A stretch of 64,000 nucleotides of DNA, taken from the NCBI GenBank assembly GCA_958298945.1, contig OY282606.1, positions 24,959,740 to 25,023,739 of the forward strand. Reading direction: 5' to 3'. The position numbers were made by a program, and so were the translations under genes. Positions 1 to 64,000 of the stretch are shown here, piece by piece. The notes under the pieces are model-generated. The model was given only the letters and a program-made list of their open reading frames with translations. It was not told where the DNA came from and searched no databases. Numbering within the stretch: the first letter of the stretch is position 1; every line of letters begins with the position of its first letter. The stretch comes from Atherix ibis (Eukaryota; Arthropoda; Insecta; Diptera; Athericidae).

Positions 1-760
1 ATCTAGTGCCATGCATTTGAATACTATTATGATACTTTTTATATATTGTATAATGACAAGGTCCTCCAAGCAATATAATAAAATAAAAATTTGAAATCTG
101 TATTCTAAATGCGTTTTATTTGATTTGTTCTATACAAATTGGATAATCTTTTTTTTTTTTTTTTTGAAACTCATTTTTAGTAATATTTATACGGAAATGT
201 AAATTTTTAGCATCAAAATAACTCAACTCATCGCGTCGCTATATCAGGTCATCTTCACCATTTTTATTTTTGATCAATAAATTCCAATGGTAAAATGCGA
301 TATTATTGAAAAAAGAAGTCGATAGATTCAATAGACGAGAAACTGGTGTAGATACTGCTAGTAAAACGAAAAAACTGGTATAAAAAGAACTAAGGTTGGG
401 CTCCAAATTGGAATTCGTTGTACCAATTTGAATTTTTTGTTTAACATTAGTAAAAGGGCATCTTCAAAAAAACTACAATCATTATTATTGAATGGGCTTA
501 ATTTTTTTTTTTGTAAAATATTAAAGATGTTTTTAGTATGTAAGATTTTTTTTTATTAATTATATTTGTGATATCGATTATTTTTTTAAGACAAATATTT
601 GGTAAACTTTTTATTTGCTAATAATTTGGAAGTATAACATTTGGAATTTTTAGATATTGATTCACCTTAAAACTGTATTAATAAGTAAAGAATAAATATA
701 AACAAAAAAAAAAGTGTTTATGTTACTTTTACTCTTGGACGAAGAATATCCCATTCAATA
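1..760. other. AT-rich DNA without recognised feature
   Basis: Homopolymer runs of A and T and no reading frame or repeat that I recognise. If the missing first exon of Pmp70 lies upstream of the window, this is part of its first intron; nothing in the sequence proves that. Confidence 0.4.
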
Positions 761-762
761 TA

Positions 763-1963
763 CCAGGTGTATAAGATTAAACCCGCTGTTTGGTCATAGA
801 TGGCGTGAGTGAGCGTATTAAGCATTAATAAGTGCAATTTCGTACAACAACATACATTTTTCCTTTGGTAATCATGTCTAGTTTTGTGCCAGAAACAAGA
901 GCATAAGCGGGAAGCTCTGCTCTTCTACTTCGACTGCCGAATCGCATAGAATGCTTATGGAGACCTATGGTGACAGTGCTTTATCGGAAATATCATGCTG
1001 AGATTGGTTTCGTCGGTTCAAAGACGGTAATTTTAACTTGAGGGACAAGAAACTTGAAAATCGGCCTAGTAAGGTTGAGGACCATCAATTGCAGGCTCTT
1101 TTGGACAAAGACGATACCCAATCGCAAAAAATGCTCGCGGAGCAATTGGGTGTTACTCAACCAGCCATTTCCATACGTCTGCGTGTCATGGGGAAGATTG
1201 AAAAGGTCGGAAAATGGGTGCCGCATTAATTGAACGATAGTCAGATGGAGTAACGCCAAAACACATGCGAAATCTTGCTCGCCAGACAAAAAAAAAAAGT
1301 CGTTCCTGCATCGGATTGTGACAGGCGATGAAATGTGGATGTATTTTGAGAATCCTAAACGCAAAAAATCGTGGGTTGATCCCGGCCAACCATCAACATC
1401 TTCTCCAAGACCAATTTTGCTTCGGACGGAAGACAATGCTATGCGTTTGGTGGGATCAGCAGGGTGTCGTCTACTGTGAGATGTTGAAACCAGGTGAAAC
1501 TGTCAATGCCCACCGCTACCACCAACAACTGATCAAATTGCACCGTGCTCTGCGTGAAAAAAGGACGGATTATCAACAAAGACATGACAGGCTGATTTTC
1601 CTCCACCGCAACGCACCATCGCACACGTCAAAAATGGTCCGAAAGTACTTGGAGACACTCAACTGGGAGGTACTACCCCACCCCGCTTATTCACCAGACC
1701 TGGCCCCTTCCAACTACCATCTGTTTTCGTCGATGGGTCATGCGCTCGCTGAGTAACACTTCGATTCTTACGAAGACGTCCGAAAATGGCTTGATGAGTG
1801 GTTTGCCTCGAAAGAGAAGGAATTTTTTTGCCGTAGTATCCACAAATTGCCCGAGAGGTGGGAAAAATGTTCCCAATTCTTCTTCGATTTGTTTTTGCTT
1901 TCTATGAAAAATAAATGTGTTTTTTTTTTAAAAAAAACAGCGAATTTAAGCTTATACACCTTG
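763..1963 (+). mobile_element. Mos1-like (mauritiana) mariner, dead copy 1
   Basis: A complete element by its ends. It is flanked by TA at 761-762 and 1964-1965 and begins CCAGGTGTATAAG; the right end is the inverted counterpart (CTTATACACC). The transposase runs on the plus strand from the ATG at 874 and is broken by stops and frameshifts near 904 and 1229-1255. Recognisable parts are the helix-turn-helix region ([14 protein letters not shown], about 1140-1190), the first catalytic Asp in VTGDEMW (about 1318), and WWDQQGVVY. The second catalytic Asp is replaced by Arg (FLHRNAPSH, about 1600) and the third by Asn ([10 protein letters not shown], about 1710). It cannot encode an active enzyme. 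The length of about 1.2 kb is near that of Mos1. Confidence 0.9.
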
Positions 1964-1965
1964 TA

Positions 1966-3130
1966 TACTAACGTAAATATTGTTTTGATGAACATTTGAC
2001 CTACAAACCATTCACAAGACAGAAAAGAACTAAAATAATACAGTAATAAGAGACCCATATGGACTTAAGAAATTGAACTGTAAAGGTTAAACGGGCAAAC
2101 CAAATCCCAACGATTTCTAATCTCTTCATTAGAAAACCCTCCAAACATTATCGATGCTCTGCATTATATACGTAAGAGAGTGTTTTTATCGTTACCTTAA
2201 TATACCTTTCGTTACTCGTTATAAAAAGTTTCACAGTCACCGTCCTCAGTCACCACCACTCTGTACCGCTCGAAAACATAACCAAACGCTTGAAAAGACT
2301 TTAGCCCGAAAATATTGTAAGTTTGAGAAATTCAACTTAAAGTAAATTTTATGAAGTAGAGAAGCATCGATTATTATTATTCATTTTTAAATTATCTACT
2401 TACTATTATAGTATAATTGTTGATCACAAAAAAAAGAGAAGAAAAAACTTACTTTCCCAACAAAAATATCTTGAAACTCTATAAATTCACTATGAAGTAT
2501 TAATTGAGTTTAAATTGAATATTTTACCTATATTTGAGGTCGATTTTGTAATTGCTATATAATCGTATGTGTCTAAGAAACTATAAAAAAATAAATGTCT
2601 ATTGACTACAAAGAGTAAAAAAACACGTATTAACAAAATATCTGTTCGTGTAGTTCTCAAATTACTCTAAAGAAGATGTTATAATAAAGAAAGAAAAGCT
2701 CTTATGGCGAAAGATCTTGAAAATTTTATAATCGATTTCACTATTTTTCTTTTTATAGTGAATATATTTATTGCTAATTCATTGTTGACTATAATTTATT
2801 CAAATATTCAAATAAATAAATAATATCCATTAAGTGGATTTAAGTAAATTTATCTATTTTTATATGTATTTAACCACCAACCATAAGTATATAGTATGTC
2901 TGTTAATAAAAGTATTTATAATTAAAATAAAGTTTTAATGTAGAGATTTTTAACAGAATTATTCTGAATCTACAATATAAATGTGGAGATAAAAAAGATT
3001 TTAGATGTGTAAAAATGGGATCGAACTGGCATTATTGAGAGCGATCTGGCAATACTGCGGACTCTACATAAGTTGTGCGTTAGTCCTTTTAAGTACACGT
3101 TTCAACCTCACCCGGTAACTACACGCGACC
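1966..3130. other. AT-rich DNA, no gene recognised
   Basis: Low-complexity AT-rich sequence. A 63-codon open frame at 2154-2345 has no recognisable motif and no splice context, and I do not consider it a gene. Confidence 0.4.
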
Positions 3131-3138
3131 CTTTAGAG

Positions 3139-3909
3139 CAGGGGTCGACAACCTATAACCCGCGCGTCACCGAGTGACTCATTTCATAATTTCAAGTGAC
3201 CCACTTTATTTCCGAAATGAAAGTATAATAGTATAATTGTACAGATATAATTACCGCCAGGACTTACACATACAATATTGAGCGATACTTTTCTTCAAAA
3301 TATAAAGATGTGAGTAAAATGGCAAATGAAGATAAATATTCTATTAAATTTTGGAAAAGAATCACGCTACATCCGCCATCTTTGTTACAGCTCTTAGCAT
3401 TGGTACTAACAGAAAACCATTTACAGATGGCGAGATTTTGAAAAACGCATTCATAAATTGTTCCAAACACTTATTTAAGGACTTTGCAAATAAAAAACAA
3501 ATAATTGAGAGAATCAAAAAAAAGCCCTTGTCAACTAAAACAGTCCCAGCGTCGCGTTGAAAATTAGGCCAAATATTTTCACAAATGAAATTTTTATTAA
3601 GCAAGAACAGGAACAGGTTAACTACCGAAAATTCAGATGTTTGTATTCGTCTTAAAACGACTAACTTTAAACCAGACTTGACTAAATTGACATCACAAGT
3701 TCAACATCAGGGAAGCCATTGATATCGAAGAGAACGTTTATAAATAAAGTTCATTCAACTGTGTTTGTAATTATTTTCTTAATAAAATATATCTTATTAT
3801 TAACTAAAAGACTATTTTAATATGAAAATATCTCTGACCCAAACGTCTCTTTAATTCTCGCATTTTTATTTGATTTTGACCTGCGGCCAAAAAAGATTGC
3901 CGACCCCTG
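3139..3909 (+). mobile_element. Non-autonomous hAT transposon (ZBED-type transposase remnant)
   Basis: The ends form an inverted repeat, CAGGGGTCGACAACC at the left and the complement of CAGGGGTCGGCAATC at the right, typical of hAT elements. The flanking octamers, ctttagag (3131-3138) and ctatagaa (3910-3917), match at 6 of 8 bases and look like an aged 8-bp target duplication. Inside are fragments of a hAT transposase of the kind domesticated in vertebrate ZBED/SCAND3 proteins: a short YNIERYFSSKYK-like piece (about 3270), a KPFTDGEILK segment (3415-3445), and a C-terminal TTNFKPDLTKL piece (3660-3690). Most of the roughly 600-codon transposase is gone, so this is an internal deletion derivative. 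Confidence 0.78.
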
Positions 3910-4218
3910 CTATAGAACATCTTATATAGTGCGTTATGAACAATGGAACAGCGAAATCTGGAGCAACGATGGTGTTATCAAATTTTTTATTAAGCTTGGT
4001 GAGTGCTTGACCTATGAAAAGTTGAAAAGAGACTATGGGGAACATTCATTCTTTTTCTTTTTTCGTCATCATTTCAAGAAACCTTAGTACTGAAATGTAT
4101 ATTTTAAGCGACACGGCACTTAAGGCCATTTGTTAGGTACAAAGTGATATCAAGATAAGAAAATTCAAGTAGAAATGGAAAGAAAAAATGTTTTTATTTT
4201 TGGGAATTAAAGTGGACC

Positions 4219-4279
4219 ATGCCCCATTGAGATTCGAACCCAAGACCCTTTGGATGGTAGTCCAGTTTGCTAAGGAGCA
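4219..4279 (-). repeat. tRNA-derived pseudogene or SINE head
   Basis: Read on the minus strand this has an A-box-like TTAGCAAACTGG followed 30 bases later by a B-box GGGTTCGAATC. A T-arm (TTGGG/CTCAA around TTCGAAT) can form, and the bases around it give a 7-position acceptor stem with one mismatch. It is only about 61 nt, 11-12 short of a tRNA, and the anticodon arm does not pair. It is therefore a tRNA-derived fragment or the internal promoter of a SINE, not a working tRNA gene. Confidence 0.4.
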
Positions 4280-4889
4280 CCGGCTGGCAACATTCCTTAT
4301 CAGGAGCACAAGCTTTTCGGTGCCCGAGAAGCTGTGAAAGACAGATAGGCCTTCAGCTTCGAAAACTGATGAGAAATAGGAACGAGTGATTGCTCTAATA
4401 ACTTGAAGCTCATTGAAAGACGTCAGACCGGACATTGCAGACATTTGGATGAAAACGCTCCCTGCCACACGACCATCTCCATCAACGAGTTTTTGTCATA
4501 AAAAGAAATTTCTGTAATTATCTAGCCCCTCTATTTATTCTTAGTTAATGTGGATTTTTTTTGTTCCCTAAGTTCAAAAACAAAAATTGAAAGGACGTAA
4601 TTTTGGCACTGTTAATAACAACAACCAAAGGTGAGTAACTGAGAAGTTGAAGATGATTACAGTTGAATGAAGCCTTTCAGCACTACTACGAAGAGTGGAA
4701 ACCCATGCTTCCTCTTGCCAAGGGAACTACTTTAAAAAAGATAACATTTTTCAATAAAATTAAATAAAATTGTTGCAAAAAGAAAAAATCAGTCTCGTTA
4801 CTTTTCTATAGATGTATGTGTATATTTCCAATAATTTGCCATAAAAATATATATAATTAGTTCGGAATAGATTTTCACCAAAACAGCGT

Positions 4890-5125
4890 GGACCAATATG
4901 GACTTACGTTGGCATATTGTAGCGGTTGTGCTGTATTCTTCGGCAATAATTTTTGAGCCAATTGAATTTTGTATAGAAATATTCTCAGATCAAGTTTCAA
5001 AATGCGTCATAGCGATGTTCTGGAGATGCCCAATTGAGTAGCACGTGGACGATTAGATACTTTCGCGTACAGTGTCCACCGTTTGTCCATTGCGAACAGC
5101 TCCTCAAAATGGGTTCTAAAGGTTT
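4890..5125 (-). pseudogene. DD41D mariner transposase fragment (DNA-binding region)
   Basis: Translating the minus strand gives RPRATQLGISRTSL, a stop, then RILKLDLRIFLYKIQLAQKL. This matches the second helix-turn-helix and linker (QLGIS..S..RILK.DL..YK.QL.QEL) of IS630/Tc1/mariner transposases of the DD41D type. No ends or catalytic domain can be found around it. Confidence 0.65.
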
Positions 5126-6890
5126 CTTATCATGTTTGCACTGGGAGCTGTGATGACAGTATTGAAATGATGATGATATTTTCTTTATGTTGTAATAATA
5201 GATTGTATGGAAGAAAAATAAAATTCAACAATTTTGAGACGTTCTTGAACTGAGTATGAAGACATAAAATATTAAAAACAAAAAATTTCAAAAATAAAAA
5301 AGTTATTGTATATGCATTTTAAAGCAGTAAGTTCAAGTTGGCCCATCCTTGGACTGACATATTTGGGAAGGTTTTAAGCAGAGGGTTTGGAAGGGGCAGT
5401 AGTTGGGTTACACAATAGTGGGAGTCCTATTCAAAAAGATGTGAGACATAAAGTTGAATATTACAGGAATAGCATAGATGAGGAAGTTGATTTCCAAAAA
5501 CAAAATCATGTGTAAGTGCGGTGTGCTAGACCCGAATTTTATAAGGTTTTTCTGCCCAGCATTTTGGAATGGTTTTCGGAGCAGATTGTATTTTCGATGT
5601 TTGTCCAAATGGATGACAAAATATTTTTCACCGTTGGTCCAGACTAAGTTTGTCTACGAATTGTCAAATATGTTATATGCCATTTGGTAAGTAGATGGCA
5701 GCAAATTCGGAATTTAAATGAGCACAGGACCTTTCCTTATCATTTAGGTCGGCCCGAAAATTGATTAGATCTCTTATCACCAAGGATACCAAAGACAACT
5801 CCTTATTCCCGTTGATAGGCACCCAATCCCTGAGAACCTGGCCATCTGAAGAGCCATGAATAAATTCCAACGCTGCGAAACTTTCACTTAAAATTTATAT
5901 AATGCGATTTTTATTCCATAGATACAAGCTGGATGACTGCAAAGAATATTATGTTAACATTAACAGCTTTGCCTATGAGCATAACCGTTGAATCGCCCAA
6001 TGCATTAACCAATTTTAGGAAGAGAAAAGCTTTCCCAACCATATTGATCCTGCAATTTTCTCATTCTAATTTTCACCATTTTTTTATTTTTTTACCTACA
6101 ATCGATTGATTATTTCCATCGTTTTAAAATTCTCAAATTAAAGTATTTTCTTATTTTGAGCTCTTTCGAATTAAAGATACCAGTTTCTATGCCATATTTA
6201 TAGCTTGAAAAAATCTATAAACTTAAATAAAAATTAAAAGTACGTAATCATTAAGTTTTCTTATCTTAAAATGATCAAGACGACTTCAAAATTGTCATTA
6301 TATACTCCAAAGGTGAATAACCCCAACAAAGGTACATATAAACTATTAAATTGTCATTAATATGCAATTCGAAAATAAAAAAATAAAAAACACTCACGGT
6401 TACGTTGCAATTCAATTGTTTGGTTTTTATTTTTATTTTTCAATAAAAATTTAAATAATATTACATGACAAAAAAAAGATTATCCATCTTATAGTTAAAA
6501 TTTAACGAAAGTTATTAGATCTGAAAGTTAGTGGTTGGTTATCCAATTCGTATGGAATGATCAGTTTTTATGGATGGCCAACCAAAGTTGTTCATTAAAA
6601 AATCATGTAGTCTAGAGGCTGCTCGGAAATTGTACAATTCTGCAATCGCTCGTATTAAAATCAATCGAAAATTTCCTCATAATCATTTTTTATATAATAA
6701 TTTTTTACCTTATTTTTTTATAGTATTTTTTTTCTTATAATTAACATCAAAGTTTTTTTTTTACTTCATTAGTTGGAGTAATTATATCTAGGGAACAAAA
6801 AAATATATTTTTTACTTTGAAATAAAAAAAAAATTAAATTATTAGATCACGAAATGTGGTGTAATAATTGATTTCATCTTAATAGTAAAT
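5126..6890. other. AT-rich DNA with weak unidentified open frames
   Basis: The stretch 5340-5880 is less AT-rich than its surroundings and is open for 60-70 codons on both strands, but I recognise no motif. It may be an eroded transposon. 5880-6890 is low-complexity AT sequence. Confidence 0.3.
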
Positions 6891-6896
6891 TACATA

Positions 6897-7374
6897 CGTG
6901 GTCTGTTCAAAAAGTATCGCGAATTTTGAATTTCCGCGGCTTACGTATATTCGATTTACGATTTTTTGTGGCGTTATGTCGGAACTCATGTCTCTTTTTT
7001 TTCGGTCTTGGCTCGTGCAGCAGCTTTCATTGGGATGATTGAGCTTTGGTTTCCACGTCATAACCATAAACCCATGATTCGTCACCAGTTATGACCCTGT
7101 AGAGCAAATTTGGGTCATCGTGGACAGAGTCCAACAGCTCCTTAGCAATGTTAATGCGATGCTGTTTTTGGTCGAAATTGAGCAAGAATCAAAGAAGAGG
7201 AAAAAACCCGTAGGCAAGCAAAGGAGCTGTCAAAAATTAACTGAACATTCAAAATGGCCGAACTTTTCGGCATAAGTGAGAGACATGAGTACCAACATAA
7301 CGCCACAAAAAAAAATCGAAAATCAAATATACGTAGCCCGCGGAAATTCAAAATTCGCGATACTTTTTGAACTT
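6897..7374. mobile_element. DD34D mariner derivative with two 5'-type ends
   Basis: The left end (CGTGGTCTGTTCAAAAAG after TA) and the right end (complementary ATACTTTTTGAAC) are both copies of the 5' end of the DD34D mariner family, so the ends form an inverted repeat of well over 100 bp. The interior, read on the minus strand, keeps only the region around the first catalytic Asp (TGDESWVYGYD, about 7070-7110) and LLDSVHDDPNL. At about 480 bp it is a strongly deleted, non-autonomous copy. The last few bases of the right end are lost. Confidence 0.85.
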
Positions 7375-7629
7375 CCTAAGAGGAAAAGCCCCCAGAAAAA
7401 TGAGTGTCTAAAATAAGTATCTTAAGTTTAAGAGAAGATCACGGAAGATCACCCACACGTCTCCCAAAATAAATAAAAAGTAAGATTTTTGACTTCCTAT
7501 ATTACCACATTAAGGATCATTAAGAACCAAAGGTAACATAGGCTTATAAACCAGATAATGGGACTTCTTACATGACCCACTTTAAGGTTGCTGTCTCATT
7601 ATGTGAATTGGTGATCTTTATTTTTGTGC

Positions 7630-8065
7630 CATAAAGACAACATACGGAACTAGTTCTGAAACTGGTCCTGCAAAAAACCGAAAAATAATTTCACCGTGAA
7701 CTGACTACTCTGAGAACTAGTTACCTCGGAACCTGGTAACGCCGAGAATTTATTAAGCTGCGAGCTAATGACACCAGGAATTGATTATTCCGGACACTAG
7801 TTACTCCTTGAATTGGATTACTCCGGACACTAGTTACCCTTGGAACTGGTAATCATGTAACTCAGTAAATCGAAAACTAGTTACCCCGGAAAGGCAGAAA
7901 CTTATTACTGCGGCAATTGATTACACCGGGAACTGAATGCCTCAGAAACCCAGCTTTTTCGGAAAGTAGTACTACCAAGAATTTATTACCATACAAACTG
8001 ACTCTCCCCCGGAACTAATCAAATAGGGAATTACTTATCCCCTTCATCCGGAACAGTTAATCCTG
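7630..8065. repeat. Degenerate minisatellite, unit about 23-25 bp
   Basis: Repeated variants of AACTAGTTACCCCGGA / AACTGGTTACTCCGGA occur every 23-25 bases (for example at 7715, 7790, 7830 and 7880). Units have diverged by substitution and small indels, so the array is old. It is distinctly richer in G and C than the flanks. Confidence 0.7.
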
Positions 8066-8340
8066 TCCACTTTGTCATAAGTAATATCAATTCTCGCCAG
8101 CAAGTTTTTTACTTTCACTTTGAACAAATCTATTCTACTTCTGAAAAATTAATTATAGCATTGATTCGACGAAAGACGGACGATTTTATTGCTGTCAAAA
8201 TTTTTAAAACCTTCACAATTTTATAGAAATACACACAATCACAAAGAGCAACGAGAGCTAGTACTGCCACACACATTTCAGTATCTGTTTATATGACAGA
8301 AAAAAAATATGTTTAAGGTTAAGTGAATTTAAAAATTTAA

Positions 8341-8519
8341 CGAGCCAAAACACGTGCAAGCAAAGCAGCCGTCAAAAATTAATTAAAAATTCAAAATGGC
8401 CGAACTTGTCGGCATAAGTGAGAGACATAAGTACCAACATAACGCCACAAAAAATCTAAAATCGAATATACGTCACCCGTGGAAATTCAAAATTCGCGAT
8501 ACTTTTTGAACAGACCTCG
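8341..8519. mobile_element. 5'-end fragment of DD34D mariner
   Basis: Matches the 5' end of the DD34D mariner in inverted orientation, from GAGCCAAAACACGTGCAAGC to the terminal ATACTTTTTGAACAGACCTCG. No partner end lies to the left, so it is a truncated copy or a broken-off end. Confidence 0.85.
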
Positions 8520-8712
8520 AATGGTGGGATTCGAAGGATGTCGTGTATTACGAGTTGTTGAAACGAGGCGAAACGGTCACAGCTCAGTTGTATTGTCAAC
8601 AATTCGATCGTTTAAAAGCGGCTTTATTGTAAAAGAGGCCTGACCTGGGTAGAGACAACAAAATTATCCTGCAACACGACAACGCCAGACCACATGTTGC
8701 CGATATGACCTG
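8520..8712 (+). pseudogene. Fragment of a different mariner transposase
   Basis: The plus strand reads WWDSKDVVYYELLKRGETVT, then QQFDRLKAALL, a stop, KRPDLGRDNKIILQHDNARPHVA. This is a catalytic-core fragment including the second catalytic Asp (QHDNARPH). It differs in wording from the other mariner families of the window, so it is a separate lineage. It begins at the exact base where the preceding mariner end stops. Confidence 0.75.
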
Positions 8713-9057
8713 AAAAAAAAATGACTACGACATTAATTCTGGGTTTCCCTAATAATATGAAATTAAAATAATTGAAAATTCTTGTCTACTATTGCTTAGA
8801 TTTTATCTGCAAATGGTGTCTGTAATCTACTAAGACGCATTAAATTTAAATATATTTTTATGATCTTTTGTCACAAATGACCATATTCAATGTTCAAATG
8901 TTTTTTAAGTGCGATTATATTTTCTTAATTCAATATTTATTATACATTCAATTTTAATAACTAATAAAAACCAAATATATTCTGATAGTTATTATAACAA
9001 TTATTAATAATAAATATAAATTTCAATTTGATTAATTTATGATTTATTTTATTATAG

Positions 9058-9170
9058 AAAACCGCGGCCGGAAGATCAAATTCAATATTTAATAAAAGAT
9101 AATAAAGAGAAGAGACCACAAAAAGCGCATGTGAATCTCATATTTTTCAAACAATTACGGTCACTAATGA
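9058..9170 (+). CDS. Pmp70: Pmp70 exon: basic cytosolic linker before TM1
   Basis: Begins one base into a codon after TTATTATAG and encodes [20 protein letters not shown]... to ...FFKQLRSLM. It corresponds to the charged stretch after the N-terminal peroxisome-targeting segment of ABCD3. It is the most 5' exon I can identify. Confidence 0.9.
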
Positions 9171-12100
9171 GTGAGTATCTTTCTTTAGTTTATTTAATTT
9201 TAAATCTATTTAAATATATTATTTAGAAGTTAACTTTTGTAATAGAAAAATAAATTTTACTCAAATATAGTTTTTGTGGTTACTACGCTCGTATTTGATT
9301 TATTAATAACAGAAATAAAATTTTTATTATAGTGGATGATTTTTTAAAAGTTTGGTTTTCAAATTTTTTTAAATAATAACAACAGAAAAATTGCAAAAGT
9401 ATATAAAAATTTTATTTGAATCGATAAATCAATGATTGCCATTTACTTTTTAAAGATTACTTTATGTAAATGTTAACCACGACAGCATTTTCAGTGATCC
9501 AATTTTTTGAGCATTTCGAATAAGGCTGCAAATTTATCTATTTTTTTACACCATAAAAAATACTCTTGAGGCCGAAACGTGAGATAAATTGCTCACCGAA
9601 CACATCTCTCAATATGTTCATTGTTTCACGTGTTGTGTAGCATTTAACGCCGTTTTGTTGCAACCACATGTCGACCAGATGCATTTCTTGAATTTTGGGC
9701 AAAAAAAAGGTCAAAATCATCGAGCAATGGCGAGCGCCATTGACGGTAACGTTGCGGCCAGAGTCATTTTTAAAGAATGACAAACAGTGCATTTTTTTGA
9801 GTGCAATGGCAGTTCCTTTTTTTTGCCTGTGGTTGTCCATCAGAACAAATGCGACAATTTTGCTTATTCACATACCCATTTAACCAGAAATGCCCTCCGT
9901 CGCTGAACGTAATTTTTTGGCAAAAAAAAACGGATTTTCCTCAAGTTGTTCTAACTTTTTGGCAGATCATCATTCTGTTTCAGTTCTTGTATGAGATGTA
10001 TTTTATACGCTGTTCAGACCAAGATCCTTGAGTACAATTTTCCACAAAGTTGACGAACACAATCCCAATTGCTGTGAGCGGCGACGAAAGGACAAATTGC
10101 GGTCTTTACCATACTGGACGCTATAACAGCAATATTTTCCTCTGTACGCACACGGGTTGGTGGTTTGATGTCCAATAGCGTCAAATTGCTGCGAAATTTC
10201 GTTACTATGGCTTGAATTGCTTGCTCAGTAGATCGATTATGACGACCATAAAATGATGGACGTGCGTGGAACACAATTTTCGCAGAGCACCAATTTTTGA
10301 TAATAAAATTCAATAATTTGTGAGTCTTTCTATTATGAAATAGCAACACTAACCTTAGATTATAGAAGAACTGGATAGGCCTCTACACAAAAATTCTTTC
10401 CAAATTTTTTAGAGAATCAAAATGCATACGAACGGACACATTTGCAAAATGGCCTATCACGAAATATTTTATATTCTGAATTAAAAACTTCCAATTTACT
10501 GTCGTGAAGAATAAAACTATTTATGCAAATGTATTAATTTATACTGACTTGTTTGTAAATTGACTTCGCGATAAGTTTTTAAATGTAAACAAAAGTACGC
10601 AAGCACTTCGGTATGCTACCACTTTCATGGAGAATGGCGTGTTTTAAAACTCTCCAAATACGATAGGGTTTCCGAATAAGATTGATATGATTTCTTAAAA
10701 AAAAACACACTAATTGTTAAGGAAATTCAAATGTTTTTTATTTAATATGAAGTACAATTGATACAATTAATTTCTGAATAAAACGTCATTCAAATGGCCT
10801 CCACGACTTCTTTTACAGGAACGAATTCGATGAACCCAATTTTCGAGCACTTCTTCCACTAAATCAAATCGTATGTCATGAATAGCACGTTCAGTATTGA
10901 CTTCTAAAGCTTGAAGAGAGTCTGGTTTATTGCTAAATACTAATGATTTCAAATAACCCCACAAGAAATAGTCTAATGGTGTTAAATTACAACTTCTTGG
11001 AGGCCATTGAATGTCACAATTTCTTGAAATAATCGAATCTCCAAACTTTTCTCGCAATAATTCGGTTGTTGCACGTGCTGTGTGGCACGTAGCCCCGTCC
11101 TGTTGGAACAAGATGTTGTCAAGATGAACTTCATCCAATTTCGGCCATAAAAAGTTGGTTATCATCGATCTATACCGCTCTCCATTGACAGTAACGGTGT
11201 TACCAGCTTCATTTCGAAAGAAGTACGGACCGATGATTCCACCAGACCGATGATTCCACCAGACCAAAAACCACACCAAACTGTCAATTTAGGTGAATGT
11301 AATGGGTGTTCATGAATAATTTGTGGATTTTCTTCGCACCAGAATCGACAGTTTTGTTTATTTACCGCACCACTCAGATGAAAGTGAGCGCACGAAAAGT
11401 TGCAATTGGAGAACGATTATTTTGATAATAAAATTGAATAATTTGTAAACGTTGTTCTTGCGTATATCTCTCCATGATGAAATTGTAAACATTACTGAAT
11501 ACAATGGAGAAAAAAAGACCGATCATGACATATTACAAATGGCCGAAACGTCACTTAGAAATCATATATAAAATAAGTAATAAACCTAAGATACAATTAC
11601 ATTTAATACCAAATAATTTTGCCTTCCGTCGTGTTTAAATTATATTTTTCTTTGGAATAATTCAGTTAAAAGGGATATTAATTATGCTTTTGAAATTCAA
11701 TAAATTAGATGTCAGTGGGTGTCATGTCTACATTAAAAAAATCTACACAAAAGTATGCAAGCAATACGATTTCTCGCCGCTTTTGAAATAAATTTTTTAA
11801 CTGAACAATTTTGACTTTTACTTATGTCATGTGTCACGTATGATCTGTCAAAAACAAAAATATGAAAAACTAAACAGTAAAAAATCACCACATTTTAGTT
11901 CTGCTGATTTAAAAAGGTTTTTTATTTCATAAAGATTAGAAAATTAAAACTAGTTTCCATTGAACCATTATTGAAATCACCTAAAACTGTTATGAATTTT
12001 TTCTTAGAAATTCTAATTCCTGGTGTATGGAGTGTGGAAACAGCACTGTTAGCGTTGGTCGCGTCCATGCTTGTAGCACGATCGATCAGCGACATCTGGA

Positions 12101-15100
12101 TGATACAAAATGCAACTGTTGTTGAGAGCACAATAATAACAATGAATAAAAAGGATTTCAAATCGTCGTTAGTCAAATATTTAGCAGCACTTCCAATGGT
12201 AAGTAATTATTTATTTTCTTCTCAAAATTCGTTATCAATATTTTGCTAAATTCAAATTATTTTAATCCAATTCCTTTTTAAAAACCACAACGGAACATTT
12301 CGATAATAAAACTTATCAATTTCGCAGATATCCGTTGTTACCAATATATTAAAATGGAGTTTAGGCGAATTAAAACTAAGATTTAGGACTAATTTGACAC
12401 ATCACCTATACAATCAGTACCTGAAGTAATTATATATATTAACAACTAAAAAAAATATATATATTTTAATTTCTAGAGTTTGTGAATCTTACTGAGTAAT
12501 TTTTAATAAATTGCTGAAAAAAATTAAAAAATATTCTAGATCACAAAAATCTATAAATTATTGAAATTAAAATTTGTGAAATTTTTTTTAAAGAGTAACC
12601 AAAAAAAACACTAATTAAATAATTAATTTTAGAGGTTTTACATATTATAAAATGTCAAATCTAGACAATCGGATAGCAAATGCAGATCAGCTATTAACAA
12701 CGGATATTGATAAATTCTGCGAAAGTGTTACCGATCTATATTCGAATATTAGTAAACCAGTTTTAGATATATTCATCTATGTTTATAGGCTGACTATGAA
12801 TTTGGGCGGAAAGGTGAGTTTAAAAACCGACGGAATTTATTATATTTATCATTTGATTTATGTCATATTTTCTTATTTTCAAAATAATTCATGTTTTTTT
12901 GTTGTTATAAATATTTGCATTTGAAAAATTAGTTTCACTTTATTTGCAATAAAAAAAAGGAGTTGTTTTTTTTTCATTTCAAGGATGTTTATTTTTTTTA
13001 AAAAAAGAAGAATTTTACAAAAACTTATTAAACATGATCTTCTCTACCATAACCAATCTCGTCTGTCATGTAACGTTCGACTCTTGTAACGTTCGACTAA
13101 CCATTTCTGCCATATTTTATATAATTACCATTTACCCCAAATTTCTTTTTCAATAGGACTCCCTACTTCTCCTCTACGGTAACCAATATCGTCTGTCCAT
13201 TAAAATTTAACCGCTTCACAACTACCAGTGATATAAGCTTAAATCCGCTGTTTGGTCATAGATGGCGTGAGTAAGCGTATTAAGCTACCATGGGCACGCA
13301 ATACTTTTTTTTTATGAGTTTGACATCTGTCAACATTAATCAGTACACATTGTCAGCAATTTCGTACAACAACATACAATTTTCTTTTGATAATCATATC
13401 TAGATTTGTGCCAGAAAAAGAGCATTGCGGGAAGCTCTGCCTGTCTTCTTCAATTTGAAGAAATCGGCTGCCAAATCGCATCGAATGCTTATGGAGGCCT
13501 ATGGTGACACTGCTTTATCGGGAGCAACGTGCCGAGATTGGTTTCGTCGGTTCAAAGACGGCAATTTTGACTTGTAGGACAAGAAGCGTGAAAATCGCCC
13601 TAGGCGTTTTGAGGACCATCAGGCTCTTTTGGACGAAGACGATACCCAATCGCAAAAAATGCTCGCGGAGCAATTAGGTGTTACTCAACCAGCCATTTCC
13701 ATGCGTCTGCGTGCCATGGGGAAGATTGAAAAAATCGGAAAATGGGTGCCGCATGAATTGAACGATAGGCAGATGGAGCGACGCGAAAACACATGCGAAA
13801 TTTTGCTCGCCAGACAAAAAAGAAAGTCGGTCCTGCATCGGATTGTGACAGGCGATGAAAAGTGGATATATTTCGAGAATTCTAAATGTAAGAAATCTTG
13901 GGTTGATCCCTGTCAACCATCAACATCTTCCCCAAGACCAAATCGCTTCGAACGGACGACGATGCTGTGCGTTTGGTGGGATCAGCAGGGTATCGTCTAC
14001 TATGAGATGATGAAACCTGGTGAAACTGTCAATGCCCACCACTACCACCAACAACTGATCAAATTGCACCGTGCTCTGCATGAAAAAAGGACGGATTATC
14101 AACAAAAGACATGACAAGCTGATTTTCCTCCACGACAACGCACCATCGCACACGTCAAAAATGGTCCGAAAGTACTTGGAGACACTCAACTGGGAGGTGC
14201 TACCCCACCCCGCTTATTCACCAGACCTGGCCCCTTCCAACTACCACCTGTTTTCGTCGATGGGCCATGGGCTCGCTGTGGAAGACTTCGAATCTTACGA
14301 AAACATCCGAAAATTGCTTGATAAGTGGTTTGCCTCGAAAGAGAAGGAATTTTTTTGGCGTGGTATCCACAAATTACCCGAGAGATGGGAAATAATGTGT
14401 AGCTATCGAGGCCAAGTACTTTGAATAAATTTATTTTTTCTTTCTATGAAAAGAACATGGTTTTTGACAAAAACATCGGATTTAAGCTTATACACCTGGT
14501 AACTATCAATCAGTTTTGGTAGATCAGCTAGCAATGACGACCCGTACCTAACACGAAATCGCCAAATGGCCTTATCGTCGTGGCGCTGCAGAATGACCTC
14601 TGGCTTTTGTCTCAGATACCTTACATAGAACTAAACAACACAACTCACGATACCAAAAGTTTAGAAACCAAATTCCGAGTGTTTAGAAACTTGTGCTCAA
14701 ATAATTTGCTAAAAAAAATTTTCCAGACACCAATTTCGAATGGCATTAAAATTTCAGTAATTTTTTTTTTTTTTTGTCAAATTGAAATTAAGTAAATTAT
14801 AAATTCTTTTTTTTTTTTTTTGATTCCATTAAAATTACTTACATTTTACCCTCTGCCAAACAGTTTGTTCACCTTTCTGCGACTTGACGCATGTGGATGC
14901 AAATTTTCCTACTTAAAAGCCAAAGTCAACTTATTGTCACGGTTGTGTGAGAATAAATTATTTTTAAATTTTCATAGCAAACCGGGTTAAAAAGTGTACG
15001 TTTAAATTACTTTTCTCAGACAGCCTAGAAAAAAACCAACTATTTAAAATTATAGCAAAAACAGAATATAAAATTGTTCTACTAAAAATAATGCAATACA

Positions 15101-18100
15101 AATGATCATCAGTTTTCAAGAAAACTTACAGAATTTGAATACTTATTAAACTTTATGATTGGGAAAAAATTATTTTGAAAAGTTTTCTTAAAACCAATAC
15201 GGCAGAATATTTTTTTGTAGAAGTTAAAATATTCCGAATATTTTCTTATTATACAAAAAAAATTTATGCTAAAAAAAATGTATACTAATGAAAATGCATT
15301 TAATTGAATCTTGACTGATCACCTTTAGTTTGCATATATATTCCGATGCCAAGTTAACGTATGGAAATATTATCGAATTTCAAGGTTTTTTTGTTTTTAG
15401 ACCCCTTTTAGCCTTTTTCACTTTAATTTTTAATCATCTTAGTCTGCAATATTTTTTTTTAACATTATACATTTTTTTTGCTATATAAAAGCATTTTCTT
15501 CAATGGCTTTAAGATTGAACTCGAAGCCAACAACTTTCAACAACAAATGCTCCCAACAAATCCTGGGAAGCAATCCTAGCAGGTGTAGGGAAAATATTCT
15601 ATATCAAGTATAAGATTAAGAAAAAAACTAGTAGAATTCATAGAACATTATACAAAGTAGCCCTATAAGAAAAAAACCAGCTATGCAGGTAAGGTCAAAT
15701 TCCTTACAGCTACAAACAGAAATACACATATACGAGGTCTGTTCAAAAAGTATCGTGAATTTTGTGTTTTTTCAAAAATTATTTATTTATTCATGAATAT
15801 CTATTTTTCCCCCTTTGAAGTAATCCCCACCAGATATTATACACTTGTGCCAACGCTTTTTCTAATCCTCGAAGCACTTCAAGAAATCATTTTTTGTGAT
15901 CTAGTTCAGCTCCTCCTTCCATGCCGTCTTTATCTCCTCAATCGTAACGTAGCGTCGTCCTTTCATGGGGCTCTTCAGTTTCGGGAACAAGAAAAAGTCA
16001 CAGGGAGCCAGATTTGCGGAATTTAGTGGCTGCGGCATTATTAGTGTGTTGTTTTTGGCCAAAAATGGCAAAAGCCAATGTTTGTGCTTCCACAAATCCG
16101 GACGTTTCTGGCGGATTGCTTCACGCAACTTGCGCATGACTTGCAGGTCATATTCCTTATTGACCGTTCTACCCTGTGGCAAGAACTCATGATGCACCAC
16201 GCCCCCACAATCGAAGAAAACTGTAAGCAAAACCTTCACATTCGAACCAACTTGGCGTGCTTTTTTCGGTCTTGGTTTGTGCGGCAGCTTTCATTGGGAT
16301 GATTGAGCTTTGGTTTCCACGTCATAACCATAAACCAATGATTCGTCACCAGTTATGACCCTCTGGAGCAAATTAAGGTCGTCGCGAACAGAGTCCAACA
16401 GCTCCTTAGCAATGTTAATGCGATTCTGTTTTTGGTCAAAATTGAGCAAAAATCGAAGACGAGCCAAAACACGTGCAAGCAAAGCAGCTGTCAAAAATTA
16501 ACTGAACATTCAAAATGGCCGAACTTATCGGCATAAGTGAGAGACATGAGTACCAACATAACGCCACAAAAAATCGAAAATCGAATATACGTAACCCGTG
16601 GAAATTCAAAATTTGCGATACTTTTTGAACAGATCTCGTATTTATCCTGCCCACTGATTGCTCGTGCGGGGGGAAGGGGGATGATGAAGACTGGTAGTTC
16701 AATTTTTTTTATGAAAAAAAAAATAATTTTCTTTATTTTAATTTTTCTGTAAAATTTCGTCAATTTTCATTCAGCTTATAATATGTCGTTCGAATTTATT
16801 CTCTCAAAATTCCCATCGTAAATGAATTTGTTTTCTCAAAATTCTCATCGTTTAAAAAAACACGCCATTCTCCATGAAAGTGGTAGCATATCGAAATGCT
16901 TGCATACTTTTGTTGTTTTTCAAGTTGTTATTTTGGCATTTATCAGAAGGTGTAGTTTCTATGTTTTTTGAAGTATTTACGAAAAAGTAAGTATTTATAT
17001 TATATAAAAAGTTATATTATTGATAACATTTAATAGGAAGTTTTGAATTCATAAAATGAAGTGTTTTATATAGAATTGCTGGTCATTCAACTGGAATTTC
17101 ATTCAAAAATTTACTTTATTTTAATTTTTATATAAAATTTCATCAATTATCATTTGTTCTCTTAAAATTCTCATCGTAAATTAATAATTATTATTGAAAA
17201 AATATGAAAATCTTTTGAAATGATTTATTTATAAAATTACAATCGAATCTCAAAGTAAATATAAATATTGATTTTTATGTTTTAGACACCATCTATCCTA
17301 ATGATGTATCTCCTTTTTGCTGGTGTTTTCCTAACGCATTTGCGTCGTCCGACTGGTCGCCTTACTGTTGAAGAGCAAAAGCTCGAAGGAGAATTCCGTT
17401 ATGTAAATAGTAGACTTATAACAAATTCCGAAGAAATTGCATTCTATCAGGGGAACAATCGTGAAAAACTGACACTGCTCGCTAGCTATTCGAAATTGAG
17501 GGCGCACCTAAGAAAATTCCTAGAGTTTCGTGTCGGCATGGGCATCATCGACAATATTGTTGGCAAATGTAAAACGATCAAGTTTTTTTTACATATTTTC
17601 TAAAAGATTTTAAACATATTTTCTTTGTATTTTTATTTGGCTTTTTGTTTGACCAAGTTAATTTTTATTTTCACATTTCAGATATTGCCACAATCGTTGG
17701 ATTCTATGCGGTTTCCCTTCCGTTCTTTTCGAAAAGTCATCCCTTACTGGCAGGCAATGATAAAGGTGAACGATTGAAGGTAACTCGTACTAATTTTAGC
17801 TTGATTTTCTTTTTCGTAATATCACAATTATTTTTGTTACAGGCTTACTACACTTACGGACGGATGTTGGTGAAATTAGCCGAAGCGATCGGACGATTAG
17901 TATTAGCTGGACGTGAACTATCCCGATTAGCAGGTTTGTAAATTTAAGTTCGAGGTCTGTTCAAAAAGTATCGTGAATTTTGAATTTCCGTGGGTTACGT
18001 ATATTTGATTTTCGATTTTTTGTGGCGTTATATTGGTACTCATGTCTCTCACTAATTTTTGACAGCTGCTTTGCTTGCACGTGTTTTGGCTCGTCTTCAA

Positions 18101-19788
18101 TTTTTGCCCATTCCAGAAAATGGATCAAAGATTAATTGCGCGGACGCATTCCGAATGTTGACTGTGGCATATGGTGGACCTACCTTGGACCGAAGCAACG
18201 TTTATCGGTGGTACAAAATGTTCTCAGAGGGCCGAGAAGATGTGACCGACGAAAAGCGTGCCGGACGCCCGAGTGAAGGTTTTGCTTACAGTTTTCTTCG
18301 ATTGCAGGAGTGGGGTGCATCATGGGTTCTTGCCACAGGGTAGAACGGTCAATAAGGAATATTACCTGCACGTTATGCACAAGTTGCGCCAAGCAATCCG
18401 CCAGAAACGCCCGGATTTATGAAGAACAAAAATTGGCTTTTGCAACATGATAATGCTTCTGCTCAGGCATCGTTGCTTGTGCGCGAATTTTTGCCCAAAA
18501 ACAACACACTAATAATGCCGCACATCCCTGTGACTTTTTCTTGTTCCCGAAACAGATTCTTTGCTCAATTTTTTGGAATGGACAAAAATCGAAAACGAGC
18601 CAAAACACGTGCAAGCAGCTGTCAAAAATTAACTGAACATTCAAAATGGCCGAACTTCTCCGCATAAGTGAGAGACACGAGTACCAACATAACGCCACAA
18701 AAAATCGAAAATTGAATATACGTAACCCGTGGAAATTCAAAATTCGCAATCCTTTTTGAACAGACCTAGCATAATTGATATTTATACTATACCGAAGTTT
18801 GGTATTTTCTTTCTTTCTTAAGGATTTACTGCCCGAATGACTGAACTAATCCATGTCCTAAACGAGCTGACAAAGGGTAACTACGAACGCACAATGGTGA
18901 ACAATGTTAGCAATGGCGAAGTAAATTTCGGTCCAAACAAGGGACTCATCTCATTCCAGGATAATATAATTCGCTTCGATAAAGTACCTTTAGTTACACC
19001 GAATGGTGATATTCTATTAAAAGATTTAACATTTGAAGTAAGGTAATTATTCAATGCCAAAAAACTATTCTCTTCTTTTTTGGGATACCATTTTTTCATT
19101 TGTACAATTTCAGATCGGCCATGAATGTTCTTGTTTGCGGTCCAAATGGATGTGGTAAATCGAGTCTATTTAGAATTCTTGGTGAACTGTGGCCATCGTG
19201 GGGTGGAAAAATCATAAAACCACCGCGTGGAAAACTTTTCTACATACCCCAGAGGCCGTATATGACGCTCGGTACTTTTAGAGATCAGGTGTGTTCCAAG
19301 TGAAATTTGAATGCTTCTCCATTTTTTATTTACTCTTAATGATCTTAATAAAAAAATTCTTACAAAATTATTAGATTATTTATCCGCACACGAAAGAAGA
19401 AATGCTGCGACGTGGCAAAACTGACAACGAACTTATGCAGTATTTGGAGATCGTTCAACTTACATACTTGCAGGCTCGCGACAACGGGTTAGATGCCATC
19501 GAAGATTGGATCGATGTACTTTCAGGCGGTGAGAAGCAACGTATCGCAATGGCTCGATTGTTCTACCACAATCCACAGTTTGCCATTTTGGACGAATGCA
19601 CTAGTGCTGTTTCCGTTGATGTCGAAGGTCTCATGTATCAATACTGCCGTAAAGCTGGTATCACTCTATTCACGGTATCGCATCGAAAATCACTCTGGCA
19701 ACACCACGAATACGTTCTACAATTCGATGGTCGTGGAGCCTATAATTTTAGTAAAATCGACAGCTCCACAGAAGAATTCGGTTCATAA
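9058..19788 (+). CDS. Pmp70: Peroxisomal half-ABC transporter, PMP70/ABCD3 orthologue (10 exons, N-terminus missing)
   Basis: Exons: 9058-9170, 12008-12198, 12328-12425, 12633-12813, 17286-17568, 17682-17779, 17843-17933, 18823-19042, 19114-19288, 19375-19788. Every junction is GT..AG and all phases agree, giving 620 codons plus stop; the family is about 660 residues, so roughly 35-40 N-terminal residues are missing. ABCD3 proteins are half-transporters that dimerise in the peroxisome membrane and import fatty acyl-CoA, including branched-chain species, for beta-oxidation. Family marks seen here: [10 protein letters not shown] and [13 protein letters not shown] in the membrane domain, the EAA-like [16 protein letters not shown], Walker [10 protein letters not shown], signature LSGGEKQR, Walker B FAILDE, and the H-loop SHRKSLW. 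The C-terminus ends EFGS as in other ABCD3 proteins. All catalytic motifs are intact, so the gene looks functional despite heavy transposon load in its introns. The first exon was not found in the window. Confidence 0.95.
9538..10350 (-). mobile_element. Degraded DD41D mariner in Pmp70 intron
   Basis: Minus-strand transposase pieces: an N-terminal part with [20 protein letters not shown] and [18 protein letters not shown] (10130-10260), and a catalytic part with [10 protein letters not shown] and [14 protein letters not shown] (9620-9740), where the second catalytic Asp has become Asn. Frames are broken between them, and the region after [10 protein letters not shown] is replaced. It ends where the CTTAGATTA transposon begins at 10354. 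Confidence 0.8.
10354..12007 (-). mobile_element. CTTAGATTA transposon copy 3, reversed, truncated at Pmp70 splice site
   Basis: The plus-strand start CTTAGATTATAGAAGAACTG at 10354 is the right-hand terminal repeat of the family, so the copy lies in reverse. 10590-10660 (GGTATGCTACCACTTTCATG) and 11580-11860 match the complete copy at 42505-44594. A DD41D mariner is inserted at about 10663-11572. The expected left terminal repeat is absent: shared sequence continues instead to CTTAG at 12003-12007, the 3' splice site of a Pmp70 exon. No target duplication can therefore be checked. Confidence 0.8.
10663..11572 (-). mobile_element. DD41D mariner, internally deleted, nested in copy 3
   Basis: The left end GGGTTTCCGAATAAGATTG follows TA. 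The minus-strand transposase keeps [37 protein letters not shown] (second Asp), [17 protein letters not shown] (third Asp, 41 residues further) and HLNDVLFRN at the end (stop near 10767). The first 30 codons ([13 protein letters not shown], about 11475) are joined directly to [16 protein letters not shown], so the whole DNA-binding part and the first catalytic Asp are missing. A 15-base local duplication (GATTCCACCAGACC, 11230-11265) adds a frameshift. The right end is truncated. Confidence 0.87.
12008..12198 (+). CDS. Pmp70: Pmp70 exon: first transmembrane region
   Basis: Completes the split Lys codon and continues [20 protein letters not shown], then [10 protein letters not shown], ending ...LAALPM at GTAAGT. 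The 3' splice site CTTAG at 12003-12007 lies in sequence that is also present inside a transposon 30 kb away (see findings). Confidence 0.95.
12328..12425 (+). CDS. Pmp70: Pmp70 exon: [10 protein letters not shown]...LYNQYL
   Basis: Follows TTTCGCAG and encodes the segment aligned with human ISLVNNFLKY...YLYEEYL; ends with two bases of a codon before GTAATT. Missed by simple ORF calling because it has 32 codons. Confidence 0.93.
12633..12813 (+). CDS. Pmp70: Pmp70 exon: intracellular loop [16 protein letters not shown]
   Basis: Carries the highly conserved LDNRIAN.DQLL motif of ABCD proteins and ends in LTMNLGGK before GTGAGT, in phase 0. Confidence 0.95.
13225..14499 (+). mobile_element. 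Mos1-like (mauritiana) mariner, copy 2 (best preserved)
   Basis: Flanked by TA at 13223-13224 and 14500-14501, with inverted ends (CCAGTGATATAAGCTTAAAT / TTTAAGCTTATACACCTGG). The start codon is mutated (ATA at about 13395) and a stop TAG occurs at about 13576. From 13629 to 14114 the frame is open: [33 protein letters not shown] (first Asp), [20 protein letters not shown]. One extra A near 14105 shifts the frame; the rest (14104-14424) reads [19 protein letters not shown] (second Asp kept), [10 protein letters not shown] (third Asp changed to Asn), and [12 protein letters not shown]. It sits in a Pmp70 intron in the sense orientation. Confidence 0.92.
14502..15730. other. Pmp70 intron DNA, AT-rich
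   Basis: Intron sequence between the two mariners. Poly-T runs at 14762 and 14809. No conserved motif, repeat family or alternative exon that I can support. Confidence 0.5.
15733..16638 (-). mobile_element. DD34D mariner, copy lacking HTH and second catalytic Asp
   Basis: Flanked by TA at 15731-15732 and 16639-16640; the 3' end is at the left and the 5' end at the right. Minus-strand transposase: [33 protein letters not shown] (first Asp), [20 protein letters not shown], then [13 protein letters not shown] where 14 residues containing the HHDNAPAH motif have been deleted, then [12 protein letters not shown] (third Asp) and the C-terminus. The N-terminal DNA-binding region is also missing. 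Confidence 0.9.
16860..17065 (+). repeat. Fragment of the CTTAGATTA transposon
   Basis: CGCCATTCTCCATGAAAGTG followed by TAGCATATCGAAATGCTTGC and TTGATAACATTTAATAGGAA matches 43300-43465 of the complete copy. Both ends are missing. It lies about 220 bases before the Pmp70 exon at 17286. Confidence 0.75.
17286..17568 (+). CDS. Pmp70: Pmp70 exon: TM segment and EAA-like motif
   Basis: Starts after TTTTAG, encodes [22 protein letters not shown], then [20 protein letters not shown], the EAA-like motif that contacts the ATPase domain in ABCD transporters. The intron before it is about 4.5 kb and contains two mariners. Confidence 0.95.
17682..17779 (+). CDS. Pmp70: Pmp70 exon: [17 protein letters not shown]
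   Basis: Begins two bases into a Tyr codon after CATTTCAG; hydrophobic segment matching ABCD3 TM5 (LATVVGYLVVS in human). Confidence 0.93.
17843..17933 (+). CDS. Pmp70: Pmp70 exon: [20 protein letters not shown]
   Basis: Thirty codons plus one base, ending [11 protein letters not shown] before GTTTGT. A DD34D mariner begins only about 17 bases after this donor, so the splice site has escaped disruption narrowly. Confidence 0.93.
17951..18768 (+). mobile_element. DD34D mariner, 5'-5' rearranged copy keeping the HTH region
   Basis: The left end CGAGGTCTGTTCAAAAAGT and the right end (complement) are both of the 5' type. It keeps the N-terminal DNA-binding segment lost in most copies: [15 protein letters not shown], then [15 protein letters not shown] and DEKRAGRPS (18130-18272). 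It then jumps to [11 protein letters not shown], losing the first catalytic Asp. The second-Asp region survives in altered form ([18 protein letters not shown]). The CCGAAACAGATTCTTTG junction at about 18548 joins the interior to an inverted 5' end. It lies in the short Pmp70 intron between 17933 and 18823. Confidence 0.88.
18823..19042 (+). CDS. Pmp70: Pmp70 exon: linker to the nucleotide-binding domain
   Basis: [15 protein letters not shown], then [11 protein letters not shown] and the start of the ATPase domain ([18 protein letters not shown]), with the expected aromatic/A-loop region before Walker A. Confidence 0.95.
19114..19288 (+). CDS. Pmp70: Pmp70 exon: Walker A
   Basis: [20 protein letters not shown] holds the ATP phosphate-binding loop, followed by [17 protein letters not shown], the Q-loop (PQRP). 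Confidence 0.97.
19375..19788 (+). CDS. Pmp70: Pmp70 last exon: signature, Walker B, H-loop
   Basis: Begins [10 protein letters not shown], carries [37 protein letters not shown] and [12 protein letters not shown], and ends EFGS then TAA at 19786-19788. Confidence 0.97.
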   Translation: MIYPHTKEEMLRRGKTDNELMQYLEIVQLTYLQARDNGLDAIEDWIDVLSGGEKQRIAMARLFYHNPQFAILDECTSAVSVDVEGLMYQYCRKAGITLFTVSHRKSLWQHHEYVLQFDGRGAYNFSKIDSSTEEFGS

Positions 19789-19920
19789 TGATTCACTCCA
19801 TACTTGCCTGCCCCAACTTTCCAATGTTTCTTCGCATGTGTTAACCTACTCTTCCCCCCTCTAATTACCAAGATATAATGTGTAATATTTATTATCTTTT
19901 AAGTTAGAAAAACAATATTT

Positions 19921-19926
19921 AATAAA
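19921..19926 (+). promoter_or_regulatory. Likely Pmp70 polyadenylation signal
   Basis: AATAAA lies 133 bases after the Pmp70 stop codon; a second AATAAA-containing stretch follows at about 19962. Either would give a short 3' UTR. Confidence 0.5.
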
Positions 19927-19929
19927 ATT

Positions 19930-20599
19930 CCAACAACAACAAAAAATCAAAGTAAAAATATTTAATAAAATTTCTACTAACTTTTAAATATACACTTTTT
20001 GAAAATACGTTCATAATTTGTAATTTATTAATTATAAAATTAATATATATATCATAAAAAAAAATAAGCTGAAGGAGGAATTTTTTGTAACTTTTATTAT
20101 TGATTAAGGGAAAAAATTTATATTTTTTATTGTTAAAAGATTTAGAAAATTTTTGGATTGGTAAAATTTTTCTAAATAATAATAATCAAGTTTATTTAAT
20201 AAGGGTAGTTACAGAAGAAAAAAAAAAACATTTTTATTTTTAAAAACAAGTGATTTATATAATTTGATGAAAGAAAAATGCTAATAACAAATGTAAATTA
20301 GTTAGTAAGTTTAAAAAATAAAATTCCTCAATCATAAAAATGTGCTTTTTATTTTTTTATTATGTATGTGAGATTGCTGAGGCCATTTTGAAAAATGTCA
20401 TTATTCGTGTTTTGTGTATGACAGCCTTGGCCTGGTCAATAGTTAGTTGGCCAGGATTGGGCAGAAATTTTAAAATTTTATAGGGCATATTTAAGTGTTT
20501 AAAAACCTTATAAAGAGGGTAAGTAAAGAAAAGGATTGTTTGTTGTAGAAGCTCCACAATTCGTTAAGTAAAATTTATTTAAAATATGATCAATAATAA
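19930..20599. other. AT-rich 3' flank of Pmp70
   Basis: No gene seen. 20380-20560 is slightly less AT-rich and open for 65 codons on the minus strand without recognisable motifs. Confidence 0.35.
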
Positions 20600-21124
20600 G
20601 TTAAACTCTTAGATTGAAGAATACCTGGATAGGCCCATACGTCAGATTTTCTGTCTGAATTATTGCAAAAGCGGCAAGAAATTGTACTGCGTGCATATAT
20701 TTGTGTAGATTTTTTTATGTAGACACTTGAGACGCACTGACATCTAGTTTTCCTAATAGAAATTTATTGAATTGCAAATGCATAATAAATATTCATTTTA
20801 ATTAATTTATTCCAAAGTAAAATAAAATTTAAACACAACGACAGCCAATTTTTATTTTTTGTACAATCTTTTTGAATTGTATTTTACGTTTATTATTATT
20901 TATTTCCTAAATAACAATCAAATATCAATTGCCTCCATTTTGCAGACTTTCGGAAAGTTTTAAAACACACCATTCTCCATGAAGTGGTAGCATACTGAAA
21001 CGCTTACATACTTTTTTTTTTTTTTTTAAATTACAATAGATTAAAGAATACCTGGGATATGCCCATGCGTCAGATTTTCGTATATGTAGACGCAATTTTC
21101 TGTCCGAATTATTGCAAAAGTAGA

Positions 21125-21196
21125 CTTTCGGAGAGTTTTAAAATACGCCTTTCGGAGAGTTTTAAAATACGCCTTTCGGAGAGTTTTAAAATACGC
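21125..21196 (+). repeat. Three tandem 24-bp units inside copy 2
   Basis: Three consecutive copies of CTTTCGGAGAGTTTTAAAAT plus ACGC, identical to one another, so the expansion is recent. The same motif occurs once in the other copies (for example about 43275). Confidence 0.93.
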
Positions 21197-21745
21197 CAGT
21201 TTTGGAACTGGCGCTCACTTAACACATCTTCTCCATTAACATCGGATAATTTTTTTCTTGCTTGAACAGCATTTTTATCTTTTCTATAGTAAAAAAAAGT
21301 AAAATATGCCGAAAATGCTGTTTTTCACTTTCCATATTTAAAAGTGTATCAACCAAAAACTACTGTGCAGAATCAATCGAATCTTTTCAGAAGCAAGCTT
21401 TGCTATGTCTGCTGTCAAAATACATATGATTATGCGGCTTAAGTGTGAAGTTGGTTGTGAAAAAATACAATGAAGTCCTCTGTTGGGAAAAAACGAACAA
21501 TCCAATATTTCTCATTTTATCAATTTCCGGACATACCAATATTTCTCATTTTATTAATAGTGGCCACTTTAATAATTTAATTAATTCCATAATTCAACAG
21601 TACTTACGCATCCGCTGGTACTATATATCGCGCTTCATGTCTCGACAACCCATCTGACCGTAGTTTTTATAATAGAGTAGTTTTATTTAAACACGCGTTA
21701 AATGTTCATATTCTATTTTCGTATCTTCTTTTCTTATTAGTAATA

Positions 21746-22631
21746 TGAGGTCTGTTCAAAAAGTATCGCGAATTTTGAATTTCCACAGGTTACGTATATT
21801 CAATTTTCGATTTTTTGTGGCGTAATGTTGGTACTCATATCTCTCACTTATGCCGACAAGTTCGGCCATTTTGAATGTTCAGTTAATTTTTGACAGCTGG
21901 TTTGCTTGCACGTGTTTTGGCTCGTCTTCGATTTTTGTACGTTCCAAAAAATCTGTTTGGGGAACAAGAAAAAGTCACAGGGATGTGTGGCATTTTTAGT
22001 GTGTTGTTTTTGGCCAAAACTTCGCGCACAAGCAACGATGCGTGAGCAGAGGCAAAAGTTATGGTGCAAAAGTCAATTTTTGTTCTTTCACAAATCCGGG
22101 TATTTCTGACGGATTGCTTCGCGCAACTTGCGCATATCTTGCAGGTAATATTTCTTATTGACCGTTCTACCCTGTGGCAAGAACTCATGAAGCACCACGC
22201 CCCTACAATCGATGAAAACTGTAAGCAAAACCTTCACATTTGACAGAACTTGGAGCGCTTTTTTCGGTCTTGGCTCGTGCGGCAGCTTCCATTGAGATGA
22301 TTGACCTTTGGTTTCACGTCATAACCATAAACCCATGATTCGTCACCAGTTATGACCCTCTGGGGTCATAACCATAAACCCATTTAGGTCGTCGGGAACA
22401 GAGCCTCGTTAATGCGATGTTGTTTTTGGTCGAAAATGGGCAAGAATCAAAGAGGCAAAACACGTGCAAGCAAAGCAGCTGTCAAAAATTAACTGAACAT
22501 TCAAAATGGCCGAACTTGTCGGCATAATTGAGAAACATTAGTACCAACATAACGCCAAAAAAAAAATCAAAAATCGAATATACGTAACCCGCGGAAATTA
22601 AAAATTCGCGATACTTTTCGAACAGACCTCG
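21746..22631 (-). mobile_element. DD34D mariner, 5'-5' rearranged, nested in copy 2
   Basis: TA at 21744-21745 and 22632-22633. Both ends are 5' type. The interior, on the minus strand, includes VEGFAYSFHRL-like and [16 protein letters not shown] pieces and LLVREVLAKNNTLKMPHIP. The inverted junction (AAATCTGTTTGGGGAACAAG, about 21948) corresponds to the shared 5'-5' junction. A 31-base local duplication around GGTCATAACCATAAACCCAT (22330-22382) adds to the damage. Confidence 0.85.
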
Positions 22632-22939
22632 TATTCGGCGCTTGCTTCTCTATTCATATTATATTTTTTACGACGATATTTCTTCGTACCATCTCACTTT
22701 TAATTTTTCTTCTAAATGCAAAACTAATTATTTTTTTAATATTGTGTAAAATAAATAAAATGAAAAATAATAAACAAAATCGCACAAACCGAAATTTAAA
22801 ATTGGCCCCCAATGATTTACGCCGTTTCTGTTATTTTGCATTTGTGTGCGCTCTTACGAATATATTGCCAACAAAATTCGGACACAATTTTTGTGAAGAG
22901 GAGGCCTATCCCAGTTCTTCTATAATCTAAGGTTAAACT

Positions 22940-25180
22940 ACACAATAATGAAGGACGACATTGGTTAGTGCAGTGTTACCAATCCCCAGATGCTAAAAAG
23001 GTTTCTTACCCATAATCTCCGAATGTTTGTTAAGTTAATCGTCCACTATTGACTCATTTCTTTTAGCCCAGCCGTTATTATTTTATATAAGTTTATAAGT
23101 AAACAAAAAAAACCCAAATAATTAAGTACATAAAATAAAACCTTAAAAAAAAAATCCAATAAAATTTTTAAAAAAAACAAAAAGTTGAGAACCACTGTTG
23201 GTTCTCAACAATTAACTTGACTAGACAATTCCGCGGCCATTTTAAAATTCGAAGAAAAAAAAACAGAAAATATTTAAACAATCTTCAAAATAATTGTTAA
23301 TATTATTTATATTTAATTATTAATTTACAGTTTATATGTGTTTTGTTCCAATTTATTTATAATATGTAAATGCATTGATCATAAGCTTATAGGTTAAAAT
23401 TTGCTCATTCCATTCATTACTGATTGATTGAGTCCTAAAGAAAAATGAGCAACGAAAATTTTCAAAATTTTCAAAAAAAAACAAAACTTTATTAATAAAA
23501 GCAAAATGAAAATTTAAGGAGGAATCTCATCTCTTCTTTTAAATATTTTCTTGAATTAATTTTCTTATAAATATATTTGATTTTTTTTTTATATATTATG
23601 TAATTTTCTTGTAATTTCTTATTTTAATCTTATTTGAACAGTTTTCCTATTTTTGGCTATTAAAATTTATTATAAATAATAAAAATAATATTTTAGGATA
23701 ATTTTCATATACAATATATAAATGTATTAGTAGTTAGTAGTAGTATTCATATTTCTTTATTTAATAATATTCGTTATTTTATTAATTTTTGTAAATTATT
23801 ATTCTTCAGCTTCAATTTTTATAATTTTTTTTTGTCATACTGGTTTTCCGATAAGTTGGTTTTTTTTTTGAAATTATAAAATTCAAATTCATCTCATTTG
23901 TCCCCGAATAATTAAAACATTCTTTTTCACACTTCTTTTAATAGATTTCATGAATATATAATAATTAATTAAATTTCATATTTATTTATTTCATAAAATT
24001 TCTAGTTTTTTTTTTTAAATTTTCGATTATTTTGTTAGATTTTCTATTATTTTCTAAATATCGATTTCGAGAGAATATAATATATATCTCCCTCAAGTTA
24101 TTATATTTATTACAATTAATGGGGAGTGAGTTCTTAAAAAGTAATTTGTTTTTTACTTTGGATTTATTCTTCTGTTTAATAATAGTTAATAAAATTCTCA
24201 TCTATATTATTTTATTAATATTATTATATCTTATATTATGTATAAAGTAATTTATTAATTGAACTATTTATATTTATAAATGAATTTACTATGTTTACTC
24301 ATTAATGTAGAGAGGTTTTTTTCTTTTTCTTTTGTAGATTTTCATATTATTTTATATTAAAATCTTTTAATATTAATGGGGGATGATTATGATCATTTTT
24401 TCTAGATTTTTTTTTTTGCCAAATATTTTTTATAGTTAATTTTATAAATAATTGTCACTTTTAGTGTTTGTATGTAATTTATTGCTACTAAAAATACAGG
24501 AATAAAAATAAAAATAGCATTATTTATGTGTAAAGAGAAGAATTATATAAATTTTCTTTTATTTTTTTAAATTTTATTTGAAATAAAAAAGGAAAAAAAA
24601 ACAAAATATATATTTTGTCTTTTAAAAAATCATAATAAATTTAATTACTAAATTCATTTTTAATAATAAAAAAAAACAAATTGAATTAAAAAACTTTTGG
24701 AAATATTTAATTTTAACTAACCAGATTGCTTAAATTCTAATAAAATTTGTTTTTATAACAAAAAAAAAAAAAACGGTGTAGAAGATATTTTAAAATAAAA
24801 TAAACTTAATTATTTTCTTGGTAGATATTTAAAAGAAAAACTGTTTGCCAAAAACAAAAAACAGATTCTATACTTTTAACAAAGAGAAAAGAATTTTTTT
24901 TTTCCTCTGGCAGTTAATAAAATGTTTATTTTTTCTTATGGTTTTAGTAAAAATTAAAATAAAAAGGGGGGGGTCAGCACAATTTGATCGCTAATAATTA
25001 GAAAAGACTTTTATCTAGATAAATAGTAAAAATAATTTTAAAAAAATATACAAATTTAAGTATTTGATCGTAAATACTACTAAAATAGAAAAGAACTGAA
25101 CAAAAAAAATTGCAGAAATACGAAAAGTGATCGTGAAAAAAACCAATAAAATCGTTGAAAAACATCCAAAACTCCTCTTC
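22940..25180. other. AT-rich intergenic spacer
   Basis: Very low GC, many homopolymer runs, one G7 tract at 24966. Open frames here are AT-rich chance frames. No gene seen. Confidence 0.5.
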
Positions 25181-25186
25181 TTATAT

Positions 25187-26083
25187 AGGGTTTTCGAATA
25201 ATAGTGATATGATTTCTTTAAAAAAAAAACACACACTAATTGTTAAGGAAATGCAAATGTTTTTTATTTAATGTGAAGTTTAATCGATACAATTAAGTTC
25301 TGAATAAAACGTCATTCAAATGGCCTCCACGACTTTTTTGCCGGAAAGAATTCGATGAACCCAATTTTCGAGCACTTTTTCCACTAAATCAAGTCGTATG
25401 TCATGAATAGCACGATCAATATTGACTTCTTAAGCTTGAAGAGAGTCTGGTTTATTGCTTAAGACCAATGACTTCAAATAATCCCACAAGAAATAGTCTA
25501 ATGGTGTTAAATCAGTACTTCTTGGAGGTCATTCAATGTCACAATTTCTTGAAATAATCGAATCTCCAAACTTTTCTCGCAATAATTCGGTTATTGCACG
25601 TGCTGTGTGGCACGTGGCCCCGTCTTGTTGGAACCACATGTTGTCAAGATCAACTTCTTCCATATTCGGCCATAAAAAGTTGGTTATCATCGATCTATAC
25701 CGCTCTCCATTGACAGTAACGGTGTTACCAGCTTCATTTCGAAAGAAGTACGGACCGATGACTCCACCAGACCAAAAGCCCCACCCAACTGTCAATTTAG
25801 GTGAATGTAATGGGTGTTCATGAATAATTTGTGGATTTTCTTCGCACCAGAATCGACAGTTTTGTTTATTTACCGTCGCAAAAGCGCACGAAAAGTTGCA
25901 ATTAGAGAACGAATATTTTGATAATAAAATTGAATAATTTGTAAACGTTGTTCTTGCGTATATCTCTCCATAATGAAATTGTAAACATTTCTGAATACAA
26001 TGGAAAAAAAATGACAGATCATGACATATAACAAATGGCCGAAACGTCACTTAGAAATCATATCACTCTTATTGGAAAACCCT
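25187..26083 (-). mobile_element. DD41D mariner, internally deleted, with both ends
   Basis: Inverted ends AGGGTTTTCGAATAATAGTG (left) and the complement of AGGGTTTTCCAATAAGAGTG (right), with TATA on each flank. The minus-strand transposase keeps [37 protein letters not shown] and the C-terminal [13 protein letters not shown] end. A stop/frameshift lies between 25440 and 25530. As in the copy at 10.7 kb, the first 30 codons are fused to [13 protein letters not shown], removing the DNA-binding domain and the first Asp. About 0.9 kb instead of more than 1.2 kb. Confidence 0.9.
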
Positions 26084-28498
26084 ATATTGTATATTATACA
26101 ATATTTAATATACAAATAGAAATTAAAAAAAACTGCATTGATTATCAACAAAAACAAAAATTATATTTTTAATAAAGAATAGATAACAGGTGACGATCGA
26201 TTAGAACAAAAATTCCAATTGCACGTTCCAACCATTATTAACTAAGAACAATTTATAATATTTAATCTGATCGAAAGAAAATACATATAAAAAAAATTAT
26301 TTAAAGAATTTCGAAAATTTCAAGTCTTTTAAAAATAGCAATTCTATCATTTCTTAAAAATAAAAATAAATAAAAAAAATCCCATTCAGTTTGGGAATTC
26401 ACCATACCGTACCTATTTTCACTCATTTTCGTGTTGAATTTCATCATTCTAATATCAAAACCATTATGCAGAATTCGACCACTTAACCATATCAAATACA
26501 CAAACCAACCAACCCAACCGATCTTCTTTCTAACTGACCACTCATAATAAAAACAACAACAAAAAAAAAGAACAAAAAATATCTTAACACTTAAAACCAA
26601 CCCAAATAAACAAATAAGCGCATTGTTTTGTTTTTGTTTTTTTTTCATAAGTGTTTTAATAATGAATTTATTTTATTTCTTTACTTAATTAATTTTCTTT
26701 TTTTTAAATATTATTTATTCTCTTTATTCAATTAATTTATCTCGTCATATCTCTTATCTCTTTCTTTATTTATTTATTTATCATATTTCTTCAAACATTA
26801 ATTTTAGATAATTGATATTTTTTTTAACAATGAACACAAAATAACGAAATAATTCGAACTTAATTAACAAATGTAAAAATATATCAAATTGGAAAGAGAA
26901 AAAAAAAACCATTTTGAATTAAAGATCATCTTCTCTCTCATTTTTCTTATTGGGGAGAGAAAGGGACAACAATAATTTTCTATATAGCCATCCATTTCTT
27001 TTTCTCTTCTTCTATTTATATTAATATTTTCCAAAAAGTTAAATTGCATAAAATTACGATTATTTATTTTCTTCTTTTTTTTCCATTTATTATATGTGTA
27101 TTTGTAATTTTACCCTAAAGTCTATGTGAATAGTTATTTTCAAATTATTCAACCAAAAAAGCCTTAAAATTAAAAAATATATATTAAAAAAAAAAAACAA
27201 CTTTTAATAATTTTATGGAAGAAAATAAATATTAAAAAAAATAAAATTTATAAAATAAAGCCGACTTCACTTCTTCTTTAAATAGAATAATGGGGAAAAA
27301 ATGCAATTTCCATTAATTATTATTATTATTTTTCTGTTTGCATTTGTACATTTTCCAATAGTTAATATTTAAAAAAAAAAAAAATGTTTCTTACACCCAC
27401 CTTCTTTCTTCAAATTCTAACTTTCTAACAAATTTCTTTATTGTATTTTTTTTTTCTTCTTTCACAAAAACATAATCCATTTATTTTTATTTATTTATCT
27501 AAAATGTTCTTCGGTGTATTTATTTTATTTTTTGTTTTTGTAAGTTTTTCAATAATTAATATATCATTTTCTTCTTATTTATTTGATTGCTACTAAAATA
27601 TTAACTCCTTAACATTACATTAATAATAAAAATCACTAAATTTATTAGATTTTTTAGCAATAATATTTTCGTATTCTATTTAATATTTTTTTTTGTTTTT
27701 GTTTATTTACTTTTAATTGTTATTAAAACTTTTTTGAAAAAAATCAAAAAACTAACGCACTTTTTCCACCTAACACTATTATTACTACAGTAGTGTTAAA
27801 ATAGGGGGAAAATAGAGAGAAAATTAATAATTTTCTTTTTTCGTTTGTTTTAAATTTCATTCATATAAGTTAATAAATCAAATTAAAAAATCAATTATTA
27901 TTAAGCTATATTAAAAATTATATTAGTTTTGTAATAGTAACGATAATAATAATAGTTAGTCGTAATAAGTTGGAGAGAAAATAAAAACAATTTCAGGATT
28001 TTCTATTAATAATAATAATAATAATAATAAATAATAATAATAATAATAAACTAAACAATAATTCTAATAATATTTAAATAATTTTATTTATTTATTTTAT
28101 TTATGCATAGTACCTTTTTTTTTTTGTAAAATTAATAATTATAAATAATAATAATAGGGAAAAAAAAGAAAACAAATAATAACACAATAGAAAAAAGAGA
28201 GAAAAAAACTAAAATGTAGATGAAGATAAACATATTAAAAATTTGATAATAAAATAAAAATAATAATAATAAAGAACAATTTCTCTTCTCTTTTTCTTAG
28301 TTAAATAAACTTTAATTAAAGTAAACCATTAGTAATTGGTGACGATAGTGCTGTGTGCACATAAATAACAACACAAACAACTGTTGTAACATAACGTACA
28401 TATATATATATATGTGTGTATGTGTGTGTACATGGGTGGGACTATGTTCATAATGAAAACTGAGAGATGTTGATTGGGAGTGATGCGACTCCTTATCC
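26084..28498. other. AT-rich spacer including the stuxnet 3' UTR
   Basis: Low-complexity sequence. A (TAA)n microsatellite lies at about 28004-28048 and a TA/TG dinucleotide run at 28400-28432. The stuxnet mRNA must end somewhere in the right part of this interval; several AATAAA complements are present and I cannot choose between them. Confidence 0.45.
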
Positions 28499-29218
28499 TT
28501 ACGCAGCCGTATCGACTTCTTCGACAATATGATTTGGAGAAACGTCGTTAGGTGATGCTAGCGGTGCAATGGTTGTGGCTGTTGCAGCAGCTGCTGTTGC
28601 TGCACTGCCACCTGATGGCGTGCCGGCCGGTGTTGGACTCGTAGTGCTGAGGACACGTGCACCATACGGAGCTCCCTTCATTTTACGAGCTTCGCGTCGC
28701 TGCTTGCTCTGCTGCATGACGAGACGTATATGGTCCAGTTTGCATTTGGTTTTGTTGTTCTCGATCTCGACGCTGCACTTGCTGCAGATGCTTTTGTCTT
28801 GAGTGTTCGACTCATCGAAACTGGATTTGGTTGTGTTCATTGCTGTTGGTGGTGGTGGTGGTGCTATCACCAAGTTTCGGAAACTGCAGGTGCAAGAGCT
28901 GCGATCGTCCATTATTGAACTCATAACTGCTGATGAAGTGCCTGTTGTGGGTGATGAAATGTCCATCGCCGATGCGATTTTGTGGGCGGAAAGAGAATGA
29001 TCACGACAAGAGCACGCGTTTGGTGTTGGTATTGAATGCAATTCGCCACAGTGTCGAGCGCACACTACCGCTGACGGATCGGAAACAGATGCTGACGAAC
29101 TTCCACCAGTTAACGAGCTACTAACCCCATAGCGGCTACCACAATCACCGTACGTACAAGAACTAGCCTTAATACATTTGCTGCACGACTCATGTACTGG
29201 TACACTTTTACTAGATGC
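28499..29218 (-). CDS. stx: stx last coding exon: proteasome-binding C-terminal helix
   Basis: Acceptor TTTTAG at 29219-29224, then [15 protein letters not shown]; the frame stays open to TAA at 28499-28501. It holds a Cys-rich stretch ([19 protein letters not shown]), the basic amphipathic helix [20 protein letters not shown], known in midnolin to bind the proteasome, and an Ala/Thr-rich tail ending EEVDTAA. Confidence 0.92.
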   Translation of the reverse strand, partial: ASSKSVPVHESCSKCIKASSCTYGDCGSRYGVSSSLTGGSSSASVSDPSAVVCARHCGELHSIPTPNACSCRDHSLSAHKIASAMDISSPTTGTSSAVMSSIMDDRSSCTCSFRNLVIAPPPPPTAMNTTKSSFDESNTQDKSICSKCSVEIENNKTKCKLDHIRLVMQQSKQRREARKMKGAPYGARVLSTTSPTPAGTPSGGSAATAAAATATTIAPLASPNDVSPNHIVEEVDTAA

Positions 29219-32200
29219 CTAAAATTAAAAAAAAAAAAAAAAAAAATTACAATTTAGTCCTCTCGTTTTATTTTTATTGTAAAATAATTTTTTTTGTTAA
29301 TATTTTTTTATTTTAAAAAATTATTTGAAAAAAAAATATTCAATTTGGATACTACTACTAAACTTAACTCTCTGTCAAAGAGCATTTTCTCATCATCTCA
29401 AGATCAATTGGCCGAAGATGAGCATTTTTACCGAAAAATCATCTTTTCGGATGAGGGCCATTTCCAACTCGGTGGGTATGTCATGTCAACAAAGAAAATT
29501 GTCGCATCTGGGGCTCAGAAAATCCATACGTCACCATGGAAAAGCCGATGCATCCACAACGAGTCACGGTTTGATGCGGATTTTGGACTGGAGGCATCAT
29601 TGGCCCGTTTTTCTTCGAAAACGATGAAGGAGCCGTCGTTTCTGTCAATGGTGAGCGCTATCATGGCATGCTCAATGAATTTTTGTTTCCAAAAGTTGAA
29701 GAGAATGGCATGGACGACATTTGGTTTCAACAGGACGGGGTCACTTGCCACACAGGCAACGTAACAATCCAACTTTTGGGCACTGCTTTCGAAAACCGAA
29801 CAATCAGCCGAAAATCTGATGTTAATTGGCCGCCTCGGAGCTGTGATTTGAGCCCGTTGGATTATTTTCTGTGGGGAGCCATTAAAGATAAATGCTACGC
29901 AAGCCATCCAGAGACAATTGAGGCCTTGAAACACGAAATCCAACAGGCACAGACAATCGAAAATATACTGAAAAATTGGGTCGAGCGAATGGGGTACTGT
30001 AAGGCCAGCCGTGGCAGTCATTTAAATGATGTTGCGTTTCATTCTTAAATTTCAAGGTTCAATTTTTTTAATAAAACCGGAAATTTATTTATTTTTTAAA
30101 ATGCAACTTTTAAATGGTTCAACCTTTTTGTACAAGCTACCAAAAAAAAAATTAATGCAAAAAAAAAACGATTAAAAATTGGATTAAAAATTCAAAATTG
30201 TATTTTTTTTTTTTTGGTCGAAACAAACTTAAATAAATTTGTTTCAAAATAAATTGCTAGAAATTGAACTTGATTTACTATCATGACTTGAATAATTATG
30301 GGAAAAATAAATTTAAAACTGAAACTGACAGGGAACGACATCTGATCCCGCCGCACCCAATCTGATCTTCACCTTCATTATTGCAGGGGGGAAAAAACCC
30401 AAATTTGCAAAAACAGAAAAATTCGTAAAATTAATTATTGCTAACTAACACGTTGTTATCGTTTGAATAAATTTAAAGTTTTAGTCGGAAAAATGAATAT
30501 TCAATAAATAATCATCGTGCTAATTGGTACGAAAATAAAGAGAAACTAACCTGTTTGGAGCTTCGATGACTGCCAGGCGTTTCGAAGCTTATTCTCGCTC
30601 CTCGACTGTATTGAGGAGTCGCACTAAGTAAATCGTTCAATATATGGATGATTGTTGAGATATCACGTTTGGGTCGGCCATAACGGTCCTGGAGTGCCGG
30701 ATTCAATGTGCCGGAAAATGTACCCGAATAAATGCCTTTGCCATGATTCTTCATAGATTCAATGACGGCGCCGCAACCACTTTTACGTGGCGCTTCTTCT
30801 GCGAGATCAACTTTGCTGGTGAACACCTCCTTGGATAGTTTTCGAAGTGTTTGTGTGAGATTTCGTGAAGCCTCTGCCAAAGCTCGACTGTCGGTAGCGC
30901 TTATTGTCGAAACGGAATCGCTGATATCACAAAAAGATTCGGCGACAGCATCCGATGATGACGCGACAGACGTTGATGTGTTCGATGAGGTCACACCTTC
31001 AGGTGACTCTGTGTGGGAGCGATGTTTTTCGGTGCTTACACTTTTGCGAAAGATGTTATTAGGAAAATGATGATGATTGTGGTGGTAGTGGCGATGTTTG
31101 GATTTGCCAATAGGATTGTTGGCAGTTTTATGTAGAAACGACGAACTGCTGGCATATTTAACGTTCGGTGTGCTTGTCGAAATAGGTGGCTTTTCGACAC
31201 TAGTCGGTGTTCCTGCAACATCCTGATGCGCCTGGCATTGATTTGTCTCACAGCTACTGTTGCTGTCCAGACGTTTACAAAGACAAGACGTCAACTTGGC
31301 TGAAATCGGATCCGGACAAATGTTTAGATTGGATTCTGTGGCACCAGCCACCGGTACCGGTGTCACTGGTGTGCCGGTTGCAGGCGTCACATTACTATTA
31401 TTTGCTACGTCAGATGTTGCGATCGGAATGTTACTAATCGAACTGGTAGTTATAGGACCTGATACCAAATTCGACAGCGACTTAATGGGCGATTGTTCCA
31501 GCAACGTGTCACCGTTGAACGTTGAATTGTTCAAGCTATCCGAGGAGCAACAGCTGCTCGTCGAATTCCTAGACTCCTCTGATAACGGCGAACTGCAGTG
31601 GCTATTGCTACTAGTTGTGGTAGTACAGGTGTTGATGTTACCACTGTGACAACCGTTAATTTGCTGTTGACCCACCGCTAAACTTTTCACTATATTCTGA
31701 AGACTCTCATAATCTTGTTTACTCATGAACGTATTTAGATCACTAGCTACTGATGGCCGCAACACGTTGGCGATAGATGCTCCTGAAGGTATAGATGGTG
31801 TTGTGCTGCTGGACTGGTTTGGCAATGATGGTGTTGCAGCAGTTGGAAAAAGTGTACTGCTGCCAATACTGGCATCGTTGCCAACCGCTAAATTCCCAAC
31901 CGCTAAATTAGCCCCAACTCCATTGGCAATTCCTTTTTGAAGAACTATGTGCGGTAATGCGTGTCCGCCCGACAACGATAAACGAGCGGAGTTATCTAAG
32001 CCTATCGAGTTGTTATTATGATGATGATGGTGGTGATGGTGATGGTGATGGTGGTGATAGTGACGACTGCTTGCATGACCCTCTAACTCAGCCTTTTTAC
32101 TTGTAGAGCTCTGTAAGTTCGCTGGGCATACGCCCAGTCCAGATGCGGTTGTACCCCCTCCAACATTCGAAGACCGATTTCTATTGCTGGATCGAGATCT

Positions 32201-35200
32201 GGAACTGCCGTGCGATGGACTCGTTGGATTTACTGTGCTCAATTGCAATTGTATCAACATCATATGATCACCCAGTCGCATACTTAAATTTAATGGAGTC
32301 TTGCCACTGAGAAAATCGTTCACTTGCGAATCATTCAATGATTCCAGAGCTTGCATCACAGTATTTTCTGGACGTTGTGCCTGTAAGTAAATAAAATAAA
32401 ACACAAAAAAAATTAGTTATAATTTGTTAATAATTCTATATAAGAAATCTTTATAATATTGTTGTTGTTGTTTTTAAGGTCCCTTAGACGTGTGCCAGAG
32501 GCCACTTTATAGCGCCACGACCGCGTAGCCATTTTTGGCGAATTCATAGTACGTATGGGGGAAGCTATCTAAAAGAGACTGGTCTGTGGTTTGTATTATA
32601 GAATATTGAGAATTTTGTTTTATTTTGTGGAGCAGATTAGTATGTTTAAATAGGGAACTAGGGAATGGTGTTGTTGGGTCCAGGGCTCCATAATGGGAGG
32701 AATCCTGCTCGCGAAGTAATTCTTGGTTAAGTGGTATTCATATAGAATGTGGATGATAGTGAAATGGGTACCACAGGATTGGCATAAGGGACGATTGGTG
32801 TTACCAAAAAGGAATTTTTGTCCAATCCGGATTCTGAGGAGCATCTATTTTGGTATAGATGTTGAATAGACTGGTTTATTGGTGGTTATCCAATGAGTCG
32901 ACAAAAGTGTATCGCTGTTCGTCCAGTCATCACGCCTACGGATGGCTAATGGTGTTACTTGCCATTCTGTTAGTAGACGAGGCAGATTGGAAATGGCTGT
33001 GATCACTGGTCGACGGTCGTGTTTATCCAGCCAACTTGTCAGCACTTTCATTGCCCACAATTCCCACATGCCCCGGCGCTTATTGCAACTTGACACTCCT
33101 ATTGCTTAGTAGACTATGACGAATTTCGCTAAGAACTGGATCACTCGATGGGCTACAAATGGCTTTAAGGGCACTAAAAATAATAACGCTCCGTTGGCTG
33201 GAAATATTGGTCGCAATTTCCATTGCCGTTTTGATGGCCCACAACTCCCCGTAATATGGAACTATCCCTATAAAGTGCTGCAGCCAAAAAGTTCGATGAT
33301 CGAAAAAGATGTAGTATCGGTGTCAGCAACGGCATCCGTGAACAACAGTCGATGATCCTTTAATCCATCCAACTGTTCAAGAAAAAGTTTTCTATAAGTG
33401 GACGGATCAGTACTAGCCTTCTTAAACCTGTGAAGAAAAGCAGTCACTTTTAACTTTACCAGGTGTATAAGCTTAAATCCGCTGTTATGTCATAGATGGC
33501 GTGAGTGAGCGTATTAAGCTACTACGAGCACGTCATACTTTTATATGAGTTTGACATCTGTCAACATTAATCAGTGCACATTGTCAGCAATTTCGTACAA
33601 CAACATACATTTTTCCTTTGGTAATCATGTCCAGTTTTGTGCCAGAAAAAGAGCATATGCGGGAAGCTCTGCTTTTCTGCTTCAATTTGAAGAAATCGGC
33701 TGCCGAATCGCATCGAATACTTATGGAGGCCTATGGTGACAGTGCTTTATCGGAAACAACGTGTCGAGATTGGTTTCTTCGGTTCAAAGATGGCAATTTT
33801 GACTTGAGGGACAAGAAGCGTGAAAATCGACCTAGGAAGGTTGAGGACCATCAATTGAAGGCTCTTTTGGACGAAGACGATATCCAATCGCAAAAAATGC
33901 TCGCGGAGCAATTGGATATTACTCAACTAGCCATTTCCATGCGTGTCATGGGGAAGATTGGAAAGATCGGAAAATGGATGCCGCATGAATTGAACGATAG
34001 GCAGATAGAGCGACGCCAAAACACATGCGAAATCTTGTTCGCCAGATAAAAAAGAAAGTCGTTCCAGCATCGGATTGTGACAGGCGATGAATAGCTGATA
34101 TATTTCGAGAATCCTAAACGCAAGAAATCGTAGGTTGATCCCTTCCAACCATCAACATCTTCCCCAAGACCAAATCGCTTCGGACGGAAGACGATGCTGT
34201 GCGTTTGGTGGGATCAGCAGGGTATCGATGTTGAAACCTGGTGAACACAGGTGCTCTGCGTGAAAAAAGGACGGATTATCAACAAAGTCATGACAACCTG
34301 ATTTTCCTCCACCGCAACACACCATCACACACGTCAAAAATGGTCCGAAACTACTTGGCGACACTTAACTGGGAGGTGCTTCCCCACCCCGCTTATTCAA
34401 CAGACCTGGCCCTTCCGACTACCACCTGTTTTCGTCGATGGGCCACGCGCTCGCTGAGCAGCACTTCGATTCTTACGAAGACGTCCGAAAATGGCTAGAT
34501 GAGTGATTTGCCTCGAAACAGAAGGAATTTTTTTGGCGTGGTATCCACAAATTGACCGAGAAATGGGTTCGGATTTAAGCGTATACACCTGGTACTCCCA
34601 ACCACGGTTTCCAATCTGGGTGTGGAAGGGAAGTTTAAAAACGAGGGGGAGGTGGGGTTGCAGGAATTGCTTTCAAGGTCGGATATTAATAAGGATAGCG
34701 ATGATTAATTCCTTTTTGAACTGGGGGGAGATGCTAATGTTTTTGATTTAAGTGTGGAGGCATAGGTTCTTGTAAAATAAATTTAGACCAGTTTCTATCA
34801 GTAATTCGTTATAATGTTTCATAACTTTTAGGTTATAATTTCGCATCCAAACTATATGAGTACATTTATTTTACTATTTTTCACTACCATTATAAGTAGG
34901 AAAACCGAAATAATGTTGATTGAAAAACAAAGAAAAATTAAGCGAATTGAGCTTTTGATATTTGTTTTTTTTTATTGCATATATTATGTTTGATTATAAA
35001 TAGAAGAGAGAAAAATAAAATAAAAGTAAGAAGACGAGTAGAAGTAGCAGAGAAAAAGAAAAACAATTTTTATAAAAAAAAAACATATAATATATAATAT
35101 TGAAAAGTGAAAGTTTCCTCTTCCTCAGTGAAAACGGGAAAATAGTTTTTTGACAAAAATTTCTGTTAGAAGAAAAAAACCATTTTTTGCTTTATTCGAT

Positions 35201-38200
35201 CTGCACTACCGTAAACGTTCAGCAAAGTTCAATTGGCCAGATAATCAGCGAACAAATAAAAGTTATTACATAATAAAAATTCATACACAAACACAAAACT
35301 TTCATATTGAAAATTTTCATATTCAAAAATTGTGCGCCATTTTATATATATTTATAACAGTTACAAGTTACCCAACCTAGTATAAATAATTGTCACAACC
35401 AAGGAGAAATTGCGCGAAATTTTTATTATATGCTGAAATAATGTACAAAAATTTTTGGTTTTAGTTTTATTAAAATTAATCGAAATGAAATTTCGATTAA
35501 TTGAAATTTTCGATCAACAAAAACTTCAAAGAAAAAGCAGACTGACTGCCACATGAGAAATAATTGCCCCCAAAAGAGAAAAATATTTTCATGTCTCTAA
35601 GTACAGTTTTAAAGGCCAGTTAGAGGCCACGGCTAGTCATCAGTAAAGAGTATACAGATAAATTGCTCTCCACCACACCACACCAAAGTGATCGTCGGAT
35701 GCCTGGAATTTAGCTTAACTGCCCAACACATAAAATTACTCACCGTCATAGAACTGCTTTTCTTGGGAATCTGTGCTCTGCACTGTACTGTGTGCGGTGA
35801 ATGTGAGAAGAGCGTGCGCGCATGATTTCTCACGCTGTGACGACGGACGCGTTATCTGTGAAAACATTTTCTGAAATATGACTTAACAGAAAATTGTTAT
35901 TTGGACGCGCTTTTTCTGCGAGCTTTTGCCTTTGTTTCTTTAGTAACTTTTGTAGGAGATGAGCATAAAAATTTTGTTTTGTGTACAAAGAAGTAAAAAA
36001 AAAATATAGCAAAACGGTTAAATTAATATTTTACTATATTATTCTTTTGATTTTTCGTTCAGTTATATATTATTACTGATATAAATAACTGAGTTTGCTG
36101 GACACAAACTAGTTGGAAATTATGACTATATTAATAGTCGGAGACTTAGCTTATAACAGTTCTGTAGTGTTTGTGGTTAAAATTTTAAATATGTAAAAAA
36201 AAATCCATTTTTGTGATTTCTTTCTATACTATTTTTTTAGGGTATTTTTATAAACAATTGGCCAAGAAAAAAATAATAAAAAAAAAAGTAGGTCACGAAA
36301 GTATAGTTCTCTTACATATTTGCATTGCTATTATTATTATCATTATTATTATAAAAGAAATCGCTACGAATGGAATAAAAATAATGAATTTTGAAAATAA
36401 CTGTCTGTCCCAACAACACTAAAAATTTTTCGCTTTATTGAACGAAAAGTTATCAGGACACAGGTTTGTTCAAAAAGTATCGCGAATTTTGAATTTTCGC
36501 GGGTTACGTATATTTGATTTTCGCTTTTTTTGTGGCGTTATGTTGGTACTCATAGCTCTCACTTATACCGACAAGTTCGGCCATTTTGAATGTTCAGTTA
36601 ATTTTTGACAGATGCTTTGCTTGCACGTGTTTCGGCTTGTCTTCGATTTTTGCCCATTCCAAAAAATGGATCAAAGAATCTGTTTCGGAAACAAGAAAAA
36701 GTCACAGGGGGCCAGATCTGAAGAATACGGTGGCTATGGCATTATTAGTGTGTTGTTTTTGGCCAAAAATTAGCGCACAAGTAACGATGCGTGAGCAGGG
36801 GTGTTATCATGGTGGAAAAGCCAATTTTTGTTCTTCCACAAATCCGGGAGTTTCTGGGGGATTGCTTCGCGCAACTTGCGCATAAATTGCAGGTAATAGT
36901 CCTTATTGATCGTTCTACCCTGTGGCAAGAACTCATGATGCACCACGCATCGAAGAAATTGGCAAAAATCGAAGACGAGCCAAAACACGTGCAAGCAAAG
37001 CACCTGTCAAAAATTAACTGAACATTCAAAATGGCCGAACTTGTCGGCATAAGTGAGAGACATGAGTACCAACATCACGCCACAAAAAAAATCGAATATA
37101 CGCAACCCGCGGAAATTCAAAATTAGCGATACTTTTTGAACAGACCTCGTACACACAATTTCGAGATAATTCGATTCGGCACTGTTTGGAGTTTTGTTAG
37201 TTGTGGGACTACGCGAAAAATGGCATTTACGCAGACTATGCTCAAACTTTCGAGTACATATAAAAATCAACCATTCATTAAGAAATGACAAATTACACCC
37301 TGAAATATATGAAAAAAATCATCAAAAATATCCTCAAAAGGAAAAGAATGTTGTCCTGCAAGTTTTATGAAAGTAATTTGAATACCAAAGTCTAAGTTAA
37401 ATAATATTGTATATAATAGGAATTACATTGAAATCCGACTTATGTTTACTTTACGATGCGTAAATTAGATAAACTCTTTTAAATTAAATTTCTTTAATAA
37501 AATAAATAAAAATTAAATAATTACATTTTCTTTCTACCGAATAATCAAAGGGATCGCATCGCGATTCACATTTTTCTATATTTTCATGGGAATTTTTTGC
37601 AATAAAAATAAAATCATTCTTCTAGGTTCTACATGGATTACGCATATTGTAAATAACCGCCATTTGGTTCCAATTATATTGATTATCTACTTACTCATAG
37701 ATTAGTATCTGATTTCATTATATATTATGATAAGCAACAACAACAAAAAATTGAGGCCCACCACAATCGGATACTTGTTAATCTGAACTAATAACACAAA
37801 TTAATGACAAAACAACGTTAGTCAGTCAGTGATGATAACACGTTTTAACCGTATTTTAATATGTCAACCGTGATAAGCGAAATGGTGCACCGGATATCAC
37901 TTGACAGGTAACGGCGCCATTTTTTGACGTTCCCTTTAACTTGACTTGAGTGCTACCACATATAATCTCTCAAAAAAAGTACACTTAATTTTTGGCCAAT
38001 ACTTTTTTATCACAATTTGTGCATTATTAGAAGAAGAAGAAAAATGATTGAATGTTAAGTTAAGAAAGGGAAATATTACCAATAAATAAATTTTTCTACG
38101 GTAAAAAGTTCTTCCACGTTTTCTTATTGCACGAACGATAACCCATTAACTGAGTTCTACTTTACCATTGAAGGCAAACACACCAGCAATGTGAAAATTT

Positions 38201-41200
38201 TTTTTATTCATTTTCTGTCGGTAATCGCCAAGTTGCACTTCGACCGGTAGTTTATTCTTATTTTTTTCCATAAACCCCCCTTCCCCCCTCTCCTTCCATT
38301 TATATTCTCTTATATACGCTTATTAACGAAATTGCAAGATTTCAGGTTTATTTTCACACCGTCCGTCTAGTCTGCTACTAGAATTACATTGGGGCCAGTT
38401 GCGTAATAAAATCAACCTACCTGTTTTTCTCCACTTAACATATATACTATCTTCGAACCAACGTGTTTTTTTCCCATATATTCTCTGAATTGGGTAAAGA
38501 GAATAATTTATAGAATGTCAATTAGAAAATGTTGGATCCAATAAAAAAAAATATTACTAACAAAAACTGTTATTCTGAAACAAGCAAAAATAAATGCAAT
38601 TCCCCCCCCCCCCCCCTCCAAAAGATAAACAAAAGCTAATCAATAACTAGAAAATAATAATGTAAACTTTATAACAAAAATATATTAGAAAAATTGGAAA
38701 TGTAAAAGGAAGATGAATCAGAATAATGGGGGTATGAGCGGTGAATGGAGAAGAGAGAACCCCATTAACGATTAGTTAATAGGGGAGAAGAGAAGAAAAT
38801 CAAAAAGAAGAAAATTAATGAACGTGAGAAAAATAGTTTTACGATTATTTGATATGAAAAAAAAAATAAAATAAATAATATTCAATTAATGATTTCGTAA
38901 TACTTTTGATGAATGCATTATTCCATTAATGGGAATTTTATCACTCGTTTTTTTAGAATAACCTCTTTTTTTACTAAGCCATCTGTCGGATAAGTTTGGC
39001 TTTTTGTAAAATTCAAATTCTTCCTAATTATAAATTATTGAATTGTCAACTGATAATCTTGTCAATCTTGCGCTTATAAATACGATAAAAGACGTTCATT
39101 TTATCGTGATTTTACAATACATTTTTTTATTTTATTTAAAAAATTCATGTTTAACGTGTTGAAAATTAACGTTGCCATCTGCCGGATAAGTTTGCCTTTT
39201 TTTAAAATTCAAATTCTTCGTTATTGTGAATTATTGAATTGTCAAAAGAAAAGTGCAAAATTACTACTTTAAAAATGGCACCCAAAAATTAGACACGTCA
39301 TTTTGTCAATCTTGCGCTTATAAATACAAAAAAAAACGTTTATTTTATCGTGACTTTACGCTAAATTTTTTTATTTTAGTTAAAAAATTCATGTTTAACG
39401 TGTTGAAAATAAACGTAGCCATCTGCCGGATAAGTTTGGCTTTTTATACAATAAAATTCAAATTCTTCTTTATTGTGAATTATTGAATTGTCAAAAGAGA
39501 AGTGCAAAATTACTACCTTAAAAATGGCACCCAAAAATTAGACACGTTATCTGTCAATCTTGCGCTTATAAATACGATAAAAAATGTTCATTTTATCGTG
39601 ATTTTACGATAATTTTTTTTATTTTATTTAAAAAATTCATGTTTAACGTGTTGAAAATTACGTATTCAACTCTAAAATATATTTTTTTTTGTTGCAAAAA
39701 CTTTTATAAAATTGTATGAAAAAAAGGTTGGAAAAAAAAGCTCGATTGCAAACGTAGTCAGTTATGTAGTTGTCAAATCTCGTGTTTTGTCAACAATTTC
39801 TATGGTTTTGAGACTGCTTTTAAATAATGCTATTCAGCCAACCAGAAAATTTTACCTTATTTTTTAAGTTGCCTTTTTTTCAAAAAAAAATATTATTTAA
39901 TCATTAAGTATGTCAGCGCATCCATATGCCGCTTACACATTTTCTCTGTTTTGTATCTCTCAATCCAAAACGGTTTTGGATTTTATTTTTTACTTTTTTT
40001 AAAATTATTTGTTATTGTGTTTACTTAGTAAATAATATAGTCAAAAAAAAAGTGGAAAAATAAAATTTGCAGTTACAGAAAATAAAATGCTAAAACGTGT
40101 CACCAATTGGCTATGATTACGACCGGTCTGCAAAAAAAAACGTAATTCGATCGTTTTAATGTTTGCAAAACTCTATAGTACAATATTATGTCTAATAAAA
40201 TATTTACGAACGAACAATTGCTTTTTCATGAATAATTAAAGTAATTCGAGTCTAGTGTGCGCATTATTACATATTTTATTATGAATCTTCTCGTTTATAC
40301 ATACTGTTTTTTGTTTAAAAAAAATTAAATTTAAGAAGAAATCGTTATCGTCAATTTAGAACTCTATGTTATTATCATACTAACATAGGTTTCAAAATTG
40401 ACGGTAATGGTCTCTCCTCATTTATTTTCAAATATAAACGGCCCAATGACACTCACTTCCAGACCAAAATGCACACCAGACAGGGTTTTTTTAGAGTCAG
40501 TTTGTTTACTGAAGTTTCTACCAAGCAAAAAGAGACTTCATTTTTGAAAATTCTTTTTTAAAAAAAACAGTATCCAAAGTTAGAAATTCTGCGCATATCA
40601 TCGGTGTTGAAACGATCCATAATGGAAATAAAATGGCAAACCTTAAAACAAAAAATATAAAATTGTATGTTTATCAACTGTCAGTTACTTTCCGAACCAC
40701 GTAATATATACGAGGTCTGTTCAAAAAGTATCGCGAATTTTCGATTTTGTGGCGTTATATTGGTACTCATGTCTCTCACTTATGCCAACAAGTTCGGCCA
40801 TTTTGAATATTCCGTTAATTTTTGACAGCTGATTTGCTTGCACGTGTTTTAGCTCGTCGTCGATTTTTGCCCATTCCAAAAAATGGATCAAAGAATCTGT
40901 ATCAAATTTTGTGTGAAAAAGCAAATTAATTGCGCGGACACATTCCGAATGTTGACTGTGGCATAGGTGAAGCTACGTTAGACTGAAGTAACGTTTATCG
41001 GTGGTACAAAATGTTCTCAGAGGACCGAGAACATGTGAACGACGAAAAGCGAATGTGAAGGTTTTGCTTACAGTTTTCTTCGATGGCAAGGGCGTGGTGC
41101 ATCATGAGTTCTTGCCACAGGGTAGAACGGTCAATAAGGAATATTACCTCCAAGTGATGCGCAAGTTGCACGAAGCAATCCGCCAGAAACGCCTGGATTT

Positions 41201-44200
41201 GTAGAAGAAGAAAAATTGGCTTTTGCCATTTTTGGTCAAAAACAACACACTAACAATGCCGCAGCCACCGTATTCTCTAGATCTGCCCCCCTGTGACTTT
41301 TTTTTGTTCCCCAAACTGAAGAGCCCCATTAAAGGACGACGCTACGCTACGATTGAGGAGATAAAGACGGCATCGAAGGAGAAGCTGAACAAGATCACAA
41401 AAAATGATTTTTTGAAGTTCTTCGAGGATTGGAAAAAACGTTGGCACAAGTGTATAATATCTGGTGGGGATTACTTTGAAGGGGACAAAATAGATATTCA
41501 TGAATAAATAATTTTTGAAAAAACACAAAATTCGAGATAATTTTTGAGCAGACCTCGTATAGCCCAGTATATTGGAATAAAAATATTTAATGATAACTTA
41601 AAAGCTTCGTCTATTCAGGAAAAGCATCTTATTTCAGTAATTTTACATTTTATGATTTTTTTTGTGATATTCTCTTTATTGATTAATTGATGACATTTAT
41701 AATTGGTGTACCAAGAATTTCAATAGCCCTTAAAAAAAATCGAATTCTATAAAATTTTCATTTAAATTTTTTAAACATATTTTAAAATATTTCTTTTAAG
41801 CTAAAAAAAATATCTTTTTTTTTGTACACTATGTTGTAAAATGGTAACCAATCTAATTTCGCTCTTACTTGTACTGAAACATATCATGTTCAAGGGTTTT
41901 GCTTGTGTTAACAAAATCTAAATAAATTCAATAAAAAAGCTCTTTGGATTTTCAATATTTTCTTATAAAAATGAATATAAAAATAAAATGTAGACAAGAG
42001 TTGTATGAGTTTCTATGGTAAAATAACAAAACATTTGAACGAATTCTTCTCTATAGAGAAAATTTGTTTGTGCAGTATTTCTAGGTTGCTATAATAAGAT
42101 TAATAAAAAAATAAAAAATAAAAATAGAAAAAGAAAAGAAAACATTATTTGTAATTGATGTAAGAAAAACGTTTCCTTGGTGATTTTATTCGTTTCTTTA
42201 ATTGATTTTTTTTACACACATATTAAAATCCTTGTTAAAATTAAAAAAATATTATTTTATTCTTGAATATCTTCCATGTAAAGGGTTACCCGAACTATTC
42301 TTCGAAAAGTAGAGTTGAATAAAAACACACACTTTAAATTTACATTTTGATGACTCTTTTAAATTTCTACAATGGAGCCACCACATTAAAATCTACCAGG
42401 TCAGTCTAAAAAAAAGTCGATTATCATACGGCCCATAGCGTTCAGAATTGCAGAATTGACGGTTAATGTCTCTTGTTGATTTCCAAAGAAATATGGGCTA
42501 ATAACTTAGATTAACGAATATCTGGATAGGCTCGTACGTCAAATTTTCGTATATGGTATGTATAAGCAATTTTCTGGCCGAATTATTGTAAAAGCGGCGA
42601 GAAATAGTACTGCTTGCATATATTTGTGTAGATTTTTTATGTAGACACATGATACCCACTGACATCTAGTTTTCGTAATAGAAATTTATTATTATTTCTA
42701 TTATGGAAATTTATTGGAAACAAAAATACTAAGGAAAAATGCATAACAGTTTCAGGTGATTTCAATAATGTTAGATGGAAACTATTTAATTTTCTAATTT
42801 TTATGAAAGCAATTAATTTAAAAAAAAAATGTGTTCAAATCAGCAGAACTAAAAAGCGAACAAATAACACGTGATTTTTTTACAGTTTGCTTTTTCATAT
42901 TTTTATTTTTGACAGATCACACGTGACACTTAAAAAAAGTGTCATGTGTGATCTGTCAAAAAAAAAATTATATTCAAGCTCATTTAAAAAAAAAATTATC
43001 TCAAAAGTGGCGAAAAATCGTAATGCTTGCATACTTTTGTGTAGATTTTTTTATGTAGACATGACCCCCACTGACATCTAGTTTCCTTAATAGATGTTGA
43101 TTGAATTGCAAAAGCATAATTTATATTCATTTTAATTCACTTATTGGAAACAAAAATACAATTTAAACACGACAGAAGGCAGTTTTTATTTTTTGTACAA
43201 TCTTCTGATATGAAATGGAATTTCATATGAAATGGTATTTTAGGTTTATTATTTACTTCGCCTCAATTTTGTAGACTTTCGGAGAGTTTTCAACCACGCC
43301 ATTCTCCATGAAAGTGGTAGCATACCGAAATGCTTGCATACTTTTGTTGTTTTTAAAGTTTTTATTTTGGCACTTATCGCAAAGTGTAGTTTTTATCTTT
43401 TTTGACGTATTTACGAAAAAATAATTATTTATATAAATAGTTATATTGTTGATAACATTTAATAGGAAGTTTTTATTTCAGAAAATTAAGGGAAAATGAA
43501 GAAATTAACAAAAATTTAGTTTACAATGTGTTTTAATGGTTTTTAGTGATTTATTTGATCCAAAAAGTGGTTAAAAAGTGAAAAGTTCGTCATTCAATAT
43601 ATGTAAACAAATGTGATGTTGACAGTTCAATGTTTACAAGAAAATAGTTCAGTGCCAGTGTACGTAAAGTGTGTATAAGAAAATTTAAAGGAACAAATTT
43701 GTCCAGTATGTTTTCCATTGCTGTGTTTTCATTGTATTAAAATAAATTAAAGTATATTTGGTAGGCTTATTATTTAAATAAATTTGTTTGCATTTGTGCT
43801 TTCTCTTACTCTATTAGATCATTTTGTAATGCATTTACTAAATAATAATGTTGTCAATTTTTTTTTAGAATATTAGTTGTTAATTATTTAAGTACATTAA
43901 ATTTTCCACCTTGTGTAATTTAGTTTTAAAGCATTTACTGCTATAATGTTGTATACAATTAACTTCGATATTATTAAGAATTTGATGTAATAACATATTC
44001 TATGTAATTAATTTAAAATTTAAATGCATAATGCCTATTTAAAGTACCATTTTAAATTTACAAACACACATTTAAATTTATAAAGAAGTTTTCAATATCT
44101 ACCAATGATTGTTTTAACATTAAAATTTATATTTACCAAGTTGTGGTGTAGTTTTTATTTCAACATAATATCACATTCTCTCTCATTTAATTCATTTTGC

Positions 44201-47200
44201 AAATTTGAAATGGATTTTTATTTGAGCACATAATTGTTTTGATTTAATCAAATATTCTTTTATATGCTTTTCCACTTTATAAATTCTGTTTTAATAAATA
44301 ATATATAGTGAAATAAATCAAATGAAAATATAATAAATAAATTTACTAAAACTAATTCCATCAAACAACAAAATCTGCAATATTTAAAAATATATTTGTT
44401 TACGCATAAATGACATCACACAATATGAAAATGGTTTTAAACGAACCACTTTAATCGTACAAACTGAAATTTAAAATTGGCCCCTACTGATTTACGCCGT
44501 TTCTGTTATTTTGCATGCTCTTACGAATGTATTGCTAAGAAAATTCGGGCACAATTTTAGTGTAGAGGCCAATCCAGTTATTCTATAATCTAAGGCTAAT
44601 AATACCTTTAAACAAAAATGTACGTCAGACAGTCACTTTTTGCCGTCACTTGTGGACTTTAAGAGCCCAATATACGGGAAAGGAGCCCCATCATGAAAGA
44701 AAATCACCACATTTATAGAAAATTTTTACAATATTAACGAGGTTGTTACACCATTCGAAATATGAAATGGAAAATTTCAAATATCAGGGCTATACTTTCC
44801 CATTACATAATTTTTTAAATCTTAAAGACAGTAAATGGAACAAACGAAAAAATTTTTTTTTTAAAAATCAAATTCAAAAATTACCGCGCTATAACTTGAA
44901 TAAAAAAAGAGAAAAATATACTGAACAAATGTGACAAATCAAAATCTTTAAGAAAACGGTATGTATAATAAAAAAAAAACCTAATCTCTTCGATACATAT
45001 AAAAAAATCAAAAAAAAATTTTATACAAAATAATGGAATTCGAAATTAATTTGTTGTGATCGGTAAACTTTTCGATAGAAAAAATAAAACTTTTTGATTA
45101 TGGCGATGATAGGCTGTGATGATGATGATGATTATCAAATGGCATCATGGTGATGGTGATTGATGTATAAAGAAAAAGAATTGCAAAAGAAACTGAAATA
45201 CGGTAAAATCCGTTACTTGTGATTCATATAATAGGCGTAAACGTTGAAAAAAGAGAACACCCGCTATCCTAAGCGGTTTTCTCCTCTCAAATTCGACCAA
45301 CGAACATTCTACTCGCAACAGCGACAAACCGTTTGTTTGTTTGGTAATTTTTGCCACCTTTTGTTCGATCTCTGAAACCAAAAACACTTCGATTAGACAA
45401 TGGGTTAGATTCTAACTCGTAAGTTAAGTTAGTAACTCAGACGATTTTGAGAAAAAAGAAATTTGCCAAACAGAGAAACAAACACAATCGTGATTACTTA
45501 AGTTATTACTGATTGTTAAATGGGATACACTAGTAGTGTGTGGTGAGAAAGTACTATACAACTAGTGAATGCCGATGAGAGATATCCCGACAAGAAGACA
45601 AATTGGATATCTCTCATCGGCGTATCGTGAACGATTCAGCACAGATGGAATAAGAGATGAACAATTTTGAAGGCGTACAGCAACAAAGCCAACTGATCTG
45701 CAATATCTTAACTGATTTGCGGACATTGATTTTTGAAAGCGGCAATGCAGTGCAAGTTTCTCTTGTTTAGGCGTTGGGATTTTTTCAAGTGGCAATACGA
45801 TACACACCTTTCAGGCTGTACCGGTATCACCGCCTTTAATCGCCGTCGCCTTAACATCACCGTAAATGGTTATAATAATATGTCTTTATTGAAATCACGT
45901 ACTCATACTTGTCGAATATTTTAATCTCAAGCTAGTCAATTGACAAGATGATCGACCAGGGGACAATTGGCTACGGCGAAGTAAAATCCAGATCAGGCAA
46001 GGTATACATACTCTCTCAAGCTCCGAGCTCATTTTCAATTTTTCGAAAGGTGTAACACAGCATTTTTGCAATGAAATGTTACCCTTTTTTTTCTTTTAAT
46101 TTTTACTGTTTCAAAGTTTTGTGTACCTTCATCAAGAAGAAGAAAAAAAAACCAGAAACGATTCAATAACGATGCGACCACGCTTTTTAACGGTAATTGA
46201 CTGTATTTTATTTATACCCTTTACTTTTACACTTACTACATAGTTTGTGAATATTTTTCTTTTTCTCCCATAACAATTTTTTTTTTTGAACTAAACTTTT
46301 GGGTTTCAATGTTGTTGTTTTTTTAGGAATGAGAAAATTCTACAAATTTTTTTTCTTTGATAATTGTAAGAGCACAAACAAAAATTTTGATATTTTTCTT
46401 TTCTTTTCTTAAATGTGAATTTGTCCTAGTTTTGAATAATTTGATATTAGCTATTTTAATATTGGTTAATTGAGTAAATTTTTGACAAAATTTTATGTAT
46501 TTGTTATTGAAATGTGATATTTACACTTCTTGTATACGAGGTCTGTTCAAAAAGTATCGCGAATTTTGAATTTCCGCGGGTTACGTACATATATTCAATT
46601 TTCGATTTTTTTTTGCGACGTTATGTTGGTACTCATGTCTCTCACTTATGCCGACAAGTTCGGCCATTTTGAATGTTCAGTTAATTTTTGATAGCTGCTT
46701 TCTTGCACGTGTTCTGGCTCCTCTTCGATTTTTGCCCATTTTCGACCAAAAACAGCATTGCATTAACATTGCTTAGGAGCTGTTGGACTCTGTCCGCGAC
46801 GACCCAAATTGGCTCCAGAGGCTCATAACTGGTGACGAATCATAGGTTTATGGTTATGACGTGGAAAGCAAAGCTCAATCACCCCAATGGAAGCTGCCGC
46901 ACGAGCCAAGACTGAAAAAAGCACGCCAAGTTCGGTCGAATGTGAAAGTTTTGCTTAGTTTTTTTAGATTGCAGGGGCGTGGTGCATCATGAGTTCTTGC
47001 CACAGGGTAGAACGGTCAGTAAGGAATATTACCTGCAAGTTATGCGCAAGTTGCGCGAAGCAATCCGCCAGAAACGCCCGGATTGGTGGAAGAACAAAAA
47101 TTGGATTTTGCACCATGATAACGCCCCTGCTCACGAATCGTTGCTTGTGCGTGAATTTTTGGCCAAAAACAACACACTATTAATGCCGCAGCCACTGTAT

Positions 47201-50200
47201 TCCCCACAGCTGGCCTCCTGTGACTTTTTCTTGTTCCCGAAACAGATTCTTTGATCCATTTTTTGGAATGGGCAAAAATCGGAGACAAGCCAAAACACGT
47301 GCAAGCAAAGCATCTGCCAAAAATTAACTGAACATTCAAAATGGCCGAACTTGTCGTCATAAGTGAGAGACATGATTTTTTGGTGTTGTTGGGGCAGACA
47401 GTTACTTTCAAAATTTATTATTTTTATTCCATTTTAGTTATTATTATTATTAGAAAAAAATAGAAAATTTTAAATGATAAAAAAAATTAAATTCAAAATT
47501 TTAAATGTTCTTTTTCAAATTTTTTAAATGATAAAAAAAAATGGTGCACAAAAAATTTTGATGTTTTTTCGATTAGAATCTTCACCAACTACTAGCCATA
47601 TATGTTATGTGTAATAATAATAATAAAGGCATTGCTCAAAAATAATGCATTAAAATAAAGACAATTCGTAGCGATTTCTTTTACAATATAATAATAATGA
47701 TAATACTCGTAGTTCTTGCCACAGGTTAGAAGGGTCAATAAGGAATATTAACTGCAAGTTATGCGCAAGTTGCGCGAAGCAATCCGCAAGAAACGCCCAG
47801 ATTTGTGGAAGAACAAAAATTGTCTTTTGCACCATGATAACGCCCTGCTCACGCATCGTTGCTTGTGCGGGAATTTTTGCTTAAAAAAAAATCTGGCCCC
47901 CTGTCACTTTGTCTTGTTCTCGAAACAGATTCTATGATCCATTTTTTGGATTGGGCAAAAATCGGAGACGAGCCAAAACACGTGCAAGCAAAGCAGCTGT
48001 CAAAAATTAACTGAACATTGAAAATGGCCGAACTTGTCGGTATAAGTGAGAGATATGAGTACCAACATAACGCCACAAAAAAAATCGAAAATCGAATATA
48101 CGTAACCGCGGAAATTCAAAATTCACGATACTTTTTGAACAGACCTGGTATTTAAACAAAAAACAATTGATTTAAAAAGCATGTTTATGGAAGAAAAAAA
48201 AACTACATTCTGCTTAATAAAAAAAAACTAAAAAATTGTTATTTAAAAATAAAATCAAGACAAACTAAAAGAGAATATTTTAAAGAAATCACACATTTAA
48301 TTATCAAACAAAAATATTAATTAATTTAAATTTATCTATTTTACAATCAAAAAAATGCTATAATAACAAAAAATAGATGCTTTACAAAAAAAAAATTACT
48401 ATGTTTTGGTAATATACGAAGACTCTATTGGAATATCAATTTTACGCCCGCTCTCTTAAAATCAATGGATAGCGTCTCACAATTCTTCTTCTCTTGAGCG
48501 TATATTTTTTTTTGTTCCAATTTCTATTTCGTTGCATTTTTGCATAAATTTTTATAAAAATATCAGACAAAACTTTCTTACTAACAACTACCAAGCTAAA
48601 AAAAAGAAAACTAAGAAAAGAAAAATTAAATATTTTCAAAAATATGTAAATTGTTCCAAGTTGTATTCAAAAATCAATATTGGCCCGCACGTGAAAGTGT
48701 GTCTGGTAGTGGTGGTAAGCCGTTCTTTTTATGCAAATCGATCCGAGCCGTTCGCAAGAATTACGTAAAACAGTTTCCCTACAATAATATGTGAGAGTCT
48801 GAAAAATTTTCTCTTCAATATAAAATGATACATAATGGACAAAAAGTTACAGAGGAAAAGTGAATAAAAAAAAAGAAAATTAACCAACGGAGGACTTCCT
48901 CATTGGATAGTGAATATTTAAAAAAAAAAAATACCTGATCAACATTAATAGTAGGAACCGAAGTAGAAACAACAGCAATCTTTTAATAACAGCTTTAAAG
49001 CTTTATTTATTTTTTTGGTAAAATTTACTTGCTTTTCTAAAAAAAAAAAACTCCCAAAACAACAAAAATCCGTTATATTTATTTGAGGGCATGATATTTT
49101 CATGTGAATCGAAGGGAAAACCAAAACCAGAATGTTTTCTCTACACGGACAAGGGGTTTAGTACAAGAAAATGTCCGATACGGCGTCAACTTTTACTTGG
49201 AGCAGAGTGTGACCAACCGCGCACCACCACAAATACAACGACGACAGCAGCCGCCACCACCAACCACCACACACCACAGCTTCCGTTAACGACGGCAATT
49301 ACCAAAAACTTCAGCTTTGCGTTGCGTTCGGTTGCTGGCGCACAATGGTTTGTCGTGTTTCGATCGAGAGAGCAACGGCGCTTTCTCTTTTTACATCATA
49401 CCTCGTGCAACCGCATTGATTGTGCGTAACGCGTGTGTACAGAGGTGTGTGAGCAAATAATGCTGCCCTGCATAATTGTCGAATTTCTCTTCTCTTATAC
49501 TCTTTTCCGTTTTCTATTTTTCAACATAAAATATCGTAAATTAAAACGATGAAATTTCTCAGATTTTAAAACAATCAAGATTAAAAGTCTTACTGAAGTG
49601 AAAAAGAAAAAAAAAAGAAAAACTGTTTTCCCTTTCCAAATCATGACCAAAATTTACGTACGTACATAACGACGTGACTATATTGTTTTGTTAATCGGTG
49701 AATGCGTTCCGATGTTAGGTAACGTACACGTATGCGTATGATGCGGCGGTGCCATACTATTTCGTACGTGTTGCGTCGAATAACCATAAGAAGATATAAA
49801 GCTCCAACACTTAATTCAATTTTGAAGTGCACATATGTACTTTCATTTTGTATTTGATTTCAATTTACAATTATGCCGCAAAAATAAATACTGAATTTTG
49901 TATGGTAATAATACTAACGACGAGAACAAAAAATTAATTATTACTCGTCGCAATTGTATGCCAATAATCCATTAGATTGTAAAAGTTTTAAAAATCGCCC
50001 ACTCGTCAGAATTGTATTCCGGACTTTTAAGAGCGTGACATGAACTCATATGATGAGAGTTTAAAGGTGTTGGTTGGAACGTTTTGGAATACGATAAGTA
50101 ATTCGAAGCAACATTATGGAATGTTATATGACAAAAATCCCAACAACAGCCAATTATAATGTAATGCGACGCAATAGTATTTATTCCAACTGGAAAAATC

Positions 50201-51170
50201 AAAAATAGACAAGAAAAATCACCTCCACTCGAAAGTAAAAAATCTATTTCAAGGATGACGTACTTTTCAGTTTTCGACGAATATGGGCGCGCACTCAGCT
50301 ATGTCTGTCTAGTCTGGAAAATCTAGAAAGCTGAAAAAGCTACGCAAATCTGTTGCAATCGTCACCGCAACTGTTGCGCAACATACTGACTGGATATATT
50401 TAAAATAGGAAAAGAAAAACCCGCGCACTAGAGTTTCATCCAAAAAATTGTCGAAGGAAGGAACGTTCAGATTTTCGTTTACCATTTGTGGGCAATTTCT
50501 ATACTTTGAGAAAACCAATTGAATATTTTATAAAAAAGGAAAGATAATATTACTTAACAAGTAAATTGCAGCATTTCTAATTGATATAAATTCAATTTTA
50601 CTGATTAAACAAGCAACAATAAAAAAACCAGCAACAAACACGCGCCATATTTATACAAACGAGCACATCACCACACTAACTGAACTGAATACAATTTTTT
50701 TTAAAATGGCGCGTAAAATTGTCTATGAAGGAATTTTTAAATATGAATAAAATATCTGTTTTTGATATTGCACACCCACGTGCTGCCTTTAATGAGTATT
50801 TTTATTTATTTATCATCGTAAATTGCATAGAAAAATCACTTCTTATTATATATATATTATCTAGAGTAATTGTGTAGTTAGATAAAATTGTTTTTTTTTT
50901 TTCTAACGAAAAGATTAGAAATTACAATTATTCTTTAGGCGAGACCATTGTTAACTACAATTTTATAGATAATACAAATTTTCTTTAAGTATATAATCGA
51001 AAATTTACTGTGCCTAATTTATATTATAATTTCCCATAATTAAAATTTACAATAAAAAAGAAAAAAATATAAATTTACATACCAAAAGACCAGTTTCGAC
51101 ATTTGGAATTAAAATTATTTTTGAACCGTCCATAAGTCCATTTTCCTTTAATGTTCCGTCTTGTAGTTCT
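28499..51170 (-). CDS. stx: Stuxnet/midnolin orthologue (ubiquitin-like domain, Catch region, C-terminal helix)
   Basis: Exons found, 5' to 3': 51170-51083, 32380-30551, 29218-28499. All joins are phase 0 or consistent. The first encodes the second half of a ubiquitin-like fold ([16 protein letters not shown]). The large exon starts with [18 protein letters not shown] and [20 protein letters not shown] and carries [20 protein letters not shown] and [20 protein letters not shown]. The last exon has [20 protein letters not shown]. These match midnolin in order. Midnolin captures unstable nuclear proteins and delivers them to the proteasome without ubiquitin; Drosophila Stuxnet drives degradation of Polycomb. 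The product is Ser/Asn/Thr-rich with a run of about 14 His. The exon(s) for the start of the ubiquitin-like domain were not found and may lie beyond 64 kb. The 18.7 kb intron is full of mariners. Confidence 0.93.
29370..30120 (+). mobile_element. DD41D mariner remnant in stx intron
   Basis: Plus-strand catalytic domain with two frameshifts in its first half: [20 protein letters not shown] (first Asp), [16 protein letters not shown] region, then an open frame 29668-30048 with [20 protein letters not shown] (second Asp), [19 protein letters not shown] (third Asp, D41D) and [13 protein letters not shown] at the natural C-terminus. All three catalytic Asp codons survive. The N-terminal DNA-binding half is absent. 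It lies antisense to stx. Confidence 0.85.
30551..32380 (-). CDS. stx: stx large central exon (610 codons)
   Basis: Acceptor TTACTTACAG, then [15 protein letters not shown]; ends [11 protein letters not shown] before GTTAGT, phase 0 at both ends. The two conserved blocks are at its beginning (32380-32260) and end (30780-30600), separated by a long low-complexity part rich in Ser, Thr, Asn and a poly-His run (about 32020-32065). Known midnolins have the substrate-catching domain split in just this way. Confidence 0.95.
32480..33440 (-). mobile_element. LINE fragment (RNase H-bearing, I/LOA/Jockey-like)
   Basis: Minus-strand translation in shifting frames gives an RNase H-like start ([20 protein letters not shown], about 33345), then [18 protein letters not shown] sequence with frameshifts, then [22 protein letters not shown] text and a Cys/His end ([19 protein letters not shown], about 32770). 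This order is that of the 3' end of RNase H-containing non-LTR retrotransposons. The piece lies just upstream of the stx 1.83 kb exon. Confidence 0.72.
33459..34592 (+). mobile_element. Mos1-like (mauritiana) mariner, copy 3
   Basis: TA at 33457-33458 and 34593-34594; ends CCAGGTGTATAAGCTTAAAT and complement. The ATG at 33627 starts a good frame, [20 protein letters not shown], through the paired helix-turn-helix region to a stop (TAA, about 34047). The first Asp region VTGDE is followed by a stop. About 60 bases are deleted near 34225. The second Asp is Arg (FLHRNTPSH), as in copy 1. The third Asp codon (GAC) is present but out of frame by a one-base deletion near 34410. Confidence 0.92.
34595..35743. 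other. stx intron DNA
   Basis: AT-rich; nothing recognised apart from the putative donor at its right edge. Confidence 0.4.
35744..35880 (-). CDS. stx: Possible alternative first exon of stx (Met-Thr start)
   Basis: A GC-richer block on the minus strand ends CAGTTCTATGACG at 35744, followed by GTGAGTAAT, a strong donor. Spliced to 32380 it gives [17 protein letters not shown] in frame. An in-frame stop lies upstream and no earlier ATG is in this frame; one 24-codon upstream frame starts at about 35824. This would make a stuxnet isoform without the ubiquitin-like domain. The exon's 5' limit is a guess. Only the two codons are coding; no transcript evidence is available. Confidence 0.45.
36340..36420 (+). 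repeat. Dispersed repeat, second copy at 47385-47440 in inverse orientation
   Basis: ATGGAATAAAAATAATGAAT and TAACTGTCTGTCCCAACAAC recur, complemented, at 47385-47440 with few changes; AAAGAAATCGCTACGAAT also recurs at 47665-47690. Both copies are next to DD34D mariner ends. Confidence 0.65.
36461..37149 (-). mobile_element. DD34D mariner, short 5'-5' derivative
   Basis: Both ends are 5' type, giving inverted repeats of nearly 200 bp. The right flank is TA at 37150-37151. The interior, on the minus strand, retains [40 protein letters not shown] (second Asp) and part of the third region. The first Asp and HTH are lost. The junction CAAAGAATCTGTTTCGGAAA at about 36675 is the shared 5'-5' joint. 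Confidence 0.88.
37150..38978. other. stx intron DNA with poly-C tract
   Basis: No gene. A run of 15 C lies at 38602-38616, unusual in this AT-rich DNA. 37840-37970 is somewhat GC-richer without recognisable content. Confidence 0.4.
38979..39660 (+). repeat. Three tandem units of about 195-244 bp
   Basis: Units start with GCCATCTGTCGGATAAGTTT / GCCATCTGCCGGATAAGTTT at about 38979, 39174 and 39418, and each ends TTTAACGTGTTGAAAAT. Units 2 and 3 carry an extra block of about 50 bases (AAGTGCAAAATTACTAC..) missing from unit 1. Units share most positions, so this is a young low-copy satellite-like array in the stx intron. No coding potential. Confidence 0.9.
40390..40690 (-). pseudogene. Eroded DD41D mariner fragment
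   Basis: GGCCCAATGACACTCACTTC followed by AGACCAAAATGCACACCAGA matches the complement of the conserved VWCxFWxxGVIGPYFFExE region found at 53150 and 63180. Frames are lost. Confidence 0.6.
40711..41557 (+). mobile_element. DD34D mariner with both end types, second-Asp deletion
   Basis: TA on both sides (40709-40710, 41558-41559). The 5' end is at the left and the true 3' end at the right, with CACAAAATTCGAGATAATTT. It retains an eroded HTH part ([27 protein letters not shown]), [33 protein letters not shown] (14-residue deletion of the second-Asp motif), [15 protein letters not shown] (third Asp) and an intact C-terminus [20 protein letters not shown]. The first-Asp region is deleted. Confidence 0.9.
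41558..42400. other. stx intron DNA, AT-rich
   Basis: No recognised feature. Confidence 0.4.
42505..44594 (+). mobile_element. CTTAGATTA transposon copy 1, complete, 2.09 kb
   Basis: It starts CTTAGATTAACGAATATCTG and ends with the complement of CTTAGATTATAGAATAACTG. Perfect 8-bp duplications gctaataa flank it (42497-42504, 44595-44602). No transposase frame, so non-autonomous. Compared with copy 2 it has an extra segment of about 430 bases (42720-43150). That segment contains a repeat of the left-hand module (GTGTAGATTTTTTTATGTAG, CACTGACATCTAG) and a stretch nearly identical to the Pmp70 intron end, and it includes a long palindrome. Confidence 0.87.
42906..42962. repeat. 26-bp arm palindrome
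   Basis: GACAGATCACACGTGACACT (42911-42930) is mirrored by AGTGTCATGTGTGATCTGTC (42938-42957), extended by T5/A5 outside, with one mismatch and a loop of about 5 bases. It lies inside transposon copy 1. The single-arm version occurs at 11826-11855 before the Pmp70 exon. Confidence 0.93.
44690..46536. other. stx intron DNA with an unexplained GC-richer block
   Basis: 45150-46060 is clearly less AT-rich than the rest of the intron and contains several 60-80 codon open frames on both strands, none with recognisable motifs. It might hold an untranslated exon, an enhancer or an old transposon; I cannot decide. Confidence 0.35.
45571..45621. repeat. Perfect 17-bp hairpin, 17-nt loop
   Basis: GCCGATGAGAGATATCC (45571-45587) is exactly complementary to GGATATCTCTCATCGGC (45605-45621). 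It lies in GC-richer, non-coding DNA of unknown nature (45150-46060). Confidence 0.9.
46537..47375 (+). mobile_element. DD34D mariner, 5'-5' rearranged
   Basis: Left end CGAGGTCTGTTCAAAAAGT after TA. The transposase keeps [17 protein letters not shown] linker text, GDE after the LI T region (first Asp), [40 protein letters not shown] (second Asp) and [15 protein letters not shown] (third Asp), where it runs through the CCGAAACAGATTCTTTG junction into an inverted 5' end. That end breaks off at GAGAGACATGA. The HTH is absent. Confidence 0.87.
47710..48148 (+). mobile_element. DD34D mariner 3'-part, 5'-type right end
   Basis: Begins inside the coding region (TTCTTGCCACAGGTTAGAAG), with [20 protein letters not shown] and [12 protein letters not shown] (second-Asp motif, then frameshift), the CGAAACAGATTCTATGATCC junction and a complete inverted 5' end to AACAGACCTGG, followed by TA. 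Confidence 0.85.
48150..51080. other. stx intron with candidate regulatory or untranslated-exon blocks
   Basis: Mostly AT-rich. 48931-48975, read on the minus strand, is AG, 15 sense codons ([15 protein letters not shown]), then GTATTT, which could be a phase-0 cassette exon. 49090-49440 is GC-rich with (CAC/ACC) repeats and resembles fly 5' UTR or promoter DNA. Neither is proven. Confidence 0.3.
51083..51170 (-). CDS. stx: stx exon: second half of ubiquitin-like domain
   Basis: Eighty-eight bases between TTTCTAG and GTATGT, one base plus 29 codons: [20 protein letters not shown], then IPNVETGLL. This aligns with midnolin LQEFGVGDGSKLTLVPTVEAGL, and its phase-0 donor joins in frame to [10 protein letters not shown]. 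Too short for ORF calling. It fixes the gene's extent at more than 22 kb. Confidence 0.92.
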
Positions 51171-51879
51171 CTAGAAATTTTTTTTTAAAAAGAAAAAAAT
51201 ATTTAAATAAAATTCAAAATTATTTTCATTTATTTATAAAATATAATCTTTGTGTGATCTGTGCAAAATGGAAGACTTTATAATAAATTATAGCGTAAAT
51301 GGTTTTTATTAATTTGTCTCTATTTTATATGATAAGGTATTTTCGAACCTTAATAAATATAGAACATTTATTATTGTTAAGTTAAACTTAACCTTAAACA
51401 AACTTCACTTTAACACCATTTTAAATGATTAGAAAAATTCATTATTGAAATTGTATATTTTTGCTGTGTAAACTATCATCTCACAACATATTTTTTGCCG
51501 AAAATGTTTTGTATACAAATAAGACATTATTGTCACTTTAAGAATTTTCTCTGCCAATTTAAACTTTCTTTGAAATTGAAAATAAATAAAATACGCACAA
51601 AACATAAAAGTCTCGTAAAAATAGGAAAAATTTATTTCTTTTTAAATGAAAAAAAATATATATATTTTATAAAAATAATGTAATTTTAATAGTAAAAAAT
51701 ATACGAAATTTAAAAATAAACTTTTTTGGTTCGTCAAGATTTTATAAAAACTTGCATGGCGCAATATGACGTAAGAAATAAAGGATTTCATTGAAATTTG
51801 ACATTATCTTAAAACAAAAGTGGAATTTTTAATAACCAAAAATATTTTTAATTATTTTCTTAAATTTTCAAAATAAATA

Positions 51880-52787
51880 CGAGATCTGTTCAAAAAGTAT
51901 AGTTAATTTTGAATTTCCGCGCGTTACGTATATTTGATTTTCGATTTTTTGTGGCGTTATGTTGGTACTCATGTCTCTCACTTATGCCGCCAAATTCGAC
52001 CATTTTTGAAGTTCTGTTAATTTTTAACAGCTTCTTTGCTTGCACGTGTTTTGGCTCGTCTTCGATTTTTGCTCAATTTCGATCAAAAACAGCTTCGCAT
52101 TAACATTGCTAAGGAGCTTTTGGACTCGGTTTGCAACCAAATTTGCTCCAGAGGGTCATAACTGGTGACGAATCATGGGTTTATGGTTATGACGTGGAAA
52201 CCAAAGCTCAATCACCCCAATCGAAGCTGCCGCACGAGCCAAAACCGAAAAAAGCGCCAAGTTCGGTCGAATGTGAAGGTTTTGCTTATAGGTTTCTTCG
52301 ATTGCAGGGGCGTGGTACATCATGAGTTCTTGCCACAAGGTAGAACGGTTAATTAGGAATATTACCTGCAAGTTATGCGCAAGTTGTGCGAAGCAATCCG
52401 CCAGAAACGCCCGGATTTGTGGAAGAACAAAAATTGGCTTCTGCACCATGATAACGCCCCTGGTCACGCATCGTTGCTTGTCCGCGAATTTTTGACCAAA
52501 AACAACACACTTATAATGCCGCAGCAACCAGATTCCCCAGATCTGGCCGCCTGTGACCCGAAACTGAAGAGCCCCATGAAAGGACGACGCTACGCTACGA
52601 TTGAGGAGATAAAGACGGCATCGAAGGAGGAACTGAACAAGATCACGAAAAATGATTTGGAAAAAACGTTGGCACAAGTGTATAATATCTGGTGGGGATT
52701 ACTTTGAAGGGGACAAAATAGACATTCACGAATAAATAAATAATTTTTGATAAAAAACACAAAATTCGCGATACTTTTTGAACCTCG
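51880..52787 (+). mobile_element. DD34D mariner with both end types, HTH-less
   Basis: TA on both sides; 5' end left, 3' end right. Reads SFCSISIKNSFALTLLRSF-shifted linker, [20 protein letters not shown] (first Asp), [34 protein letters not shown] (second Asp), PDLAACD (third Asp), then a 12-base deletion and [17 protein letters not shown] to the end. The N-terminal DNA-binding region is deleted as in the other HTH-less copies. Confidence 0.9.
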
Positions 52788-52794
52788 TATGTAA

Positions 52795-54560
52795 GGTTCC
52801 CATTATACAGAATACACATAATATCATTCACATGACCCCACAAAGCTTCTTGCCGATGTTTTCGTTCTCAAATACTCTCCAAGTTGAAGACTGTCTACGT
52901 AAACAATGCGTAGGGTCCACACAAACAAAAGTCCAAACGCGCTAAATCCCATGATTTTGGAGCCCAATCGAGGTCACCAAAGTTCAAAATTACGCGACCT
53001 GGGAACTTATAACCCAAAAAAAAATTGCCGTCTTGTGTGGCTTGTGGCGCCATTTTGATAAACACACATAGTTCCAGTTTAAAATCTTGTCGGTTATTAT
53101 ACGGCCATAGCGCTCAGAATTGTCAATAACATGTTCGCCTTGTTCGTTTTCAAAAAAATACGGTCTAATGACATCTTGAGACCAAAATGCACACTAGACA
53201 GCCATCTTTTGTAGATACAATGGCTTCTCTACAGTTACTTATGGGCTCTATAAAGGGTTTTTAAATAAGAACTTGACAACAGTTTTTTTTAAATATCTAG
53301 CAAACCATTTAAGATAAATCAAAACTTTTATTCTTGCCTTAAAGTACAATCAATGCAATTATGAATGGAACTCGACCTCGGTCATATGTCCACCACGGGC
53401 ACGCTTGCAGCGGTCGATTCGTTGAAGCCAATTTTCGATGACTCGGCCACACAATTCGACGAGAATGACCGCTAATTTCTCGTTCGATGTTGGCTCTTAG
53501 GTCCTCTAACGTCGCCGGCTTCTTGGCATAGACCATCGATTTAACGTAGCCCCAAAGAAAAAAGTCTACAGGTGTTAAATCACAAGATCTCGGCGGCCAA
53601 TCGACAGGACCTTTTCTCGATATAACTCGTTCACCGAACTTAGACTTTAATATGTCGATTGTTTCTCCCGCTGTGTGGGGTGTAGCAACGTCTTGTTGAA
53701 ATCACATATCACTGATGTCCAGCCCATGCAATTGATCGAAGAAATAACGCTGCAACATGTCTCTGTAGCGTTCACCATTGACTGTAACGTGACGGTCATT
53801 TTCATCAACGAAGAAAAATGGCCCAATGACGCCACCGGCATGAAAACCGCACCATACAGACACTTTTTGTGGATGAAGTGGTGTTTCATGAAGCACATGA
53901 GGGTTTCCAGCACTCCAATAATGCATGTTTTGTTTGTTGACCAAAAATGCGCTTCATCACTGAAGATGATTTTGCGATGAAAGTCGTCATTTTCGGCAAA
54001 CTTTTCTAGAGTCCAATCTGAGAACGTGCGTTGCTTCATATGGTCAAGTGGCTTTAGTTCTTGAGTTAACTTGAGCTTGTAAGGAGTGTTTTGTCAGTGA
54101 CAGCATACTGATTGGTTTAAGGATGCGTTCACAGTAAGAAATCAAAAGTGTGAAGTTGCTATTGAAAAACCCGATATATGGTGAATGAGAAATGAGCCTC
54201 ATCATCGCTAAACAAAGTTTACTTGAAAAATCACCATGACCATTTTAGTAAAAAGTTTTTACAATTTAGGCGTATTCTATATATACCCAAGACCCAAGGG
54301 TGAGCAAAGGCGGCTCTTCTTTTTTCACGAATTTTGTTAAATTGACTAAAAGTAAGTGAAGCGTTCAAAAATAATAACCATATTGAATTAAATTTGAATT
54401 TGTGCGTTGTTCTTTATAATACAATATATGAAAAAAACGGAATGCGGCTCTCATACGGAAACCTCATGCTGGCCCCCCTTGTGTTCTATACGTGCCACAA
54501 TTATTGTTCGTGATTCTACAATCCACAATGTAAAATGGCAAATCTTAAAATAAACAAATC
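52795..54560 (-). mobile_element. Old DD41D mariner split by a younger one
   Basis: 52795-53253 holds the catalytic part on the minus strand (QDGNFFLG, FPGRVIL, DWAPKSWDLARLDFCLW, and a VIRPYFFENEQGE region). 54173-54560 continues with the complement of DEAHFS and flanking sequence. The younger element at 53254-54172 separates them. All frames are broken. Confidence 0.7.
53254..54172 (-). mobile_element. DD41D mariner (second subfamily) with both ends
   Basis: Ends AGGGTTTTTAAATAAGAACT and the complement of GGGTTTTTCAATAGCAACTT. Minus-strand transposase: [20 protein letters not shown] (first Asp), VWCGFHAGGVIGPFFFVDEN, a shifted QQDVATPHTAGETIDIL (second Asp), [20 protein letters not shown] (third Asp) and PRSYDRGRVPFI-shifted C-terminus. 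The N-terminal DNA-binding half is missing. About 0.92 kb. Confidence 0.87.
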
Positions 54561-57240
54561 CCATATATCTTTAACAGGTAAATCATCTTTTTTTTATTCA
54601 AAACCCATAATAATAATAAAAATAATAATTTTTAAAATGTTTCATTGAAAAATCATTTTTTAAAATGGCGCCTATTTATGGCGATTGTAAATAGTTTCGA
54701 ATTCTCTTGCAGTGACTTTACAGTCAACGTCATAACGTTAATACTGTTGTTATGGCAAAGAGCAGCAGACGATGATGGTGTCAAAGTTGGTGAATACGCA
54801 CACAGACTCACCAAATTCTGTTCGACTTTCAACTGTCAAAAAAGTTAACCAATATCGACTATATGACATTAATGAAATAGTTGTTTTTTTTTAAAATAAT
54901 CTCGAAAAAAATTAATTAAAATAAAAAAAATTCGTATAAATATAAATATTATTAAAATTAATATTTCATATAGAAAAAAAACAGGTTATATAAATAAATT
55001 CAAATACAATTTCGGTTATTTGAATGAATTAGAATCAAAACTGAATTATTATGAAATTGGGTTAAAACCACCCGTTACCCAACTGCTTAATACTGCGCGC
55101 CACCCACAAAAGTTTTATTTACATACTGTAAAAATGCATAATATTTAAAACTTTCATAACCTAAAATTAAATATTTAAAAAAATTCGGGAAAAAAACTGA
55201 TATAAAAACCAAACAAGAAACCATAAATTCATATTTAAAATTTTCAATATTGGATACAGAGAATAATTTTCGCAACATTTGCTAAATAATATTTCTCTTA
55301 TATTATACTCAAAATAATGATTGCTCTATCTTCATTTTAGATAAACAAACCAGTTTAAATTAGCCTCTTATGGTATATTGGGGAGGGTTGAAGTAAAAAT
55401 GGTGGCTTGATATTGCCATCTTACAAAACCGACCTTTAAAGAGCACTAAAATAATAATAAAGAATAAATAATAAATTGAGAACCGAAGTCGAACGAACGC
55501 TTTGAAATGAATTGAAATTGAAACACTACGGAGCAAAGTTGGACTAGAGTGAGTGATGCCTCTTTGTGCGGATGCCATTGATTGCTTCGAGCAATTTATA
55601 TGAACAAATGAATACATGCGCACCTGGCAAGAGGTCTAACCAAAAACACACACCCTTCCATTTTTCATACATACTATATATGGATGAACGTATTTGAAAA
55701 AGGAAATATCCAATCTTACACATCTTGTAACTTATTTTGGTGTAGTGTCTCATTATACTCTGCTGTAGAATCGCACAATCCCATCGGCATCATCCTTTCA
55801 TAATAGCTTCTCACTATTCTTCTCCATCCTTTTCTACAATACAATATATATGTATATATATATATTTTGGGCACAGCTACAAGTAAGACGCATCCCACGT
55901 CGGCATTTAAAAAGCGGCGCCCTAATCCCTCTGCAACATGGCTAAAACTGATTCTTCGTATTCCTCTTGTTACGACTTTCTATAACTAAGGAAATACTCT
56001 TTGACACAACAAAGCAGTACGTTTTTATCTTGCATTTTACACAAAGCAGCTCAGTCTGAAGCTGATGATGATGTACATTCTCACACACTCCCACATCAAT
56101 GAATACCTACATATATAATTGCCTATTAAAAAAAAACCTCAAAAAATATATTATCCAGTCGTACGTAGGGCTTTTCGCATTTTCTCAAAAAATATTGCCC
56201 TAATAACCAGCCAGCTAATGAATATGAGGAAATTTTTACATTAAACAAAATAAAAAGAAATTCTTTTCATTCATAGTTCATAATGAAGTCAATTATCAAA
56301 TATGAACGAGAAAATTTTCTTCCAAATATGCATATGTACGTGGATAGAGAAAATAAGTGATCTACTACCAAATGGTGAGAGAATTGCAAAATCCGTCACA
56401 TCTTTTAAAACCGTTTATCGCCCTAATTCTACCTTCTTCTTCCAGCTCAACCAACTCAAAGCTCCTAAACTCTACAAACTCAACCACCAACCAACCACCC
56501 AGCCAGCAGCACATCAAGTTATCATCGCCTTTCTCTTCTGTTTCCGCTGTTTCCAAGAGTAATTGTACATTCTCTTTTCTTTTAACCGTAGTAATTCAAT
56601 TACTGAGAACATTTGGGCAAGCAGTGCTTCTTACCTACGACCACGGCAGCGACATTTTGCTGATATTACCAATTTTTTTCTTCTCTTTGCATATTTTTTC
56701 GATTGATATATCGGCAAAGTCCAACTTTTCTTTCACATTTTTAACACTTTTAACAATTTAGAGAACTTGTCTCTAAATCATAATAAAATAAAGCGTTCAA
56801 TATTCTGAGAGTCGTACCCATTTGGTTCTCTCAATTTTTTCAGATGAAATTTTAATCACGAATTTTTGTTAAATGTGAACGTGCATTAGCAGAAGGCTTC
56901 TTTAAAAACCAGCTACACATTTGGCAGTTTCTCTTAGTTCTTATCATAACCCATTGGTATGTCAACCAACATATTTAGGTATATCTGTGTACATGCATAG
57001 ATGCGTAAATACACGGTTATGCAGGGCATAAATACCTACAATAGTGCAGAGAAAAGAACAAATCAGGGCTTGGAATGGCAGCCATGAGTTGTTTGCTTCA
57101 TTCTATATTCATATAATACGCACACATATAAAGTCGTACTCTATTAGATGGCACTCGTACTTATTTTATGTAGAGTTACCAACAACGAATTCATGTTTTC
57201 CTCTCTACATAAAATTTTTTTTCTTTTTACTATCAAATAA
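54560..57240. other. Non-coding DNA upstream of the known stx exons
   Basis: No coding exon recognised. 55845-55867 is a TA-rich microsatellite. Candidate minus-strand donors (for example GTCGTAG/GTAAGA near 56633) exist but no upstream frame resembles the missing part of the ubiquitin-like domain. Confidence 0.35.
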
Positions 57241-57242
57241 TA

Positions 57243-58012
57243 CAAGGTTTGTTCAAAAAGTATCGCGAATTTTGTGTTTTTTTAAAAATTATTTATTTAT
57301 TCATGAATATCTATTTTTTCCGCTTCAAAGTAATTTCCACCAGATACACTTGTGCCAAAGTTTTTTCCAAATCCTCGAAGCACTTCAAAAAATCATTTTT
57401 TGTGATCTTGTTCAGCTCCTCCTTCATGGGGCTCTTAAGTTTCGGGAACAAGACAATGTCATAGGGGGCCAGATCTGGGGAATACGTGTGTTGCATTATT
57501 AGTGTGTTGTATTTGGCCAAAAATGGTAAAAGCCAATTTTTGTTCTTCCACAAATCCGGGAGTTTCTGGCGGATTGTTCCGCGCAACTTGCGCATAACTT
57601 GCAGGTAATATTCCTTATTGAGCGTTCTACCCTGTGGCAAGAACTCATGATGCACTACGCCCCTGCAATCGAAGAAAACTGTAAGCAAAACCTTCACAAT
57701 CGACCAAACTTAGCGCTTTTTTCGGTTTTGACTAGTGCGGCAGCTTGGATTGGGATGATTGAGCTTTGGTTTCCACGTCATAACCATAAACCAATGATTC
57801 GTCACCAGTTATGACCCTTTGGAGCAAATTTGGGTCGTCGCGGAGCGAGTGGAACAGCTCCTTAGCAATGTTAATGCGATGCTCTTTTTGGTCGAAATTG
57901 AGCAAAAATCGAAGACGACCCAAAACACGTGCAAGCAAAGCAGATGTCAAAAATTAACTGAACATACAAAATGGCCGAACTTGTCGGCATAAGTGAAAGG
58001 CATGAGTACCAT
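57243..58012 (-). mobile_element. DD34D mariner, second-Asp deletion copy, 5' end truncated
   Basis: TA at 57241-57242, 3' end at the left. Minus strand: [33 protein letters not shown] (first Asp), [33 protein letters not shown] (the same 14-residue deletion), PDLAPYDIVLFPK (third Asp). The 5' end stops about 60 bases short at CATGAGTACC. Confidence 0.9.
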
Positions 58013-61000
58013 TAAACTTAAGCTAAAAATTTATTTAATTCGATTAGTTCAGTTTGTTTGTATTTATTTGGTTTTTTTTTATTATTTAGAATAAAGAAAA
58101 ACTAGCGAAATCTTTTTTTTAAAAAAAATTAAAAATTTACAAAAGATAATTTTGATCTTTATAAGTAAATCAAAATTTGATTATTTCTTGTTTCCTTTTT
58201 TCCATGCAATAATTATGAAAATAAAATAACTTAAAATAAAATCAAAATCAAAATCAATAAAAATTTATAAAAAACGCTAATTTTACGAATTTGTGTCAAA
58301 CTTGCAAAAAAAAACCATCAAACTAAATAGGTGGAGAGAGAGAGAGAGGGAGAGACAGAGAGGAAAAATACGGTAAAAAGGCTCATCCATTTGCAATGTA
58401 ACAACACTTAAACTTTAATATATTAAAAGAAAATTGTTTAATAAAATACAAAAAATTTAAAAAAAAAACATTTCCCACGCTTCGTTCCACTCAACTGTGA
58501 AAATTTATCATAACTGTTCGAAAAAATGAGATCGTTTAACGTTTTCTAGATGAATTTTGCTTCGTTTTTAGAACAGTTAATTTTTTTCCTAACTCAAACT
58601 GTGACAAGTGGAACAGTAATTGATCTATGAAGTTAACGTTGTCGTAACTGGATCACACAAAAAATAATAATTTAAAACGCGATTAAAACTAGGTAATGTG
58701 AATTACAAAAAAGTACTAACCGTGAAAAAATTCTATATTATTGCTGCTGCTGCTACTGAGTAACTTACAGAAGATATTTCGAATGCACACAAACACACAC
58801 ACACACAAAGTTAATTTTTTATTGAGCTCTTTTAATGAGATATTTTATTTCTTTAAAAAAAATGAGATCTTCTTTTATACAAACTAAATTTAAAATATTA
58901 ATTTTAGATACCTTATACGTATAACTTGTACTAGTGATTAAAAATTATTTTATTTTAGAGTTTTTACTATGAAATTTCTTTTGAAAGTACTCTCATATAT
59001 TGGAGATCATTAACCCATTTTAATAGCGTTGACTATTTTTGTAATAAAAAACAAAATAAAATTATATCGCTAAGCTATCAGAAGGGTTTAAAAAACTGAA
59101 GGATTTTAAAAAGTCATACCCTGTTTATTTTTATTCTTTTTTTATTTTATTTTTTTGTAGATTATAGAGCATTTTTTGGAAATTTAAATGGTAACCGTAT
59201 AATATCAAGCAAAGAGTAAAACTCATTGAGTTTTTTTTATTTTACAGTATGTGACAGTATCTCTTTATGAGCACTGACGCAGCGGTGAAAACTGTACAGT
59301 ATCCTCTCTGCTCAAAGCTTTAATTACTCCAAAATACTCGGCAGCGCCTATGATACGCCATTTTTATTTTGTATCATGCGCGGTACGCGCTATTATGCGC
59401 TAGTCACTTTATCACACAGAGAAAAACTGCTATTTTGGTGAGTGAATAACTGTGTGGCGGTAGTGTTTACTGACGCCTTTCGCGTCATTGAAGTTGATAA
59501 TAGCGAACTCTCAAAGCGAAGGAGGTGTAAGAAGAAATAAACAATTACTGCCGAGAAGGAAGGGTATTCAAAAATACCGAATGAACTACAAGGAATAGCA
59601 AGCAGAGTGATCAGATTTTGCGTCGTCGGCAAAACGCGAATGCCAACGGGGTCAATGCTGATTACTGCTGACAGTACTCTCTTGCTCCGTTGTCGTCTCT
59701 CATTTAGAATAAATGAAAAGCTAGCAGTAGAACTCTAAAGGCGAACAGTAAATAATAATCGCCACCACCTATTATCAAGTATCATGTTGCGTGGCCAGCC
59801 GACCAACCGACCGAACTGTATTATATTTTGCGTACATTATCCAAGCGACAAACATACTGTGACATGGAGTGTACACACTTGTCGTCTATGAGAGCGTATC
59901 GGTCGATAGTTGGTCAGTAAATAAACGAGAAGGGGTCGCCGTTCGGTCACAATCGCATTAATGACAACACAACACCTCAAAAGCGCTTCTTTCGTAAGCT
60001 TTCGATCGGCTCACCTTAATTCTAGTGACAGTTGTTTGATAGCACCTGTACCTAAGCAACTAACTAATATTATTGTTGCTGCTACTACCCACACTACTAC
60101 TACGATGCTTAGTCTAGTATTGTTTTTTTTTCTGTTTTCGTCAATAATGTAAGCAGTCAATAATTAAACATGCTTGTCTCTCAAACCTTTTCGTATTAAT
60201 TATGAAATAAGGCTTTGTGTGCGCATGTGTGTGAGTATTTGTGACATCCAAATTTCTAAAATCAATTTCAAAACATGTTTTCTTTTTTAAAAGCTTCGAT
60301 GTTTGCATATTATACAAATTGAATTTGATTTGATTAAGAAGCAGAATTGGAAGAAACCCATAAGAATTAAAAAGAAAAAAACACGAGCAAATGAGAAATT
60401 GAGAGAAAAAGAGACAAACAATTAAAAAATAAAAAACATCTCATGCTACCAAACAGACGGACACTGACGCCAAAATTACTGCCGCCTTCCCCATCATTGC
60501 GTAGCTGTGGTATGATACGATGACGGCGGGCGATTCGAGTTCATTCAACAAAGAATTTTTGACCGTTTTTCTCTCTCTATATCACTGCTCAGCAACTAAA
60601 AAAAAAACCACCGCGGACGAGGGAAACATTGAAAAACGTACATTCTACAGTATTGCCATATTTAAATAAACAAAACTATGTACAAACATGTACGTGTACA
60701 CAGCTGAGCAGTCGTATCGTAGTGTATATACGCTCTCATTCTCTTCTCTTTGTTCCGACGGAATGTCCACACACGCTTTTCTATCTCTTTTTCGCTTATT
60801 TTCTTCACTTTTGCAGCTGATTGCTTTCAGCGTTGCGTCATTTATTTGCCCGACTTGAACTTTATTTACTGAGACCCGACTGCAAACTCTTAACTTAAGC
60901 ATGTTTTCGGGGACAGTGATATGGCGTTGGACTTCATATGCAATAGCGTTCGCAGAGTCTAGTCTGTTATACTGATCTCTCTATCCCTTTACATTACGAG

Positions 61001-61090
61001 TACTCAGAGAAATTTATTGTAGTATAGATGTGCACAGGGATGGGCACCATTATTATGCATTCGAATTTTTAGAACTTACATATTCGATTA
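58013..61090. other. Non-coding DNA with promoter-like GC-rich blocks
   Basis: AT-rich to about 59.2 kb with a (GA)n run at 58335-58352 and a (CA)n run at 58788-58806. 59.25-60.15 and 60.45-60.97 kb are GC-richer with TCAGT and GAGAG-type motifs, as in fly promoters and 5' UTRs, and could hold the stx promoter or that of a plus-strand gene. I found no coding exon here. Confidence 0.3.
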
Positions 61091-61092
61091 TA

Positions 61093-61927
61093 CGAGGTCT
61101 GTTCAAAAAGTGTCGCGAATTTTAAATTTTTGCGGGTTACGTATATTCGATTTTCGATTTTTTGTGGCGTTCTGTTGGTACTCATGTCTCTCACTTATGC
61201 CGAGAAGTTCGGCCATTTTTAATGTTCACTTAATTTTTGAAAGCTGCTTTGCTTGCGCGTGTTTGGCTCGTTTGCAATTTTTGCCCATTTTCGACAAAAA
61301 ACAACATCGCATTAACATTGCTAAGCAGCTGTTGGACCGTATCAAATATGCTCCAAAGGGTAATAACTGGTGACGAATCATGGGTTTATGGTTATGACGT
61401 GGAAACCATAGCTCAATCATCCCAATAGAAGCTGCCGCACGAGCGAAGACCAAAAAAAGCGCCAAGTTCGGTCGAATGTGAATGTTTTGCTTACAGAATT
61501 CTTCGATTGCAGGGGCGTGGTGCATCATGAGTTCTCGCCACAGGGTAGAACGGTCAATAAGGAATATTACCTGCAAGTTATGCGCAAGTTGCGCAAAACA
61601 ATCCGCCAGGCACGCCCGAATTTGTGGAAGAACAAAAATTGGCTTTTGCACCATGATAACGCCCCTGCTCACGCATCGTTGCTTGTGCGCGAATTTTTGG
61701 CTAAAAACAACACACTAATAATGACGCAGCAACCATATTCCCCAGATCTGGCCACCTGTGACTTTTTCTTGTTCCCGAAACTGAAGAGCCTCATGAAAGG
61801 ACGACGCTACGCTACGATTGAGGAGATAAAGACGGCATTGAAGGAGGACCTGAACAAGATCACCTCTCCTTCAATGCCGTCCTTCGAGGATTGGAACAAG
61901 ATCACAAAAAATGATTTTTTGAAGTCC
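61093..61927 (+). mobile_element. DD34D mariner keeping all three catalytic Asp, broken 3' end
   Basis: TA at 61091-61092, then the 5' end. HTH-less. [20 protein letters not shown] (first Asp), [40 protein letters not shown] (second Asp), [19 protein letters not shown] (third Asp), and an open frame from 61478 to 61984. An inverted duplication (61831-61846 versus 61866-61881) interrupts the C-terminal part, and a fold-back sequence replaces the 3' end. Confidence 0.9.
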
Positions 61928-61979
61928 TTTCGCACAATTCCTCAAAACCCCTCCGGGTTTTTGAGGAATTGTGGCGAAA
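61928..61979. repeat. Fold-back hairpin at a mariner breakpoint
   Basis: TTTCGCACAATTCCTCAAAA then CCC (61928-61950) is complementary to 61955-61979, with two one-base indels and a 4-base loop. It begins where homology to the mariner ends. Confidence 0.9.
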
Positions 61980-61984
61980 TTTGA

Positions 61985-63110
61985 CATAAAATAAATTGCT
62001 ACAGCATTAAAAAAAACTAAATATTTTATTTAATAATTTTTATATTTTAAAACTATGTTTTTTTTTGTCTTTATCGATGCGGGTTATTTCTGCATCGTTG
62101 GGCACATTAATAAGCAAAATTTCTGTATATGGGAGAGCTCTGAAAACCAACAAGTGGCTTAGAGAGGCCATCTTAACCGCAAAAAGTGCCTGCCTGTGCT
62201 GTACATTTTGTTTTGGTCAGTATTTCTTTACAGGGAGAAACCGTAACCGTAACAATCAATTTCAGGCTATACTTTTTTTTATAGTAATAGCGCTCTTTTA
62301 GCGCTAGGAGCCATAAAACACAATCAATTTTAGCTTTATTGTGCGAAACGTTTCCAGGACGACAATTAACTACGAGATCGTGCAATTTGACGCTGTTGGA
62401 ATTTTTCTTTTAAGGTTATGTAAAATGCTACGCAGACAATCTTTAAAGTTTAAAAATGTGCGAATTAAAATGATCATAATTATATCAAAATGATCGAATC
62501 CTAGAAAAAATTTCGTTTAATTTGTAGTTTGGCTTAATTTCAAACGCACAGTGGATATAATCCTTTCTCATCCACTAGTCTCCTTTTTTTTTAATTTAAT
62601 TTTCAATATTTTTTTAATGAATGATTTTTTTCTTTAATCAAAATTGTTAATGATGATCTTCTGGTTATGCTATCAAAATTTATGCTTATCACATACAAAA
62701 ACAATAAAAAAAAAACTAAAATAAAAAAGAATAAAATTATTATCAGAATTTCCACGCACATATTTATGGTGACAGACATTAAAAAACGATATTTTGGAGG
62801 ATAGGCGTTTCCGCCCACAATTAAAAATAGAATTTTTTTTTTCATTTGGTTTTTACCCTCAGAATAAGCAAATTTTACTATAAACGAAAAAAATACTATG
62901 TGTGGGATAATGTGAAAATTTATTTTCATTCTCTAATGATGGGACAAAATTTGTTTTTTTTTTTTAATTTAAATTTTAAATCTGAGAATAATTTTACTTT
63001 CTAAATTAAATTAGAAATAAACAACAACGAAAAATTCAGCAGTTTTTATATTCAATTTATTTGGTAAATAATTAAAAATCCTAAAAAAATATTCGTAAAG
63101 TTTCGCGTCG
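61985..63110. other. Non-coding AT-rich DNA
   Basis: A short 43-codon frame on the minus strand (about 62178-62050, MASLSHLLVFRALPYTEILL..) has no recognisable relative. Nothing else seen. Confidence 0.35.
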
Positions 63111-63119
63111 TCTTTTTGA

Positions 63120-63300
63120 AACTATATATGAACTAGAGAACAGACAGTAACGACGGGTCTCGCCTTCATTTCGAAAATAAATAGGGCCACTGACATCTTT
63201 AGGCCAAAATGGACAGAAAAGACGGGTATTTTTACCAAGCGAGAAATGAGCCTCATCATTTACGACAATTTCTTCTATTAAAGCGTTCTATGGTAGAATC
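63120..63300 (-). pseudogene. Eroded DD41D mariner fragment
   Basis: The complement reads VNDEAHFSLG, then frame-broken WFGLKMSVALFIF text corresponding to the first-Asp region and GVIGPYFFE segment of the family; GAAATGAGCCTCATCAT is shared with 54190. Confidence 0.6.
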
Positions 63301-63634
63301 ACGACTTTTGTTTTTAGAATTTTTATAAATATTGTTACAACATTAAAAAATACATCTTTTTAATATTTTTATTTCTATCTTAAAAAATGTATTTTAAAAA
63401 ATTCTCATACACATATACTATTCTGCCGCCCAATCATGGTTTAGCGTCTTCGGAAATTTTTACGTTAATTAATTTATTGTTTATCTAGCTGACGCCGATC
63501 AACTCAATCGTTTACCTACTATTTTCTTAGGCTTTTTATAAAATTTCGTTTTTTGCCTTGCTTTGTCAATGGATTTCGATCACCTCTTATTTTTTATAGA
63601 CCATCCTCTCCTTCACCGATACTATTTTTTACAG

Positions 63635-63738
63635 AACGAAATTATGGGAGTACAAATGATATTGCGGCTATGAAAACAGTAAAAACAGATACTGCTCACC
63701 CTGCTCCATCAACGCCGACACAATACGACTACAAGTAA
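63635..63738 (+). CDS. Possible terminal coding exon of an unidentified gene
   Basis: Preceded by the pyrimidine-rich acceptor ATTTTTTACAG, the plus strand reads RNYGSTNDIAAMKTVKTDTA then HPAPSTPTQYDYK and TAA (63736-63738). Codon usage is more gene-like than the surroundings, and a hydrophilic Pro/Thr tail ending in DYK looks like the cytoplasmic C-terminus of a membrane or adhesion protein. I do not recognise it. No upstream exon is identified in the window; it may be a chance frame. Confidence 0.35.
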
Positions 63739-63950
63739 TGAAATTGTATTCATTTACTGAGAAGCCAAATCAAAATGAACGTCACCAAAATAGCAAATGA
63801 ACGCCATCGTGTATCACCCCGCAATATATTGAAAAATATTTCAAGTAATTCTTCTGACTTGATTATGTGTCCGAGTCCGAGCTTTCAAAATAGTCATCTT
63901 CGTATGGTACCATTCAGTTTTTTTTTATCTATTCGATTATGGTACGCTTA

Positions 63951-64000
63951 CGAGGTCTGTTCAAAAAGTATCACGAATTTTGTGTTTTTTCAAAAATTTA
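63951..64000 (-). mobile_element. DD34D mariner, 3' end entering from the right edge
   Basis: CGAGGTCTGTTCAAAAAGTA after TA at 63949-63950, followed by the 3'-type subterminal TTGTGTTTTTTCAAAAATT. The rest is outside the window. Confidence 0.9.

Follow-up and report, generated by a model that had tools for sequence, protein, structure and literature searches.

The 3' end of an intron of the Pmp70 (ABCD3) gene occurs a second time inside a TIR transposon of a family termed here TE-A, within the same window, the stretch of 64,000 nucleotides of Atherix ibis DNA that was analysed. Very probably the transposon acquired this piece from the Pmp70 intron by a template switch, and the piece then spread locally. 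Plants supply the best-known cases of gene-fragment capture by TIR transposons, and the Pmp70 case provides a clear and well-preserved animal example of a transposon capturing part of a gene. It is possible to order the steps because the donor, a structure that looks intermediate (a truncated element fused to native intron), captured copies and an exon-bearing locus are all preserved within 371 kb.

The source of the captured sequence is a phase-1 intron of 2837 bp (9171..12007, plus strand), located between Pmp70 exons at 9058..9170 and 12008..12198 (plus strand). Its donor is GTGAGT at 9171, with the upstream exon ending in A|GTGAGT, and the downstream exon was recognized by PF06472 (E=3.7e-11) and by similarity to relatives. 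Spliced together, the two exons are translated in one frame as ..FFKQLRSLM-K-ILIPGVW.. (FFKQLRSLMKILIPGVW). Proteins of relatives are similar across the splice border, e.g. ..FFKQLRALLK-IIIPRKW.. (P0071), and of the 250 residues used as query, the best relative, the acalyptrate fly Teleopsis dalmanni, reaches 88%. In read-through products from other records, the sequence changes where the 12008 exon begins; by eye, none of the relatives' read-through sequences showed similarity reaching into the intron (27/28 proteins shown in both cases), these rows marking the start of the exon only. Based on the border residues of the relatives and the change at the exon edge, the intron appears to be old, with the AG at 12007 as its expected, predicted acceptor, native to Pmp70.

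Local alignment of 11571-12020 with 43258-42716 matched 11571-12007 (plus strand) to 43258-42729 in reverse complement, the latter interval lying in a TE-A element (copy 1). BLAST of 11620-12020 against 43181-42716 gave 74.7% identity including gaps (E=9e-57, within the 64-kb window), and a query with 11892-12040 retrieved copy 1 from the whole 670-Mb assembly at E=7.7e-23. These E-values rule out chance similarity and bear out the first-pass annotation, which had recognized the end of the Pmp70 intron in copy 1 in reverse complement. Gaps apart, 101 of 113 aligned bases are identical between Pmp70 and copy 1. The similarity ends exactly at the AG before the exon at 12008, again as had been noticed: directly after the AG, Pmp70 continues with AAATTCTAATTCC (exon) and copy 1 with TATTTTTGTTTCC, a stretch of the transposon that recurs near 43140. 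Two details had to be adjusted, as the AG boundary in copy 1 lies at 42729 instead of 42726, and the shared stretch, clear but estimated at about 300 bases, begins further upstream at 11571 / 43258. An assembly error that put one locus into the other is practically excluded, given that the compared copies differ at 6-15% of aligned bases, carry indels in addition and have different flanks.

The shared stretch is composed of three parts. A TE-A fragment reaches to 11794. It is followed by about 97 bases from the end of another dispersed element, MAR2 (11795..11891, plus strand), and by 116 native bases that close the Pmp70 intron and include its pyrimidine tract and AG (11892..12007, plus strand), the part that was captured. 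From its TA-flanked end, we take MAR2 to be mariner-like. Its end was delimited by genome-wide matches that stop at about this position and was read at 10 loci, one of them inside the Pmp70 cluster. With 11800-12030 as query, 33 of the 40 scored rows (of 653 candidates) were outside the cluster region; most of these stopped near query base 90 and none went past base 121 (~11920). For the copy 1-side query, rows outside the region stopped by base 145 of 294, before the AG (40 of 523 candidates scored). As these match ends scatter, the border between MAR2 and the native part is soft by up to about 30 bases.

The native part behaved differently from the MAR2 end. Queries with 42726-42860 and with 11892-12040 each yielded 7 candidates, and all 7 were on C2 between 24,913,226 and 25,283,777. 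Pooled, the two sets give 8 places, distributed over 6 loci that span 371 kb around Pmp70 in the 670-Mb assembly; the search skips very common words, and absence of a match is no proof of rarity. The six loci are Pmp70 itself, copy 1 and loci at 24.913, 25.161, 25.197 (three tandem units) and 25.284 Mb, the last of which holds about 45 bases of the native part only. The segment that copy 2 of TE-A had been said to lack as unique sequence is thus of two kinds: about half of it (11795-11891) is the end of a dispersed element, whereas ~11892-12007 is indeed restricted to the region, and the native part is absent from copy 2.

TE-A is a non-autonomous TIR transposon family that generates 8-bp target duplications. 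Allowing up to 3 mismatches, its TIR pattern had 2,724 and 2,606 matches in the assembly and 0 for the reversed control, and the TE-A part (11620-11794) was found across the genome, with 3,060 candidates, of which 40 were scored. Among 30 loci sampled from the top of the TIR match list, all on C1, a partner TIR was present within 1.5 kb at 15, of which 6 showed an 8-bp duplication with no or one mismatch (mean of 0.47 and maximum of 4 in 2,000 shuffles). The clues to the superfamily are the 8-bp duplications and the TIR CTTAGATTATAGAAG... only.

Both copies in the window that retain their ends are bounded by CTTAGATT... inverted repeats and 8-bp duplications (GCTAATAA for copy 1; GTTAAACT for copy 2). 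Copy 1 is flanked by GCTAATAA at 42497..42504 on the left and at 44595..44602 on the right (plus strand), and its TIR arms are 42505-42546 and 44553-44594. From left to right, it consists of the left TIR with the left subterminal segment (42505..42728, plus strand), the captured Pmp70 intron end with the AG at 42730-42729 (42729..42874, minus strand), a MAR2 end in the form of a near-palindrome (42875..42993, minus strand) and the rest of the element with a second copy of the subterminal segment, the internal part and the right TIR (42994..44594, plus strand). No frame of at least 80 codons was found inside copy 1 or the 24.913-Mb copy. Beside the captured block in copy 1, there are two near-palindromes, at 42670-42709 and 42875-42993, of the type seen in fold-back copying. 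Copy 2 (20608..22931, plus strand) has GTTAAACT on each side and carries no captured segment. It could be read as a deletion product of a two-segment ancestor, which fits the copies alone but is unneeded, as the native part did not turn up elsewhere in TE-A. Copy 2 also holds a second partial TE-A left end at 21037-21177, followed by short tandem repeats, and judging from this internal left end, template switching may be frequent in the family.

The TE-A remnant in the Pmp70 intron (10354..11794, minus strand) has a right TIR at 10354-10381, is internally deleted and is interrupted by another element at 10663..11567 (no strand assigned). This nested element is 91% identical to 25185-26063 and presumably mariner-like; 25532-26050, within its relative, gave no Pfam hit. 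The remnant has no left TIR, as already described, and a second copy of its target ACACTAAC is likewise absent from 9-16 kb, with a single occurrence at 10346. The loss does not coincide with the start of the native intron, because the MAR2 end lies in between.

Copy 1 and the elements at 24.913 and 25.161 Mb have one common join, TTAG|TATTTTTGTTTCC (L021 reads TTTTAG), where the native part ends with AG and TATTTTTG of TE-A follows. Since the three chimeras share this join, it most likely arose once. The element at 24.913 Mb has a left TIR and has lost the tip of the right one, and at 25.161 Mb the right TIR is present and the left end is shortened. A target duplication around the chimera was found in one of the three elements, copy 1, while the flanks at 25.161 Mb (TGATAGAA / AGCTAACC) do not match. 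The fusion of TE-A and MAR2 seen in Pmp70, TTTTGARATAA..TTTTTT|AACTGAGCAC, recurs with some changes at 25.161 and 25.284 Mb; in copy 1 and at 24.913 Mb it is altered and palindromic. At a further site in the captured sequence, all five copies that cover it read CACCTGAAA and Pmp70 reads CACCTAAAA, which indicates that either Pmp70 changed or the copies descend via one intermediate.

At 25.197 Mb, three tandem units run past the AG position to 12035-12036 and thereby include the first 28-29 bases of the exon; in one unit, 27 of 28 of these bases match Pmp70. After the exon start, the units continue with an unrelated genome-wide repeat. One unit keeps the AG and has lost most of the native part, and the other two are without eight bases across the AG. 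The array (L023 4016-5739; C2:25,197,015-25,198,738) is built from tandem units of roughly 355-380 bp that comprise TE-A, MAR2 end, Pmp70 intron end, exon start and another repeat. It is possible that it represents a young satellite built from a captured gene piece.

The presence of exon sequence outside the gene, together with the failure to find the native part elsewhere in the abundant TE-A family, points to Pmp70 as the donor. With the direction read from an unrooted comparison of sequences, the transposon most likely received the piece from Pmp70. Capture was also the reading favoured by the first-pass annotation, and it is upheld by the native part at six loci near Pmp70, one of which carries exon, and by the genome searches, which found thousands of matches to TE-A TIRs genome-wide and the native part around Pmp70 only. 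The opposite direction would mean that the 116-146 bases belong to a local TE-A subfamily and that insertion and deletion let the transposon supply the branch region, the pyrimidine tract and the AG of the Pmp70 exon. The segment does adjoin TE-A and MAR2 in Pmp70, copy 1 and at 24.913 and 25.161 Mb, as this would predict. However, a splice-site segment exapted from TE-A would occur in the family genome-wide, and it was not found in the rest of this very abundant family. Two coincidences would be needed as well, one truncation at an internal junction of the element and another exactly at the exon, and the exon sequence in the 25.197-Mb array implies that Pmp70 was a donor at least once. We therefore regard a splice site supplied by the transposon as improbable. 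The AG itself was considered as a TE-A terminus and rejected: the TIR begins with CTTAG, and the outer edge of the native part reads CTAAG from outside and is not a TIR.

A local segmental duplication of Pmp70, independent of the transposon, is very improbable, even though all loci lie within 371 kb and the 25.197-Mb array includes exon bases, because the similarity between copy 1 and 24.913 Mb starts exactly at the left TIR, and no adjoining flank sequence is shared over 1.5-2 kb (266 bp on one side of 25.161 Mb). Apart from one 60-bp match of 78%, the flank matches involve a repeat that is present many times in the window. As a point against the capture model, trees of TE-A segments, from which matches under 100 or 70 query bases were dropped and which are short and weakly supported, did not group the Pmp70 fragment with the chimeras or unite the left segments of the three chimeras; they offer too little resolution and lend no support to a single-junction origin.

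From the junctions, the regional restriction, the exon fragment, the TIRs and the duplication around copy 1, we infer the following order of events, including the template switch and the mode of spread. A TE-A element would first have inserted into the Pmp70 intron. Its left end would have been lost at this site, and the broken element would have become joined to a MAR2 end followed by native intron. DNA copying, by template switching in repair or replication, would then have read past the broken left side up to the AG and switched at this point into the left end of another TE-A copy. This would yield a TE-A element bounded by two TIRs and containing part of the Pmp70 intron, and the captured part would subsequently have reached at least three element loci, all no more than 190 kb from Pmp70. 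As the captured block is contiguous in the Pmp70 intron, a single new join, from the AG into the left end of TE-A, suffices. Microhomology at this join cannot exceed one base (G). For a join to fall no more than one base from the exon border would be roughly a 2-in-116 event if any native position is possible, a figure inferred after the fact, and our first choice is that the exact join at the AG is due to chance. Alternatively, the excised Pmp70 intron RNA could have been the template, if repair of a TE-A end jumped to the 3' AG and copied upstream as far as homology with TE-A. We give this route only a slim chance, and the 25.197-Mb copy, which carries exon bases, was not made from the excised intron alone. 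If it were true, the transposon would have captured the end of an RNA and not chromosomal DNA, and with it a ready-made mobile 3' splice site.

How the captured piece reached the other TE-A loci can be narrowed less far. Transposition to 42.5 kb, as had been proposed, is plausible for copy 1, since its intact ends and target duplication mean that the chimera could have jumped; it is unproven because the core is closer to the 24.913-Mb element than the rest of the two elements is. In this core, which comprises the native part, MAR2 and the next segment, 398 of 424 aligned bases are identical, compared to 1309 of 1517 outside (Fisher p=1e-5). Such a difference is consistent with ectopic conversion or gap repair among resident TE-A copies, in which the chimera never transposed, a sub-case compatible with capture that is nearly as probable as its opposite. 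Along the same lines, the right ends of copy 1 and 24.913 Mb are 85.2% identical, and copy 1 is 84.1% identical to the unrelated full-length match L072; in 43182-43490, several unrelated copies (up to 84-90%) are nearer to copy 1 than the 24.913-Mb element is (77%); and all loci are near Pmp70. On the other hand, copy 1 and the 24.913-Mb element are collinear over their whole length and share the derived palindrome, and later conversion by many other TE-A copies would also lower the identity outside the core. Conversion between resident copies and later conversion that eroded the flanks of a jumped chimera thus appear about equally probable.

Among known systems, the Pack-TIR elements come closest, with the difference that the parent gene of the present case itself carries the transposon: a known kind in a setting excluded from the animal survey of Tan et al., 2021 (PMC8277862). 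As this survey describes them, the Pack-TIRs of animals are TIR transposons with host non-TE sequence, in some cases drawn from introns; captures close to the parent and template switches at short microhomologies are found, and some multicopy cases have target duplications of their own (PMC8277862). Copy 1 likewise holds host sequence between two TIRs of one family and has an identifiable parental copy in the Pmp70 intron and exon. In contrast to these Pack-TIRs, the parent intron itself carries TE-A, and the surveyed multicopy cases are far from their parents, whereas the Pmp70 copies stay within 371 kb (PMC8277862). The survey removed parents with TEs within 100 bp, required at least 90% internal identity and states that cases of 'end bypass' may be missed (PMC8277862). 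The Pmp70 parent abuts MAR2 and TE-A and matches copy 1 at the 101 of 113 aligned bases given above; the case works like a Pack-TIR and yet would fail a filter designed for young, unlinked cases (PMC8277862). It resembles the case that the survey describes as missed, a template-switch capture with the element already linked to the donor, and exemplifies the excluded class of captures from parents that already carry a transposon (PMC8277862).

According to the same survey, no Pack-TIR was recorded in insect reference genomes, and one family is given for D. melanogaster populations (PMC8277862). Like the chimera described here, the Pack-TIR Ssk-FB4 of D. melanogaster belongs to a fly, occupies several loci with a single chimeric structure and has one tandemly duplicated copy; it differs in comprising nearly a whole gene and in having spread between chromosomes, instead of an intron end that spread locally (PMC8277862). 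P-element transduction by end bypass is similar in that the sequence taken up directly adjoins the element in the donor locus, but it uses host sequence as a TIR, while the new left end here copies that of TE-A (PMC8277862). Among the matches listed from openly licensed papers, we found no report of a capture of the Pmp70 intron end.

Since the copied segment amounts to a complete 3' splice site, any of the copies could act as an exon trap, and the TE-A copies carry what is, by its sequence, a duplicated putative acceptor. Introner elements, transposons that bring a splice site with them, are comparable to the Pmp70 case in this respect. They are unlike it in that no new intron arose in Pmp70, where the intron appears to be old, and in that the splice site copied here lies inside the element and not at its edge. 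A motif scan for an upstream exon of a gene containing copy 1 gave 6 matches, none of them convincing.

In the same window, long coding stretches are present at 28502-32416 on the minus strand, the same strand as the copied acceptor, which sits upstream of them; they resemble midnolin/stuxnet and gave no Pfam hit. Three copies of a further element, which we take to be mariner-like, are located at 834-1970, 13223-14505 and 33444-34567, are about 87-92% alike in their matching pieces and contain long transposase-like frames. A very abundant dispersed repeat at 6823-7372 has many other copies in the 64 kb.
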